NCBI RefSeq assembly: GCF_016107575.1
Contig: NZ_JABAST010000013.1
Span: 1 to 64,000 of the forward strand
Source: Psychrobacter faecalis
GTDB taxonomy: Bacteria > Pseudomonadota > Gammaproteobacteria > Pseudomonadales > Moraxellaceae
Direction: 5' to 3'
Length of the DNA stretch: 64,000 bases
Shown here: in pieces, positions 1 to 64,000 of the stretch
Layout of the letters: every line of letters begins with the position of its first letter
Numbering within the stretch: position 1 is the stretch's first letter
Position numbers and translations under genes: made by a program
The notes under the pieces: generated by a model
The model's input: only the letters and a program-made list of their open reading frames with translations
Database searches by the model: none
Told to the model about the DNA's origin: nothing

Positions 1-623
1 AGAACAGTAAAGTTAAGAATCATCATGGCAAGTTGGTACAGATTAAAGAGTTATTGCGCCATGTTAGCCATCAAGAAACATATCGACATGGACGAATACT
101 GACTGTCGATGGTTGTTTGGTTCGAGTATTTGCCAAGCGTGATAAAGACTACGGTTTAGTGATTGTCGCAACCAATCAACTAGAAACAGTGGATGCGATG
201 ACAAGCTATGCTAAGCGTTGGGAGATTGAGACTTTATTTGCTTGTCTAAAGGGCCGTGGCTTTAATCTTGAAGATACCCACTTAACCCATCTTGATCGGG
301 TCAGCAAATTAGTCGCAGTGAACGCCTTAGCATTTTGTTGGGCTTATCATGTCGGTATTTATAAAGACAAAGATAAGCCGTTAAAACGCAAGTTGAAGTC
401 AAACGCTCGACCTCAAGCCAGTTTGTTTGCGCTTGGACTGGATGTGTTGATTGAGGGCCTTCGCTTGGTGTTCTTTAACAATGATAAGACTGTACTTCGA
501 CAGTTAGTTAGCTTTTTAACCCCTAAACCTATGAAAATCGGGGGGGGGATGATTTTTTTGTCGTGTGCAGAGAAATCTTTTAAAGTATTAATAACCTATC
601 AATCTTTAACACTCATCCCTTAG
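1..623 (+). CDS. IS4-family transposase, C-terminal part (cut by window start)
   Basis: The reading frame is open from the first bases of the window, so this is the 3' part of a longer gene. It encodes the catalytic C-terminal end of a DDE transposase. The IS4 signature Y-x2-R-x3-E-x6-K is present exactly (YAKRWEIETLFACLK, about residues 59-73 of the visible part). It is followed by the hydrophobic tail typical of the family. Near the end there is a run of nine G followed shortly by seven T (540-558), a slippery tract, but the frame stays open across it and the protein ends normally. The element's terminal inverted repeat cannot be defined because its left end lies outside the window. The next gene on the right is the algZ-like sensor. 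Confidence 0.85.
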   Translation, partial: NSKVKNHHGKLVQIKELLRHVSHQETYRHGRILTVDGCLVRVFAKRDKDYGLVIVATNQLETVDAMTSYAKRWEIETLFACLKGRGFNLEDTHLTHLDRVSKLVAVNALAFCWAYHVGIYKDKDKPLKRKLKSNARPQASLFALGLDVLIEGLRLVFFNNDKTVLRQLVSFLTPKPMKIGGGMIFLSCAEKSFKVLITYQSLTLIP

Positions 624-814
624 TAAGAATGCAACTCCCTACTTAAGTTATAAACCAACTGCCGCACTTGTGCAAGCCACGAATCTAACTTTGCCGTTTA
701 AATGCTTTAGCCGTGCATAACAGCTTTGACGGTGCAATAAATATGCCACGATAAATGCTTGGCGATAATTGGCTCATGCATAGCAACTAGAGCAACTGTT
801 TTAAAGAACAAGAA
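624..814. other. Gap between the IS4 gene and algZ
   Basis: These 191 bases hold the unseen right end of the IS4 element and the region downstream of the minus-strand algZ-like gene. No gene and no clear terminator were seen. In Pseudomonas and relatives algR normally follows algZ; here no algR coding sequence is present between algZ and the transposase. Confidence 0.4.
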
Positions 815-1861
815 TTATAAACTGACATCTTGCAGCGGATAGCTAATATTAGTAAGAATTTTTTTATTCATGATGCTGCTTTGGATGTCGGCACTTTGAC
901 CAAAATAGGCGCGCAGACGTTGCGCCTGAATCATAAAATCCATATGTTGGCGTAAGTCATGGTTAATCAACAAGGTTTTTTTCGGCAGCTGCACGCTAAT
1001 GGTAATGTTGACCCGATGCTGCAACCAAGTGACTTTTATATCAATATAAATGGTTTCGGTGGTCATCCTAATGACGTTCACTAGCATTTTTTCAATCACG
1101 CTTTGTAAGGTTAAAGCGGTAATCACCATGTCATACATGACGTCTTCTTTTGGCAATTGCCAGTTTACTACCAATTTATCTGCTAAGCGGATGGATTCAA
1201 TGGCCAAATAATGCTCACACAGGGCAATCTCTTCTTCAAAGCTGATCTCACGCGCGCCATTAAAACTGGCACGAAAGAGCGCTGAGACGTGCTGCAATAA
1301 AACAGCGGCGCGCTGCGGCTCAGACTCAATCAGCGACATCAAAGTATTGATAGTATTAAAAAAGAAATGCGGCGCTAGGCGAGCTTTTAACACATCATTT
1401 TGGGCTCTCAATTTTTGCTCAAATGAGTGCTTTAGTGCATTTAGCTCACGATAACGGCGTAAAAAAAACAGCAAGGCGGCAATGGTAAATCCGGCGGCAA
1501 TCACCGTATTAAATACAATGATTGAGATAAAGTCCGCCAAGTTATAGTTAAACCAGCCAGCGTTTATCATAATTAGCAAGGCCAACGCGACGGTCACCGC
1601 CGTGGCAGTGGTCAAAATGAGTAAAACATACATACTGACGGTCGTTACGCGTAAGCCTTTAAAAACTGGACGTAGATAATCGATGAGATAAAAAGAAGGA
1701 ATCAAGGCCAAGCTGGTTTGGATAAATCTTGCCATAAACTTGATGATAAACTGCGTTTCATTGACCACGCTATGCCGATCGACAATCGCCACAAACAGCG
1801 ACCAAAAAAAGATTGCCAGCAGCCATTGCCAAGGCTTCATCATCTCCATGAGCTTGGGCAT
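815..1861 (-). CDS. algZ: AlgZ/FimS-like LytS-type sensor histidine kinase
   Basis: Membrane sensor of the LytS/AlgZ class. Four hydrophobic segments occupy the N-terminal half, followed by the His_kinase box LAPHFFFNTINTL, in which the His is the predicted phospho-acceptor. The C-terminal region where the ATPase domain should be is poorly conserved: I see no clear N box or glycine-rich G boxes. A divergent ATPase region is also reported for Pseudomonas FimS/AlgZ. The frame extends back to a TTG at 1966, which would overlap argH. I prefer the ATG at 1861, giving 348 residues and an 86-base divergent promoter region. In Pseudomonas, AlgZ works with the response regulator AlgR in control of type IV pili and exopolysaccharide; that role is inferred here from family and from the argH neighbour. 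Confidence 0.75.
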   Translation of the reverse strand: MPKLMEMMKPWQWLLAIFFWSLFVAIVDRHSVVNETQFIIKFMARFIQTSLALIPSFYLIDYLRPVFKGLRVTTVSMYVLLILTTATAVTVALALLIMINAGWFNYNLADFISIIVFNTVIAAGFTIAALLFFLRRYRELNALKHSFEQKLRAQNDVLKARLAPHFFFNTINTLMSLIESEPQRAAVLLQHVSALFRASFNGAREISFEEEIALCEHYLAIESIRLADKLVVNWQLPKEDVMYDMVITALTLQSVIEKMLVNVIRMTTETIYIDIKVTWLQHRVNITISVQLPKKTLLINHDLRQHMDFMIQAQRLRAYFGQSADIQSSIMNKKILTNISYPLQDVSL

Positions 1862-1947
1862 AAAAAACTCTAAGCGCTCCGCTAGTAAGGCAACCTCATC
1901 ATTTGCTATACTTGAGTTCTTATTCTCTTGACTTGTCTTGAACTGAT

Positions 1948-3453
1948 ATGAACGCCAACTCTTCAAATAGTATTAATCCTAATTCAAATAAAAATTCATC
2001 TACTCCTGATTCTAGCATAGATGCTTCTATAACCAACACTCCTGCGCTGCAAAGCGCTACAGGTGGTCAAGGTCAGCAGATGTGGGGCGGGCGCTTTAGT
2101 GAAGCGACTGATAGCTTCGTTGCCGCCTTTACTGCATCCGTCGGCTTTGACCAACGCTTTGCGCGTCACGATATCCAAGGCTCAATCGCCCATGCAACCA
2201 TGCTGAAAGAATGCGGCATTTTAAGTGCTGATGAGGTTGCGACCATTATCGATGGCTTACAGCAGGTGCTGCGCGAGATTGAAGCTGGGGAGTTTAACTG
2301 GTCGATTGCGCTCGAAGACGTGCACATGAACGTCGAATCGCGCTTGACGGATATCGTCGGTGCGGTTGGCAAAAAACTACATACTGGCCGTAGCCGTAAC
2401 GATCAGGTTGCGACCGATATTCGTCTATGGTTGCGTGAAGAAACCGACAATATCATCGCGCTACTGGTACGTTTGCAAAGCGGTTTACTAGATTTAGCCG
2501 AACAGCATACCGACACCATTATGCCGGGCTTTACCCATTTGCAAACCGCGCAGCCAGTGAGCTTTGGTCATCACGTGATGGCATGGTTTGAGATGCTCTA
2601 CCGCGATACCGAGCGTCTGGTCGATGCCCGTCGCCGTATCAATCAGATGCCGCTTGGTAGCGCTGCCCTTGCTGGCACGACCTTTCCAATCGATCGTACC
2701 ATCACGGCCAAATTGCTAGGTTTTGAAGGTATTTGCCAAAACTCGCTCGATGCCGTCTCAGACCGTGATTTTGCCATTGAGTTTACCTCGGCAGCTTCTA
2801 TTTTGATGATGCATATGTCGCGTATGAGCGAAGAGGTTATCCTATGGATGTCAGCGCAATTTAACTTTGTGCAAATACCAGATCGCTTCTGTACTGGCTC
2901 ATCTATTATGCCGCAAAAGAAAAACCCTGACGTACCAGAGTTGGTACGCGGTAAAGCGGCGCGGGTTTTTGGCCAATTGATGACATTATTAAGCCTGATG
3001 AAAAGCCAGCCACTTGCCTATAATAAAGACAACCAAGAAGACAAAGAGCCGCTATTTGATTGCGTCGATACTTTGACGGGTTCGCTACTCGCTTTTGCTG
3101 ATATGCTACCGAATATTACTCCGAATAAGGAAAACATGCGCGCTGCTACCATGAAAGGCTATGCAACGGCGACTGACCTAGCCGATTATTTGGTACGCCA
3201 AGGGGTGGCATTCCGTGATGCCCATGAAGTGGTCGGCAATGCCGTTGCTTTGGGCATTCGTGAGGGCGTTGATTTAAATGACTTATCACTGGCACAGCTT
3301 CAGCAATTTAGCGACGCCATTGGTGATGATGTCTTTGACTTCTTAACGTTAGAAGGCTCATTGGCTGCTCGTGACCACTTAGGTGGCACCGCGCCAAATC
3401 AAGTCAAACAGGCGGTGGTTAATGGACGTGCGCGCCTAAAATCGTTTGCTTAA
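1948..3453 (+). CDS. argH: Argininosuccinate lyase
   Basis: Cleaves argininosuccinate to arginine and fumarate, the last step of arginine synthesis, in the cytoplasm. The fumarase/aspartase superfamily signature [12 protein letters not shown] lies around residue 318, and the family opening MWGGRFS is at residue 45. The first 44 residues are a Ser/Asn/Thr-rich extension not usual for ArgH (family about 460 residues, here 501). No good ribosome site precedes 1948, so initiation further in, near the MWGGRFS methionine, is possible. It is divergent from algZ, as in Pseudomonas. A strong hairpin terminator follows at 3515. Confidence 0.95.
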
Positions 3454-3514
3454 AAGCCTTTTTTAAAGCTGAAGCTAGCAATAAAACTGTGCTTTAAAAC
3501 TAGCGCTTTTCTCT

Positions 3515-3543
3515 AACACCCGCCATTGTGCGGGTGTTTTTTT
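3515..3543 (+). terminator. Rho-independent terminator of argH
   Basis: AACACCCGC and GCGGGTGTT form a stem around a short loop, followed by a T run. It lies about 60 bases after the argH stop. Confidence 0.85.
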
Positions 3544-3570
3544 GTCATGCCTGATTTTGCCAGCACTGGA

Positions 3571-3678
3571 TATAGTCAAGGAATTTTAAAATCGCTACAA
3601 GGCGATCTACCGCAGATAGTACACTGAGTACATCTAGGGCGAGCAACACCGTAGCGGTTTAAAAGTACGCCGACTATA
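3571..3678. repeat. Intergenic inverted-repeat (MITE-like) element
   Basis: A 108-base element with ends TATAGTC and GACTATA. The symmetry continues inward: AAAATCGCTAC near the left end faces GTAGCGGTTTAAAA near the right end. It contains no ORF. I recognise this type of sequence from intergenic regions of Psychrobacter. Its left end TATAGTCAAGGAA differs by one base from the right end of the IS630 element at 62.9-63.8 kb (TATAGTCAAAGAA), so a non-autonomous relative of such an element is plausible. Confidence 0.65.
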
Positions 3679-3796
3679 GATTTGATGTTACCTTCTCTAC
3701 ACCTGATACGCTTTGCTAAATCGTGCAAGCGCGTTATGATAGATTACCAATATTCGACACGATAATTTAATACCACTAATTAATGAGGATTGCCTG

Positions 3797-4087
3797 ATGA
3801 CTGAGACTTTTAATCCACAAGCCAATACCGTATTTTGCCGCAAATATAAGCAGGAATTGCCAAAAATGCCGCATCCGCCATTTCCTAATAAAAAAGGTCA
3901 AGAGCTACAAGAAACCGTTTCTGACAAAGCTTGGAAAGAATGGCTTGAGCAGCAAACCATGCTGATTAACGAAAACCATCTCAGCATGATGGACCCTGAA
4001 GCCAAAAAGTTCTTAACTGAGCAACGCGAGAAGTTTTTGGACAATGAAGTCTACGAGCGCGCGCAAGGTTGGACACCAGAAAAATAA
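3797..4087 (+). CDS. yggX: Probable Fe(2+)-trafficking protein YggX
   Basis: Small cytoplasmic protein of the YggX family, implicated in iron handling and protection of Fe-S clusters from oxidation. The 96 residues match the family closely: the start contains the conserved [11 protein letters not shown] with its single cysteine, followed by [11 protein letters not shown] and W-rich [11 protein letters not shown], ending in the typical AQGWTPE. The ribosome site is TGAGGA just before the ATG. It stands alone between the argH terminator and the thiC riboswitch. Confidence 0.93.
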
Positions 4088-4261
4088 TACGCACGGTGAT
4101 TTTATTAATTAAAAAGAATGTCATTAATTGAAAAGCTGTCATTGATTAAAAGACAGTGATTACATTAATAACAGCAAGATTGCCTCTCTACTAACAAACG
4201 GCAAATGACTAGGCATCATCCCTATAGTTTGTTAGTATGAGACTGATTTACAACACTGACA

Positions 4262-4372
4262 GACTCGGGGTGCGGTGTATGACAAGCTTAGTTTAAGCTA
4301 TTTCATACATTCGCTGAGAGATCACCCGCCGAACCTGATGCGGTTAGTACCGACGCAGGGAAGTCTTAAGAC
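4262..4372 (+). promoter_or_regulatory. TPP riboswitch (THI element) upstream of thiC
   Basis: The THI-box landmarks appear in order: CGGGGTGC, GCTGAGAGATCACCC, CCGAACCTGATGCGGTTAG and a closing GCAGGGAAGT. The aptamer binds thiamine pyrophosphate and shuts down the downstream gene. It lies about 270 bases upstream of the thiC start, so control through the long leader is expected. A small ORF that overlaps it is not a gene. Confidence 0.95.
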
Positions 4373-4391
4373 TATGTTTTATATACAAAGG

Positions 4392-4482
4392 GCGCGCAGA
4401 AATGCCTTTTTATTATTGCTCATACTTCATGTGCTAGCGTTTTTACGCGGCCATGAGGAAAGCAATAAAAAGCGGCGCCTAC
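4392..4482 (+). promoter_or_regulatory. Long imperfect hairpin in the thiC leader, possible expression platform
   Basis: Between the aptamer and thiC, a left arm (about 4392-4432, containing GCCTTTTTATTATTGCTCAT) pairs imperfectly with a right arm (about 4452-4482, containing CATGAGGAAAGCAATAAAAA). There is no T run right after the arm, so this is not a simple intrinsic terminator. Switching with the aptamer is an inference. Confidence 0.45.
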
Positions 4483-4559
4483 CAATCATTTAACAACGGC
4501 ATTAGATTCATTTTCAATGAAAGTTGAATTTAATAATAGTGCAGACGTTTAATGATTGA

Positions 4560-6620
<2,061 letters not shown>

Positions 6621-6645
6621 GCGATTAACGTTAATCCTTAATTCA

Positions 6646-6680
6646 TAAAAAAGCGCTACTCATAAGTAGCGCTTTTTATT
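6646..6680. terminator. Bidirectional terminator between thiC and fda
   Basis: AAAAAAGCGCTACT pairs with AGTAGCGCTTTTT around CATA. T runs on both strands serve both convergent genes. Confidence 0.85.
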
Positions 6681-6706
6681 GCAAACAGTTTTATCTTTAT
6701 AGTAGA

Positions 6707-7597
6707 TTAAACCTTTGACGCTTCGTAAATCTCTTTAATAGAAGTATTAATCGTATCAGCAAACTCTGCGTCGCTTTGTTGCTTATTTAAGCCTTCGGTA
6801 AAAGCGCGCGAGAAGCTCGCAATCATACCGGGGTTTTGTTTAAGCTTTTCACAGGCGTCATGACGACTGTAACCGCCTGATAGCGCAACCACTTTGAGCA
6901 CTTTTGGGTGATCAATCAGCTCTTGATAAAATCCGTCTTCTTCAGGCAAAGTCAGTTTTAGCATCACTTGATGATCATCGTCTAAAAACTCAAGATTGTG
7001 CAAAATACTAGTTTTAAGGATGATTTCGCAGTCATGCTTTTTGCTACTGTTGATATCCACTTCTGGCTCAACGATCGGCATAAAACCTTTAGAAAGAATT
7101 TGCTTTGCGACATCAAACTGCTGCTGGACGACAAGCTCGATACCATCGACACTTGGTTCATAAATGACTGAGCGCATCTTGGTGCCAAATACCGGATAAT
7201 TTTTTGCTTTATCCAGCAACAAGTCTAGATTTGGCATCGGACGCATCACCTGTACGCCGTTCATGTGTTCAGCCAAACCCTTATCTACCTTTAAAAAAGG
7301 TACGATATTTTTATCTTCCCATAGGTAATTGGCGGTCGGTTTGCCATTAACCTCGCGCTCCATGGTATCTTCAAATAAAATCGCCCCGAGTACACGCTCA
7401 TTATCAAAGGCATCACAAGTCATAATACGGGTGCGCATTTCATGCACCAAATCAAACATCGCTTCATCATTGTCATAAGCATCGCCGCTGACGCCATAGT
7501 TCTCTAATGCTTTTGGCGTGCTGCCACCACTTTGGTCAAGCGCGGCGATAAATCCTGAGCCATTTTTTATATGCTGTAGTTGTTTTTCGTATTCCAT
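6707..7597 (-). CDS. fda: Class I fructose-bisphosphate aldolase
   Basis: Schiff-base aldolase that splits fructose 1,6-bisphosphate into glyceraldehyde 3-phosphate and dihydroxyacetone phosphate. At 296 residues it has the length of the short bacterial class I enzymes. It shows the opening GFIAALDQSGGSTPKAL, the acid motif PIVEPEVD (Glu177 and Glu179), and the Schiff-base lysine in VMLKLTLPE (Lys214), by analogy with the animal enzyme. It stands alone, convergent with thiC. Confidence 0.93.
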   Translation of the reverse strand: MEYEKQLQHIKNGSGFIAALDQSGGSTPKALENYGVSGDAYDNDEAMFDLVHEMRTRIMTCDAFDNERVLGAILFEDTMEREVNGKPTANYLWEDKNIVPFLKVDKGLAEHMNGVQVMRPMPNLDLLLDKAKNYPVFGTKMRSVIYEPSVDGIELVVQQQFDVAKQILSKGFMPIVEPEVDINSSKKHDCEIILKTSILHNLEFLDDDHQVMLKLTLPEEDGFYQELIDHPKVLKVVALSGGYSRHDACEKLKQNPGMIASFSRAFTEGLNKQQSDAEFADTINTSIKEIYEASKV

Positions 7598-7757
7598 TGA
7601 ATGGGTATCCTATCCTAATTAATAAGGGTCAAACGTTATTATAATAAGTCAATCAGCCCTCAATAGTATGAGCCTGACTGTCAGTTACCTTATCATAGGA
7701 CATGCCACCTGCCTATTGTTGATAAGTTAAAATTTTACCTATTTCATAGTGGCATTA

Positions 7758-8606
7758 TTAAAGCAAAAACAATACCGCTACACAGCCAATCGCCAATAAT
7801 AAACCGACGATATTGATACGATTGAGGCGCTCTTTAAATACCCCAACCCCTATCAAGGTTGCCACCGCAATCACGCCGACGTTCATGCCTGTAAAGACGA
7901 TACTTGGCGACTCAGACAATACTTGATGGGCGCGTACATAAGCATAGATATTGCCCATATTGAGCGCGCCAAGTAATAATCCTGCGCTAAGGGCATTGCC
8001 CTGCCAACGCACGCGCGTGCTAAGCAGGTAAACGAGTAGCAGCAAACCTGCCAGCCCAAAGGTCACAAATAAAGTTAAAGGAAACGCCGCGCCTTGCTTG
8101 GCAACTTGTTTGAACAAAATATCAATCACGCCGTAACCGAGCCAAACGCCAAATAACCAAAGTGGCGTCTGCTTTGCTTGGCTATTTATAAGCCCGTGCT
8201 GCGGACGATAAACCAAAGCAGCGAGTGCTAAAAATCCTAACAACAGACCATATATGCGCGTACCCGTTAATACTTCGCCAAATAATAAAAAAGCAGCAAC
8301 GATAGGAATGATCAGTGATAAACGCTGGGCGGCATCGGTTGCTACCACCCCGACCGATTCAATCGCCCGCCCAAGAATAACAAACACTGCTGGCAACAAG
8401 ATACCAAGCGCAATAATGATACCCCAAGCATTTCCAAGTGCGCCGATACTACTAACATCTGGTTTTAATAACAGCCAAGTTAATAAAAATGCCACGGGAT
8501 ATCCCGCCACGATGGTTTGGCGAATATCGATATTTTTTTGGCGTAATATTTTTAAAAGTACGGAAACAGCGACGCTACAGAGCACCGCTATCGTTAAATA
8601 CATCAT
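7758..8606 (-). CDS. DMT-superfamily (EamA-like) transporter
   Basis: Inner-membrane protein made almost entirely of hydrophobic segments (about 9-10 predicted), with the two-repeat pattern of drug/metabolite transporters. The last segments (FTGMNVGVIAVATLIGVGVFKERLN, shown here only for position) resemble EamA family ends. The frame reaches an ATG at 8672, but the ATG at 8606 has AAGGAT seven bases upstream, so I take 283 residues. The substrate cannot be told from sequence. Confidence 0.8.
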   Translation of the reverse strand: MMYLTIAVLCSVAVSVLLKILRQKNIDIRQTIVAGYPVAFLLTWLLLKPDVSSIGALGNAWGIIIALGILLPAVFVILGRAIESVGVVATDAAQRLSLIIPIVAAFLLFGEVLTGTRIYGLLLGFLALAALVYRPQHGLINSQAKQTPLWLFGVWLGYGVIDILFKQVAKQGAAFPLTLFVTFGLAGLLLLVYLLSTRVRWQGNALSAGLLLGALNMGNIYAYVRAHQVLSESPSIVFTGMNVGVIAVATLIGVGVFKERLNRINIVGLLLAIGCVAVLFLL

Positions 8607-8933
8607 CAACTTTATCCTTGTTAAGTCGCAACTTTGCGCGTTTATTATTCGTAGGAGTAAAAGAATACTCATTCATTAGCCGATTTTTCGATTATTAAAA
8701 CGTATAAATAAAAGGAAGCAACAAACTAGAAGAAATGATGGAATGTAACAAAATATTTCATCCACAGCAATCTAATTATTGTGTGCTCTACCTGTCAGCT
8801 TACAATTAGCATGCAGGCATGAGGACGAATTTTGTTAAAATAACCAGCAATCCTAATAACAAAAGTAACGATTCACGATAGCGTTTGACGGCGTTTATCT
8901 TGGCGTACTGCTATGAATGCTCTTTGACTGCCT
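8607..8933. other. Divergent intergenic region, transporter / ABC exporter
   Basis: About 330 AT-rich bases between two divergent genes, which should hold both promoters. I see no hairpin, repeat or small gene with a convincing ribosome site. Confidence 0.4.
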
Positions 8934-10883
8934 ATGAACGCTTTATTTCGCTTTTTTGAAACTCGTCTGCCCGCCTTTCCTGAGACGCCTATGCCGCTGC
9001 CCTCGCCGCGCGATGGTATGCTCAAATTTATGTGGGCATGTACCAAAGGGCTACGCGGGTGGTTATTGCTATTTATGATTTTGTCTGCTGGTATCGGTAT
9101 CTACGAAGCGATGCTATTTGCGTGGATTGGCAATATCGTCGATTGGCTTGGCGTTTATACGCCGCAAAATCTGTGGGCAGAAAAAGGCGATATGCTGCTT
9201 TTGATACTGGCCGTGATGATTTTAAGTCCGCTTTGGATTGCCCTATCGTCATTTATCCATTTTCAAACCTTGCAAGGCGTCTTCCCGATGCAGATGCGCT
9301 GGCGTTTTCATCAGCGTATGCTTGGGCAATCGATGCAGTTTTATCAAGACGAGTTCTCTGGTCGCGTTTCTGCTAAGGTAATGCAAACGGCATTGGCCGT
9401 ACGCGATACCGTGATGACGGTCACAGACATGTTTATGTACGTCGCCGTTTATTTTATTACTTCTGGCATTATTTTATTTAATTTAGACAGCTTATTATTG
9501 ATTCCATTTATTGTGTGGTTTGTCTTGGTGTGGCTGGCGATGTGGTATTTTATTCCCAAACTTAAACAAACGGCGATTGTACAAGCCGATGCCCGCGCGT
9601 TAATGACGGGCCGCATCACTGATGCGTATGCCAATATCATGACGGTTAAACTGTTTAGCCACTCGCGCCGCGAGCTCGATTATGCCAAAAACGCGATGGG
9701 ACAGTTTTTAGGTACGGTCCATGCGCAAATGCGCTGGGTCAGCTACCTTGAGGTATCAACCCACTTAATCAGTGTGATTTTGGTCAGTAGTACGGCCGGT
9801 ATCGGAATTTATTTATGGCAACAAAGCGCTGTCGGTGTTGGCGCAATTGCCGCTGCCACGGCGATGGCGCTGCGATTAAATGGCCTGACGCGCTGGATTA
9901 TGTGGCAAACTGCTAGCCTGTTTGAGAGTATCGGGACAGTACAAGACGGGATGCGCACCTTATCTGCGCCGCAAACCATCGTTGATAAGCCAAATGCCGC
10001 TATCCTTAAAGTCAGCGATGGTCGTATCGTTTTCGACCATGTTGATTTTAGTTATGAAGGCGAAGACGATGCCACAGGTTTAAACAAGCATAAATCAGAC
10101 AAGCCTCTAGATAACACGCATGAAGATGCTGTTATTCCTGCTGCGGATTCTGCAGCGGGAACTTCATACGCCAAGCTATTAGATAACTTTTACTTAGATA
10201 TCAAACCGGGTGAGAAAATCGGTCTGGTTGGGCGTTCAGGCGCTGGTAAATCAACTTTGGTTAATCTACTCCTGCGCTTCTTTGATGTTGATAAAGGCAA
10301 AATCTATATCGACGGGCAAGCGATTGACGAAGTTACCCAAGAATCGCTGCGTCAGCAAATCGGTATGGTCACCCAAGATACCTCGTTATTGCACCGTACT
10401 GTGCGCGAAAATATCGCTTACGGTCGTCCTGACGCAACCGATGAGGAAATCATTACAGCTGCTAAGCAAGCTCAGGCGTGGGACTTTATTAAAGATTTAT
10501 ACGATGACAAAGGCAATACCGGTCTTGATACACAAGTCGGCGAGCGCGGCGTTAAGCTCTCTGGCGGTCAACGTCAGCGCATCGCTATCTCACGCGTGAT
10601 GCTAAAAAATGCGCCGATTTTGTTACTGGACGAGGCGACCAGTGCACTTGATTCTGAGATTGAATTTGCCATTACCGAAAGCCTAAACGATATCATGACC
10701 GGCAAAACTGTGATTGCAATTGCCCATCGATTATCGACCATTGCCGCGCTAGATAGATTGGTGGTCATGGATAAAGGCCGTATCATCGAGCAAGGCAGTC
10801 ATGATGAGCTACTGGCGTTAAATGGCGTTTATGCGCGCTTATGGCAGCGTCAAAGTGGCGGCTTCTTAGGCGAAGACAGCTAA
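8934..10883 (+). CDS. ABC exporter, fused permease and ATPase
   Basis: Half-size exporter of the MsbA/multidrug type, expected to work as a homodimer in the inner membrane. Six hydrophobic segments fill about residues 35-330. The ATPase domain follows with Walker A GRSGAGKST (about 432-440), Q-loop VTQDTSLLHRTV, signature LSGGQRQRI (about 542) and Walker B ILLLDEATSALD, then the His switch in IAIAHRLS. A polar stretch of about 35 residues (about 378-415) is inserted near the start of the ATPase domain. The substrate is unknown. Confidence 0.9.
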   Translation: MNALFRFFETRLPAFPETPMPLPSPRDGMLKFMWACTKGLRGWLLLFMILSAGIGIYEAMLFAWIGNIVDWLGVYTPQNLWAEKGDMLLLILAVMILSPLWIALSSFIHFQTLQGVFPMQMRWRFHQRMLGQSMQFYQDEFSGRVSAKVMQTALAVRDTVMTVTDMFMYVAVYFITSGIILFNLDSLLLIPFIVWFVLVWLAMWYFIPKLKQTAIVQADARALMTGRITDAYANIMTVKLFSHSRRELDYAKNAMGQFLGTVHAQMRWVSYLEVSTHLISVILVSSTAGIGIYLWQQSAVGVGAIAAATAMALRLNGLTRWIMWQTASLFESIGTVQDGMRTLSAPQTIVDKPNAAILKVSDGRIVFDHVDFSYEGEDDATGLNKHKSDKPLDNTHEDAVIPAADSAAGTSYAKLLDNFYLDIKPGEKIGLVGRSGAGKSTLVNLLLRFFDVDKGKIYIDGQAIDEVTQESLRQQIGMVTQDTSLLHRTVRENIAYGRPDATDEEIITAAKQAQAWDFIKDLYDDKGNTGLDTQVGERGVKLSGGQRQRIAISRVMLKNAPILLLDEATSALDSEIEFAITESLNDIMTGKTVIAIAHRLSTIAALDRLVVMDKGRIIEQGSHDELLALNGVYARLWQRQSGGFLGEDS

Positions 10884-10947
10884 TTGCAAGTTAACAATAA
10901 AATGTAAGATAACGGTTAAAAAACCACCACAAGGAAGTGAAGTTTTT

Positions 10948-11850
10948 ATGGAAACTTTTACCAAACGTATTAATATCAGTGGCAAGCAAGCGCGCTATTA
11001 TGATTTAGAGCAGTTGAACCAAACTGCAAATCAAGCAGACAAACCGAACCACCATAAACGCCCGCCTGCTCATTTTTATGGTGGTAACAGCTTTACTGTT
11101 GGTACTTATGCACCATTATTAAATAAGCTCGCAACGGATTTTGATTTATCGGCGCTGGCGCTACGTGGTTATTGGTATGACAAGCCGCAAGCGCCGCGTC
11201 TGACCCGTGAGCAAGATGCCGATATACTGATTGAGTTTTTAGAGAAAACCCAAAACGCGCCTATCGTTGGTATTGGGCATTCGCAAGGCGCAACAGCGAC
11301 CGCTATAGCAGCAGCAAAACGCCCCGATTTATTCTCGCAGTTATATCTTATCGAGCCTGTCACCTTTACTAAAAAACAAGCAACGCTTTATAACTTACTA
11401 CCGCGCAAGATATTGCTAAGCCGTGAACCTTTTAAAAGCACCCTAACCAAGCAATCGACGTGGGCAAGTATCGATGACTATTATGAGCATTTGCGCGCGC
11501 AACGGGCTTATAAACGTATCAGTGATGAGCACTTAAAAGTATTTGCTGAACAAAGTTTGACGGCCAATAACAATGGCAGCTATAGCTTGATGTTTGCCCC
11601 CGAGCAAGAGCTTGCCAACTATTTTGGTGCGCCCCATATCGATGCGGCATTAAAAAAACTCAGCTGTCCTTATACCTTAATCACCGGCAAACCGACTTTG
11701 TTTATCAATGATAAAGTACGTAAACAATGGCAAGGATTTGTTCCCGCCGATAGCATTATCTCTTTGCCCGATTACGGTCATCTTTTGCCAATGGAAGCAC
11801 CTGAACTGTGTGCGCAAATTATTAATGAGCATTATGAAAGCAATAAATAA
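10948..11850 (+). CDS. Alpha/beta hydrolase
   Basis: Alpha/beta hydrolase fold protein of 300 residues. The nucleophile elbow is GIGHSQG with Ser112; the oxyanion region is HFYGGNSF near residue 48; the catalytic His is in DYGHLLPMEAPE near the C-terminus. No signal peptide, so cytoplasmic. The ribosome site AAGGAAGTGAAG precedes the ATG. It lies 64 bases after the ABC exporter and 40 bases before the AlkB-like gene, so the three may be cotranscribed. The substrate is unknown. Confidence 0.87.
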   Translation: METFTKRINISGKQARYYDLEQLNQTANQADKPNHHKRPPAHFYGGNSFTVGTYAPLLNKLATDFDLSALALRGYWYDKPQAPRLTREQDADILIEFLEKTQNAPIVGIGHSQGATATAIAAAKRPDLFSQLYLIEPVTFTKKQATLYNLLPRKILLSREPFKSTLTKQSTWASIDDYYEHLRAQRAYKRISDEHLKVFAEQSLTANNNGSYSLMFAPEQELANYFGAPHIDAALKKLSCPYTLITGKPTLFINDKVRKQWQGFVPADSIISLPDYGHLLPMEAPELCAQIINEHYESNK

Positions 11851-11890
11851 GCCGAGCGATATGGAATGTAGGATATATGGGATATAAGCA

Positions 11891-12508
11891 ATGAGCGACC
11901 TTTTTGTCCCTGCGCCAACCGATAATTTATTGCCTTATGATGGCAAAGTTAATGACTTAGGTATCGTTATCGATTATCCCAGTGCCTTATACTATGCCCT
12001 ATTAACGACGCTACCTTGGCAGTCTGATATCGTGACATTATTTGGTAAGACGCATGTCACCACTCGCCAAATAGTCTGGATGGGCGACAGTGCTGCCAGT
12101 TATCAATACTCGGGGCACAGGCGGCAAGCCATTGAGTGGACAGACTCAGTGTTTCATGTGAAACATCATATCGAGCGGCAACTATTAAAAATCGGTATCA
12201 ATACCCACTTTAATTCTTGCCTGCTAAATTACTATCCGTCCGGCGACGATGGTATGGGGTATCATGCCGACGATGAAAAAGAACTAGGCAATCAGCCAGT
12301 TATTGCTTCTTTGTCACTCGGAGCGACGCGCAAGTTTGTCTTAAAGCATAAAAAAACTCAAGATAAAGTCGAGCTTTATCTTGAGTCCGGTCAGCTTATC
12401 GTCATGCATGGTGAGACGCAAAAATGTTGGAAGCATACTGTTACTAAAACAAAAACGGTTTTAGAAGGACGTATTAGCTTAACCTTTAGGCAAATGATAT
12501 TAGATTAA
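11891..12508 (+). CDS. AlkB-like 2-oxoglutarate/Fe(II) dioxygenase
   Basis: Alpha-ketoglutarate-dependent dioxygenase of the AlkB family, probably a DNA or RNA dealkylase. Fe(II) ligands are H125 and D127 in YHADDEKE and H182 in CWKHTV; the 2-oxoglutarate arginine is R194 in GRISLTFR, with R200 next. NYYPSGDDGMGYH is typical of the AlkB group (AlkB, ALKBH2/3). The protein is 205 residues and complete. Which alkyl lesion it repairs cannot be told. Confidence 0.9.
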   Translation: MSDLFVPAPTDNLLPYDGKVNDLGIVIDYPSALYYALLTTLPWQSDIVTLFGKTHVTTRQIVWMGDSAASYQYSGHRRQAIEWTDSVFHVKHHIERQLLKIGINTHFNSCLLNYYPSGDDGMGYHADDEKELGNQPVIASLSLGATRKFVLKHKKTQDKVELYLESGQLIVMHGETQKCWKHTVTKTKTVLEGRISLTFRQMILD

Positions 12509-12509
12509 A

Positions 12510-12547
12510 CTCGCTTAACTTAAATAACCTCGCTTAACTTAAATAAC
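12510..12547. repeat. Perfect 19-bp tandem duplication
   Basis: CTCGCTTAACTTAAATAAC occurs twice in direct succession in the 45-base gap between the convergent alkB-like and MDR genes. No hairpin terminator is seen there. Confidence 0.9.
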
Positions 12548-12553
12548 TCTGCC

Positions 12554-13549
12554 TTAGCTTGCTTTGAGCACAATCTTGCCAAAGGTATCGCCTTTTTCTA
12601 GCTCGCGGTGAGCAGCGACCACTTCAGATAATGGATAAGTTTGCTGAATTTGTAAAATTAGCGTGCCGTCAGCGACATCTTGTAAAACCTTTGCCATATC
12701 TTCGCCATTTGGCTTTACCGCATAACCATCGACGCTCAAGTTTTTATTACTACCGGCAGCTTTTAGTTTATCAACCCAAATGGTCGGTAACACTTTAACG
12801 CGACCTCCAGATTTGAGTGTGCTCAAAGCGCGCACGCCGGCATCGTCACCGACCAAGTCCATCAGTACATCGGCTTGTAAGTCAGGAAAATCTTGGTCTT
12901 TGGTATAATCTATCCAACCTTCCAACTTGCTTTTATCTATCAATTTATCAAGTTTGGCGTATTTTTCTGGTGAGCAAATAAGCGTGACTTTGATATTATC
13001 TGACGCTACCTTTTTCAGCAAAAACTGAATCGCTAAATGTCCAACGCCGCCCGCTGGCGCGTTTATCACCACATGCTCAGCGTTTTTTATGTTGGCAAAT
13101 TCTACAAACTGTAGCGCCGTTTGCCCGATACAAGGCAATGCCCCTGCTTGCTCTAATGTCACAGACTCAGGTACTTTTGCCAGTAAATCAGCATCGATCG
13201 CCACGTATTCAGCGTAGCAGCTGCCATCAAAACTAAGGGCCGCGACGTCATCTCCAATCATAAATTTATCGCTATTACTTTTGACCACTATCCCTGCAAC
13301 ATCAAAGCCTAAAATAGCGGGCTCGCCTTTATCAAAGTTATTTTTTTGAATCGCATCGGCGCCCCAGCCTTTACCTTGACGGGTTTTATAATCGACGGGG
13401 TTGATACCGGCATAAGCGACTTGTATTAATACTTGGTTATCCTTTAATGCAGGCATAGCCACGCCGTCTTGATATGTCATGACTTCAGGTTCGCCAAACT
13501 CGCGTATCTGTACGGCGTGCTGCGTCGTTGGTAGGTGTTTATCAGACAT
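12554..13549 (-). CDS. Zinc-free MDR-family NADPH oxidoreductase
   Basis: Medium-chain dehydrogenase/reductase of the quinone-reductase type, 331 residues. The N-terminal GroES-like domain contains YAGINPVDYKTRQG, and the nucleotide-binding domain has NAPAGGVGHLAIQF (about residues 160-175). The four-cysteine structural zinc loop of alcohol dehydrogenases is absent, so a quinone or enone reductase is more likely than an alcohol dehydrogenase. The substrate is unknown. It is followed downstream by the AlkB-like gene in the opposite direction. Confidence 0.87.
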   Translation of the reverse strand: MSDKHLPTTQHAVQIREFGEPEVMTYQDGVAMPALKDNQVLIQVAYAGINPVDYKTRQGKGWGADAIQKNNFDKGEPAILGFDVAGIVVKSNSDKFMIGDDVAALSFDGSCYAEYVAIDADLLAKVPESVTLEQAGALPCIGQTALQFVEFANIKNAEHVVINAPAGGVGHLAIQFLLKKVASDNIKVTLICSPEKYAKLDKLIDKSKLEGWIDYTKDQDFPDLQADVLMDLVGDDAGVRALSTLKSGGRVKVLPTIWVDKLKAAGSNKNLSVDGYAVKPNGEDMAKVLQDVADGTLILQIQQTYPLSEVVAAHRELEKGDTFGKIVLKAS

Positions 13550-13629
13550 GATTTTTCATCCTTGTATTATTCTAATTTCTCTTTTTTGGTTAGTTTCTTA
13601 CTTGTTATCCATTAACTGATAACAGCAAT

Positions 13630-14388
13630 TCATAACAATGCTAATTCTGCACTTAGCGGCAAATGATCCGATAGTGTTGACCAAGGCTTACCGGTATGTA
13701 CCCACGCGTCTTTTACCCTTAGATTGCGCACATAGATACGGTCTAGACTGAGCACAGGCAATTTTGCTGGAAAGGTTGGTAGCAATTTGCCATGACAGTG
13801 TTTAAAAGCTTCGGTCATCCCCAAGCTTGAAGCGAGCCTGTCACAAGACATTTTTTTCCAGTCGTTAAAATCGCCCGCCAAAATCAGCGGCTGATTAGGC
13901 GCAATCTCATTACGCACATAATTGGAGATGGCTTCGTACTGCTTGATGCGGTCGCGCTCAAAGAGGTTTAAATGGGCGCATAATACCACAACCGGCATCT
14001 CCCACCCTAGCGGCTGCACTTCACAATGCAGGACACCGCGCTGCTCAAGTTTATTCACCGTAATATTGACGTTATGTTTAGGATCTAGCGGAAAACGACT
14101 CAACACCGCATTACCATGATGACCGTTTTCATACTCTGAGTTTTTGCCATAGCTGTTTTGCAGTTGCAAATATTCACCAAACCATTCGTGCTGTGATTGG
14201 TCGGGATATTCGTTATATTGCATATTACGCTTGAGGTTTTGACCCTGCACTTCTTGCAGGCAAAGGATATCTGAGCCAATGATATCAAGCGCTTGGGCGA
14301 TACCCTGTATCTTCACTTGGCGATTCATCGGCGACATGCCTTTATGAATGTTGTAGCTAGTTAAAACGAAAGAGGTGGTATTAGTCAT
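13630..14388 (-). CDS. Endonuclease/exonuclease/phosphatase-family hydrolase
   Basis: EEP-fold metal-dependent phosphodiesterase of 252 residues. Motifs in order: TSYNIHKG (Asn), LCLQEVQG (metal-binding Glu), HLNLFERDR, ILAGDFNDW (Asp and Asn), SLDRIYVRNL and the closing LSDHLPL (catalytic Asp-His). No signal peptide. Similar proteins sit beside phospholipase D genes in other bacteria, but no such gene is present here. The substrate (lipid, nucleic acid or other phosphodiester) is open. Confidence 0.86.
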   Translation of the reverse strand: MTNTTSFVLTSYNIHKGMSPMNRQVKIQGIAQALDIIGSDILCLQEVQGQNLKRNMQYNEYPDQSQHEWFGEYLQLQNSYGKNSEYENGHHGNAVLSRFPLDPKHNVNITVNKLEQRGVLHCEVQPLGWEMPVVVLCAHLNLFERDRIKQYEAISNYVRNEIAPNQPLILAGDFNDWKKMSCDRLASSLGMTEAFKHCHGKLLPTFPAKLPVLSLDRIYVRNLRVKDAWVHTGKPWSTLSDHLPLSAELALL

Positions 14389-14497
14389 AAATTTATCAGT
14401 TATAAACTCAGTATGGATAGCGTAAGGGTGAACAGCGCTTTATTAGAAACTTATCAAATGACACCAGTCATCAGATAAACGTAAACCTAAGTTATTA

Positions 14498-14533
14498 TAA
14501 AAAAGAGCATTGATTCATATCGAACCAATGCTC
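14498..14533 (-). terminator. Terminator of the baeRF3 gene
   Basis: On the minus strand GAGCATTG pairs with CAATGCTC (14505-14512 and 14526-14533), followed by a T run at 14498-14504. Confidence 0.8.
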
Positions 14534-14590
14534 CCATATTATACCTATGTCGTAACGATGGCTAATTCATTAACGAATAGCAGCCATCAC

Positions 14591-15703
14591 TTAGTAGCGT
14601 GTTACCAGAGCAATTGGCTGATCTGCACCCATCAGCTCCTGCGGCATGAATACGGCTTTGCCACCATTATGAATGACGTGTTCGATGATTTCACCAACGG
14701 CATCATCAGTAACGCCTTGGGCAGTCGCATCATCAGCCATGCTTAGAGTCTGCGCCGCTTCATCGATCATAGCCGGTTGCATGTAACCGCGGCGGACATA
14801 TAAAGTCTCGCCAACACCTTGGAAGGCGCTGCGGTAAACTTCTTGCAAATCTGTTTGCAGCATATTGGCACCGCGCGCTTTGTCAATTTCACCCATAGCG
14901 GCTTGATGTAATGACGAGCGATAATTTTCAACCGCTTCTTGTACGCTATCAATGATATGCTGCGCGCTGCCTTCTTCTAAATTGGTGGCATTTGAAACGG
15001 TAGCAATGATATTATCTGGACGATCACAAACATCTTTATAGTAACCGATATTTTTGGCATCGCCAACGATCACTAACGGCATTTTATTCTCGCCCCATAG
15101 CTCTTGGACGCTCTTATCTACTTGGTTAAAAAATTCTTTTAGATAGCTACTCTCGTTGTTCGCTGAGCGATCAGAGCCGGCATCACCTGTTGTATATAAA
15201 CCATTATTTTCTACAGGAAATGGAATGTTTTCCATATTATTTTGTGCATCGGTATCTTGGTCGAACTCTTTAACCACACGGTCGTTAGACGCTTCAATCA
15301 AGCGCGCCTTATCACGCGTCAATACCACCGTATAATAATGCACAGCACTAGCCATATCACGCACCAAATCACGTGTTGCAAATCTATCAGAGATTATCAC
15401 GCGCTCTTTGGTATCAATAGGCATACGGACGATTTGAGCATCGTCAGTGCTAGCAAATATGGCTAAGGTATCTAAGTTATAGTTGTGATTCAGGTCACTG
15501 GTTTTATTCTGGATATTTTCTAAAATAGAGGTGGCGGTACTTTTGTCGTACTCGTTGTTTAGGCGCTCTTCGACGACTTTTAATTGATTTTTTAGGGCGA
15601 TAGGATCTTTTTGATTGTCAGGATGCTCACGGTGCGTTTTGACAAAAATACTGACCGCTGGATTGGCTTTGGTCTCACGTAGACTTTTAAGAGTTGCTTT
15701 CAT
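14591..15703 (-). CDS. baeRF3-type release-factor-fold protein
   Basis: A 370-residue protein resembling the bacterial archaeo-eukaryotic release factor family 3 (baeRF3). Such proteins share the eRF1/Pelota-like fold with three successive domains. Visible marks are the N-terminal NPAVSIFVKTHREHPDN, the middle-domain strand HYYTVVLTRDKARLIEA, and the C-terminal NGGKAVFMPQEL with IEHVIHNGG. Family members are often in stress or ribosome-rescue contexts, but function is not settled. The ribosome site is AAGGAGCAG before the ATG. It is divergent from prlC and has its own terminator. Confidence 0.78.
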   Translation of the reverse strand: MKATLKSLRETKANPAVSIFVKTHREHPDNQKDPIALKNQLKVVEERLNNEYDKSTATSILENIQNKTSDLNHNYNLDTLAIFASTDDAQIVRMPIDTKERVIISDRFATRDLVRDMASAVHYYTVVLTRDKARLIEASNDRVVKEFDQDTDAQNNMENIPFPVENNGLYTTGDAGSDRSANNESSYLKEFFNQVDKSVQELWGENKMPLVIVGDAKNIGYYKDVCDRPDNIIATVSNATNLEEGSAQHIIDSVQEAVENYRSSLHQAAMGEIDKARGANMLQTDLQEVYRSAFQGVGETLYVRRGYMQPAMIDEAAQTLSMADDATAQGVTDDAVGEIIEHVIHNGGKAVFMPQELMGADQPIALVTRY

Positions 15704-16166
15704 AAATACTGCTCCTTATTTTATTATCATTGGTTGGTATCGCAAAGTTTGTCATAGAATTTGAAAATTATTTTTAACAACTGCCTTGTGTTTAATTTAT
15801 TATATTAAGTCCTTGTATTACTAAGATGCTAACAACTTGTCCTCACTCCCTGTAGGGTTAATTTGCAAGTAAATGATGACGCTTTGTAAGTGAAACTTAG
15901 CAAACTATCAGTCATATCGATAATTAGCGCTAGGTTATTATCCAATTGGACATTTCTAAAAATCCCATTTATAAAATGAACACTCTAAAACCAATTATAA
16001 CGCTGGCTTGTATTTCAACCGCGTCATACCCATCTTTTAGATAACCTTTACTTTACATAACGTTTTAAACTACGTTTTAAATAACGTTCATAGCACTTTA
16101 TCTAAATTATAATAATTTATTCATTACTAACAGACCTTGACTAACAGACATTGGATACCTTTCTTT
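15704..16166. other. Divergent intergenic region, baeRF3 / prlC
   Basis: About 460 AT-rich bases with promoters for both genes expected. The only pattern noticed is a repeated ACGTTTTAAA (near 16061 and 16072). No gene. Confidence 0.4.
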
Positions 16167-18356
16167 ATGAACTCTATTGCTCCAGACCTACACCTTGTTG
16201 ATTTTTCCAGTACCACACCTGATGCCTTACAAAGCCAGGTCATCAGTGCTATCGATGCTGCCAACCGTTTTTTAGATGAGATGTCGGCAGATAGCAAGCT
16301 TAGCGCTGAGCAGGCGTTGGCAGAGGTGATGAGCTTTGACCATATAAATCTGGCGTTAGATCGTAGTTGGGGCATTTTGTCGCATCTTAATAGCGTGATG
16401 AGTAGCGATGAGATTCGTCATGTCCATCATGAATTGTTGCCCAAGCTGTCTGCTTATGGCACGCGTGTTGGTCAGCATCAGCCGCTATTTAGTCGCTATC
16501 AGACGATCGTCAATGATCAGGCTTTCTTTGCCGAACTAGACCCAGCAAGGGCGCGAGCAATTGAGCTTGCGCTGCGTAGCTTTGAGCTATCAGGCGTTGC
16601 GCTACCCAAAGCTGAGCAAGAAACCTTTGCTGCTATTCAAAGTGAGTTATCGACTTTATCAGCGACGTTCTCAGACCATATCTTGGATGCTACTCAGGCG
16701 TATGCCTTACCGCTTGAGCAAAGCCAATTAGCAGGGTTAACTGAGAGTGGTTTGGCGCTATTAGCGGACGCAGGCGAACAATATAAAGCTCGCGAGCTTG
16801 CCAGCGATAAGCTCACCCAAGCACAAATTGATGCGTTGCCGACGCCTTATTATGTTGCAAGCTTAAACATCCCCGTTTATCTTGCCGTCATGACCCATGC
16901 CGATGATCGTAATCTGCGTGAGACGCTGTACCGTGCTTATGTTACTCGCGCCTCTGAGTTTGATGCGCATACCAATGCCAAAGGTGAGTCGCTCAATAAT
17001 GCCGATATCATGAGCCAAATTCTGCAATTACGCGCGCAAAAAGCCAAGCTATTAGGTTTTGATAATTATGCAGAAGTGTCACTGTCGACCAAAATGGCAG
17101 ATAGCGTAACGGAAGTGGAAACCTTTTTACGGGATTTGGCGGCGCAAGCGACTCCAGCTGCTAAGCAAGATTTAGCACAGCTACAAAAATATGCGCAGGC
17201 TTATGGTATTACTGAGCTACAGCCGTGGGACAGCGCTTATATTGCCGAAAAAGTAAAACAGAGCGAATTTAGCTTATCGCAAGAGGAGATACGTCCTTAT
17301 TTCCCACTACCGAAAGTGATTAGCGGATTGTTTACGATCGTCGAGCGTTTATACGGTATCAAGGTACAAGAGCACAGTGAGTCTGTATCACGCTGGCACG
17401 ATGACGTACGTTTTTATCAATTATTTGACGCCGATGATCACTTGCTTGGTGGCTTTTACTTTGACTTATTTGCTCGTAGCGGCAAACGCGGCGGCGCGTG
17501 GATGAGCGGTTTTCAATCACGTTATACCTATGCGGAGCAAAACCATCAGCAGCTACCGGTTTGCTTTATGGTCGGCAACTTCACCCCTGCCCTCGATGGT
17601 AAACCAAGCCTATTGACTCACGATGAAGTACTGACCTTGTTCCACGAGTTTGGTCATGGTTTACATCACTTATTAACCCAAGTAACTGTTGGTGATGTCG
17701 CTGGTGTCAATGGCGTTGAGTGGGATGCAGTCGAATTGCCCAGTCAATTTATGGAAAACTGGGCGTGGGATGCCGAAGGGATTGCTTTAATAAGTAGCCA
17801 TGTTGAAAGCGGCGAACCCTTGCCAAAAGACAAACTTGCCGCCCTACTAGCGGTCAAAAACTTCCAAAGCGGCATGCAAACCTTACGTCAAATCGAGTTT
17901 GCACTTTTTGATTTATTGATTCATGCGCAGACGCCAGCACTTGATTATGATGGTATCTTGGCGACGTTAAACGCCGTGCGCGATGATATTGCGATTGTGC
18001 AGACGCCAGATTACAACCGTTTTGCTAATGGCTTTAGTCATATCTTTGCTGGTGGGTATGCCGCCGGTTATTACTCGTATAAATGGGCGGAGCTATTGTC
18101 TGCCGATGCGTTTAGTAAGTTTGAAGAAGAAGGTATCTTTAACCCAACTACCGGCAAAGCCTTTCGCGAGACTATTTTATCGGTCGGTGGTAGTTTTCCT
18201 GCTAAGACCAACTTTGAGAACTTCCGCGGTCGCAGCGCCAGCATCGATGCTTTACTACGGCATAGCGGTTTTGACAATGCTAAAAATGACATTGCTAAAA
18301 ATGATGCTGCCGCCACTGCTAAAGCCAATGTTCAAACGACGCGCGAGGTCATCTAA
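16167..18356 (+). CDS. prlC: Oligopeptidase A (M3 family)
   Basis: Cytoplasmic zinc metallopeptidase that degrades oligopeptides and cleaved signal peptides. The zinc site is FHEFGHGLHH with His493, Glu494 and His497; the third ligand is in the following ENWAWD. Thimet-family motifs GKRGGAWMSG and GYAAGYYSYKWAE are present. The frame reaches a TTG at 16137, but ATG 16167 gives 729 residues, beginning MNSIAPDL. The stop codon is directly followed by the ATG of the zinc-ribbon gene, so the two are translated together. A short Ala/Asn/Lys-rich tail after residue 700 contains a repeated KNDIAKND. Confidence 0.93.
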   Translation: MNSIAPDLHLVDFSSTTPDALQSQVISAIDAANRFLDEMSADSKLSAEQALAEVMSFDHINLALDRSWGILSHLNSVMSSDEIRHVHHELLPKLSAYGTRVGQHQPLFSRYQTIVNDQAFFAELDPARARAIELALRSFELSGVALPKAEQETFAAIQSELSTLSATFSDHILDATQAYALPLEQSQLAGLTESGLALLADAGEQYKARELASDKLTQAQIDALPTPYYVASLNIPVYLAVMTHADDRNLRETLYRAYVTRASEFDAHTNAKGESLNNADIMSQILQLRAQKAKLLGFDNYAEVSLSTKMADSVTEVETFLRDLAAQATPAAKQDLAQLQKYAQAYGITELQPWDSAYIAEKVKQSEFSLSQEEIRPYFPLPKVISGLFTIVERLYGIKVQEHSESVSRWHDDVRFYQLFDADDHLLGGFYFDLFARSGKRGGAWMSGFQSRYTYAEQNHQQLPVCFMVGNFTPALDGKPSLLTHDEVLTLFHEFGHGLHHLLTQVTVGDVAGVNGVEWDAVELPSQFMENWAWDAEGIALISSHVESGEPLPKDKLAALLAVKNFQSGMQTLRQIEFALFDLLIHAQTPALDYDGILATLNAVRDDIAIVQTPDYNRFANGFSHIFAGGYAAGYYSYKWAELLSADAFSKFEEEGIFNPTTGKAFRETILSVGGSFPAKTNFENFRGRSASIDALLRHSGFDNAKNDIAKNDAAATAKANVQTTREVI

Positions 18357-18614
18357 ATGCGCTATCAATCATCAACGCCAAAGCGCCGGTTTTTAGCAGG
18401 CGTTCGCTGTCCTAAATGTCAGGCGATGGATGCTGTGATGCAAGTAAATATCGTCGTACCCGAACCTGATGAATACATCGAATGTACGCAGTGCGGACAT
18501 ACAGAGCACCGCCCCGATCCTGATACTATCAGTGCTAAAAACCATTTAGAGGACCAGATTGCTCGTGATGCCATGTCGACAGGTACCAGTGGTACAGTCA
18601 AATTCAAGCCATAA
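18357..18614 (+). CDS. YheV-type zinc-ribbon protein
   Basis: An 85-residue protein with two CxxC pairs (Cys18/21 and Cys43/46), matching the YheV family of putative metal-binding proteins. Its ATG abuts the prlC stop codon, an arrangement seen in other gammaproteobacteria. Function is unknown. A terminator follows at about 18653. Confidence 0.85.
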   Translation: MRYQSSTPKRRFLAGVRCPKCQAMDAVMQVNIVVPEPDEYIECTQCGHTEHRPDPDTISAKNHLEDQIARDAMSTGTSGTVKFKP

Positions 18615-18652
18615 GAGTCATATTTGATAGTTAACGTTAATTTTTAATAGCA

Positions 18653-18683
18653 CAAAGCCTGTCTAGCAATAGATGGGCTTTTT
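18653..18683 (+). terminator. Terminator after prlC-yheV
   Basis: AAAGCC and GGGCTTTTT pair around a loop with inner TCTA/TAGA pairing, then a T run. Confidence 0.6.
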
Positions 18684-18739
18684 ATTTTGAGTTTGTTATA
18701 GTATGGCTACTTATATTTTTGCCAGAAATCGACCATCGT

Positions 18740-19282
18740 ATGAATAAAAAACGTCTACGTCCTTTATCGACTAAGTCAGCGCTGAAAAAGTCTGCCAAAT
18801 CGCGTCAAAAATGGTGGCTTATTATCATAGTGGCGGCTTTATTGATTGGTTATTTGGTTTGGGAAAACAATTCGCCAGACACTGAAAAGGCGCCGATCGA
18901 AAGCACACCACCTACTGCCGATTCTATTGAGCAAGATAGTGCTGAGCAAGCAAATATCCCGTCATTAGATAGTAATGACAATATATCAGATGACAGCCAG
19001 CTAACTTTAGAGAGTGATGACTCGGCAATTACAAACAGCCAAATCCCTAATCCCGACGCTATTTTAAATGCGCCCTTGCCGGAAAATGATAGTTTAGCAA
19101 AAGAAGAAATAGATCGCTTGGAAGACGAGCGTCAGCGCTTAGCCGAACAAGAGAAGCTGGCCGCTGAGCAATTAGCAATGAATAAGCAGTTGACAGAGAT
19201 GAAAGAAGAACAAATCGCCCTGCTGGAGGAGCAAATTGCCCAATTAGAAGCTGCGGAAAGCGCGAAAAACAGTGTAAAATAA
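18740..19282 (+). CDS. Single-pass membrane protein with acidic linker and coiled coil
   Basis: Not recognised as a named family. A basic N-terminus (MNKKRLRP, KSAKSRQK) precedes one transmembrane segment WWLIIIVAALLIGYLVW (about residues 26-42). Next comes a Ser/Asp/Glu-rich low-complexity stretch (about 45-115), then a Glu/Gln/Leu-rich coiled coil to the end (about 120-175). The basic end should lie in the cytoplasm and the long tail in the periplasm. The frame extends to TTG 18719; the ATG at 18740 gives 180 residues. The next gene starts 30 bases later on the same strand, so the two probably form an operon. Confidence 0.75.
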   Translation: MNKKRLRPLSTKSALKKSAKSRQKWWLIIIVAALLIGYLVWENNSPDTEKAPIESTPPTADSIEQDSAEQANIPSLDSNDNISDDSQLTLESDDSAITNSQIPNPDAILNAPLPENDSLAKEEIDRLEDERQRLAEQEKLAAEQLAMNKQLTEMKEEQIALLEEQIAQLEAAESAKNSVK

Positions 19283-19312
19283 TATTCATTTCACAGAGGG
19301 GCAAATAGATAA

Positions 19313-19891
19313 ATGGCAAGTCTACAACTTACCCACGCCCCTATTTTAAATAGCAGCGCCCAACTGCTGATATTGCCGGTGAATAACGCCGGTATCCTGC
19401 TAGATCCTATCCTTATGCGCAGCAAAAACTTATATCCAGACAATTACCAACGTTACTTTAGCGCCTGCCGCGAGGGTAGCCTAATGGTTGGTAGCTGTTT
19501 AATGCATAAGCGCGCACGTGAGCAAGCTGGGCTTGGCGTCAGTAGCAACGGTAGCCAACCAAGTTATATTGCCAACCTTGTCGTATCGGATCATCCCTAT
19601 CATTCACCGAGGGCAAGCTGGTTAAGCGCAGCTCTAGTCGATTTACAACAGCAGCTAATACCTTTAATACGTTATCAAGGTATACGCCGGATTGCATTGC
19701 TATCGCGCCCGCTTATTGCTCATTATTCGCAAAAAAATTCTGCTCAAAATAATATTGCTGATAACGGTGAAATAACAACGTCAATTGCTTTAGATTGGTC
19801 TAGCAATATCTTGCCTCTTGTCACCCATCATCTACAAGATTTACCAAAGCTACGTATCGATATTCATCTTCCTAAAGACATCAATATATAA
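19313..19891 (+). CDS. Macro-domain-like protein of unknown function
   Basis: A 192-residue protein without an annotated name I can give. By eye it follows the order of a DarG/TARG1-type macro domain. LLILPVNNAGILLDPILM corresponds to the NxxG ribose loop. YPDNYQRYFSACREGSLMVG matches the FPxNFxxYxxxCxxGxLxxG helix. The SPRASWLSAALVDLQQQL helix and IRRIALLSRP strand follow, then LDWSSNILPLVTHHL near the end. The glycine-rich phosphate loop before LDW is replaced by an Asn/Gln-rich stretch (about 144-158), and the usual catalytic Lys/His motif is not seen. So it may bind without hydrolysing ADP-ribose. No DarT-like toxin is adjacent. The ribosome site is AGAGGGG. Confidence 0.7.
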   Translation: MASLQLTHAPILNSSAQLLILPVNNAGILLDPILMRSKNLYPDNYQRYFSACREGSLMVGSCLMHKRAREQAGLGVSSNGSQPSYIANLVVSDHPYHSPRASWLSAALVDLQQQLIPLIRYQGIRRIALLSRPLIAHYSQKNSAQNNIADNGEITTSIALDWSSNILPLVTHHLQDLPKLRIDIHLPKDINI

Positions 19892-19926
19892 ATCATTTTC
19901 TCATTGTCATTATTCTTTGTGCGCAT

Positions 19927-19976
19927 AAAAAAAACCGCCTTGTTTGCCAATATCAGCAACCAAAGCGGTTTTTTTA
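19927..19976. terminator. Bidirectional terminator, macro-like gene / pnp
   Basis: AAAACCGCCTTG and CAAAGCGGTTTT pair around a loop with a further TTGCC/GCAA match. T runs on both strands. Confidence 0.85.
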
Positions 19977-20002
19977 AATCTAACTAATTCGAAAAACGAA
20001 GA

Positions 20003-22105
20003 TTAGTTTTGCTCGATACCTTTCATGGTCAGCTTAATACGGCCACGGTTATCAACATCTTGTACCAATACGCTGACGGTTTGACCTTCTTTTAGGTAGT
20101 CAGACACGTTTTCTACGCGCTCATCGGCGATTTGCGAGATATGCACGAGACCATCGGTGTTTGGCAAGACGTTAACGAAAGCACCGAAGTCAACGATACG
20201 CGCAACCGTACCTTGATAAGTTTTACCGACTTCTACCTCCGCGGTGATGGCTTCAATTTTGCCGATAGCCGCTTTGGTTGCTGCTTTATTTTCACCAAAG
20301 ATACGAATGGTACCAGCATCATCGATATCGATAACCGCGCCAGTTTCTTCGGTTAGCTGACGAATCGTTGCGCCGCCTTTACCAATCACATCACGGATTT
20401 TTTCTGGGTTGATTTCGATAACCGCATAGTTAGGCGCATGAGCGTTGATTTCCGTACGGCTTGCAGGCAGTACTTTATTCATCGCTTCTAGGATATGAAT
20501 ACGACCAGCGTGGGCTTGCTTAAGCGCTTGCTCCATAATGTCTGGGGTAATGCCTTCGATTTTAATATCCATCTGTAGCGCGGTAATACCGTCTTTCGAG
20601 CCTGCTACTTTAAAGTCCATATCACCAAGATGATCTTCATCACCTAGGATGTCAGACAATACCGCAAAGCGCTCGCCTTCTTTAACCAGACCCATCGCGA
20701 TACCCGCAACTGGTGCTTTTAGCGGTACGCCTGCGTCCATCAATGCCAAGCTTGCGCCGCAAACCGAAGCCATTGAAGATGAACCATTTGATTCGGTGAT
20801 TTCAGATACCACACGAATCACATATGGGAAGCGTTCGCTATCTGGCAACATCGCTTCAACGCCGCGGCGCGCTAGGCGACCATGACCGATTTCACGACGT
20901 TTTGGCACACCTTCACGGCCGGTTTCACCAACTGAGAAATGTGGGAAGTTGTAATGCAACATGAAATGGTCACGAATCGTACCAGCCAATGAATCAATCA
21001 TGTTTACATCACGGGTGTTACCAAGCGTGGTGGTTACCAATGCTTGTGTTTCACCGCGGGTAAATAGTGCTGAACCATGGGTATATGGCAATACGCCTAC
21101 TTGTACATCTAGCGCACGAACGGTTTCAAGATCACGGCCATCGATACGCGGCTTACCTGACAAGATATTGTCACGAACGGTGCGGTATTTTAACTCTTCA
21201 TAAATCTCTTTTAATTCAGATACCGTATCGTTATACGTTTCTGCTTCGGCGTCACCTGCCAATGCTTCGATGATCGCTTGTTTGATTTCGTCAAGTTTGC
21301 TGTAGCGCTCTTGCTTATTGGTAATAGTATAAGCATCAGCCACTTGCTCACCAAACTGCTCTTTCATGCTGGTTTCTAACGCTTGATCGCGAACAGGCGC
21401 GGTATATTGCTGCTTAGCGGTACCAACCTCTTCTGCCAATGACGCGATATTATCAATGACGATTTGCTGCTGCTGATGACCGTATAAAACCGCACCTAGC
21501 ATTTGGTCTTCAGACAATTCTTTCGCTTCTGATTCAACCATCAATACTGCAGATTTGGTACCCGCAACCACCAAGTCAAGGTCGCTGTCTTTGAGCTGCT
21601 CAAGCGTTGGGTTAAGAACATATTCGCCATTGATAAAGCCAACACGCGCTGCTGCTACCGGGCCATTGAATGGGGCATCAGAAATAGCCAGCGCTGCTGA
21701 AGCACCGATGAGTGCCGCGATATCTGCCGACTGAGTTTTATCAGACGAGACAACCGTCGCCGTAATTTGAATTTCGTTCACGTAGCCTTCAGGGAATAGC
21801 GGACGAATAGGACGGTCAATCAAACGCGACGTTAAGGTTTCATTTTCGCTTGCGCGGCCTTCACGTTTACCATAAGCACCAGGGATTTTACCGGCTGCAT
21901 ACATTTTTTCTTGATAGTTGACGGTCAATGGGAAGAAGTTTTGCCCTTCTTTAGCATCCGACTTTACTACTGCCGCTACTAGGACAGTCACGCCGCCCAT
22001 GTGAACCAAAATAGAGTTTGCTTGACGCGCGATACGACCCGTTTCAATAACGACCTGCTGGTCGCCGTACTGGAATTCACGCTTAATGGTATTAAACATT
22101 GTCAT
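20003..22105 (-). CDS. pnp: Polynucleotide phosphorylase
   Basis: 3'-to-5' exoribonuclease and polymerase using phosphate, a core part of the RNA degradosome. The 700 residues contain two RNase PH domains with the conserved LVTTTLG, GRRxIGHG and [15 protein letters not shown] motifs. A KH domain follows with the [16 protein letters not shown] loop (about 560), and an S1 domain (about 620-695) ends in [11 protein letters not shown]. The ribosome site AGGAAA precedes the ATG. It follows rpsO, as in E. coli, and has a short hairpin 31 bases upstream of its start. Confidence 0.98.
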
Positions 22106-22135
22106 ATAATTTTCCTAATATTGACTGACGAAAGG

Positions 22136-22163
22136 GATATCAGCATCATAAAAAGCTGATATC
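22136..22163 (-). promoter_or_regulatory. Leader hairpin of pnp
   Basis: A perfect 9-bp stem, GATATCAGC and GCTGATATC, with a 10-base loop, ending 31 bases before the pnp ATG on its transcript. In E. coli, pnp autoregulation needs RNase III cleavage of a leader hairpin. A similar role here is inferred only from position. Confidence 0.55.
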
Positions 22164-22584
22164 TGTCATTAAAAATTCTTGGTAACTGGTTACTCGTGAT
22201 TGGCTACTAATTGACGTTAACATAATTGGAAACTGGGTCGATTAGAGCAATTTTGTTACCTATTTATTTGATACATTTATTTAAATAACGATTTCACGTT
22301 ATTTGCTGACTAAAATCTGCTTTGCTAGCCACTGTTTGATAAATAATACTCATCACGATAAACCTTATAAATAATTAATCGAGCGCGAATACTACTCTCA
22401 AACTCATAAGGCATTATTTTACAGTGATTTATAGCCATTGACCAATGAAATGCCAAACTGTCTGTTTGCGCATTACCGTTATGAGCATTTCAGTATAAAA
22501 AAGTCGGTTAAAATAGGAGTTTGTCACATTAAACGTATGCCGCTAAGGCATAATTTTTTAACAGTCAAACTCATATAAATACGC

Positions 22585-22618
22585 ATAAAAAAACGGCGTG
22601 AAACTATTCCACACCGTC
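22585..22618 (-). terminator. Terminator of rpsO
   Basis: On the minus strand ACGGTGTGG pairs with CACGCCGT, followed by TTTTTTT. Confidence 0.75.
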
Positions 22619-22742
22619 TTTAGAGAAAATCTATTTTATCGAGCTTAGCAAGCAAATACCAAGTGGCTTAGCAAAAAATCTAAAATCTTGCCACATTCTG
22701 GCATATTCTATATTAGCGACCACTCGTACTATTGTCGCCAAA

Positions 22743-23009
22743 TTAACGACGTAGACCTAATTGGCTAATAAGGGTGGTATAACGACCAAGGTCTTTACCT
22801 TTTAAGTAGTCAAGCAGTTTACGGCGCGTGTTAACCATACGGATAAGACCACGACGGCTATGATGGTCCGCTTTGTGCTCTTTAAAATGGTTCTGTAAAT
22901 CGTTGATACGAGCACTCAATAGTGCTACTTGAACTTCTGGAGAACCAGTGTCGTTTTCGCCACGTTGGTATTGAGCAATGATTTGTTCACGATCAGAATT
23001 GGTTAGCAT
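22743..23009 (-). CDS. rpsO: Ribosomal protein S15
   Basis: Small-subunit protein that binds the central domain of 16S rRNA. The sequence [28 protein letters not shown]-like region and [20 protein letters not shown] are unmistakable. A TTG at 23024 extends the frame by five codons, but the ATG at 23009 has GGAGAG six bases before it and gives the usual 88 residues. It is followed by its own terminator and then pnp. Confidence 0.97.
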
Positions 23010-23199
23010 AAATCTCTCCGGCAATGCTAAATGTACTAAGATACTTTCAATTTAAAGCATCTAGGCACAATAGAATAAAAATAAAAAGTTTAACCGTCAT
23101 TCAGGACAACCCTGCATTACTAGAGTTGACCTAGTGTACGACAAACTTATCAATTAGAACGTTTAGTTAAGAATAAAGCGAAAATTAAACGTGACAGCG

Positions 23200-23205
23200 A
23201 TTATA
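23200..23205 (-). promoter_or_regulatory. Candidate extended -10 promoter for rpsO
   Basis: On the minus strand TGTTATAAT matches an extended -10 (TGnTATAAT), directly after the terminator of the upstream small ORF and about 190 bases before rpsO. No good -35 hexamer is present. Confidence 0.4.
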
Positions 23206-23238
23206 ACAAAAAACTGCTGAACTAGCAGCAGTTTTTAT
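23206..23238 (-). terminator. Terminator upstream of rpsO, ending the small-ORF cluster
   Basis: AAAACTGCTG and CAGCAGTTTT pair perfectly around a six-base loop. The T run follows on the minus strand, so it ends transcription coming from 23.3 kb and above. Confidence 0.8.
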
Positions 23239-23307
23239 AGTAGTTTTACAATTTTTGCAGAGAAAAATTGATTAAGGTCTAAATTTATAAGACTAACGTT
23301 TCAGCAA

Positions 23308-23487
23308 CTATTTATCCTTCTTAACGTCGTCCTGCGTAGCATTACCGCCAAGCTCATTATCTTCAAGGGGAGCCGTCGTTGCTTCCGCTAAACTATCTGG
23401 AATATTATCTTTTTTAGGATTGATATCTTCGGCTTGTTGTTTAATTTTTTTCTCTTGCGCGTCCATGTTGCCTTTTGAGTCAGTCAT
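23308..23487 (-). CDS. Small hydrophilic protein, 59 residues
   Basis: Short ORF starting MTDSKGNMDAQEKK and ending GNATQDDVKKDK. It has a good ribosome site (GGGAG five bases before the ATG), which supports translation. The protein is almost all polar and charged, with no Cys, Trp, Tyr or Phe, and is expected to be disordered. It lies 85 bases after a similar 53-residue ORF, with a terminator downstream. No family is recognised; a stress-related role is only a guess from the PfpI-like neighbour. Confidence 0.65.
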   Translation of the reverse strand: MTDSKGNMDAQEKKIKQQAEDINPKKDNIPDSLAEATTAPLEDNELGGNATQDDVKKDK

Positions 23488-23572
23488 AAATACTCCCAGT
23501 TATCATTATTTTTGTATATTTTTACTAACTATCTTATTAATAATCAGCAGATTCAATAAATTACGGAGTTAA

Positions 23573-23734
23573 CTATTTTTCTTCTTTAGCATTTTTTAAA
23601 TTATCAGCAATACGGTCTGCAGCCGCTTCAGTATCTTGCGTATGATTATCTTCTGTTTGACCCTTTAGGGCAGCAGTCGCTGATTCTGAACGTTGTTGCT
23701 CAAGCTTGGTATCGTTCGGATTAGGATTTGACAT
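23573..23734 (-). CDS. Small hydrophilic protein, 53 residues
   Basis: Begins MSNPNPNDTKLEQQ and ends DNLKNAKEEK. The longer frame to 23806 lacks a ribosome site, while this ATG has AAGGAA about seven bases upstream. It is polar, rich in Asn, Glu, Ala and Lys, and probably disordered. It sits between the PfpI-like gene and the 59-residue ORF on the same strand, and all three may share regulation. No family is recognised. Confidence 0.65.
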   Translation of the reverse strand: MSNPNPNDTKLEQQRSESATAALKGQTEDNHTQDTEAAADRIADNLKNAKEEK

Positions 23735-23878
23735 AATAATTTCCTTTTCTGTAGTTATGAATTCTGTAGTTATGATTTTAAAGTTATGGTAATTTCGTAA
23801 AATCAATATAAATAAAGCGTTAATAAATAGTAGCTGCTTCTTTTAGGTTAATCTATAAAATTTAATTGGCTTATTAAT

Positions 23879-24403
23879 CTAAGATAGCGCTTTATCAATA
23901 GCAGCGACAAAATCGTTAATATCATCTGGATTACGTGAGGTAATTAAATTACCATCCACTTGCACGCTTTTATCGACGAAATTTGCGCCCGCATTTTCTA
24001 AATCGGTCTGTAACGAGTGATAAGCTGTTAAGGTTTTACCTTTAGCAATGCCTGTATTGATTAATACCCAAGGCGCGTGGCAAATGACCGCTAATGGTTT
24101 ACCTGCATCGTTAATAGCATTAATAATACTGTGCGCTTCTTCGTTACCGCGTATGGTATCGGCATTCACCGTGCCACCTGGCAAAACCAGTGCCTCATAA
24201 TCAGCAACGTTAGCGTCTTTAGCAAATATATCTGCAGTGAAGGTATCACCCTTATTGACGTCCTGCTGCATGCCTTGGACTTCTTTGTCTTTATTGGTCG
24301 TAATGAGGACTGTTTTATAACCTTTATCTTTTAATTGGTTGTTAACTTCTTCATATTCAGCTTGTTCGAAGTTATTATGTAATAAGAAAGCAATGGTTTT
24401 CAT
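23879..24403 (-). CDS. PfpI/DJ-1-family protein (general stress protein 18 type)
   Basis: A 174-residue type 1 glutamine-amidotransferase-fold protein of the PfpI/YhbO group. The nucleophile elbow is AVICHAPWVLI, with the Cys about residue 109 followed by His. The conserved early Glu lies in NNFEQAEYEE, and ALVLPGGTVNADTIR is typical. Family members act as proteases, deglycases or chaperones; which one applies here is undecided. Two small hydrophilic ORFs follow. Confidence 0.87.
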   Translation of the reverse strand: MKTIAFLLHNNFEQAEYEEVNNQLKDKGYKTVLITTNKDKEVQGMQQDVNKGDTFTADIFAKDANVADYEALVLPGGTVNADTIRGNEEAHSIINAINDAGKPLAVICHAPWVLINTGIAKGKTLTAYHSLQTDLENAGANFVDKSVQVDGNLITSRNPDDINDFVAAIDKALS

Positions 24404-24755
24404 AATAATCCTTATACTTTAGATTTCAACTTTAGGTATGAGTATTTTTAAAATACATTTTTTATTATTAATCTCAGATACTTTTTATATTAGTTAATGT
24501 CTTTTTATTTTTATTTATACTGCTTTTTTATAATTCTAATATTTAATAAAATCCCATTTTTATGATTTTTATTTCCTTATATTTTTTATATCCTTGTCAC
24601 ACTTTCCGTAGCTGACTTAACTAAGGTACAAAAAAAGCAGGTTTCACTATAGGTGAAACCTGCAATAAAATGTGATGATATGTGATTAGTGTAAACTCTT
24701 AGTAAGTTTTACCCAATTTCAGTTATGGCTACTACCGCTTATTTAAGCATTAACG
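24404..24755. other. Very AT-rich gap with the truB terminator
   Basis: Markedly T-rich on the plus strand (about 24420-24600), with no ORF supported. The truB terminator lies at 24629-24663. The rest probably carries the PfpI promoter. Confidence 0.5.
24629..24663 (-). terminator. Terminator of truB
   Basis: On the minus strand GCAGGTTTCACC pairs with GTGAAACCTGC, then TTTTTTT. It closes the rimP-to-truB transcript before the PfpI gene. Confidence 0.9.
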
Positions 24756-25817
24756 CTACAACTGGATAAGCTTTTTGGGCTGTAAGCGCCCGTTTAGGCT
24801 TACCGCTCCTAAACCTATAAACTGCCCTTGCTCATCTATAAGACGAATATCTACGGGCATTTCATGAGGTAATAAGGTTTCACTATCTTCTTTGTCACCG
24901 TCATTTTCATAATGCTGTTGTTCGATAGCCGTTGTAATATAGCTTCGTATATCGTCCGTCAGCTGCTCGGTGACATTTAGGCGCTGTCCCATATGAACAC
25001 GGGCGCACTGCTCTGTGGTTAAGGTAAGCTCAGTATCAAGGGTGATACAAGCATCAACGGGTAATAGGTGGGTTAGGCGACTCTCAAGCGACAACGCTTC
25101 TAGATTGGCCAAACCAATCGCATTATCAATCTTAAAACTACCAACCTTTAGGCGCCGTAAAGCGGTGAGATGCCCTAGCGTGCCAAGGGTTTTAGCGATA
25201 TCTTCTGCCAATACTCGTACGTATGTACCTTTCGAGCAAGTCACTGTCAACTGAATTTGTTGCGCATCGATTGCGGTTAAATCAATGGCTTTAATGACAA
25301 TATCTCTTGCGGGCCGCTCAATCTCAATACCTGCTCGCGCATATTCATACAATTTTTTGCCATCTTTTTTTAGCGCCGAATACATCGGAGGAATTTGCTG
25401 CTGTGGCCCTAAAAATTGCTGAGCAATGTTTTCTAATATGGCATGATCAAACTGTGGAATAAGTGCTTCAGCAACAATCTGCCCGTCGGCATCACCCGTA
25501 TCGGTTTGACTACCCAAAAGAATGGTTGCTTGATAAGTTTTATCGGCATCGAGTTGATAGTGACTAAACTTAGTGGCCTCACCTAAGCAAATGGGCAATA
25601 AACCCGTTGCCATCGGATCGAGTGTGCCTGTATGACCAGCTTTTTTACTGTCATGGTTGGGTGATTTAAACAGGTATTTCACCTTTGACACTACTTGTTG
25701 CGAGGTCATACCTTGCGGCTTATCCACTAATATTACGCCCGAGACTTTGATTTTCTCAGGCGTTTTAAGCGTTTTTGCAGCGGCTAGCGTAGAGGTGTTA
25801 GTAGAGGCGGTCGACAT
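24756..25817 (-). CDS. truB: tRNA pseudouridine(55) synthase
   Basis: Makes pseudouridine 55 in the T-loop of tRNA. The catalytic Asp67 is in GHTGTLDPMATGLLP; VDKPQGMTS and SKGTYVRVLAEDI are the other TruB motifs. The length is 353 residues, somewhat above the usual 300-315. The excess is an N-terminal extension of about 20 residues rich in Thr/Ala/Lys and a polar loop near residues 310-330. It begins 8 bases after rbfA. Confidence 0.96.
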   Translation of the reverse strand: MSTASTNTSTLAAAKTLKTPEKIKVSGVILVDKPQGMTSQQVVSKVKYLFKSPNHDSKKAGHTGTLDPMATGLLPICLGEATKFSHYQLDADKTYQATILLGSQTDTGDADGQIVAEALIPQFDHAILENIAQQFLGPQQQIPPMYSALKKDGKKLYEYARAGIEIERPARDIVIKAIDLTAIDAQQIQLTVTCSKGTYVRVLAEDIAKTLGTLGHLTALRRLKVGSFKIDNAIGLANLEALSLESRLTHLLPVDACITLDTELTLTTEQCARVHMGQRLNVTEQLTDDIRSYITTAIEQQHYENDGDKEDSETLLPHEMPVDIRLIDEQGQFIGLGAVSLNGRLQPKKLIQL

Positions 25818-25825
25818 AATAGCTA

Positions 25826-26230
25826 TTACTCGTTAATTTCTTGCTCATCAGACTCGTTTTGCTCAGTTTTGGTCACAGCCTTATTGATAAGATCCATCAT
25901 ATAGTTGCCACGCGCCGTCACTTCATCATAATGAAAGCGTAAACGCGGTGTGGTACGCGTTTTTAGACTGTGGCTTAATTCGGTACGCAAAAAACCCGCC
26001 GCTTTATTGAGGACCTTGATGCTGTCTTCATGGCTAGATTTGGTCATCGCATCGTTAAGCTCAGGCTCCATGATGGTGACGTAAATATCTGCGTAACCCA
26101 AGTCTGGGCTGACTTTAACGCTAGAGATAGTGACAAAGCCCGTCAAACGCGGGTCATTGACTTCATCACGGATAAGGACCGCAAGCTCACGCTGAATCTG
26201 ATCAGCCAAGCGTTGTAAACGTTGATTCAT
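25826..26230 (-). CDS. rbfA: Ribosome-binding factor A
   Basis: 30S maturation factor important in the cold. The 134 residues show the family start QRLADQIQRELAVLIRDEVNDPRL and FVTISSVKVSPDLGYADIYV. The C-terminus RTTPRLRFHYDE is conserved and the last 20 residues are acidic. It lies 154 bases after infB, and a strong terminator is in that gap. Confidence 0.96.
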   Translation of the reverse strand: MNQRLQRLADQIQRELAVLIRDEVNDPRLTGFVTISSVKVSPDLGYADIYVTIMEPELNDAMTKSSHEDSIKVLNKAAGFLRTELSHSLKTRTTPRLRFHYDEVTARGNYMMDLINKAVTKTEQNESDEQEINE

Positions 26231-26312
26231 GTTATTACCTTACTTTAATGTAGCTTATTTTTTATTGATGAGTAGGTTTGCTTAGTAACAAATTTTAGGA
26301 CTAGCATTTGCT

Positions 26313-26346
26313 AAAAAAGGCCTAGCAGGGTGTACCTGTTAGGCCT
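26313..26346 (-). terminator. Internal terminator between infB and rbfA
   Basis: On the minus strand AGGCCTAACAGG pairs with CCTGCTAGGCCT (12-bp stem with one wobble, 5-base loop), followed by a T run at 26313-26318. It can reduce or end read-through into rbfA-truB. Confidence 0.8.
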
Positions 26347-26384
26347 AAGTACAGCTGAATATTAAGAATTGTCAAACGACTGCT

Positions 26385-29111
26385 TTAGATAGTACGAGCG
26401 AATTCTTGGATTTCAAAGACTTCGATTTTATCGCCCGCTTCGACGTCGTAACCACGAACCGCTAGACCACACTCCATACCGGTACGTACTTCATTAACGT
26501 CTTCTTTATAACGACGTAATGATTGCAATTGACCCGTAAAGATAACTTGGTCATCACGCAAGACGCGGATAGGTTTGTTGCGATAAATCGTTCCTTCAAC
26601 CACCATACAACCGGCAGCAGCACCAAACTTACTAGAACGGAATACTTCGCGAACCTCAGCAACACCCAAGATTTTCTCACGATGTTCTGGCGCTAGCATA
26701 CCACTCATTGCCGCTTTGACATCATCAATCAAGCCATAGATAACGCTGTAATAGCGGATATCCATTTTAGCAGCGTCCGCTTTACGGCGTGCGGTTGCGT
26801 CTGCACGGACGTTAAAGCCTAATAATACCGCTTCGCTCGATTCAGCCAATGTCACATCAGATTCAGAAATTGGACCAACGCCTGAGCTAATCACTCGAAC
26901 TTTAACTTCATCCGTCGATAACTCATTTAAAGCCGCAAGTAACGCTTCAAGCGAACCACGCACGTCAGTTTTTAAGACGATATTTAAGAATGACACATCG
27001 CCTTGTTCCATCTGATCAAACATGCTCTCTAGACGCATGGCGTTCTGACGTTCAAGCTGGCGCTCGCGCTCACGGTTGGTTCTAAAATCTGCCACTTCAC
27101 GGGCTTTTTTCTCGTCGGTTAAGACTAAGAACTCGCTACCAGCAGCGGGTGTTTCAGGTAAACCTAATATCTCTACAGGGATAGACGGACCAGCAGATTT
27201 GATTCGTTGACCATTTTCATCGGTCATGGCACGAACCTTACCATAATGCTCACCTGCTAGTACTAAGTCGCCCTGTTTTAAGGTACCTTTTTTAACTAGG
27301 ACACTGACAACTGGCCCGCGACCTTTTTCAAGTCGTGATTCAATAACAACGCCTTGGGCAGCACCATCTAGCGGTGCTTCTAGCTCCATTAGCTCAGCTT
27401 GTAGACTGATAAGCTCTAGTAGCTCATCAATACCGTCACCCGTTTTGGCTGAGATACGCGCCATTGGGGTATCACCGCCCCATTCTTCTGAAACCACTTC
27501 TTTAGCAGTGAGTTCATTAAGTACGCGATCAGGATCGGCGCTTGGCTTATCCATTTTGTTGATAGCAACGATGATAGGCGTACCAGCAGCGCGCGCATGA
27601 TCAATCGCTTCTTCGGTTTGTGGCATCATACCATCATCGGCAGCGACAACGATGACAACGATATCCGTCGCCTGTGCACCGCGCGAACGCATCGCACTAA
27701 AGGCGGCGTGACCTGGGGTATCAAGGAAAGTGATAACACCGCGATCGGTCTTCACATGGTAAGCACCGATATGCTGAGTAATACCGCCAGCTTCACCGGT
27801 AGCAACTTTCGTTGTGCGGATTTTATCAAGTAATGAGGTTTTACCGTGGTCAACGTGACCCATGATAGTCACAACTGGTGGACGCGTTTGCACGTTACTG
27901 CTACGCTCATCTACCGCATCTTGTAGATCGTCTTCAACTTTGGTATCACTAACCGGTACTGGGTTGTGACCCATTTCTTCAACAATCAGACTAGCTGTTG
28001 CTTGATCAATAGTGTCGGACTCGCGTGCGATTTCACCCATTTTCATGAGCAATTTGGTCACTTCGCGAGCTTTAACCGCCATACGCTGTGCTAAATCAGA
28101 AACCGTAATGTGTTCACTGATTTCAACATCGTAAACGATTTTATCGACTGGTTTTTCAAACTTATGCTGTGAGGCTTGCGTTGAGCGTAAACCGTTTTTA
28201 CGGTTTTTGATTTCACGCTCGTCTTGATTCTTACGGCGACCACGACCGCGAGCACTGGTGCTACTGGTACCGCGTTTGATTTCGCGACGTTCTTTTTCAA
28301 ACGATTCTTCTAAAGCATCGCCGACCAAACCTTCGGCTAACGGCTCATCTTTACGCACTTCAGTAGCCGGCTGATCGGTATATTTACCGGCCATTTTACG
28401 CATTTGCTCAAGGGTACGCTTTTGCGCTTCTTCGGCTTGCGCACGGCGGGTCTCTGCTTCGATTTCACGCAGACGCGCTTCCTCGACTTCACGAGCTTCG
28501 CGAGCTTTACGCTCTGCTGCCGTTTCAACTTTTGGTTTCGTCGCGGCAACTTTTTTCTTCGGCTGCTCTTTCGGTTTAACTTCTACCGCCGCTTTACCGC
28601 CTTTTTTCACCACTACTGAGGTTGAGATATCGTCATTCTTATCGTCTGACTTTTTGCTCGAACCTAAGCTTGCACGCATCGCTGCCAACGTAGCCGCTTG
28701 ACGTTCTTCCGCTTTTTTCTTAGTAGCGGCACGCTCTTCTGCTTCTTTAGTTGCACGCTCTTGTGCTTCAATCATGGCTTGTTCGCGCGCTGCCAATTCT
28801 TCCGCCATCTTTTCTGGATCAGGCTTCTCGAATACTTTCTTTTTGCGCACTTCTACATTAACGCTCTTAGATTTACCTGAAGAGCCGGTCACGCGTGCGG
28901 TGCTGGTCGTCTTAGATTTCAGGCTAATACGTCGCTTTTCTTGCTGGCCATGACTTTGCTTTAAATACGTCACCAACTTCTCTTGCTCAAGCTCGGTGAC
29001 TAGGTCATCCTCTGCGCGAGCAGGCAGTCCAGCATCTACCAGTTGCTGTTGTACAGCACTTGCGGTTTTGCCTACCATATCTGCCAGTTCTTTGACGGTC
29101 TTATCTGCCAT
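26385..29111 (-). CDS. infB: Translation initiation factor IF-2
   Basis: GTPase that places the initiator tRNA on the 30S subunit. The 908 residues hold an N-terminal IF2_N domain (about 1-50). A long charged Lys/Glu/Ala-rich linker follows (about 90-310). A second IF2_N is near 330-390, and the G domain has [10 protein letters not shown] (about 411-420), DTPGHAAF and NKMD. Beta-barrel domains and the C-terminal fMet-tRNA-binding C2 domain end in [12 protein letters not shown]. It is encoded between nusA and rbfA. Confidence 0.98.
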
Positions 29112-29275
29112 TTATTATCACCTACTGTCTATTATTTGCTATATGTTCAATTCAGTTGTTGGCTACAAATGATTGGGTTAAGGCTAGTATTTGTAACGCA
29201 TTTGATTGGGTTACGTCATACCAGCCCTTATTATCGATAGCATATCACTAAAAGACAGCGATATGCAGTTACCGC

Positions 29276-30760
29276 TTATTCATTGAACCAAGATTCCCGA
29301 GCTTTCATGATGAGTTTTCCTGCGGTTTCACTATCTAAACCTTCGATATCTTCTAGATCGAAGACGGCTTGTTCTGCCAAGTCATCGACAGTAATGATGT
29401 CTTTTTGTGCCATTTTATAAGCCCAACTGACTGTCATTCCTTCAAGATCTTGTAGTTCTTGACTTGGCTCTTTCATGTTCTGTTGTTTGACCAATTCATC
29501 GGCAATGACCACTTCTTTGGCACGCTCTTGAATCATGTCAATCGCTTCGTCGTCTAGGCCTTCGATATCATAAAAGGTTTCGACTGGTACATAAGCGACT
29601 TCTTCAATACTGGTAAAACCAATATCAACCAGCGCTTGGGCAAGATCTTTATCGACCTCTAAGCGCTCATAAAATAACTCAATAAAGGCCTTGCTTTCGT
29701 TTTCTTGACGTTGCTGATATTCTTCCTCTAACATCATATTGAGCTTATAGCCGGTTAACTCAGAGGCTAAACGTACGTTTTGACCTTGTGAGCCAATCGC
29801 CCGCGCCAATTGATCATTGGTGCTAAAGATAATATCCGCCGTTTGCGTGTCTTCATCGAGAATAATACTGCTGACGTCCGCTGGCTCTAGCGCACTGATG
29901 ATAAATTGGGCTGGGTCATCTGACCACACCACCACATCAATACGTTCGCCATCAAGCTCTTGTTGTACCGCTTGGATACGCGTACCACGCATACCAATAC
30001 AAGCGCCAACGGGATCAATACGATGATCGTTGGTTTTAACCGCTATTTTAGCACGCGTACCCGGCAAACGCGCGACATTGCGAATTTCAATAATTTGTTC
30101 GGCAATTTCAGGCACTTCTTTTTGCATCAATGCTGAGAGCATTTCAGGGTGCGTGCGTGATAACAATAACTGGGCGCCGCGGTTTTCGCGGTTAACATGG
30201 TACAAAATGGCATTGATACGAGATTTTGGGCGCAATTGTTCACGAGGTAGCATCTGATCACGTGACAAATAGCCTTCAGCGTTGTCACCTAAATCAATGA
30301 TATAACCATCGCGCGTTTGTTTTTTAACTTCGCCATACATCATCTCGCCAATACGTGGCTCAAAAGCGTCGGCTACTAAATTGCGCTCTGCTTCACGGAT
30401 TTTTTGAATGATAACTTGCTTGGCTTGCGTAGCTGCAATACGACCAAATTCAATCGATTCAATCTGCTCTTCTTTAATATCACCAATTGACCATTCGTCT
30501 TGGTCAAGATCGGTAATCGCCAGCTGACACGCAGGCATCTCATGGTCTTCATCTGCAACCACTGTCCAATAACGATAAGTATCATAATCGCCCGTCGCAC
30601 GGTCAATAGCAACCCGTACCGCTACTTCTGGCTGATCGGTATAGACTTTTTTCTTCGTGGATACCACCAAAGCATCTTCGATTGCTTCAAAGATGTCTTC
30701 AGGATTTAAGCCCTTTTCATTACTGACAGTTTCTACTACCGTTAAGATTTCACGACTCAT
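29276..30760 (-). CDS. nusA: Transcription termination/antitermination factor NusA
   Basis: RNA polymerase-binding factor of 494 residues. In order: N-terminal RNAP-binding domain, S1 domain (about 135-200), two KH domains (GACIGMRGTRIQAVQ and AIGSQGQNVRLAS), and two C-terminal acidic helical repeats (about 365-490) as in gammaproteobacteria. It follows rimP by 129 bases and precedes infB. Confidence 0.98.
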   Translation of the reverse strand: MSREILTVVETVSNEKGLNPEDIFEAIEDALVVSTKKKVYTDQPEVAVRVAIDRATGDYDTYRYWTVVADEDHEMPACQLAITDLDQDEWSIGDIKEEQIESIEFGRIAATQAKQVIIQKIREAERNLVADAFEPRIGEMMYGEVKKQTRDGYIIDLGDNAEGYLSRDQMLPREQLRPKSRINAILYHVNRENRGAQLLLSRTHPEMLSALMQKEVPEIAEQIIEIRNVARLPGTRAKIAVKTNDHRIDPVGACIGMRGTRIQAVQQELDGERIDVVVWSDDPAQFIISALEPADVSSIILDEDTQTADIIFSTNDQLARAIGSQGQNVRLASELTGYKLNMMLEEEYQQRQENESKAFIELFYERLEVDKDLAQALVDIGFTSIEEVAYVPVETFYDIEGLDDEAIDMIQERAKEVVIADELVKQQNMKEPSQELQDLEGMTVSWAYKMAQKDIITVDDLAEQAVFDLEDIEGLDSETAGKLIMKARESWFNE

Positions 30761-30889
30761 GCTATACCTGTCCTATCGTTTTATAATTGACTTAAACTTT
30801 ATCGTTAATGTGTTGACGTTATATTTTCACCATAAGCCAAAGGCTGTTTGGAGAGTAAAATATTCATTTATCAAGCTACTGTTTTTAAA

Positions 30890-31390
30890 CTAAGCATCTT
30901 CATAAATCAAGTTGGCTTTGTCAATATTGCTTAATGCAATCTCAAACTGCTCACCATCAGTGGCGGTCAGTTTTAAAGAAGTGTCATCAATACTGTCTAA
31001 AGTACCAGTTGCTTTGCGGCGTTTTTTATCGCCTTCACCAATCGCTTGGATCAAACGCAAGCTAACGGTTTGACCGACATAATCACGCATTTGCTCATCT
31101 GAGAAAAAGGCACGATCAAAACCTGGCGACGATACTTCTAAAATATACTCACCAGCAATCGGGTCATGAACTTCAAGAATACCGCTCACTTGATGATTTA
31201 CCGCGGCGCAGTCCTCGATGGTCACTTGCTTATCTTGGGCTTGGTCTTCTGGCAATGCCTCAATATAAATGCGTAACAACGAGCGACGACCTTGTGGCGC
31301 AAATTCAATACCCCATAGCGCCACATCACAAGCAGCAACTGCAGGAGCAATAATATTGGTCAGTTCTGTAACTTTTGTCGAAAGCTTCAT
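30890..31390 (-). CDS. rimP: Ribosome maturation factor RimP
   Basis: Needed for 30S subunit assembly. It is 166 residues with the family motifs LWGIEFAPQGRRSLLRIYIE, VTIEDCAAVNHQVSGILEV and YILEVSSPGFDRAFF. First protein gene of the rimP-nusA-infB cluster, downstream of the initiator tRNA. Confidence 0.95.
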   Translation of the reverse strand: MKLSTKVTELTNIIAPAVAACDVALWGIEFAPQGRRSLLRIYIEALPEDQAQDKQVTIEDCAAVNHQVSGILEVHDPIAGEYILEVSSPGFDRAFFSDEQMRDYVGQTVSLRLIQAIGEGDKKRRKATGTLDSIDDTSLKLTATDGEQFEIALSNIDKANLIYEDA

Positions 31391-31955
31391 AATCTATTTA
31401 TCTTTTCCTATTCACTTCTCGAACATAGCGAGTTAAGTGTTTTTAATTTTATGCATCGAACTTTTATAAGTTCAAAATTTATTAAAAGCGCTTTATTAAT
31501 CAAAATCTTATGAATCAGAGTCTTATCAATCAAAGCTTTGTTAAGCATTGTCTTATATAGACAAGAATATTACTTCAGCAATAATTATCATTCTATTCTT
31601 AAAACGTAACTATTATGCCTGGCCTTATATACTAGGCGTTTTATGACTCGTGCTTTTATATAGGGATGAGCATAAAAAACATCAAGCTCAACCAGACAAT
31701 GCCTTTATTATTTATAAAGCAGAACTATCGATAAAAGCGTGAGGAGTAAAGGATAGTATGCTTACCAAGCATCGCGCCGGTCGCGGCAGATGATGGTTAG
31801 TAACGAATAGCATCGCACTCTATAGAGATAGAGCTTAGCATAAGTAGGATAGATATCGCGATAACACCGACCATCAGATACAAAAAAACCCACAAACATA
31901 ATGGTGGGCTAATCGTTACTGACAAATTTAGTGTACAAAACATCAGTATAAAAAG
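31391..31955 (-). other. rimP leader region and tRNA downstream DNA
   Basis: About 565 bases. It contains a terminator for the tRNA at 31881-31910 and a run of loosely repeated units (AATCAAAATCTTATG, AATCAGAGTCTTATC, AATCAAAGC) at about 31498-31540. A promoter for rimP is expected here. A 61-codon ORF over the tRNA end is not a gene. Confidence 0.5.
31881..31910 (-). terminator. Terminator after the initiator tRNA
   Basis: On the minus strand AGCCCACC and GTGGGT pair around an AT-rich loop, then TTTTTTTG. Confidence 0.6.
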
Positions 31956-32032
<77 letters not shown>

Positions 32033-32184
32033 TCAATCTAGAACGCATATTATAGAGAGGTTTTAGAGGGCTGTCAATACTTATTTTAGATAATAATCAA
32101 ATTAAGCATTAATGACGATGAACCCTGCTTTCTATAATGTTTGAGTACAACAACGTTCAAGTAAAACATCATACAAATAAAGCT

Positions 32185-32269
32185 TGGTGCGATTGGGGGG
32201 ACTTGAACCCCCACAGCTTGCGCCACCACCCCCTCAAGATGGCGTGTCTACCAATTCCACCACAATCGC
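32185..32269 (-). tRNA. tRNA-Leu (GAG)
   Basis: 85 bases with encoded CCA and a long variable arm. The anticodon loop is TTGAGGG (anticodon GAG) on a CCATC/GGTGG stem. T-loop GGTTCAAGTCC is standard. It follows secG, as leuU does in E. coli. Confidence 0.95.
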
Positions 32270-32466
32270 ATTTTTCTTACTACTCTGTTTTTGAGCTTTA
32301 ACCTTTTATAACCGATGCATAAGGAAAGCAACGAAAGTTAAAGACCACTAAAAACAGAGAAGCATTGTAAATCTAACATCTTAAAATAGCAAGTACTGCC
32401 TGAATTAAAAGATAACTGCTAAAAATATCTGTCAAAACAATTAAACAGATACTAACGCCAATATAA

Positions 32467-32775
32467 CTACTGAGGATTTTGTGTCAGCGGGCGTGGCGTT
32501 TGCGGCGCTGATACTGGCGCATCTAAACGAAACTGGTCTTCTGCTTGTTTACGTGCATGTACGGCAAGCGTCATACTGGTGATAAAAAATATCACCGTTA
32601 ATACTGCAGTGGCACGCGTCAAAAAGTTTGCAGTGCCGGCGGCGCCAAATACGGTACCTGATGAGCCCGCACCAAAAGAAGCTCCGGCGTCTGCCCCTTT
32701 ACCATGCTGTATCAAAATCAAGCCAATCATGGCAATCGCCACGATAATGTGCAGGGCTAATATAAACGTAAACAT
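32467..32775 (-). CDS. secG: Protein translocase subunit SecG
   Basis: Inner-membrane partner of SecYE. At 102 residues it has two transmembrane helices (about 4-22 and 52-70) joined by the conserved loop IQHGKGADAGASFGAG and GTVFGAAGTANFLTR. The C-terminal 25 residues are polar and Pro/Gln-rich. It lies between tpiA and tRNA-Leu. Confidence 0.95.
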   Translation of the reverse strand: MFTFILALHIIVAIAMIGLILIQHGKGADAGASFGAGSSGTVFGAAGTANFLTRATAVLTVIFFITSMTLAVHARKQAEDQFRLDAPVSAPQTPRPLTQNPQ

Positions 32776-33041
32776 GGTGGCCTCTTTTGCCGCGTAATGA
32801 CGACTGATAACGTAAAATAAATCGTAGGATTAAATAATGTAAATAACTGGCGTTTAACGATTGACCTCTAATATGGCCAATAACGCCAAACCAGTTGTGT
32901 AAATAAAGCAATCATCTAAATAAGGCGCATTGTACACGATTGCAAGGTCACTGTTAAAGCCACTTTTGCCAACTGCGAAAGACATTTTTTGAGCAAAGTT
33001 ATTGTTCAATATGGATTAAATTGTAATTTTACTGAATACGA

Positions 33042-33842
33042 CTACGCTTTATTGCCGCCAAAAGCCTTAGCAATCGCTAAAAAACTTTCTGCTTTTAGCG
33101 ATGCGCCGCCAACCAATGCCCCATCAATCATGCTATCAGCAGCAAAACTGTCGGCATTGTCAGCATTGACGCTACCACCGTATAAAACCGTTATGTTGTC
33201 TAATTCGCCATTGAAGCTCGCAAGGGTTTGCTTAATATGTTGATGTGTCGCACTTACTTCAGCGACGGTTGGTACTTTGCCCGTACCAATTGCCCAAACT
33301 GGCTCATAAGCGATGATTAAACGCTCTGACAAGTTTGTAGCAAGTTCAGGATTTTGTGCAAGTAAATCTTTAATCACCGCTAATTGCGCATCAATGACTG
33401 CCAGCGTTTCTTTGGCATCATACTGCGCTTGGGTTTCGCCAATGCAAAATATCACGCCTAAGTTTTGTGTGAGGGCGTGAGCCATTTTTTGCAATAAGCA
33501 ATCATGAGATTCTTGATGGTATTGACGGCGCTCAGAGTGTCCCAGTATCGTCCATGTTGCGCCAGTATCAGCAATTTGCTGCGCTGAACAATCACCGGTA
33601 TAAGCGCCGGTACTGGCACTATAGGCGCTTATATCTTGAGCGGCGCTCAGTATTGAACTACCTTTTAGCCGCTCACTGACAGCCGTCAAATGAATCAGGC
33701 TCGGGGCGATCATCAATTGACAATCAGCGTTATCAGGCTGCTCTTTTGTGCTAACAGCCATTAATAAGTCATCTAGTAGCGCCTTGACGTCATGGCTCGT
33801 CGCTGGATTCTGCTTCCAATTTCCAATTACCCAAGCTTGCAT
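33042..33842 (-). CDS. tpiA: Triose-phosphate isomerase
   Basis: Interconverts dihydroxyacetone phosphate and glyceraldehyde 3-phosphate. Motifs: VIGNWKQNP (substrate Asn/Lys), ILGHSERR (catalytic His), [15 protein letters not shown] (catalytic Glu and flexible loop) and [11 protein letters not shown]. The frame extends to 33875, but the methionine at 33842 starts the conserved [10 protein letters not shown], giving 266 residues. First gene of the large minus-strand cluster. Confidence 0.97.
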
Positions 33843-34231
33843 ACCTATATACCTTATCTTATCTATTGCTGCCAATATGGCTTATATGCGCGCAAGTATA
33901 ACAAATATTTCCTAAGTGCTATAGTTATAGTATGAGGCGCTCAAAGTTGGAACTGATTTTGCATAAAATTATTTTAAATAAGTATTTGGCACATTGACGT
34001 TTTTAGCAGATTAGTCATCTTATACGCTATATAAAGTCTTTTAACTCTAAAAAATTCCTATATCATTCTATTTATAGAAAATAAAACCAAGGCAATCAAT
34101 CATTTGTTTTTAGAATAAATGTTACTAATCAATGTAGCGATTATAAATAAGCTACTGGTGTTATATATAGTAGATGCTTTGGTTTCGGTAAAAAATACAG
34201 CCCATTTGGTATCACGCATAGAGAGGTCTTA
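33843..34231. other. Divergent intergenic region, tpiA / pilB
   Basis: 390 AT-rich bases with promoters of both genes expected. A TGGCAC near 33987 has no matching -12 element, so no sigma-54 promoter is claimed. No gene. Confidence 0.4.
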
Positions 34232-35941
34232 ATGTCTATCACAGCCAGTAAATATGGTGGTTTAGCGTAGCAGTTAATTAGCGAAGGCATCGTCAGCGAA
34301 GCGCATATGAAAACCGCGCAAACAGAATCACAACAGCAGAAAATGGGCTTGGTTCCCTATTTGGTTGACAATAAGCTGGCCAATGCTTATCAAGTAGCGC
34401 AGATGCTATCGCAAGCGTTTGGTGATCCTTTGTTTGATCTTGATGCCTTAAGCTCAGATGTCATTCCAAAAAACTTGGTCGATGAAAAAATCGTACGTAA
34501 GTTCAACGCCCTACCACTGTTTAAACGCGGGCAACGCTTATTTGTGGCATTGAGTGACCCGACCCGTATCGATGCCATCGACGCTATTGCCTTTAACTCG
34601 CGCCTGTCTATCGAGACTGTCGTCGTTGAAGAAGATAAGCTCAAAAAGCGTATTGAGAATCTGTACGCTGATACCATGCAAAGTTTTGATAGCTTTTCTG
34701 ACAGCGATTTAAATATTGGCTTTAATGAAAGCGAAGAAGACGAAGGCGAAACCAAACTTAGCGACGGCGTCGATGAAGCGCCCGTGGTGAAGTTTGTTAA
34801 TAAAATGTTGGTTGATGCCATTCGTATGGGCGCCTCGGACCTACATTTTGAACCTTATGAAAAAACCTATCGCGTGCGCTTTCGTGTCGATGGCGTCATG
34901 CAAAAAATGGCCAGTCCGCCGGTACAACTTGCGGGTAAAATTGCCGCGCGTCTAAAAGTCATGTCGCAAATGGACATCTCTGAGCGCCGTGTACCGCAAG
35001 ATGGTCGTATTAAGCTTAAAATCTCTAAAGACAAAGCCATCGATTTCCGCGTAAACTCCCTACCTACCTTATTTGGCGAAAAGCTGGTTTTACGTATTTT
35101 GGATCCATCATCTGCCATGCTTGGTATTGAAGCATTAGGTTATGAGCCCGACCAAAAAGAGATGTTTTTAGAAGCCTTACATAAGCCTCAAGGTATGCTG
35201 CTGATTACTGGTCCTACTGGTTCAGGTAAAACCGTCTCCCTTTATACCGGTATTAATATTTTAAATACTGGCGAGACCAATATCTCAACCGCCGAAGACC
35301 CCGTTGAGATTAATCTTGAAGGTATCAATCAGGTCAACGTTAACCCGAAAGTCGGTTTAACCTTTGCCAATGCGCTCAAATCATTCTTACGTCAAGATCC
35401 TGATATCGTCATGGTCGGTGAGATTCGTGACCTTGAAACGGCTGAGATTGCGATTAAAGCAGCACAAACTGGACATATGGTGCTGTCTACCCTGCATACC
35501 AATTCTGCCCCTGAAACCTTGACGCGTTTGCGCAATATGGGAGTTGCCTCATTTAACATTGCAACGTCAGTGAACTTGGTTATTGCCCAGCGATTGGCAA
35601 GACGTTTATGCAAAAATTGCAAAAAACCCATCAATATACCGCGCCAAAGCTTGCTTGAGCTTGGTTTTACCGATGCTGATTTAGACAACCCAGACAATGT
35701 CATTTATGAACCTATTGGCTGTAATGAATGCCGTGAAGGCTACAAAGGCCGTGTCGGTATTTATGAAGTGATGAAAGTCAGCCCCGATATTTCGCGCATT
35801 ATTATGGAAGATGGTAACGCCATAGATATCAAAGACGCTGCCCTTAAAAACGGCTTTAGAGATTTACGCCGCTCGGGTATTTTAAAGGTGCTGCAAGGGG
35901 TAACCAGTATTCAAGAAATGATGCGCGTGACTTCTGAATAA
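34232..35941 (+). pseudogene. pilB: Type IV pilus assembly ATPase PilB, with in-frame amber codon 13
   Basis: Hexameric ATPase that powers pilus extension. The natural start appears to be ATG 34232 with GAGAGG at ideal spacing, reading MSITASKYGGLA and then TAG at 34268-34270. The frame continues as QLISEGIVSEAH to an internal ATG at 34307, from which 544 residues are open. That part is complete: GspE N-domain, Walker A GPTGSGKT (302-309 counting from 34307), Asp and His boxes, and the CKNC/CNEC zinc motif. The internal ATG has no ribosome site. So it may be a nonsense allele, a sequencing error or an N-shortened but working protein. pilC and pilD follow. Confidence 0.8.
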
Positions 35942-36163
35942 CGACCGTCGAAAAACAAAAAGTTCCAACTCGTGATTTTGAGCCTTTATGTTTATGAATT
36001 AGTAATATTGTTTAACAGATATACTTAGATATAAAACAGATATATACTGGCTTTTTTCGCTAGAATAAAGTAAGCCAAAGGGAAAGTTGCTGAAATTATC
36101 CTGCTTTTATAGGTTTGCAACTTCTTGTTGATTCTTTCCATGACAAATTACAAGGGTAGTAAC

Positions 36164-37387
36164 ATGGCCAAAGCTAAAACCGACATGCTATTAGACTTTG
36201 TCTATGATGGAGTCAATCGGCGTGGGCAAAAAGTAAAAGGCGAAACCACCAGTCGTAGCTTGGAGTTGGCAAAAGCAACCTTGCGCAAACAAGGTATCAC
36301 CGTTAAAGCCATCAAGAAAAAACCCAAGCCTTTATACACCTTTAAAAAGTCTATTAAACCGATTGATATTGCTATTTTTGCGCGGCAGTTGGCAACTATG
36401 ATGAAAGCTGGCGTGCCATTAACCCAGTCTTTTGAGATTGTTGCTGATTCTCTTGATAACCCGAGCATGAAAGATTTGGTCTTACAAATAAAAGCCGATA
36501 TTGAAGCTGGTGGTACCTTTGCTTCAGCACTGCGTAAACATCCACGCTATTTTGATGACCTTTTTTGCTCGCTTGTTGATTCTGGCGAGCAGTCCGGTTC
36601 GTTAGAGACCATGCTAGAGCGGGTTGCAACCTATAAAGAAAAAAGTGAGCTGTTAAAAGCCAAAATTAAAAAAGCGATGAAATATCCTATCGCCGTTATT
36701 GTCGTTGCCATTATCGTCACTATTATTCTACTGGTTAAAGTTGTTCCTGTATTTGCCGATTTATTTGGTTCATTTGGTGCCGAACTACCTGCGTTTACTC
36801 AGATGGTAGTAGGGATGTCAGAATGGATGCAATCTTGGTGGTTTATTTTAATCGTACTGATTGGTGGCGCCGTCATTGGCTTTTCAGAAGCTAAAAAACG
36901 CTCTAAGAAGTTCCGTGATTTCTTAGACCGTGCGGTATTAAAAGCACCCATATTTGGCAATATTGCTTATCAAGCGGTTATCGCTCGCTTTGCGCGTACA
37001 TTATCGACCACTTTTGCTGCTGGTGTACCCCTGATTGATGCTTTAGATTCTACCGCTGGCGCTGCAAATAACGTAGTCTTTTATAACGCCATTCAGCAAA
37101 TAAAAAACGATGTTTCAACCGGTCAGCAATTGCAATTTTCGATACGCTCAACCAACTTATTCCCAAGTATGGCGATTCAAATGGTTGGTATTGGTGAAGA
37201 ATCAGGTAGCTTAGAAGAGATGCTCGATAAAGTTGCGGTCTATTACGAAAACGAAGTCGATAACGCTGTTGATGGTTTGACCAGCTTAATGGAGCCGTTA
37301 ATTATGGCGGTGCTCGGTGTATTGGTTGGCGGCTTAGTGATTGCCATGTATTTACCAATCTTCCAAATGGGCTCAGTGGTAGGCTAA
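36164..37387 (+). CDS. pilC: Type IV pilus inner-membrane platform protein PilC
   Basis: Polytopic platform protein that couples the PilB motor to pilin assembly. Two GspF domains are visible, each starting near FARQLATMMKAGVPLTQSF and FARTLSTTFAAGVPLIDAL. Three main hydrophobic segments lie near residues 168-190, 215-235 and 375-400. The frame reaches back to 36125; ATG 36164 has AAGGG eight bases upstream and starts the typical MAKAKTDML, giving 407 residues. It lies between pilB and pilD. Confidence 0.95.
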   Translation: MAKAKTDMLLDFVYDGVNRRGQKVKGETTSRSLELAKATLRKQGITVKAIKKKPKPLYTFKKSIKPIDIAIFARQLATMMKAGVPLTQSFEIVADSLDNPSMKDLVLQIKADIEAGGTFASALRKHPRYFDDLFCSLVDSGEQSGSLETMLERVATYKEKSELLKAKIKKAMKYPIAVIVVAIIVTIILLVKVVPVFADLFGSFGAELPAFTQMVVGMSEWMQSWWFILIVLIGGAVIGFSEAKKRSKKFRDFLDRAVLKAPIFGNIAYQAVIARFARTLSTTFAAGVPLIDALDSTAGAANNVVFYNAIQQIKNDVSTGQQLQFSIRSTNLFPSMAIQMVGIGEESGSLEEMLDKVAVYYENEVDNAVDGLTSLMEPLIMAVLGVLVGGLVIAMYLPIFQMGSVVG

Positions 37388-37412
37388 CAGCCACTGCAAG
37401 GAAAACGATTTC

Positions 37413-38312
37413 ATGCAATTTCTTCAGTTATTACAAGAAAATATGACACTCGCTTTAATTATTTTTGGTCTACTTGGCCTCTGTGTCGGCAGCTTTTTAA
37501 ATGTGGTAATTCATCGGACACCGCTTATGATGTTAACGGCTTGGCGGCAAGAATGTAGCCAGTTTATGGCTGAGCAAGCAGACATGCCACCTGAACATAC
37601 GCGACCATTATCAGATATCGTCGCTGCTGATACTCCCATCACACTAAGCACACCTGCTTCACGCTGTCCGCACTGCGCCCATAAAATAAAGTGGTATGAA
37701 AACATCCCTTTAATAAGCTGGCTTATATTACGCGGGCGCTGCTCAGACTGTAAAGCTGCTATCGGACTGCGTTATCCTATTGTTGAGCTGGTAACTGCTC
37801 TGCTATCTATGTTGGTCATTTATCAGTTTGGCGTCAGCGCCGCAGGATTATCAGCATTGATTTTGGTCTGGACGCTGGTTGCTTTAACGGGTATCGATTT
37901 TGATACCCAGCTATTGCCTGACCGCCTGACCTTTCCTTTAGCGGGCTTAGGATTGGCGGTAAATTCGCAAGGCTGGTTTGTCTCACCTACGCAGTCAATC
38001 TGGGGACTTTTACTTGGCTTTTTATCTTTGTGGGTCGTGGTAAAAATCTTTTATTTCATTACGAAAAAACACGGCATGGGACAAGGCGATTTTAAATTAC
38101 TAGCCGTCTTGGGTGCTTGGCTTGGGCCTATGATGTTGCCACTCATTATCTTGCTCTCCTCCCTATTAGGTTCTATCGTCGGGATTATTCTGATGAAAAA
38201 ACAAGGAGAAAGTCGTCCTTTTGCTTTTGGTCCTTATATCGCCATTGCTGGTATCATTGCATTATTATACGGCCCAGATATCGTCAATTGGTATTTAGGA
38301 ATGTACGCTTAA
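37413..38312 (+). CDS. pilD: Prepilin peptidase / N-methyltransferase PilD
   Basis: Cuts and N-methylates prepilins at the inner membrane. The cytoplasmic domain has two CxxC pairs (CPHC and CSDC) with KWYENIPLISWLILRGRC-type sequence. The aspartyl-protease residues are in GIDFDTQLLPD and GMGQGDFK. About eight transmembrane segments. At 299 residues, complete. It starts 25 bases after pilC with an AAGGAAAA ribosome site. Confidence 0.96.
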   Translation: MQFLQLLQENMTLALIIFGLLGLCVGSFLNVVIHRTPLMMLTAWRQECSQFMAEQADMPPEHTRPLSDIVAADTPITLSTPASRCPHCAHKIKWYENIPLISWLILRGRCSDCKAAIGLRYPIVELVTALLSMLVIYQFGVSAAGLSALILVWTLVALTGIDFDTQLLPDRLTFPLAGLGLAVNSQGWFVSPTQSIWGLLLGFLSLWVVVKIFYFITKKHGMGQGDFKLLAVLGAWLGPMMLPLIILLSSLLGSIVGIILMKKQGESRPFAFGPYIAIAGIIALLYGPDIVNWYLGMYA

Positions 38313-38428
38313 ACCCCTATACTGACGCAAGTAGACGCGCAATTTCTCAAAAATGCGCTTTAACCTGCTAGAATAGGCTATTGGTATATTGTAGCCTCCC
38401 TCTTCTATCGGTTAAATAAGTCATTACT

Positions 38429-39118
38429 ATGTCAAATTATGCCTCATCTTCATCTTATTCCTATCAGCCACAGTCGCCCCAATCCAAAAGCAAGACGTTA
38501 GTTGTCGGCTTGACCGGCGGTATCGGCAGCGGGAAGTCGGCGGCAAGCGATTGGTTCGCGCAGCAAGGGATTGATATTATTGATGCAGATGTGATTGCTC
38601 ATCAAGTGGTCGCTAAAGGTAGCGCTACTTTACGTAAAATCAAAAGAAAATTTGGTGATTGGGTATTAAATGATGATGGGGAAATGGATCGCGCCGCCGT
38701 GCGCACTCATGTCTTCACCCATCCTGAAGCCTTAATTGAGCTTGAAGCCATCACCCATCCAGCCATACGCGAAGCGGCAAAGCTGCAACTAGCAGCCAGT
38801 ACGTCGCCATATGTCGTGCTATCAGCGCCACTACTGATTGAGGCAGCAGAAGCGGGCCTTGCCAATTTATGCCAGCGTATATTGGTGATGGATGCCACCG
38901 AGGAAACTCAGCTTGCCCGTGCCAGCCAGCGCGATGAGCAAAGCGTGCAAAAGATTAAAGCCATTATGATTAATCAGCTCAGCCGCGAAGAGCGTAATCG
39001 TCATGCAGATGATGTGGTGCTTAACGAGAGCGATCTTGCGGCGCTATATTTACAGCTTGAGCCATTACATCAAAACTATCTTACGCTTGCCCAGCAGCTA
39101 AAGTTCGCTGCCGATTAA
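38429..39118 (+). CDS. coaE: Dephospho-CoA kinase
   Basis: Last step of coenzyme A synthesis. Walker A is GGIGSGKSAASDWF (about residue 30), followed by IDIIDADVIAHQVV and the lid region RASQRDEQSV. The N-terminal 24 residues are a Ser/Gln/Tyr-rich extension. It usually follows pilD in gammaproteobacteria. Its last 38 bases overlap the end of rlmB on the other strand. Confidence 0.95.
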   Translation: MSNYASSSSYSYQPQSPQSKSKTLVVGLTGGIGSGKSAASDWFAQQGIDIIDADVIAHQVVAKGSATLRKIKRKFGDWVLNDDGEMDRAAVRTHVFTHPEALIELEAITHPAIREAAKLQLAASTSPYVVLSAPLLIEAAEAGLANLCQRILVMDATEETQLARASQRDEQSVQKIKAIMINQLSREERNRHADDVVLNESDLAALYLQLEPLHQNYLTLAQQLKFAAD

Positions 39119-39851
39119 TCTCATAGAGCGCCATACCAGTCGCCACACTCACATTTAAGCTTTGCAGGTTACCATGCTCGTTGCCTGACATCGGAATATA
39201 AACCAGCTCATCGCAGCTCTCCATCGTCAGGCGACGCATGCCCTCGCCCTCAGAGCCCATAATAATCGCAGTTTTACCCGTCATATCAGCAGCATGTATT
39301 GGCTTTGCCTCTGCATTTAATGCGGTGCCAAACACAAAGACGCCAGCATTTTTAATCTTGCTTAACGTACGAGCCAAATTGGTCACACTAACGATAGGCA
39401 TCATCTCGGCAGCTCCTACCGATACTTTCGCAACCGTTGGCGTCAGGCTTGCCGCATGGTGTTTGGGGCAAATAACGGCATCAACGCCCATGGCCACTGC
39501 GGTACGTAAACACGCACCAAAGTTATGCGCGTCGGTAATTTGGTCGAGCACCAATAATAAGCATTGCTCACGCTTAGCAAGGGTATCCAATAAACCTTCG
39601 TCAGCGAAACCTAACGGACGCGCATTCAGTACCACGCCTTGATGCTGCGGGCTACCGCATAGCTGAGTAAGCTTATCTTTTTGTGTCGGTTGAATACTAA
39701 TACCATTATCACGTGCTTGCGCCATAATCGCTTGTACGTGGCTGTCGCTCTCACGTCCTTGTTGGACAAATAAACTGAGTCCATCAAGCGGGCGATATTC
39801 GAGTAAGGCTTCAATCGCGTGAATGCCATAAAAATAGCTAGGTTTTGCCAT
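39081..39851 (-). CDS. rlmB: 23S rRNA (guanosine-2'-O-)-methyltransferase RlmB
   Basis: SpoU-family knot methyltransferase that modifies G2251 in the 23S rRNA peptidyl-transferase P loop. Motifs: ITDAHNFGACLRTA (1), GSEGEGMRRL (2) and IPMSGNEHGNLQSLNVSVATGMALYE (3, given for position). N-terminal SpoU_sub_bind domain begins FYGIHAIEALLEYRP. Its 3' end overlaps coaE by 38 bases. Confidence 0.94.
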   Translation of the reverse strand: MAKPSYFYGIHAIEALLEYRPLDGLSLFVQQGRESDSHVQAIMAQARDNGISIQPTQKDKLTQLCGSPQHQGVVLNARPLGFADEGLLDTLAKREQCLLLVLDQITDAHNFGACLRTAVAMGVDAVICPKHHAASLTPTVAKVSVGAAEMMPIVSVTNLARTLSKIKNAGVFVFGTALNAEAKPIHAADMTGKTAIIMGSEGEGMRRLTMESCDELVYIPMSGNEHGNLQSLNVSVATGMALYEINRQRTLAAGQA

Positions 39852-39903
39852 AGTGGGTCTACAATATAAAAGTGGTATCGCGTACGGCGATAAAAAATAG
39901 GAA

Positions 39904-40050
39904 ATATAGTCAGTCCTAAATAAAATCAGTACAAGTATGATGACCCGCTACTGGTATTCATTTTGCGCAGCCTCTGTCTGCGTAGGCACAGCAAGCAAGG
40001 AAAATGAATACCAGTAGCTCTATGTTCATCTTATAGCGGACTGCCTATAT
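39904..40050. repeat. MITE-like inverted-repeat element
   Basis: 147 bases with ends ATATAGTCAGTCC and GGACTGCCTATAT (12 of 13 complementary). Inside is a second palindrome: CTACTGGTATTCATTTT faces AAAATGAATACCAGTAG. TA dinucleotides flank both ends. No ORF. I recognise the sequence type from Psychrobacter intergenic regions; copy number cannot be tested here. Confidence 0.7.
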
Positions 40051-40215
40051 AACGATAATTGTAGCAATTAACGCGTGGCGAAACGAAAAATTATTAAAAT
40101 AATTGCAAAAAAAAGAAATAAACCTTGGCGTAAGATTTATTTCTTCTAACTTGTTTATTTAAAGGGGTGGCAAGTTGTCTTGTAACACCTTTAATCGTAT
40201 GATTTTTTAGCCAGC

Positions 40216-40551
40216 TTAACCTTCTAAATGACAAATATACTGCACGATTTCTTCTGTACGCAAATTAAAACCACTATTGCCTTCGACTACGAATGACTGT
40301 CCTGCGCGGTAGTAGCTAAATTCTTCCTCACCGTTTATTTTGACCTCACACTCACCGCTGATGATTTCGATGCGCTCCGAAGTATTGGTGCTAAAGTGAT
40401 AGTGCTCAACCAAATTGTCGCAAGGCAAAATAACCCCGAGCGTTTTATGGCGACCGTCCTCAAACATAATGGTATGGCTTGAGCAACGACCATCGTAGGA
40501 TATCGTGGCTTGAGCATTGACTGTTACATTGGTAAATTGCGCCGCTGTCAT
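40216..40551 (-). CDS. ppnP: Pyrimidine/purine nucleoside phosphorylase PpnP
   Basis: Small cupin-fold phosphorylase (YaiE/DUF1255 family) that splits nucleosides with phosphate. Conserved features are GRCSSHTIMFEDGRHKTLGV, EHYHFSTNTSERIEIISGE and the C-terminal GQSFVVEGNSGFNL. The E. coli protein is about 94 residues; this one is 111. It is a single gene with no clear partners. Confidence 0.9.
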   Translation of the reverse strand: MTAAQFTNVTVNAQATISYDGRCSSHTIMFEDGRHKTLGVILPCDNLVEHYHFSTNTSERIEIISGECEVKINGEEEFSYYRAGQSFVVEGNSGFNLRTEEIVQYICHLEG

Positions 40552-41096
40552 AGTGGCTTCCTTATCAAATAATTATTGCCAAACTAAAAGACCAAATTGA
40601 AAAACTAAATAGCAGAATAACTCATCGCTTAACTGACAGTTCTATTACAACTTTTTGACGATTCACTCTATATTTAGCTCGATATAACTGTTAACCAAAT
40701 AAAGACTCGCATAGAGAATACACTATGAAAAGTAATGATGAAACGCTTACTTTGTCTAGCATGAACTCACCTCTCGTCTTTTACTAGAAACATCATAGAT
40801 AGCAGATTGTATGAAAATCTGGTGGTAAGAGTTTATCATTATGTGAGATTATGCTACCACATTATATCTATAAAGTTTGTTACAGCGACTAGGAAAGTTG
40901 CGCTTATTGTTAAATGAATACCTAGCTTTGATTACCTTTAAAATTTGTATTTCCTACCTTTTGCCACCATAATATTTGCCAATTATCGTTATCTTATTAA
41001 CACCATTTACCAAAGCTGTTTTTATTTATTTATCCTATTGTAGACCTAAAAATCAGCCTAATTGCTGATATTTATTGTCTGCCATGAGAGGCGTTG
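40552..41096. other. Intergenic region, ppnP / recN
   Basis: About 545 AT-rich bases. A 20-codon ORF (ATG at 40724) has no convincing ribosome site and is not called. GTGGTA and TACCAC (about 40825-40860) could form a weak stem. Nothing else seen. Confidence 0.4.
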
Positions 41097-42776
41097 ATGC
41101 TCGTATCATTAACTTTACAGCAGTTTGCATTGATTGCTCAGCATGAGCTGAGCATGGCTGAAGGCTTCAATGTCATCACCGGTGAGACAGGTGCTGGCAA
41201 GTCATTATTACTAGATTCGCTGTCTTTGTGCGTAGGTGAGCGCGCTGATAGTGCCATGGTCAGGCACGGCGCGGCGTATGCTGATATCTATGCGCAGTTT
41301 GATGTAGAAAATAATGACGTCGTGGCAGAATGGTTTGCCAAGAACGAGCGCCCTTTAGAAGAACCTGAAGTCTTGATTCGCCGTCAGCTTAGTAATACAG
41401 GACGCTCTAAAGCCTGGTTAAATGGCACGCCGGTCAGCTTAGCGGAACTTAAAAGCTTAGGCGCTTTATTGGTAAACATTCATAGTCAACATGCCCAGCA
41501 AGCCTTACTAAAGCCACAATTTGTGGTGCAATGGCTTGACGAGATGGCACAAATCACGCCACTTGCTGTACAAACGACCAGCAGCTATCAAGCTTATCAG
41601 CAGCTCAAACGCCGCGCTGATGATATCGCCAGCCGCGAAGCTCAGCGTCAAGATCGCATTCAATTGTTGCAAAGCCAGCTTGCTGATATTGCGCCGCTAC
41701 TCGCGGTTGATTATGCAGAAGTAGAAGCGGAGCACGAAGAGCTGTCTAATATCGAAGCGTTGATGACGGAAGCCAGTCACGGTTTACACCTGCTCGATAA
41801 TGACACCGATGAGCCGGATGTCATGACCTTGCTCGGGCAAGCAATTAAGCTTTGCGACAATCAAATGAGCGTCAGTCAAACCTTTGAGCAGGCGTCCGAA
41901 CAGTTGCATTTGGCGCAGCAGCAAATCACTGAGGTCACAGGCTTGCTATCGGATTATGCGGAACAGCAATTACCCGACCCTGAGCGCTTGCAAACACTCG
42001 ATAGCTTAATCAGTCTTGGGCACCGCTTGTCGCGTAAGCATGGCCTGCCCGCAAGCGATTTGATTGATGAAGCAAAGCAGTGGCAAGCGCAATTAGAACA
42101 GTTAGAAAACGAGCCAAGTAGTGATGCAATGGCAGCGCAAATCGAGCAAGCATGGCAAGAGTATTTGTCACTTGCCACTGAGCTTAATAAACAGCGCTCA
42201 AAAGCGGCGCCAAAAGTCAGTAAACAGCTGATTGCGCAATTACAACCGCTTGCCCTGCCAAATGCGCGCTGCGAGTTTGTCTTTACCAAAAAGACCGATC
42301 CTAGCCAGTATAATGGTCAAGGCTGCTATGATATCGATTTGTTGTTTAGCGCCAACGTCGGTATGCCGATGCAGCCGCTACATAAAATTGCCTCAGGTGG
42401 TGAGCTGTCGCGGATGGCACTGGTCATGCAAGTTCTGCAAGCGACCAATGCTAATAATAATGCTGCCAAGCCGATGCTCGTCTTTGATGAAGTGGACGTC
42501 GGTATCAGTGGCGGTACGGCGCAAGTGGTTGGTGAGCTGTTACGTGCGCTTGGGCAGACGCAGCAGTTATTGGCCATTACTCACCAAGCACAGGTTGCGG
42601 CGCAAGCGCATCAGCATATCTTGGTACAAAAACATCATGATGAGCAAACTGAGAGCGAGTTATTAATTTTGACCGATAGCGCGCAAGTCGATGAGCTGGC
42701 CCGTATGTCTGGCGGTGTGACCATCACTGATGTCACCCGTGACCATGCACGTAGCTTATTAAGTGATGTTAAATAA
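41097..42776 (+). CDS. recN: DNA repair protein RecN
   Basis: SMC-like ATPase of double-strand-break repair. Walker A is GETGAGKSLLLDSLS (about residues 28-42). A long coiled coil occupies about 150-370, and the C-terminal half carries ASGGELSRMALVMQ and Walker B MLVFDEVDVGISGG. The ATG at 41097 directly follows a TTG in the same frame and has GAGAGG five bases upstream, so I use it (559 residues). No LexA-type operator was identified upstream. Confidence 0.96.
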   Translation: MLVSLTLQQFALIAQHELSMAEGFNVITGETGAGKSLLLDSLSLCVGERADSAMVRHGAAYADIYAQFDVENNDVVAEWFAKNERPLEEPEVLIRRQLSNTGRSKAWLNGTPVSLAELKSLGALLVNIHSQHAQQALLKPQFVVQWLDEMAQITPLAVQTTSSYQAYQQLKRRADDIASREAQRQDRIQLLQSQLADIAPLLAVDYAEVEAEHEELSNIEALMTEASHGLHLLDNDTDEPDVMTLLGQAIKLCDNQMSVSQTFEQASEQLHLAQQQITEVTGLLSDYAEQQLPDPERLQTLDSLISLGHRLSRKHGLPASDLIDEAKQWQAQLEQLENEPSSDAMAAQIEQAWQEYLSLATELNKQRSKAAPKVSKQLIAQLQPLALPNARCEFVFTKKTDPSQYNGQGCYDIDLLFSANVGMPMQPLHKIASGGELSRMALVMQVLQATNANNNAAKPMLVFDEVDVGISGGTAQVVGELLRALGQTQQLLAITHQAQVAAQAHQHILVQKHHDEQTESELLILTDSAQVDELARMSGGVTITDVTRDHARSLLSDVK

Positions 42777-42979
42777 TGATTATCGAGTGATGGCTACTAA
42801 ATAGCTGGCAGGTACATGGTTAGTAGAAAATAACTCGCAAATAATGACCAGTCGAGAGTACAGTCTTTTAGCAAACAATCGCTAAATATTTGCTTTAGTT
42901 GATTTTTTACGCCTAAACGCCATATAGTGGTCTATCCTCTTAATAATTTCACCTTTAATATTAGGTTGCGTTTGTTTAT

Positions 42980-43543
42980 ATGTCTAAAGCCAATTTGACC
43001 CATCACTTCTTAATCGCGGCGCCCGAGCTGTCAGACCCACGGTTTGAGCAGGCGCTGATTTATATCTGTCGCCATGATAAACATGGGGCGCTTGGTCTGA
43101 TGGTCAATCGTCCGATAGAGCAAGCGCGCGTCGGCAAACTGCTAGAAGACTTAGACATTGAGGTCACCGATCCGCAAGTAATGGAAGATATGGCGCTAGA
43201 AGGTGGGCCTATGTATCCAGAAGTCGGTTTTGTCCTGCATACCGGTCAACCAGAATGGGCGTCGTCTTTTGCCATCTCAGAAAACGTCTGTATTACTACC
43301 AGTCAAGATATTCTAAAACGCATCGCTGCTGGTCAAGGTGTCGGGCATTATCAGCTGTGCTTAGGTCATGCCAGCTGGGGTAAAAAACAGCTCGACCAAG
43401 AACTTGCGAGTGGCGACTGGCTGGTTTGTCCTGCGGATCTGAATTTACTGTTTGATACGCCATTTGCAGAGCGTTGGCAAATCGCTGCCGATAAGATTGG
43501 CGTTAATTTTGACTATTTGAGCAGCGATATTGGTCATGCCTAG
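42980..43543 (+). CDS. YqgE/AlgH family protein (UPF0301)
   Basis: A 187-residue protein of the AlgH/YqgE family, of unclear biochemical role. It has the typical [21 protein letters not shown] start (given for position), [28 protein letters not shown] and [15 protein letters not shown]. It lies directly before ruvX, as in most proteobacteria. Confidence 0.93.
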
Positions 43544-43615
43544 CGTTATATATTAAGTGCTATATACTGAGCAGCATTTGCTTCATGAAGACAGAAACAG
43601 GAAGTACCCCAAATT

Positions 43616-44170
43616 ATGGTCAATAGTATTCTTGCAGATAGCGCGGGCGCTATAACTACTGATAGCACAGACGCTATAACTACTGATAGCGCTACAGAGC
43701 CAACGATTAAGCCGCATCTAATTTTGGCGCTCGATTATGGCGTCAAAAAGATGGGGATGGCGCTAGGCAATTCTATTACCGAGACGGCGCGCGCCTTTGA
43801 TATTTTGGCGATGAATAATGGTCAGCCGGATTGGGACAACCTGCTTGGTATTATCAAAGTTTGGGGCGTGGCAAAAGTGGTGGTCGGATTGCCACTCAAT
43901 ATGGATGGTAGCAGCTCAATGTTGTCCAAGCGGGCGCACAAATTTGCTCGTCGCTTAGCGCATAGAATTATGGAGCAGCGTTTACCCGTCATTGTCTCTC
44001 TCTGTGATGAACGTCTGACCTCAGTTGCGGCGCGTGAGATAGCTTGGGAGAATGGCTGGATTCAAAACGAGCGTGACCCGATTGATGATATCTCCGCCTG
44101 CATCCTGATGTCGACGTATTTTGCTGATCCGAGTAGCAGTCTCGCCATCGACGCCATTAAAGCGAATTAG
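43616..44170 (+). CDS. ruvX: Putative pre-16S rRNA nuclease / Holliday junction resolvase YqgF
   Basis: RNase H-fold nuclease. The first catalytic strand is LALDYGVKKMGMA, then VVGLPLNMDGSSS, and VSLCDERLTS with the closing DPIDDISACILM. The core starts near residue 34. The preceding Thr/Asp/Ala-rich extension contains two copies of AITTDS encoded by a 24-bp tandem repeat. Length 184 against about 140-150 for the family. It follows the AlgH-family gene. Confidence 0.92.
   Translation: MVNSILADSAGAITTDSTDAITTDSATEPTIKPHLILALDYGVKKMGMALGNSITETARAFDILAMNNGQPDWDNLLGIIKVWGVAKVVVGLPLNMDGSSSMLSKRAHKFARRLAHRIMEQRLPVIVSLCDERLTSVAAREIAWENGWIQNERDPIDDISACILMSTYFADPSSSLAIDAIKAN
43649..43690. repeat. 24-bp period tandem repeat inside ruvX
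   Basis: GCTATAACTACTGATAGC occurs at 43649-43666 and again at 43673-43690, giving a repeated AITTDS in the protein. Confidence 0.9.
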
Positions 44171-44259
44171 TAGAAAGCGGTTGAATAGTACGCTAAATCC
44201 ATGGCTAATATACCGCGCCTCTTCGCTATATCATCTAAACGAATAAATGACTGATTAAT

Positions 44260-44739
44260 ATGACCACTGTCTCAGATCCATCTTTGCAAAACAAGTCGCA
44301 ACGTGGCTTTGCACCGCTAGCGATTGCGCGTATCAAAGGCGCGCAGCGAGCAAACCAGATAGCGATTTATCTTATTTATGCCGCTATTCTCGCCTTTATG
44401 GTCTTTGGCACCATTGCTAGTATCAAAGCCTTTCATAACAATCAGCTGCTTTATCAATTGTTCTATAACCTGCCCTACGCTTTGGTGGCGCTGACGATTC
44501 CTATTACTATTTATGATGCATTGGTGATTTATCGTTATCGCTTAAATCAGCCATCAATGATTGCCATGAGTATTGGTGTATCGACGGTTATATTACTTGG
44601 CGGGCTACTATTTGCCGATACTGCTTGGTTAGGATTGGCATGTTGGCTTGGGGTGGCGTTTTTATTTAAGGTGAGCTTTAAGCGCTTTTTTAACTTTTTA
44701 GACGCTGAAGAAACGTCTGAAAATGTTAAAGAAACATAA
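44260..44739 (+). CDS. Hypothetical membrane protein
   Basis: 159 residues with four predicted transmembrane segments (about 33-55, 64-85, 99-115 and 119-135) and a polar N-terminus. No family recognised. It lies between ruvX and tusA on the same strand with gaps of 89 and 76 bases. Confidence 0.75.
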   Translation: MTTVSDPSLQNKSQRGFAPLAIARIKGAQRANQIAIYLIYAAILAFMVFGTIASIKAFHNNQLLYQLFYNLPYALVALTIPITIYDALVIYRYRLNQPSMIAMSIGVSTVILLGGLLFADTAWLGLACWLGVAFLFKVSFKRFFNFLDAEETSENVKET

Positions 44740-44815
44740 AACTTCCTGATAAAAATGCCATCACTAATAAAGAACTGAAAACATTCACCATATTTTATTG
44801 ATTTAAAAAACGACT

Positions 44816-45142
44816 ATGACAACTTCAACATCTGATAGTACCATTCAACATCATTTAGATACCCAAGGGCTGATTTGCCCTGAGCCGGTGATGATGCTAC
44901 ATCGAACCATACGTAATGCCGAAGCTGGCGCAGTGATTGAAATACTCGCTACAGATCCTGCGACCACTCGCGATATTCCTAATTTTTGCCGTCATTTGGG
45001 GCATGAGCTTGTAAAGCAAGAAACGCTTGCTGAAAATGTGCCGTTAAATATTGATCCTGATGAAATCACAATTACGGACGATGATGATGCACCTATTAAC
45101 GCCACGCTTTATCGCTATTTGGTGAAGAAAAAGAATGCTTAA
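44816..45142 (+). CDS. tusA: TusA-family sulfur carrier
   Basis: SirA/TusA fold protein with the active Cys21 in [15 protein letters not shown], then [25 protein letters not shown]. TusA passes sulfur for the 2-thiolation of tRNA wobble uridine. It is 108 residues, slightly longer than the usual 80 because of an acidic C-terminal stretch. The Tus partner proteins are not in the window. Confidence 0.88.
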
Positions 45143-45248
45143 ATGCATTTGATTGAGCTTAAAGCACTCATAGCATCAACGCACTAATAGCATCCAGATA
45201 TCTTTGCTTTGTACGAAACATATCATTCACAAATTAAAGGTAGATAGC

Positions 45249-46481
45249 ATGTTAGCGCCCCAAAAGCAGTATGTGCAGTGGCTCGAAAACAAAGACGGCA
45301 GCGAGACGTTACATCAAGCACTTTGGTTGTCGGAAAGCAATCATGCGCCGCCTGCGCGTATTGTGTTGGTCGATGATAAAACGACCGCCGATGAGGCTTA
45401 TCGCTTGGCTTGCGGAGGCACTTCACTACTGTGGCGTGGTGACTTTCATAATGCACGGCAACTGCTACAAGCGCTCAATCGACGCATCGAGCGTACCAAT
45501 GAGCGCTCTGAGCTACGTAAAATAAAAAAAGCAGCAAATCAATCTGCAAAATCCAATAAAAATGTAGATAAATCTTCAGAGTTATCCAAAAGTATTCCTA
45601 ACTTATTTCATCAGCAGCGCCAATTGCAAGCCCAGCGTGCGCGCATATTAAGCCGTCTGCTACTCGAGCTTGATGCCAATTATGTCAGCCAATTACGCCG
45701 CGCCCCTGATATGAGTGCGGCTTGCATAGCTGCTTTTGGTCAGTTGGATAATGAACTGAATGAGTCGTATGTGCTGTCTTTTCGTGACCTACAAGGAGCG
45801 CTTGGTGCAGCGCAGTGGCGCGAAAAAGGCGTTCCGATTGATGGTTTAGATTTATCGATATTCCCGCATTATGGTGTCTTTGCCCCAACCCGCCATGAAT
45901 ATGTGCAGCTATTACTCGAGGCGCCACTGCCAGATACTTGTGATGTCGCTTATGATATCGGTACGGGCACTGGCTTGCTGGCTATTATCTTAGCGCAGCG
46001 CGGTGTCAAACAAGTAATTGCCACCGACTTAAATCCGCGAGCTTTAACCTGCGCCAGCGAAAATTTTACGCGATTAGAATTAGCTAATGTACAGTTGCAA
46101 CAGGTGGATTTATATTCAACGGATGCGCCACTCGCTAATTTAATTGTCTGTAATCCGCCTTGGCTACCCGCTAAGCCAAGCTCGCCGTTAGAGTATGCCG
46201 TTTATGATGCCAATAGCAAAATGCTGCGTGGGGTTTTGCAGGGCGCGAAATCTCATTTAGCTAAGCAAGGAGAAGTCTGGTTGATTCTGTCGGATTTGGC
46301 TGAGCATTTACAATTACGCACTCGTGAGGAATTATTAGGCTGGTTTGCTGATAGTGGTTTGAAAGTAAAATACCGCCTCAATACCAAACCTAAGCATAGT
46401 CGCAGCCAAGATGAGTCTGATCCACTATTTGCAGCGAGGAGTAGCGAGATTACTTCATTATGGTGCTTAGAACCTGCCTAA
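45249..46481 (+). CDS. SAM-dependent methyltransferase with NPPW motif
   Basis: Class I methyltransferase of 410 residues. The SAM loop is AYDIGTGTGLLAIILAQRG (about residues 235-255 counted from 45249), and the catalytic-type motif is CNPPWLP, as in N-methyltransferases of the HemK/PrmC and RlmG type. The N-terminal half is not conserved by eye and includes a Lys/Asn/Ser-rich linker (about 95-125). The frame reaches 45204; the ATG at 45249 has AAAGG upstream. The substrate is unknown. Confidence 0.82.
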   Translation: MLAPQKQYVQWLENKDGSETLHQALWLSESNHAPPARIVLVDDKTTADEAYRLACGGTSLLWRGDFHNARQLLQALNRRIERTNERSELRKIKKAANQSAKSNKNVDKSSELSKSIPNLFHQQRQLQAQRARILSRLLLELDANYVSQLRRAPDMSAACIAAFGQLDNELNESYVLSFRDLQGALGAAQWREKGVPIDGLDLSIFPHYGVFAPTRHEYVQLLLEAPLPDTCDVAYDIGTGTGLLAIILAQRGVKQVIATDLNPRALTCASENFTRLELANVQLQQVDLYSTDAPLANLIVCNPPWLPAKPSSPLEYAVYDANSKMLRGVLQGAKSHLAKQGEVWLILSDLAEHLQLRTREELLGWFADSGLKVKYRLNTKPKHSRSQDESDPLFAARSSEITSLWCLEPA

Positions 46482-46519
46482 TCTTTAATAATTGATAATT
46501 AATCATTGAGTATCAAATT

Positions 46520-47458
46520 ATGAGCCGCGACCGCGCCGTCCAACAGCGCCAACCTAAAGCGCTAGCCGTCGATGACGAGCCAGCTTACATCACCGAGTTT
46601 CGGCAAGCAATGCTCGCCCGCGGTTTAGCAACGCGGACGCGTAATGCTTATGTGCGCGATTTACGTTCTTGCGAGCTGACCAATCCTATCGCGCTGACGA
46701 AATGGCAGCCTGAAGACGTGCTGCACTGTTTATCAACCCTTACCATCGAGGGCAAAACGCCGCGCACGCAAGCACGTACGCTGTCAAGCTTGCGCCAGTT
46801 CTACCTTTGGATGATTGCTAGTAATTTGCGTGAGGACAATCCGTGTGAGCGTATCAAAAGCCCCAAATTAGGTCGTCCACTGCCAAAGGATTTGAGCGAG
46901 GCCGATGTCGATAACCTCCTCGCTGCACCTGATAGCAGCACGGCGCTCGGTCTACGTGATAAAGCCATGTTAGAGGTGCTCTATGCTTGTGGTCTGCGCG
47001 TCAGCGAGCTGATTAATCTGTCGCTTGAGCAAGTCAATCTAAACGCTGGTTGGCTACAAATTACCGGTAAAGGCAATAAAACCCGCTTAGTGCCACTCGG
47101 CGAATATGCAGCAGATGCGCTAGAAGATTATCTAACGCACGCTCGTGGCGATTTGATTGCGCATTTGAAATCTGGTAATTGCCAAGCGGTGTTTTTGACC
47201 GCGCAAGGCGGCTATATGACACGGCAGAACTTTTGGTATCTATTAAAGAAATACGCCAAAGTTGCCAGCATAGATAAAGAGCTATCACCGCATACCCTAC
47301 GCCATGCTTTCGCCACCCATTTACTCAATCATGGCGCAGACCTGCGTAGCGTGCAGTTATTACTGGGGCACAGTGATTTATCAACCACACAGATTTATAC
47401 TCATGTGGCGACGGCGAGATTGCAGAAGTTGCATGCCGAGCATCATCCGCGCGGTTAG
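46520..47458 (+). CDS. xerD: Site-specific tyrosine recombinase XerD
   Basis: Resolves chromosome dimers at dif together with XerC. Catalytic residues are all present: R160 (ACGLRVSEL), K184 (GKGNKTR), H258 and R261 (PHTLRHAF), H284 (LLGHSDLS) and Y293 (TTQIYTH). MTRQNFWYLLKKY and the end AEHHPRG favour XerD over XerC. The N-terminal SAM-like domain occupies about 25-105. The last 10 residues before the domain are an extended start. It is not part of an integron or phage. Confidence 0.93.
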   Translation: MSRDRAVQQRQPKALAVDDEPAYITEFRQAMLARGLATRTRNAYVRDLRSCELTNPIALTKWQPEDVLHCLSTLTIEGKTPRTQARTLSSLRQFYLWMIASNLREDNPCERIKSPKLGRPLPKDLSEADVDNLLAAPDSSTALGLRDKAMLEVLYACGLRVSELINLSLEQVNLNAGWLQITGKGNKTRLVPLGEYAADALEDYLTHARGDLIAHLKSGNCQAVFLTAQGGYMTRQNFWYLLKKYAKVASIDKELSPHTLRHAFATHLLNHGADLRSVQLLLGHSDLSTTQIYTHVATARLQKLHAEHHPRG

Positions 47459-47502
47459 AATTGAAATTAAAGATTTATTGATGATTGTAAAAGGAATAAA
47501 AC

Positions 47503-47841
47503 GTGTCGCAAGCTCAGCCATCTACTTTGCCTACCCTAACAAAAGGGCAAAACTCTGCCCTCAAAAACCTGACCATCATGGGTTACTTAGAAGGCACGTC
47601 TTTTTTATTATTGCTTGGTATCGCCATGCCACTAAAATACATGTTAGGTATTCCTGAAGCAGTGAAATATGTCGGTATGGCGCATGGGGGATTATTTATC
47701 GCCTATATTTTGATGCTGTTGATTGCAACGAGTAAAATAAAAATGCCGCTATGGGCAATGCCTGCAGGTGTGCTTGGCTCGTTTTTACCATTTGGTCCGT
47801 TTATATTTGATCATTTATTAAAAAAGCGTTTGAAAAAATAG
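47503..47841 (+). CDS. DUF3817-family membrane protein
   Basis: 112 residues with three hydrophobic segments and the family motif YLEGTSFLLLLGIAMPLKY, then VGMAHGGLFIAYI and PFGPFIFD. It starts with GTG, with AAGGA about eight bases upstream. Function is unknown. The IS5 element begins 26 bases after its stop and does not break it. Confidence 0.85.
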   Translation: MSQAQPSTLPTLTKGQNSALKNLTIMGYLEGTSFLLLLGIAMPLKYMLGIPEAVKYVGMAHGGLFIAYILMLLIATSKIKMPLWAMPAGVLGSFLPFGPFIFDHLLKKRLKK

Positions 47842-47882
47842 AATTAAGTATTTTTGGTTATCGATTAGACCTCTTGCAAAAG

Positions 47883-48278
47883 TCATAGGTTTAGCTCGAA
47901 ATTAATGATACCAGCAAACAGCTTCATTCTAAGATCATAGCGCTGACGACGGTTACGATATTTATGAGCCACGATTTTGAACAACTTGATTAAGCCTATT
48001 TTGTGCTCAACCACAATACGGAACTTTGCCAGATAGTGATTGGCCTGTTTGCATATCTCCAGTAACTGACCACCACGTGGCTTTTTAAAAGGGGTGAAGG
48101 TTTGCTTATGTAGCTTTGCTAACCCTTGATAACCACTATCTGCTAGTAATTTAGCATTGTCAGGAAGCCAATCAGGACAAGTATCTTTATAGAGCTTAAA
48201 ATCGTGGATTGACCCTTTGCAGGTTTGCACATCAAGTATCAACCCTGTTTGCCAATGAACGATAACCTGCGCTTTCAA
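47883..48278 (-). CDS. IS5-family transposase, second frame (OrfB)
   Basis: 131 residues with the C-terminal part of the DDE domain: LILDVQTCKGSIHDFKLYK and LLADSGYQGLAKLHK (second Asp), and the Glu in RIVVEHKIGLIKLFKI. Its nominal start is a TTG overlapping the first frame's stop. A -1 shift at the A8 run (48319-48326) would join the two frames and produce the conserved YYSGKKKQHTLKAQ segment, so the true product is likely a fusion. Confidence 0.85.
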   Translation of the reverse strand: MKAQVIVHWQTGLILDVQTCKGSIHDFKLYKDTCPDWLPDNAKLLADSGYQGLAKLHKQTFTPFKKPRGGQLLEICKQANHYLAKFRIVVEHKIGLIKLFKIVAHKYRNRRQRYDLRMKLFAGIINFELNL

Positions 48279-48715
48279 GGTGTGTTGTTTTTTCTTACCG
48301 CTATAGTAGTCGCTTTGGTTTTTTTTGGACGCTCAATTGGGGTTTCGGTCGCATCAACAATGACGACGCTCCAATTGATGTCATCATCGACGCGACTAGG
48401 GAGCTTTTTGGGCAATTCAAACTTGCCAGAGTCAATCAGGATGTCTTCTACTTTACGGATGATACGACTAGCAGAAGACTCATGAATACCAAAGTCCATA
48501 CTGATATGATAAAGCGTGCGGTATTCACGCCAATAAGTCAGGGCTAGTAGTATCTGCTCCTTAAGACTGAGCAAGCTTGGTCTGCCTGATTTGGTTTTAG
48601 ATGCTTCATGCTCTTGCATGGCCTCAAGCATGTCATAAAAGGTGGCTTTATGAATGCCAGTGTAGCGTTTAAAACCAGCGTCACTTTGTTTGAGTAGCTT
48701 ATCTATGTTTGGCAT
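48275..48715 (-). CDS. IS5-family transposase, first frame (OrfA)
   Basis: 146 residues with the N-terminal helix-turn-helix region (LSLKEQILLALTYWREYRT) and the first catalytic Asp in VVIVDATETPIERPKK. The frame leaves the conserved sequence right after the A8 run and stops 14 codons later, as expected for programmed -1 frameshifting. Confidence 0.85.
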   Translation of the reverse strand: MPNIDKLLKQSDAGFKRYTGIHKATFYDMLEAMQEHEASKTKSGRPSLLSLKEQILLALTYWREYRTLYHISMDFGIHESSASRIIRKVEDILIDSGKFELPKKLPSRVDDDINWSVVIVDATETPIERPKKTKATTIAVRKNNTP

Positions 48716-48877
48716 GGTTCCTAAAAAGTTATGAGCGTCTTCTTATTTTAATTCCCTTTGCTACTTTTGCAAGAGGTCTATTGTCTTTAGACTTTTGAGG
48801 ATAGTGATCCGTCAAGAACAAGATAAAATAAGTTGGACACCCAGTATCATCCGCCTAGATAAACCAAAATGCTTACC

Positions 48878-49312
48878 TTATTTTGCTATCACTATACTAG
48901 GGTTACGCGCTTTTATTTCTTGGTAAAATAATCGTTTGTCTTTTGGCGATATTAATACCTTTTTATTTTTATAGTCTACCTCAAGTCTATCTAACGACAG
49001 AGCTGGTGCAGAAACCATATTTCGGGTTGGAGCAATATAAGTAATGTCTGTAAGCTCAATACGCTGCGTAGAAAAACCATTATTTATAAGAAGATGACCG
49101 TCTGATAACGTATATTTCGTACCAAAAAACGGCATAAGCATTAATACTATAAAAGGTAAGAAAATAAATGCCAAAAAAATAGCTTTAGCTAACGAGCCGT
49201 TTTCACTTTTCTTCCATTGCCAAAATGGAATGCCAATCATCATAAAGCTACCTCCCAAGAGCGTAAATCCAATCCAGAAATCAATTTTAGATGTAAATAC
49301 AATGTCTGTCAT
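48878..49312 (-). CDS. bPH_4-like (PH-domain) membrane protein
   Basis: 144 residues. Two transmembrane segments (about 12-32 and 43-64) are followed by a small bacterial PH-like domain: YTLSDGHLLINNG, IELTDITYIAPTRN, SAPALSLDRLEVDY and VLISPKDKRLFYQEI match the bPH_4 (formerly DUF1200) pattern. Function unknown. It lies downstream of the IS5 element on the same strand. Confidence 0.8.
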   Translation of the reverse strand: MTDIVFTSKIDFWIGFTLLGGSFMMIGIPFWQWKKSENGSLAKAIFLAFIFLPFIVLMLMPFFGTKYTLSDGHLLINNGFSTQRIELTDITYIAPTRNMVSAPALSLDRLEVDYKNKKVLISPKDKRLFYQEIKARNPSIVIAK

Positions 49313-49483
49313 AAAATACTCTATAGTTAGCTAAAGCGGATTTAAGTCTAGCAATAATAATCAATCTTATCTTTAACTAAGATAAATTTTAAATGAATCC
49401 CTAGCTGCAAACCTGCCCTTTTCTCGTTACAATACCTGCCATAGTATATTAACCTTCTATTTATTAAATAATCCGAGAATCCC

Positions 49484-50092
49484 ATGAGCCATAGACCCCC
49501 TGCTGACCTGTTAAAAAGCGCCGAACACTGGCGTGAAGATATCAACTTTCGCCAAGATGTGCTGGGCAAGCCGTTTGATTTTGCGACCACATGGGGTATA
49601 TTCTCGCCGCAAAAGCTCGATGATGGCAGTTTGATGCTGCTTGATTATGTGGATTTTCAAGCGGATGATGATTCGATAGATTTGGGCTGTGGCTATGGCG
49701 TGCTTGGTATGACGGCGGCGCGTGAATGTCCGAATGGACTGCATACCTTGATTGATAAAGATTTTATGGCGGTAGAATATGCGCGCCGTAATTGCGAGAA
49801 AAACGGTCTGAAAAATGTTGATGTGCATTTGTCTAACGGCTTTAATCATGTGGCAAAAGACAAAGACTTTAGCCTTGTGATGTCGAACTTGCCAGCCAAA
49901 GTAGGTAAAGAGCAGCATTATTTATACTTCCTTGATGCCTATGCGCGCATGCGTCAAGGTGGGCGTTTTTATGTGGTGACGATTAATGGCTTGCGTCAAT
50001 TTATGAAGCGCTCATTTACCGAAGTGTTTGGTAATAGCGAAAAGGTTAAACAAGGTAAAACTTATACCATTACCATGGCGACCAAAGACTAA
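49484..50092 (+). CDS. Class I SAM-dependent methyltransferase (RsmC/MTS-like)
   Basis: 202 residues. SAM-binding DLGCGYGVLGMTAAREC, then the MTS motif MSNLPAKVGKEQ (in place of NPPF), as in the small RsmC-like RNA guanine methyltransferases. It starts GKPFDFATTWGIFSPQKLDDGS, also typical of that group. Which nucleic acid it modifies is unknown. It ends at a terminator shared with lptG. Confidence 0.83.
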   Translation: MSHRPPADLLKSAEHWREDINFRQDVLGKPFDFATTWGIFSPQKLDDGSLMLLDYVDFQADDDSIDLGCGYGVLGMTAARECPNGLHTLIDKDFMAVEYARRNCEKNGLKNVDVHLSNGFNHVAKDKDFSLVMSNLPAKVGKEQHYLYFLDAYARMRQGGRFYVVTINGLRQFMKRSFTEVFGNSEKVKQGKTYTITMATKD

Positions 50093-50121
50093 GCTTAAGC
50101 AACTTAAAAACTGAGCAAACA

Positions 50122-50163
50122 AAAATCCCGCTAACAAGATGATGTCTTAGCGGGATTTTTTAT
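50122..50163. terminator. Bidirectional terminator between methyltransferase gene and lptG
   Basis: AAAAATCCCGCTAA and TTAGCGGGATTTTTT pair around an 11-base loop. Runs on both strands. Confidence 0.85.
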
Positions 50164-50221
50164 GGCTAAATTTTTAGAACTATATTTTTAAAGTTATATT
50201 TTTACAATTACATTTTTAAGG

Positions 50222-51463
50222 TTACATTTGCCGCTTCAACAAATAACCACCCAATATCGCACTGGCGATAATCGGTAATAACACCATTAATAATGGCGAG
50301 AATCCAGTCGCGAGCGAAACAAAGCCAACCAAGTCTTGCACATAACTAAACAGCAAGCCAAATAGCAATGCCACCACGATGCGTAAGCCCAAGCTATGCG
50401 TACGTAGTGAGCCAAAAACGAATGAGCAAGCGACAATTACCAGCGATAAAATCGATAATGGTGACAGCAGCTTTTGCCAAAAGGCCAGCTCATGACTTAA
50501 CGAGCGCGTGCCTTGCTGGCGCATAAATTGGCGATGCTCATATAACTGGGTCAATGATAAATCTTCGGCCTTACGAGTGAGTAAATACACCGACTCAGGG
50601 GCAAAAGGCAAACTCAAGGTATCTGACGGTGCGATAGCTTGGCTACTCTCAAAGCCCTGACCAATCATCAGCTTGGTCATATTATTCAGCTGCCACTCGT
50701 AACGGTATTGCTCGCTCGGCTTGCTGCTATCGGTATCTATCGGTTCGCGGCCGATATATTTGCCGCCCTCAGCATGAATAGCAGATTGCAGATTGCCATT
50801 ATTATCCAAATGCCAACGTTTAACTTCGCCGATATTGCCTTGCACATCGGCATAATCGATATATAAAATATCGCTGCCATCTGGCTTGGCACTGCCGTCT
50901 TTTGCACTCTCAAAGCGTGGCTGTACCGTCCAATAACCGCGTACCGAGGTGACAAGCGAGCTGTTATCTTCATCGTTAATCTCTTGCGCCAACTGATTCG
51001 AATGCGGTAGGACAAACTGATTAATCACCAATGCCAATAGCACAAAAATCAAGGCAGGCTGCAACACCCAGCCGACGATACGATAAACACTGACGCCAGC
51101 AGCGCGCATGACGACCAGCTCGCTTTTATTGGCCAATAAACCCAAACCGACCACGGCGCCAAGTAACGCGCCCGTTGGGATAAATTGCTCTAAAAAGTAA
51201 GGCGAGCGATAAAAGATATATTTAATCGCCTCGCCCATCGTATAGTTATCATCTAACGAATCTAGCTCAGACAAATAAGAAAATACCAGCTGCAATGCCC
51301 ACAAGCCTATAACCGCGCCGATGATGGCAAGCAAAGCGTTTAGTTTAACGTAACGGCTCAGCACTTTTAGATTGGTTGGTTTAGGCGCAAATTTCAGTTT
51401 GGCTTTTGGCGAATTTGGCTTTGATGAATTAGACGATGATGATTTAGAGAATAAAGCGCTCAT
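50222..51463 (-). CDS. lptG: LPS export permease LptG
   Basis: With LptF and LptB it forms the inner-membrane ABC transporter that drives lipopolysaccharide export. 413 residues: N-terminal Ser/Pro/Lys-rich extension (about 1-34), three transmembrane segments, a large periplasmic domain and three more segments. Visible motifs are LLGAVVGLGLLANKSELVVMRAAGVS and LSPLSILSLVIVACSFVFGSLR (partial, for position). Its ATG overlaps the lptF stop (TAATG). Confidence 0.93.
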   Translation of the reverse strand: MSALFSKSSSSNSSKPNSPKAKLKFAPKPTNLKVLSRYVKLNALLAIIGAVIGLWALQLVFSYLSELDSLDDNYTMGEAIKYIFYRSPYFLEQFIPTGALLGAVVGLGLLANKSELVVMRAAGVSVYRIVGWVLQPALIFVLLALVINQFVLPHSNQLAQEINDEDNSSLVTSVRGYWTVQPRFESAKDGSAKPDGSDILYIDYADVQGNIGEVKRWHLDNNGNLQSAIHAEGGKYIGREPIDTDSSKPSEQYRYEWQLNNMTKLMIGQGFESSQAIAPSDTLSLPFAPESVYLLTRKAEDLSLTQLYEHRQFMRQQGTRSLSHELAFWQKLLSPLSILSLVIVACSFVFGSLRTHSLGLRIVVALLFGLLFSYVQDLVGFVSLATGFSPLLMVLLPIIASAILGGYLLKRQM

Positions 51464-52779
51464 TAGGATTGTCCTCCTTGTGAGCCATTGCTTTTTTGGT
51501 CAATATTGCCTTGATGCTCGCTAACGGTTAACAGCTCATCTGGTTTGCGAAAGCGCAAACGATGTTGGACGCGGCTGCCCCAATTCATATAGAGCGCCAA
51601 TGCCATAAAGCCTAATACCAACCATGCATACGCCCAAACGCTAACACTGCCTTTACTCACCGCATTTTTGAGGGAAATAATACCCAGCGCACAGCTGACA
51701 AATAATAAAATCGATGGGAACAAGCGCAGCCAGCGACCTTGACGCGGACGTACTTGCGCCAGTGGCACGGCCAGCATCGGTGCAATAATCATCAGCCAAG
51801 GCAAAGCAAGACGATAGCCAAGCTCCCCTTGTGCCGCTCGTAATGCTTTTTCGCTATTCACTGCTGTACTGCCTGTTGCGGCTTGCCATAATGGACCAAT
51901 CGCTTGGGTTTCGATATTGGCTTCGGTGATGACTTCTTTAGAGGATTCGGTCAAGGTGATACGGTAGCGATCAAAGCCCACTTGATTGTATTTTAAACTG
52001 CCCGCGCCGACTTCATAGCGGCGACCTTGGAATAAGTCCAATTGGGTGACGCCGCTACTGCCGGTATCTACTTGCTGAGCGCGTTTGGCAAGGGTAATGG
52101 TATCTTTACTGATACTATTCTTGCCTATAAGGGCTTTTGGTAGCTCTGGAATATTGAGCTGCTCAGCAGTTTCTGGGTCGATATTATTATTTACATCAGC
52201 GGCCGCGTTTTTTGCTGCATTGCCTTTAGGCTTAGGCTCAGATTGTATCAATATCACATCTTGCAATTGCTTTTTATCATCACTCAAGCTGCCGACGTAC
52301 AAATGATAATTGCCACTACTGATAAACTGATTGGGGCGAATCAAATCAAAAGCGCTGGTCAATGCCTGTTGCTGCCAAACACTTTCCGATGAGCGTACGC
52401 CCCACGGTTTTCCAACAATAGATAAGGCCGCCTCTCCAACAAATAATGCCAATATCAATGGCGTCATCAAACGTCCAAGCTTACCGCGCGACACGCCGCT
52501 GGCATTAATCACCGCCATTTCTTGGTCAACATACAAGCGCCCGAATACTAGCATGAGCGCGATAAAAAATGCCAACGGTAGGATAAGCTCTAAAAAGTAG
52601 GGTAAATTATAACCAATGATGGTAAATAATAAGCTGATGTCCAGATTGCCTTCTGCGGCAATGCCAAAGTAACGGATTAAGCGGCCGCCGAGCATCATCA
52701 CCACTAAAAACCCCAACACCAAAGCGGTCGTTGAGGCAACTTGTTGAGTCATATAGCGGCGTAATATCACAATAGGCAC
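51463..52779 (-). CDS. lptF: LPS export permease LptF
   Basis: Partner of LptG. 438 residues with the family start VILRRYMTQQVASTTALVL and six transmembrane segments around a periplasmic domain of about 200 residues. AMLVFGRLYVDQEMAVINASG is conserved. The periplasmic part contains an Ala/Asn-rich stretch (about 190-210). It is translationally coupled to lptG. The promoter should lie in the divergent region before pepA. Confidence 0.93.
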   Translation of the reverse strand: MPIVILRRYMTQQVASTTALVLGFLVVMMLGGRLIRYFGIAAEGNLDISLLFTIIGYNLPYFLELILPLAFFIALMLVFGRLYVDQEMAVINASGVSRGKLGRLMTPLILALFVGEAALSIVGKPWGVRSSESVWQQQALTSAFDLIRPNQFISSGNYHLYVGSLSDDKKQLQDVILIQSEPKPKGNAAKNAAADVNNNIDPETAEQLNIPELPKALIGKNSISKDTITLAKRAQQVDTGSSGVTQLDLFQGRRYEVGAGSLKYNQVGFDRYRITLTESSKEVITEANIETQAIGPLWQAATGSTAVNSEKALRAAQGELGYRLALPWLMIIAPMLAVPLAQVRPRQGRWLRLFPSILLFVSCALGIISLKNAVSKGSVSVWAYAWLVLGFMALALYMNWGSRVQHRLRFRKPDELLTVSEHQGNIDQKSNGSQGGQS

Positions 52780-53362
52780 TCTTTAAAAAAGGTTGGTATG
52801 CGCACAATTTAGCGCAGTTTGACTGGCGCTACGTTATAAATAGTAGCGATAAAGATAACCGCTAATCCTAGCATATTTTGCTCAAAAATGGCTGTGAAAT
52901 GTGTTGGAAAACATTGTATGCATCTTGCTATAAGCCTTGATTGTTTGGTTCATAATAGCTAAAACTAACAAAGCCTACAGCGTATATAATTTATAAGAAT
53001 ACCTTAATCTAAGCGTGAATCTATTAACTATTTACGCCGTATGTTTGCTTTATACTATTTAGCAAAGTTTGTTTGTCCTTGGTATCCCTGAGCGCGCTTT
53101 TTTAGGTTTTGTTGCTAAACTACTGTTTCTGCCAAATTTAATTAGTATAAATACTTTAAACAGAACAAATAAATAGGCAGTCGATTCAAAAAATATAGGA
53201 TTGCTATATTGATAGCGACGCCGCGCTCGCTGCGCACTCGCCTCGCAATATGCTACACTATTGTGCTAGCTGCATAAGCAACGGCGTTTAAAAAGTATTA
53301 TTTTAAAAAGCACGAATACATTAATAAAATATGCATTTCATAACTCTAATAAGGATAATTAT
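52780..53362. other. Divergent intergenic region, lptF / pepA
   Basis: About 580 bases of AT-rich DNA. It contains a repeat-like block at about 53173-53287 with a GC-rich core. No gene. Confidence 0.5.
53173..53287. repeat. Candidate intergenic repeat block
   Basis: Begins ATAGGCAGTCGATTC, resembling the right end of the element at 39904-40050 (ATAGGCAGTCCGCTA), and holds a GC-rich core (CGACGCCGCGCTCGCTGC) in otherwise AT-rich DNA. No strong internal symmetry was found, so its limits are uncertain. I recognise the sequence type from Psychrobacter. Confidence 0.45.
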
Positions 53363-55015
53363 ATGAATATTAAATTAACGCAAACCCTGCCAAAAACCCA
53401 TACACAAAAAATACTTAAAAAAGAAGCCAAAAGTAAAGATGCCGCCTGTCTTGTGGTACTCATCGATGATAAGAAAAATATCTTAGCTGAAGCCACATTA
53501 AGCGATTATCAAAGCCGTATTAAGCAATTGATGGAAGTATCACATTTTAATGGTAAAGCCTGCGAAACCGTCGCTGATTATGCCTTGGCTGGTGATAAAA
53601 AAACGGCTAAAGAAAATCCAGTACAGCTGTTACTCGTCGGTGTGGGTAATATTGATAAGCTTAGTCATAGCGGCTTGCAGAAAATCGCTAATACCATTTA
53701 TCAAAGCACGCAAAAACGTGTTGACTCTATCACCGTTGCTTTAGGTGATGCGCTAGAAGAAAATCATTTCAGCCAGTTTGCTTTGAATTTACTCGCAGCA
53801 AGCTACCGTTTTGACAAATATAAATCTGAGCAAAACACGCCTGTTTTAACCGACATCTATTTACTTGCCGACCAGTCTTTGCAAGCGGCATTAGACTTTG
53901 CTCAAGCGGTATTCGCTGGTCAAAGCTTGACCCGTGATGTCGCCAATGAGCCGGGCAATATCTGCTTCCCAGCTTACATGGCCGAACAAGCCGAAGCGCT
54001 TGCCAAAGCTTATCCTGACTTATTAAAAGTCACCGTCTTGGGTGAAGATGAGATGTCAGCGCTGGGTATGAACTGCTTCTTAGCGGTTGCCCAAGGTTCA
54101 GCCAAAGAAGGTAAATTGGTATTGTTAGAGTACCGCGGTAAATCTAACTTTAGCGCTAAAGCCAGCGCTAGCAAAATCGCTAATAGCGGTGCAAAAGTAA
54201 CAGGCGGTCTAAAAGCCTTGGCAGATAAATTACCGACCAAAGCTGCTAGTAAAAAATCTGACAAAAACAGCGATGCAAAAACTGTCAATGATGATGCGCC
54301 TATCGTCTTAGTCGGTAAAGGCGTGACCTTTGATTCAGGCGGTATCTCAATCAAACCCGGTGCGGCGATGGATGAGATGAAATTTGATATGGGCGGTTCA
54401 GCCTCAGTACTCGGTACGATTAAAGCTTTATGTGAAGCGCGTCTACCAATTAATGTCGTTGGTGCGCTTGCTTGTGCGGAAAACATGCCATCAGGTGATG
54501 CCACGCGCCCTGGTGATATCGTCAAAGCCATGAATGGCAAGTCGGTTGAAATCTTAAATACCGATGCCGAAGGTCGTTTGGTGTTGGCCGATACGTTATG
54601 CTATGTACAGCGCTATAATCCAAAAGCCATTATTGATGTGGCAACGTTGACCGGCGCTTGTGTGGTTGCCTTAGGTCACGTGCGCTCAGCGGTATTTAGT
54701 AATGACGAAGACGTGTTATTTGAACTAGAAAACGCCAGTCATTTATCGGGCGATTTAATCTGGCATATGCCGTTAGATGATGAGTATCAAACACAGCTTG
54801 ACTCGCCTATCGCTGATATGCAAAACATCGGTGGTAAAGGTGGCGGGGCTATCACAGCCGCTTGTTTCTTATCTCGCTTCGTTGAAGAAGGTCAAGCATG
54901 GGCGCATTTGGATATCGCTGGTACGGCATGGAATTCTGGTCAAGACAAAGCAGCAACTGGTCGCCCTGTTCCGCTATTTATGCAATACCTCAAAAACAGC
55001 GCAAACAATGCCTAA
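53363..55015 (+). CDS. pepA: Leucyl aminopeptidase (M17)
   Basis: Dizinc/manganese aminopeptidase, also a DNA-binding factor in some bacteria. The catalytic region has KGVTFDSGGISIKPGAAMDEM, ALACAENMPSGDATRPGD and NTDAEGRLVLADTL (about residue 398). The protein is 550 residues, about 50 more than usual. The excess is a Lys/Ser/Ala-rich insertion (about residues 255-310) between N-terminal and catalytic domains. Followed by holC, as in other gammaproteobacteria. Confidence 0.94.
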   Translation: MNIKLTQTLPKTHTQKILKKEAKSKDAACLVVLIDDKKNILAEATLSDYQSRIKQLMEVSHFNGKACETVADYALAGDKKTAKENPVQLLLVGVGNIDKLSHSGLQKIANTIYQSTQKRVDSITVALGDALEENHFSQFALNLLAASYRFDKYKSEQNTPVLTDIYLLADQSLQAALDFAQAVFAGQSLTRDVANEPGNICFPAYMAEQAEALAKAYPDLLKVTVLGEDEMSALGMNCFLAVAQGSAKEGKLVLLEYRGKSNFSAKASASKIANSGAKVTGGLKALADKLPTKAASKKSDKNSDAKTVNDDAPIVLVGKGVTFDSGGISIKPGAAMDEMKFDMGGSASVLGTIKALCEARLPINVVGALACAENMPSGDATRPGDIVKAMNGKSVEILNTDAEGRLVLADTLCYVQRYNPKAIIDVATLTGACVVALGHVRSAVFSNDEDVLFELENASHLSGDLIWHMPLDDEYQTQLDSPIADMQNIGGKGGGAITAACFLSRFVEEGQAWAHLDIAGTAWNSGQDKAATGRPVPLFMQYLKNSANNA

Positions 55016-55065
55016 TCTGTTATTAATAATCTATTGGTAAAATACCAATTTATGAAAATGAATTT

Positions 55066-55554
55066 ATGAACATCAGTTTTTATATTTTAAGTGAGAGTAA
55101 AGCCCAAGATATCTTGGGCTTTATTTGTCAATTGACCCAAACCGCGCTGAACAAAAGCAGCCAACCGCTCTTGATTCTCATTGATAAAGATGATGAATTG
55201 CTATCGACGCTTGATGAAGCGCTATGGTCATATGATGGCGCAAGCTTTATACCGCATCAGCGACTTTTGCACGCTACTATTTCTGAGCCTAAAGATGCTA
55301 GTAAACCTGTGCAAGATAATAATGAGGCATTAGCCCCTGTTTTACTTAGCAGTTATATGCCAGCGGATTTTAAAGGTATTGTCCTAAATACCACCATCCA
55401 TCCTGTCAATCGTTTTATGGCAGCGACCAATAATGCCCAGCCTACTCGGGTGCTTGAGCTGATAAAACCTGACCCTGAGAGTACGCAAGAAGGTCGGCAT
55501 AAATACAAAGCCTATCAACAATTGGGCTACGAGCTGACCCATTTTAAGGTTTAA
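55066..55554 (+). CDS. holC: DNA polymerase III chi subunit
   Basis: Clamp-loader accessory subunit that contacts SSB. 162 residues with the family start FYILSESKAQDILGFICQLT, LLILIDKDDELLSTLDEALW and SFIPHQRL. It is 50 bases after pepA, the standard pepA-holC arrangement. The sequence between about 70 and 95 is a polar insertion. Confidence 0.88.
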   Translation: MNISFYILSESKAQDILGFICQLTQTALNKSSQPLLILIDKDDELLSTLDEALWSYDGASFIPHQRLLHATISEPKDASKPVQDNNEALAPVLLSSYMPADFKGIVLNTTIHPVNRFMAATNNAQPTRVLELIKPDPESTQEGRHKYKAYQQLGYELTHFKV

Positions 55555-55750
55555 TCGACAAACCTTATCTATTTTTTGTCTTAAAAAACACTTCTATTTT
55601 TTCACATTGTGCACTTTTACTTGACCTTATGTGCCTAGGTAGGCATGGGTTAAAGGTAGGCGTTTATCTTAAAAAAATGCTACCATCCTTCGATTACTTT
55701 TCCGTTCTATTATAAATTTTATATTTATTGACAAAGTCGAGGGTGTATAG

Positions 55751-56953
55751 ATGCGTTCATTGATTGCGATGTACCAGCGTATAGGGCTGGTGCCGCTTAT
55801 TATTATCGGTTTAATATTAGGCGTTTTGATTGGCTGGCTGGCGCCAAATATCGGTGTTGCGCTGGGCCTATTAGGGACGCTATTTGTCGGCGCCCTAAAA
55901 GCAGTCGCGCCGATATTGGTCTTTATTTTGGTCATGGCAGCGATTAGCCAACATCGCAGTGGCAATGAGGTGTATGTCAAACCGGTGTTGATTATGTATA
56001 TGTTCGGCACTTTTTTGGCAGCACTGACCGCCGTTGGCGCAAGCTTCTTATTCCCAACCGAGCTAATATTGGTCAATGCCAACATTGAGCAAGTACCCCC
56101 TGCTAACCTGCAAGAAGTACTCACCAACCTGCTGATGAATTTGGTTGCCAACCCTGTGCAGGCCATCGCTGATGCCAATTATATTGGTATTTTAGCGTGG
56201 GCAATCATCATTGGTTTTGCCCTACGTCAAGCCAGCGATACCGCGCGGGCGGTGGTCAGTGATTTTTCTGATGCCATCTCGCAAGTGGTCAAATGGGTCA
56301 TTGCGCTAGCGCCATTTGGTATTTTAGGCTTGGTTGCCAATACCGTCGCTGAGACAGGCTTTGCCGCCCTAGCAGGTTATGCGCGCATCTTGATGGTACT
56401 GGTCGGTTGTATGTTGTTTATTGCGCTAGTGGTCAACCCTATTATCGTCTTAGTTAAGACGGGTAAAAACCCTTTCCCACTGGTGTTTACTTGCCTGCGT
56501 GAATCAGGGATTACCGCGTTTTTTACCCGTTCATCAGCCGCTAACATTCCGGTTAATATGAACCTTGCACGTAAATTAGGTCTACACGAAGACACTTATT
56601 CAGTCACCATTCCGCTAGGTGCGACCATCAATATGGCCGGTGCGGCGATTACCATTAACGTCTTAACCCTAGCAGCAGCGCATACACTTGGTATCGAAGT
56701 AAGCTTTGCCTCAGCGCTACTACTAAGTTTGGTCGCAACGATTAGTGCTTGCGGCGCTTCTGGTGTGGCTGGTGGTTCGCTACTTTTAATTCCATTGGCA
56801 GCAAGCTTATTTAGTATTCCAAACGATATCGCCATGCAAGTGGTGGCAATTGGCTTTATCATCGGGGTGGTACAAGATTCCGCTGAAACTGCGCTAAACT
56901 CATCAACAGACGTCTTATTTACTGCTGCCGCTGATCCAAAATATGCGCGTTAG
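55751..56953 (+). CDS. sstT: Serine/threonine:Na+ symporter SstT
   Basis: Dicarboxylate/amino acid:cation symporter family (DAACS). 400 residues with eight or more transmembrane segments. The helical-hairpin motif [15 protein letters not shown] and [22 protein letters not shown] match SstT. No regulator adjacent. A terminator follows, shared with the convergent cbpM. Confidence 0.92.
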
Positions 56954-57016
56954 TTATTAGTTATTGACGTTAGTTTTATTGAAAAACCGTCATTTTTAAA
57001 GCGGTATTTTTAATAG

Positions 57017-57048
57017 TATAAAGGGTCTCATTTAGAGACCCTTTTTTA
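57017..57048. terminator. Terminator between sstT and cbpM
   Basis: AAAGGGTCTC and GAGACCCTTTTTT pair around ATTTA. The plus-strand T run is strong, and the minus-strand run is weaker. Confidence 0.8.
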
Positions 57049-57072
57049 TGGATAATAATAAGACATTGGCTA

Positions 57073-57396
57073 TTATTTTAAATGCTCGACGTCTACTTCA
57101 ATCACTGGCATCTGCATATCAAGCTGGCGCTTAAATTGACGCAGCTGCTCAACCTCATCTAGTAACTCCAGTATTAAACCAATCGCTGGTACGCTGGCTT
57201 CAAAGTCACGGCTGAGGCGCGAGGCACGGCGCACGGTCGTCAACTGATAGCCAGTAAACTGCTGACGCTCTGGTACATCATATTCGATAATATTTTCTTC
57301 AAGCAATTCGATGACCCATTGGCGCTCTTGCCCACAGGCAGATACGAGCTCATCTAGGCTCAAGATAATGTCGGTAAATTCAGGCGAGTGTTTCAT
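57073..57396 (-). CDS. cbpM: Chaperone modulator CbpM
   Basis: 107-residue MerR-like protein that inhibits the J-protein CbpA by binding its J domain. LSLDELVSACGQERQWVIELLEE and RRASRLSRDFEASVPAIGLILELLDEVEQL (parts) match the family. It lies 130 bases downstream of cbpA, in the usual order. Confidence 0.86.
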   Translation of the reverse strand: MKHSPEFTDIILSLDELVSACGQERQWVIELLEENIIEYDVPERQQFTGYQLTTVRRASRLSRDFEASVPAIGLILELLDEVEQLRQFKRQLDMQMPVIEVDVEHLK

Positions 57397-57526
57397 AATG
57401 ATTATCCTCGTTTGCGCTTTATTTTATCGTATGGTCTTTATCTCTATTACAAGGCGATTATTCATGATTCATCACAGTTAAAAACTGATAGCACCAATCG
57501 TTAATAATAGCTGTTAATACCCGTCG

Positions 57527-58543
57527 TTAACGGCTGATACTGGTATCAGCAAACGCTTCTTTAAGCTGTTCATACGCTTTTATAGCCGCCTCGCTGCTGA
57601 CATCAGGATTGACGATATTTAAGGTTAAATATAGATTGCCCGCTTGCTTCGCAGGAATACCTTTACCTTTTAGGCGTAAATTGCTACCTGATTTGCTGTT
57701 TTTAGGAATCGTCACCCCAAGCGAGCCAGCTGGGGTATTAACGGTAATTTTTTCACCGAGCGCCGCTTCCCAAGGCGCAATATTAACGGTTTGATAAACA
57801 TCGGCGCCTTCAATACGGATATTACCAGCGTGACTGATTTTAACCTTTAAAAATAAATCGCCGTTTTTACCACCGCCGATACCAGCAGCCCCTTGTCCTG
57901 CTAAGCGGATTTGCTTGCCATCGGTGATACCTTTAGGAATTTTGATTTTAAGGGTTTTATTTTCATAATCGACCCTACCATTCGCCTGACGAACGGGCAC
58001 ATTTAACTTGATGCTATAGTCATCACCGCTATAGACCGAGGCCAAATCCACGGTAATCTCCGCATGTTGGTCTTGACCTTGACTGTCTTGCGCGCCAAAA
58101 CCGCCGCCAAACTGCTCAAAGCCGCTGCTTTGTGAGCGGCCACCAGTTTGTCCACGCGCACCGCGACCAAAGGCTGAAAAGATATCATCGAAGCGAAAAC
58201 CGCCACCACCATAAGCTTGACCTTCACCAAACTGATCATTGATGTCTTCCCAGCGAAAACCGCCTTGACCACCAGCCGATTGGCCACCAAAACCGCCAAA
58301 GCCACCAGCGCCGCCTGCACCAGCAAAAGGATTGTCTAGCATGGCATCATATTCTGCACGCTTATCTTTATCCCTAAGGGTTTCATAAGCATTGTTGATC
58401 TCCGCGATTTTATTATCAGCGTCTGGATCATCACTGACGTCAGGGTGATATTGGCGTACCAGCTTACGATATTTCTTTTTAATCTCAGCATCGCTGGCAT
58501 CTTTTTTGACGCCCAAAATGTCATAGTAATTTTTTTCTGCCAT
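57527..58543 (-). CDS. cbpA: DnaJ-class co-chaperone CbpA
   Basis: J-domain protein (DnaK co-chaperone, curved-DNA-binding). J domain with His33-Pro34-Asp35. A Gly/Phe/Gln-rich linker of about 100 residues follows, then the two C-terminal beta-sandwich domains. There is no zinc-finger domain, as in CbpA. The frame reaches 58558; ATG 58543 has GAGGAAAA upstream and starts MAEKNYYDILG (338 residues). Followed by cbpM. Confidence 0.94.
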   Translation of the reverse strand: MAEKNYYDILGVKKDASDAEIKKKYRKLVRQYHPDVSDDPDADNKIAEINNAYETLRDKDKRAEYDAMLDNPFAGAGGAGGFGGFGGQSAGGQGGFRWEDINDQFGEGQAYGGGGFRFDDIFSAFGRGARGQTGGRSQSSGFEQFGGGFGAQDSQGQDQHAEITVDLASVYSGDDYSIKLNVPVRQANGRVDYENKTLKIKIPKGITDGKQIRLAGQGAAGIGGGKNGDLFLKVKISHAGNIRIEGADVYQTVNIAPWEAALGEKITVNTPAGSLGVTIPKNSKSGSNLRLKGKGIPAKQAGNLYLTLNIVNPDVSSEAAIKAYEQLKEAFADTSISR

Positions 58544-59004
58544 GTTAATTTTCCTCAATATAAAAGCCTGTGAATAAGACTGCTATGCCAATGTAAACGA
58601 AACGATGGACCGGTTTGTATGAGAGCGATATAACGCATATAACGTCTGGTCGTTATCATTGTTATTGTCATCTACGTATCATCATAACAATAATAAACGG
58701 CCAACAACACCAACCCAAACTGTTAGACAAATAGATAGTTACCTTAAGTATAAAGGCTATATTTATAAGTAATAATGGAGATATTGTTAACAAAATTAAA
58801 GAGTGGTTAATAGGATTGAGCAGTGGAGAATCATAGATTTGCAGGCGTAACAGCGCCCTTTTGACCTTAGTAGTTCTTTTACATACCTGTAAGGGTATAA
58901 CAAGCTCTTTCTTGTAAAATGCCTTTATTATTTGTACTCGCAGGGAGTATGGGTAACATAGGCAAGAGTATCTGTCTATCTCATCAACAAGAAATAGGTA
59001 TTAA
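58544..59004. other. Divergent intergenic region, cbpA / RlpA-like gene
   Basis: About 460 bases with promoters for both genes expected. I see no convincing sigma-32 promoter for cbpA. A small ACAAG/CTTGT stem is near 58900. No gene. Confidence 0.4.
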
Positions 59005-59367
59005 ATGTCTTATTTAATCAAGTCTTTAGTCATCACTTTATCGCTACTGTTAAGTACGACTGTTTTTGCCGGCAACACCAGTTATTATGGTAGTAAGTTC
59101 CACGGCAAACGTACCGCAAGTGGCAGTATCTTCAATATGAACTCCCTCACCGCCGCGCATAAAACGCTGCCGTTTGGTACGAAGGTACAAGTGACCAACA
59201 AAAAGACAAAGCAGAGCGTAATCGTAAAAATTACTGATAGAGGACCTTATATTAAAGGTCGTATTTTGGATTTATCGAAAGCCGCTGCTGGTCAAATAAA
59301 CTGTGAACTTTGCACAACTACTATGAAAATACTGTCTTATGGAGATGGTAAATACCGGATGGAATAA
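59005..59367 (+). CDS. RlpA-like double-psi beta-barrel protein
   Basis: 120-residue secreted protein with a signal peptide (SLVITLSLLLSTTVFA, about residues 8-22) and a DPBB domain: YYGSKFHGKRTASGSIF, LTAAHKTLPFGTKVQV and ITDRGPYIKGRILDLSKAAA match RlpA. There is no lipobox Cys and no SPOR domain, so it is a minimal, probably periplasmic relative. A pair of cysteines is in CELC near residue 99. Peptidoglycan-cleaving activity is inferred from the family. Confidence 0.87.
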   Translation: MSYLIKSLVITLSLLLSTTVFAGNTSYYGSKFHGKRTASGSIFNMNSLTAAHKTLPFGTKVQVTNKKTKQSVIVKITDRGPYIKGRILDLSKAAAGQINCELCTTTMKILSYGDGKYRME

Positions 59368-59373
59368 TGGCAT

Positions 59374-59408
59374 AAAAAAGGGAGAGCTTAGGCTCTCCCT
59401 TTTTTTAT
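59374..59408 (+). terminator. Terminator of the RlpA-like gene
   Basis: AAAGGGAGAG and CTCTCCCTTT pair around CTTAGG, then a T run on the plus strand; A run at the other side suits the convergent ABC-F gene too. Confidence 0.85.
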
Positions 59409-59421
59409 ATCGACGAGTTTT

Positions 59422-59460
59422 TATAGTGGCTATATATAGTGACTATATATAGCCACTATA
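59422..59460. repeat. Perfect 18-bp palindrome with 3-base centre
   Basis: TATAGTGGCTATATATAG and its exact complement flank TGA, between the RlpA-like terminator and the end of the ABC-F gene. No T run follows, so it is not a usual terminator. Confidence 0.9.
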
Positions 59461-59505
59461 TTAAGCGCTTAAATAATCACGCTGTCACCTTGCCGTGACA
59501 ACTTT

Positions 59506-61572
59506 TTATTGGAAACGCGCTTCCATTTCTTCTAAATTTGTCATCGCTAGCAACAACTTTTCTTCATTATCACTATGCTGCTGTTGTAGCGCAGTCTGCT
59601 CATCTAACAATAGCAATAAATCAGCCTTGCGGCTTTCTTCGTACAGCTCAGTATCGGCAAGCTTGGTTTCTAAACTGGCCAATTTTTCATCAATTTTAGC
59701 CAAAGCTTTTTCTGTGTTTTCAATCTCACGGCGTATCGGTGCGGTGAGCTTACGCTGCTCAGCAGCCAATTTGCGCTGCTCTTCTTTGCTAATCAAAGGC
59801 TGAGCGGCTTTATTATTTACAGGTGCAGTTGACGCTTTACTGTTTATTTGATCTGATTGGCTGACTGATGGTTTGGTCATTTGACTGTTTGCCGAACCTG
59901 TATCTGTTTCACGTGAAACGGATTTCTTATTGTCTTTTTTGTTCTTTTTCTTACCGGTATTTTTGTCCGAGGCATTTTCTTGTTTGCGTTTTTCTGCTAG
60001 CCATTTACCGTAGTCACTGATATCGCCATCGAACTCGTCGATTTGGCCGTCATGCACTAAAAACAGCTCGTCGCAGACGTTGGCAATCAGCTCACGGTCA
60101 TGCGATACCAGCACCACTGCCCCTTTAAACCCTTGCAAGGCAATGGTCAAAGCCTGACGCATTTGTAAGTCTAAATGGTTGGTTGGCTCATCGAGAACCA
60201 GCACGTTTGGACGCTGCCAAACGATTAATGCCAAAGTCAAACGCGCGCGCTCGCCACCAGAAAACAGCTCACTTGGGGTATCGATACGGTCGCCGCGAAA
60301 GTCAAAACTACCAAGGAACGAGCGTAGTTCGGCATCAGAGGTTTTACCTGCTAGGCGGCGCAGCATTTGCATCGGTGTCGCTGCGGCGTCTAAAGTATCC
60401 ATTTGGTGCTGATTAAAATAGCCAAGCTTTAAGGTGTCAGAGACGCGATAGCTGCCTGATAAAATACCAATTTCACCAACCAAGGCTTTAATCAAGGTCG
60501 ATTTACCCGCGCCATTCATCCCCAATAAACCAAGGCGGGTGTCGGGCGTTACTTGGACGTTGGCATTATGCAAAAGCGGCGTCTCGCTATAGCCGATATC
60601 AGCATTGCTCATTTCTATCAGCGGCGAGCTCATATTGGCCGGCTCATAAAAGCGGAACGAGAACGGATTGTCTGCCATCATCGGCGACAGCTCCGCCATG
60701 CGCTCAAGCTGCTTAATACGGCTTTGCGCCTGTTTGGCTTTACTGGCCTTGGCACGGAAACGACGAATAAAGTCATCCAAATGGGCTTTGGTTGCTTGTT
60801 GCTTTTCAAACGCTTGCTGCTGCTGCGCCATACGCTCGTGACGGGTACGGATAAACTGCTGATAATTACCTGTATAAAGGGTGATTTTTTGTTGTTCGAC
60901 GTGCAAGATATGACCGACGGTGGCGTCCAAAAACGCTTGGTCGTGCGAGATAACAATCACCAAACCGGTATAAGCATTAATCCAGGTCTCAAGCCAAAGA
61001 ATGGCGTCCAAATCCAAATGGTTGGTTGGCTCATCAAGGAGCATTAAATCGGCGCGGCTCATCAAGGTTTTGGCAAGGTTTAAACGCATACGCCAACCAC
61101 CCGAGAACCCTTCAACGGGCAATTCATGCTGACTGGTCTTAAAACCAAGACCTGCCATGATTTGGGCCGCTTTGGTCGGCGTACGATAGCCGTCAATTTC
61201 ATCAAACTGCTGATGCAATACGCCAATCTGATCCTCACTGACACTGCTTAAATCATTTAACGCCGCATTAATCTCATACCACTGCTCATCACCGCTTAGC
61301 ACATAATCTATCGCCGTCTGCGTGCTCGCCCCGACTTCCTGCGCCATGTGCGCCACCTGCCAGCTATCAGGAATGCTCACCTCACCCTTATCAAGCGTCA
61401 CTTCGGTATCGCCGGTGCCCATTTGCGTCAATAATAAGGCAAACAAGGTGGATTTACCGGTGCCGTTATTGCCCGTCAAGCCAACTTTATGGCCCGGATG
61501 GAGCTGAAAGCTTGCCCCTGCAAACAACTCACGACCATCACGGCGAACGCCAACGTCTTTAAATTCGATCAT
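59506..61572 (-). CDS. yheS: ABC-F family ATPase YheS
   Basis: Soluble double-cassette ABC-F protein that acts on ribosomes in translation. Two Walker A motifs: GNNGTGKST (about 34) and GMNGAGKSTLIKAL (about 350). Two signature motifs: FSGGWRMRLNLA and FSGGERARLTLA. The linker FRAKASKAKQAQSRIKQLERM matches YheS rather than EttA. A Lys/Ser/Gln-rich linker (about 540-610) precedes a C-terminal coiled coil (about 615-688). It is 688 residues, complete. Convergent with the RlpA-like gene. Confidence 0.93.
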   Translation of the reverse strand: MIEFKDVGVRRDGRELFAGASFQLHPGHKVGLTGNNGTGKSTLFALLLTQMGTGDTEVTLDKGEVSIPDSWQVAHMAQEVGASTQTAIDYVLSGDEQWYEINAALNDLSSVSEDQIGVLHQQFDEIDGYRTPTKAAQIMAGLGFKTSQHELPVEGFSGGWRMRLNLAKTLMSRADLMLLDEPTNHLDLDAILWLETWINAYTGLVIVISHDQAFLDATVGHILHVEQQKITLYTGNYQQFIRTRHERMAQQQQAFEKQQATKAHLDDFIRRFRAKASKAKQAQSRIKQLERMAELSPMMADNPFSFRFYEPANMSSPLIEMSNADIGYSETPLLHNANVQVTPDTRLGLLGMNGAGKSTLIKALVGEIGILSGSYRVSDTLKLGYFNQHQMDTLDAAATPMQMLRRLAGKTSDAELRSFLGSFDFRGDRIDTPSELFSGGERARLTLALIVWQRPNVLVLDEPTNHLDLQMRQALTIALQGFKGAVVLVSHDRELIANVCDELFLVHDGQIDEFDGDISDYGKWLAEKRKQENASDKNTGKKKNKKDNKKSVSRETDTGSANSQMTKPSVSQSDQINSKASTAPVNNKAAQPLISKEEQRKLAAEQRKLTAPIRREIENTEKALAKIDEKLASLETKLADTELYEESRKADLLLLLDEQTALQQQHSDNEEKLLLAMTNLEEMEARFQ

Positions 61573-62145
61573 ATAATTTCTTCATCTCAACAATAATATA
61601 AAACTTAAGGCAATAAAAACACACGTCTGGCATGTTTACAGGCGGCTATTATTTCAAACGCTTGGCGCATAGGCAAACGATTAAATAACTATTTTAAATT
61701 CAAACCTTTATACGGCTAAAAACCACTTGCGATCATAATGGCATGCGAACGATTAAAAGTTTTGGCATTTAAAACCGCTATTTGGCATGTAAAACTACTA
61801 TATAGTTGCAAACGCTACTGTCACCCTTGACAAATCAATCAGCACCCCAATTATGTTATACTAGTAAAATACTATTGACATCATGCAGTTAGGTGTTCGA
61901 AATTGAGCGTTTAAAGTTAAGTAGCGGCCGTATTGCTATTCACCAAATTGCCATGCCACAATAATGTTTCAATACTAAGTTACATTGCTAAAATGTTACA
62001 TTGCTAAATGCCTTAACAAATATAAAAAATTTTACCGTAGCCTAGGCGTTATCAGCCGCTACTTATCAGTCGCCCTATCCAGTATAAATAGACGACCTCG
62101 CAGAAATAAAAAACAAATCATTTGATTTTAGCAACTGAGGTAGAT
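61573..62145. other. Divergent intergenic region, ABC-F / erpA
   Basis: About 570 bases. It contains two adjacent imperfect 20-bp repeats (61761-61800) and a repeated TACATTGCTAAA (61981 and 61997). Promoters of both genes are expected. No gene. Confidence 0.5.
61761..61800. repeat. Two adjacent imperfect 20-bp repeats
   Basis: TTTGGCATTTAAAACCGCTA is followed at once by TTTGGCATGTAAAACTACTA (three mismatches). A further GGCATG(C)GAAC-like match lies just upstream. Confidence 0.8.
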
Positions 62146-62526
62146 ATGAACGAATCAGCCAATCAATTTAATCCAAGCACAAGTCAACCAGTCGACCCAA
62201 CCGCCTTAAACTTGACCGACAGCGCGGCAAAAAAAGTACGTCGCCTACGTGAAGAGGAAGGTGACAGCAATCTTATGCTGCGTGTCTATGTGACGGGCGG
62301 CGGCTGTTCAGGTTTCTCTTATGGCTTTAACTTTGCCAATGAGCTCAATGAAGATGATGCCAATTTTGATAATGATGATGTGACCTTAGTCGTCGATTCG
62401 CTAAGCTATCAGTATTTGCAAGGCTCGACCGTCGACTATACCGAGGGTTTAGAAGGCGCGCGCTTTATTGTCACCAATCCAAATGCCACTACGACTTGCG
62501 GCTGTGGTTCATCGTTTTCTCTTTAA
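62146..62526 (+). CDS. erpA: Iron-sulfur cluster insertion protein ErpA
   Basis: A-type Fe-S carrier. The three ligands are Cys54 ([11 protein letters not shown]), Cys118 and Cys120 ([10 protein letters not shown]). The frame extends to 62122; the ATG at 62146 has GAGG seven bases upstream and gives 126 residues. It stands alone, followed by a hairpin (62602-62680). Confidence 0.95.
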
Positions 62527-62601
62527 ATAAGTCGAGATAATAGTTTCGTTATAGAAGTAACCTAGTCAAGCAATATAGTATTGTTGGGATAATTTAAGTA
62601 T

Positions 62602-62680
62602 ACAATCGTAAACTGAAAAAGTCGTTTTTGACCGATAATCTGGTAAAAGGTGGCTTTAATCGGTTTACGATTGTTTTTTT
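62602..62680 (+). terminator. Long-loop hairpin with T run after erpA
   Basis: A perfect 12-bp stem (ACAATCGTAAAC / GTTTACGATTGT) closes a 49-base loop, followed by seven T. It is either the erpA terminator or the end of a small RNA. The loop contains further possible pairing (AAAAAGTCG with CGTTTTTGAC-like sequence). Confidence 0.6.
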
Positions 62681-62892
62681 ATGGGGATGTGCTTAAATAC
62701 CGCCTTCTTTTGAGTAGCTAGTCTAATCAATCTGTTGTATGAGTGAGCGCTTAACCTGTTTGTAAAGCTTATGCTTGCGAGCCTTTTATTAAAAGATTGT
62801 TGTTAGAAGATTGTTGATTAAAGGATTTTGCTCATAAAGAATAATCACTAAAAAAATCCTACTCCTACCCCAAATTATGAAGGCACCCCCTC
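62681..62892. other. Upstream region of the interrupted roadblock gene
   Basis: AT-rich, with a short direct repeat of AGATTGTTG near 62795 and 62808. Probably carries the promoter of the roadblock-like gene. No gene. Confidence 0.4.
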
Positions 62893-62940
62893 ATGGCGAA
62901 GTTATAGTAAAAGAAACAAAAATCCGCTACAGTATATAAT

Positions 62941-63261
62941 ATGGCATACTCAAAAGACTACCGACAACTGATCCTCAATAAGCTTGCAGAAGGCTATAGC
63001 ATTCGACAACTTGCCGAGGAATATCAAATTAGCACCAACACTATTCAGCGTTGGAAAAAATTTCCTGAGCGTAAAAAACGTCAGTTTACCCCAACTAAAA
63101 TAGACGATGCATTACTGAGAGCGGATGTAGAGGCTTATCCTGATGACTATCAGCACGAACGAGCTCGGCGTTTTAATTGTACTCAAAGAGCGATAGGCAT
63201 TGCATTAAAACGAATCAGCATCACTCAAAAAAAAGAGCTTAACTCATCCAAAAGCAGATGA
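62941..63261 (+). CDS. IS630-family transposase, first frame (OrfA)
   Basis: 106 residues with a helix-turn-helix (IRQLAEEYQISTNTIQRWKKF) and a second DNA-binding region with ERARRFNCTQRAIGIALKRI. The frame leaves the conserved sequence after an A8 run at 63227-63234 and stops about 10 codons later. Joining to the second frame needs a +1 (or -2) shift there. Confidence 0.85.
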   Translation: MAYSKDYRQLILNKLAEGYSIRQLAEEYQISTNTIQRWKKFPERKKRQFTPTKIDDALLRADVEAYPDDYQHERARRFNCTQRAIGIALKRISITQKKELNSSKSR

Positions 63262-63778
63262 TAAAAAACGTTTAATATTTCTTGAAAAGTTAGCGCAATT
63301 TGAGTTTGATGATAAGCCTATTATCTATCTTGATGAAAGTGGCTTTAAGTCTCATGAAAACAGGCCTTACGGTTATTCTAATAGAGGTGCAAAATGCTTT
63401 GGACAATACAACTGGCAGCTTAAAAACCAAACCAATGCGATAGGTGCTATTTACAATAATCAGCTGTTCGCTGTTGGACTTTATGATCGCAGTGTCAATA
63501 GTGATGTATTTCATAGCTGGGTTGAACAACTGCTGCTACCAAGCTTACCGAAAGACAGTGTAATCGTTATGGATAATGCAACCTTCCATAAGCGCAAAGA
63601 CACAACTGAACTTATAGAAGATGCAGGGCACACTATTTTATGGCTGCCACCTTACAGTCCTGATTTGAATCCTATCGAGCAAATGTGGGCTTGGGTCAAA
63701 CAAAAACGTAAGGAATGGCGGCTAGATTGTGTTGACACACTGTTCTTTTATTTCTTATGGCTGTGTGGCGATTTATAA
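63227..63778 (+). CDS. IS630-family transposase, second frame (OrfB)
   Basis: About 180 residues with the full DDE triad: [10 protein letters not shown] (Asp), [11 protein letters not shown] (Asp) and [18 protein letters not shown] (Glu). No start codon is proposed; the frame is open from 63209 and probably expressed by frameshifting at the A8 run. If the shift is not programmed, this copy is inactive. Confidence 0.8.
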
Positions 63779-64000
63779 GTTCTTTGACTATATCACTTGA
63801 CGCACTAAATGACATCGACGGCTTTATCGCCGCCGCGCTAGTAGACAGCGAATCTGGTCTTGCAATGGCCACGCTTGGCTCTGGCATCGACCTTGATCTA
63901 GCAGCGGCTGGCAACACCGAAGTACTACGCTCTAAGCGCAAAGTAGCAGCAGCGCTAAATTTAGATGAGAACATCGAAGACATTCTTATCACTTTGAGCA

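Follow-up and report, generated by a model that had tools for sequence, protein, structure and literature searches.

At position 34,232 of the DNA analysed here (64,000 nucleotides, hereafter the window, on contig 11 of a Psychrobacter draft genome of 3.08 Mb in 106 contigs, 99.94% complete) begins a pilB gene that is interrupted at its 13th codon (Table 1). The start codon is ATG 34232-34234, codon 13 is the TAG and codon 14 is CAG; the next in-frame methionine codon, ATG 34307, lies 12 codons past the stop. Beyond the TAG the frame is unbroken up to TAA 35939-35941, with no frameshift. Read through the stop, the product is PilB from end to end, matching TIGR02538 with 849.9 bits over profile positions 2-563 of 564 (the cut-off of this equivalog model is 675.65 bits), in agreement with the initial annotation, which had seen an intact PilB beyond the stop. 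The protein from the internal methionine scores above the cut-off as well (839.3 bits). Besides this full-length similarity, the gene order expected of a pilB operon is kept, with pilC and pilD directly downstream; the names of these two genes come from the sequence and the initial annotation rather than from a family search, and their frames, already described as intact, proved to be so in comparison with relatives. What sets the gene apart from the pilB of other genomes is that the frame opened by the conserved start is cut short: of 94 genomes compared, only this one has a stop at codon 13. No Rfam element was found at 33500-34700.

Table 1. Features of the interrupted pilB gene and its operon, with positions in the window.
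Feature	Position	Strand	Remark
Shine-Dalgarno site of pilB (AGAGAGGT)	34220..34227	+	pairing -7.6 kcal/mol; near relatives have a similar site
pilB stub: conserved start ATG, 12 codons, TAG 34268-34270	34232..34270	+	homologous codon is a sense codon in 93/93 alignable genus genomes
pilB remainder, 544 aa from an internal Met without ribosome site	34307..35941	+	ATPase (T2SSE) and MshEN matches intact
pilC, platform protein, intact	36164..37387	+	start set by alignment to G024
pilD, prepilin peptidase, intact	37413..38312	+	

The two candidate starts differ strongly in their predicted pairing with the anti-Shine-Dalgarno sequence, with -7.6 kcal/mol ahead of 34232 versus -0.5 kcal/mol ahead of 34307. 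Among 33 other gene starts that we chose from the window, the median was -4.2 kcal/mol; four reached -7.6 or lower, and seven were at -0.5 or weaker. For 137 internal methionine codons the median was -2.2 kcal/mol, and 107 of them paired at least as strongly as -0.5. ATG 34307 has no ribosome site, yet seven of the 33 chosen starts score no better. Both observations of the initial annotation, a strong ribosome site in front of a PilB-like N-terminus at 34232 and none at the internal ATG, are borne out by these values and by the head of the protein, which aligns with its relatives from residue 1.

We then compared codon 13 across 105 genomes of the genus, the present one among them. Alignment of the codon was possible for 93 of the other 104; of the remaining 11, four had no match at 1e-150, five matched only from residue 172 or later, and two were cut by a contig end. 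In all 93 it is a sense codon: CAG in 61, CAC in 12, CAT in nine, CAA in seven, GAG in two, and CTA and CGT in one each. The TAG is thus, as far as these alignments indicate, private to this genome among the 94 compared, and the commonest codon in relatives is the CAG from which it had been proposed to lie a single step away. The nearest relatives compared share about 86% DNA identity around pilB. The methionine at codon 26 (34307) is kept in 91 of the 93 relatives, and 92 have an in-frame ATG 7-13 codons ahead of codon 13, the exception being L202. According to the initial annotation, a mutation would be refuted if all homologs started at the internal methionine; they do not, and this methionine is ruled out as the ancestral start. 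Of the four options that had been left side by side (nonsense mutation, sequencing error, readthrough, reinitiation), the first is best supported, with a sense codon in every alignable relative and homologs that start upstream of the internal methionine. Broken pilB copies occur in two other genus records: that of G048 has six stops within the matched frame, that of G075 a break of the frame. The two assemblies are only 84-85% complete, and the breaks look like errors.

To date the stop, changes were counted on the branch of this genome and on those of five sister genomes, with up to seven outgroups and with pilB counted from codon 14. On its own branch, pilB gained 5-7 amino-acid versus 38-44 silent changes, compared with 0-6 versus 32-41 on the sister branches. 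Besides codon 13, only three of 569 PilB residues are unique to this genome against 29 relatives. This strong purifying selection downstream of the TAG points to a recent stop; judged by the substitution pattern, selection on pilB would have been strong until lately. A stop that is missing in relatives, a homologous start upstream of it and little further decay of the gene together give the picture of a recent pseudogene. For pilC, 5-8 amino-acid changes on this branch stand against 1-5 on the sisters, and for pilD 7-10 against 3-7; the controls show no excess (tpiA, 7-10 against 6-12; secG, 0 against 0-1). The mild excess shared by the three pil genes may reflect slightly relaxed selection or chance. 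A recent change had already been proposed on the grounds that pilC and pilD are intact. While the recency stands, on the basis of the selection just described, these grounds are weak, as pilD also serves the type II secretion system (T2SS).

Further lesions were found elsewhere in the pilus system. On contig C16, pilW stops after 113 codons and is joined straight to the 3' part of a pilin gene without leader (C16:12280-12944; locus L283:9280-9944). In the relative G030, pilW encodes 358 aa (PF16074), and the two points fused here are about 7.6 kb apart. The intervening DNA holds the remainder of pilW as well as genes for a PilX_N protein (269 aa), a protein of 1343 aa, two ComP-like pilins and one more pilin, and the cluster of G061 resembles it. 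In the assembly, this is a deletion of about 7.6 kb relative to G030, which by comparison would have taken the end of pilW, pilX, the gene of the 1343-aa protein and the pilin genes. The genes flanking the deletion are collinear with those of relatives. The 1343-aa protein, which we take to be PilY1 from its size, its place and our general knowledge of such proteins, had no match in Pfam, NCBIfam or PDB sequences, and a PilY1-like protein was not found in the compared stretches of this genome, to which the search was limited. Over the compared region of C16, matches were obtained for 39 of the 45 G030 ORFs and 33 of the 44 G061 ORFs. Outside the pilus locus, two short G030 ORFs (94 and 88 aa) have stops here, one G061 ORF has a stop at its very start, and one gene per relative was matched over 86-87% without a stop; all of these are presumably over-called ORFs or starts. 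Also on C16 (C16:27063-28286, L283/L284) is a gene whose counterpart in G061 (C3:407390-408484) adjoins the pilus locus; here it lies about 19 kb farther along.

When the whole genome was searched with the N-terminal motif of pilins, nine matches (one below the cut-off) were obtained, versus 12-13 in each of nine relatives. These nine comprise four T2SS pseudopilin genes, one FimT/GspH-like gene, one PilV-like gene and three fragments, the GspH and PilV matches falling below their NCBIfam cut-offs. The FimT- and PilV-like genes are open yet diverged (33-65% identity). A further FimT-like gene, on contig C9, is split by a MITE-like insert of 199 bp with perfect inverted ends of 21 bp (C9:15475-15673; locus L286:9475-9673), whereas in three relatives (L295, L296 and L297) both halves are present at the same place without the insert. 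With the pilin of G023 as query, just a 29-residue match was obtained in this genome, in a T2SS pseudopilin-like protein that we presumptively name GspG. A search for pilA with PF00114 was not helpful: its sole match was a 309-aa protein unlike a pilin, and a frame of the same length was matched in G061. As PF00114 also found nothing in G024, G030 and G017, although PF07963 reveals pilin clusters there, the model is insensitive in this group.

The rest of the machine is largely preserved. The frames of pilM and pilQ (TIGR01175, TIGR02515) and of pilN, pilO and pilP (PF05137, PF04350, PF04351) are open, and two ATPases of the PilT/PilU family (TIGR01420) are intact, being 97.7 and 97.9% identical to those of G030. 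A second extension motor, TfpB, is likewise intact (1013.9 bits at a cut-off of 850); it exceeds the family cut-off in 87 of the 105 genus genomes (86 of the 104 others and this one). In eight other genomes of 97-100% completeness (G031, G037, G038, G039, G044, G046, G055 and G073), no PilB exceeds the TIGR02538 cut-off and no TfpB reaches E <= 1e-200, which suggests that both motors were lost or diverged together there. On contig C21 (L001:23-934), a protein of OrfB type, presumably an IS200/IS605-type OrfB (TnpB-like), is encoded upstream of the T2SS ATPase gene gspE.

Could the TAG be a single-base error of sequencing or assembly, with pilB intact in the organism? The genome is a draft, the site is one letter away from the commonest codon in relatives, and error-like broken copies of pilB occur in the two less complete genus records mentioned above. 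On the other hand, the assembly is rated almost complete, and pilB contains no frameshift. When non-overlapping ORFs from the corresponding region of two relatives (61 and 63, with 52 matched in each case) were compared with the window, pilB was the only matched gene with a stop inside the gene proper; other flagged stops (at 1939 and 15718 in both comparisons, at 1975/1981 in one) sit upstream of the starts of window genes. With 51 other matched genes per relative free of such stops, an elevated error rate throughout the window is rejected as the cause. Separate structural lesions in the pilus genes moreover render a true loss likelier beforehand, and we regard an error at this one site as unlikely.

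Bypass of the stop fares no better. Full-length PilB would be made if the TAG were read as an amino acid, by suppression or readthrough, and the sequence UAG-CAG-UUA at 34268-34276 does fit the CARYYA context. This context is described for plant viruses and other eukaryotic translation (PMC4132726). The same CAG-TTA at codons 14-15 is found in the near relatives L039 and L109, where codon 13 is a sense codon, so the CARYYA-like context is inherited and its fit is in all likelihood a coincidence that comes about through a conserved Gln-Leu. Besides, no TAG stands at this codon in any of the 93 relatives, and in the window TAG serves as a regular stop, ending eight of 44 genes (35 end in TAA and one in TGA). 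Release factor 1 is encoded by an intact prfA. Among the 40 tRNA places listed, all of them read with ARAGORN, none has the anticodon CTA of an amber suppressor; 150 of 183 candidates were scored, and the list, which lacks Ile-GAT and Ala-TGC, may be incomplete. Readthrough is a highly improbable explanation. A working PilB of 544 residues might instead arise from ribosomes that end at codon 13 and re-initiate at ATG 34307. In E. coli lacI, early amber mutations are known to be followed by such restarts. Here the methionine is conserved and very close to the stop, neither the ATPase core nor the MshEN match is affected, the shortened protein is still recognised as PilB, and weak ribosome sites are found at other genes of the window too. 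Against restart stand the pairing of a mere -0.5 kcal/mol and the loss of residues 9-25 of the conserved N1D, for which the alignment to the solved domain from Xanthomonas (7LKO) begins at residue 9. According to PMC11656802, the N1D of PilB likely contacts the stator and, in some species, PilZ. The pilin genes whose products such a PilB would assemble are, furthermore, missing from their locus. We thus consider a functional restart distinctly improbable, and programmed readthrough or functional restart of pilB unlikely as a whole. Literature searches on restart after amber mutations, Psychrobacter pili, pilB nonsense mutations or phase variation, and readthrough returned nothing on this case among the matches listed.

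The TAG is in our opinion very probably a real and recent pseudogenising nonsense mutation in pilB, private among the compared genomes, in a Psychrobacter with a decaying type IVa pilus system. Ribosomes would start at 34232 and be released at codon 13 by release factor 1; restart at 34307 would yield no more than traces of the 544-residue PilB, devoid of its first 25 residues. As seen in the assembly, independent lesions elsewhere have cost the genome pilin genes, most of the minor pilins and the gene that occupies the place of PilY1. In the absence of a pilus, nothing would keep pilB from gaining such a stop. The most economical account appears to be that this lineage has lost its type IV pilus through deletion at the pilin locus, the pilB amber and the insert in a pilin-like gene, in any order. 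The proposal that the pilB mutation removes pili finds no support in that form, as the structural locus of the pilus is itself broken in the assembly and the second motor TfpB is intact.

What speaks against loss by decay is that pilM, pilN, pilO, pilP and pilQ as well as pilT and pilU are still intact. Any decay must therefore be young, unless some of the machine has been retained for another use. In the latter case, PilMNOPQ, PilC, PilT/U, TfpB, a restarted PilB and the leftover FimT/PilV-like pilins might serve, without the main pilins, as a short pseudopilus or in DNA uptake, with the amber tuning PilB down in favour of TfpB; to us, such a reuse seems very far-fetched. A comparable two-motor system is that of Acinetobacter baylyi, where, as stated in PMC8213720, transformation is retained upon deletion of pilB alone since TfpB remains and provides partial cover. 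TfpB is above its family cut-off in our genome as well. Unlike in A. baylyi, PilB is interrupted and pilin genes are missing here, so two-motor function is not to be assumed.

For the preferred reading, a recent nonsense mutation within a decaying pilus system, the closest parallel comes from phage-resistant Pseudomonas aeruginosa, for which PMC13170266 gives a frameshift and a missense mutation in pilB, nonsense mutations in pilQ, pilO, pilA and pilW, and a 7,559-bp deletion from pilS to pilY1. The kinds of lesions and the genes concerned are the same; those mutants were selected in the laboratory, whereas here several lesions are united in one natural genome. As phage selection in laboratory Pseudomonas yields the same sorts of lesions, pressure by pilus-using phages is, by analogy, a plausible cause; simple disuse of the pilus is another candidate.

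In annotation pipelines, this pilB would probably pass for a normal gene that starts at 34307. The amber codon alone is ordinary, and it is the combination of lesions that is of modest interest; taken together, they look like the ordinary loss of a surface appendage rather than a new genetic trick. The genome apparently offers a natural snapshot of the loss of a surface machine, in which the pilin locus is deleted and the extension motor stopped, with the alignment complex, the secretin and both retraction motors intact.
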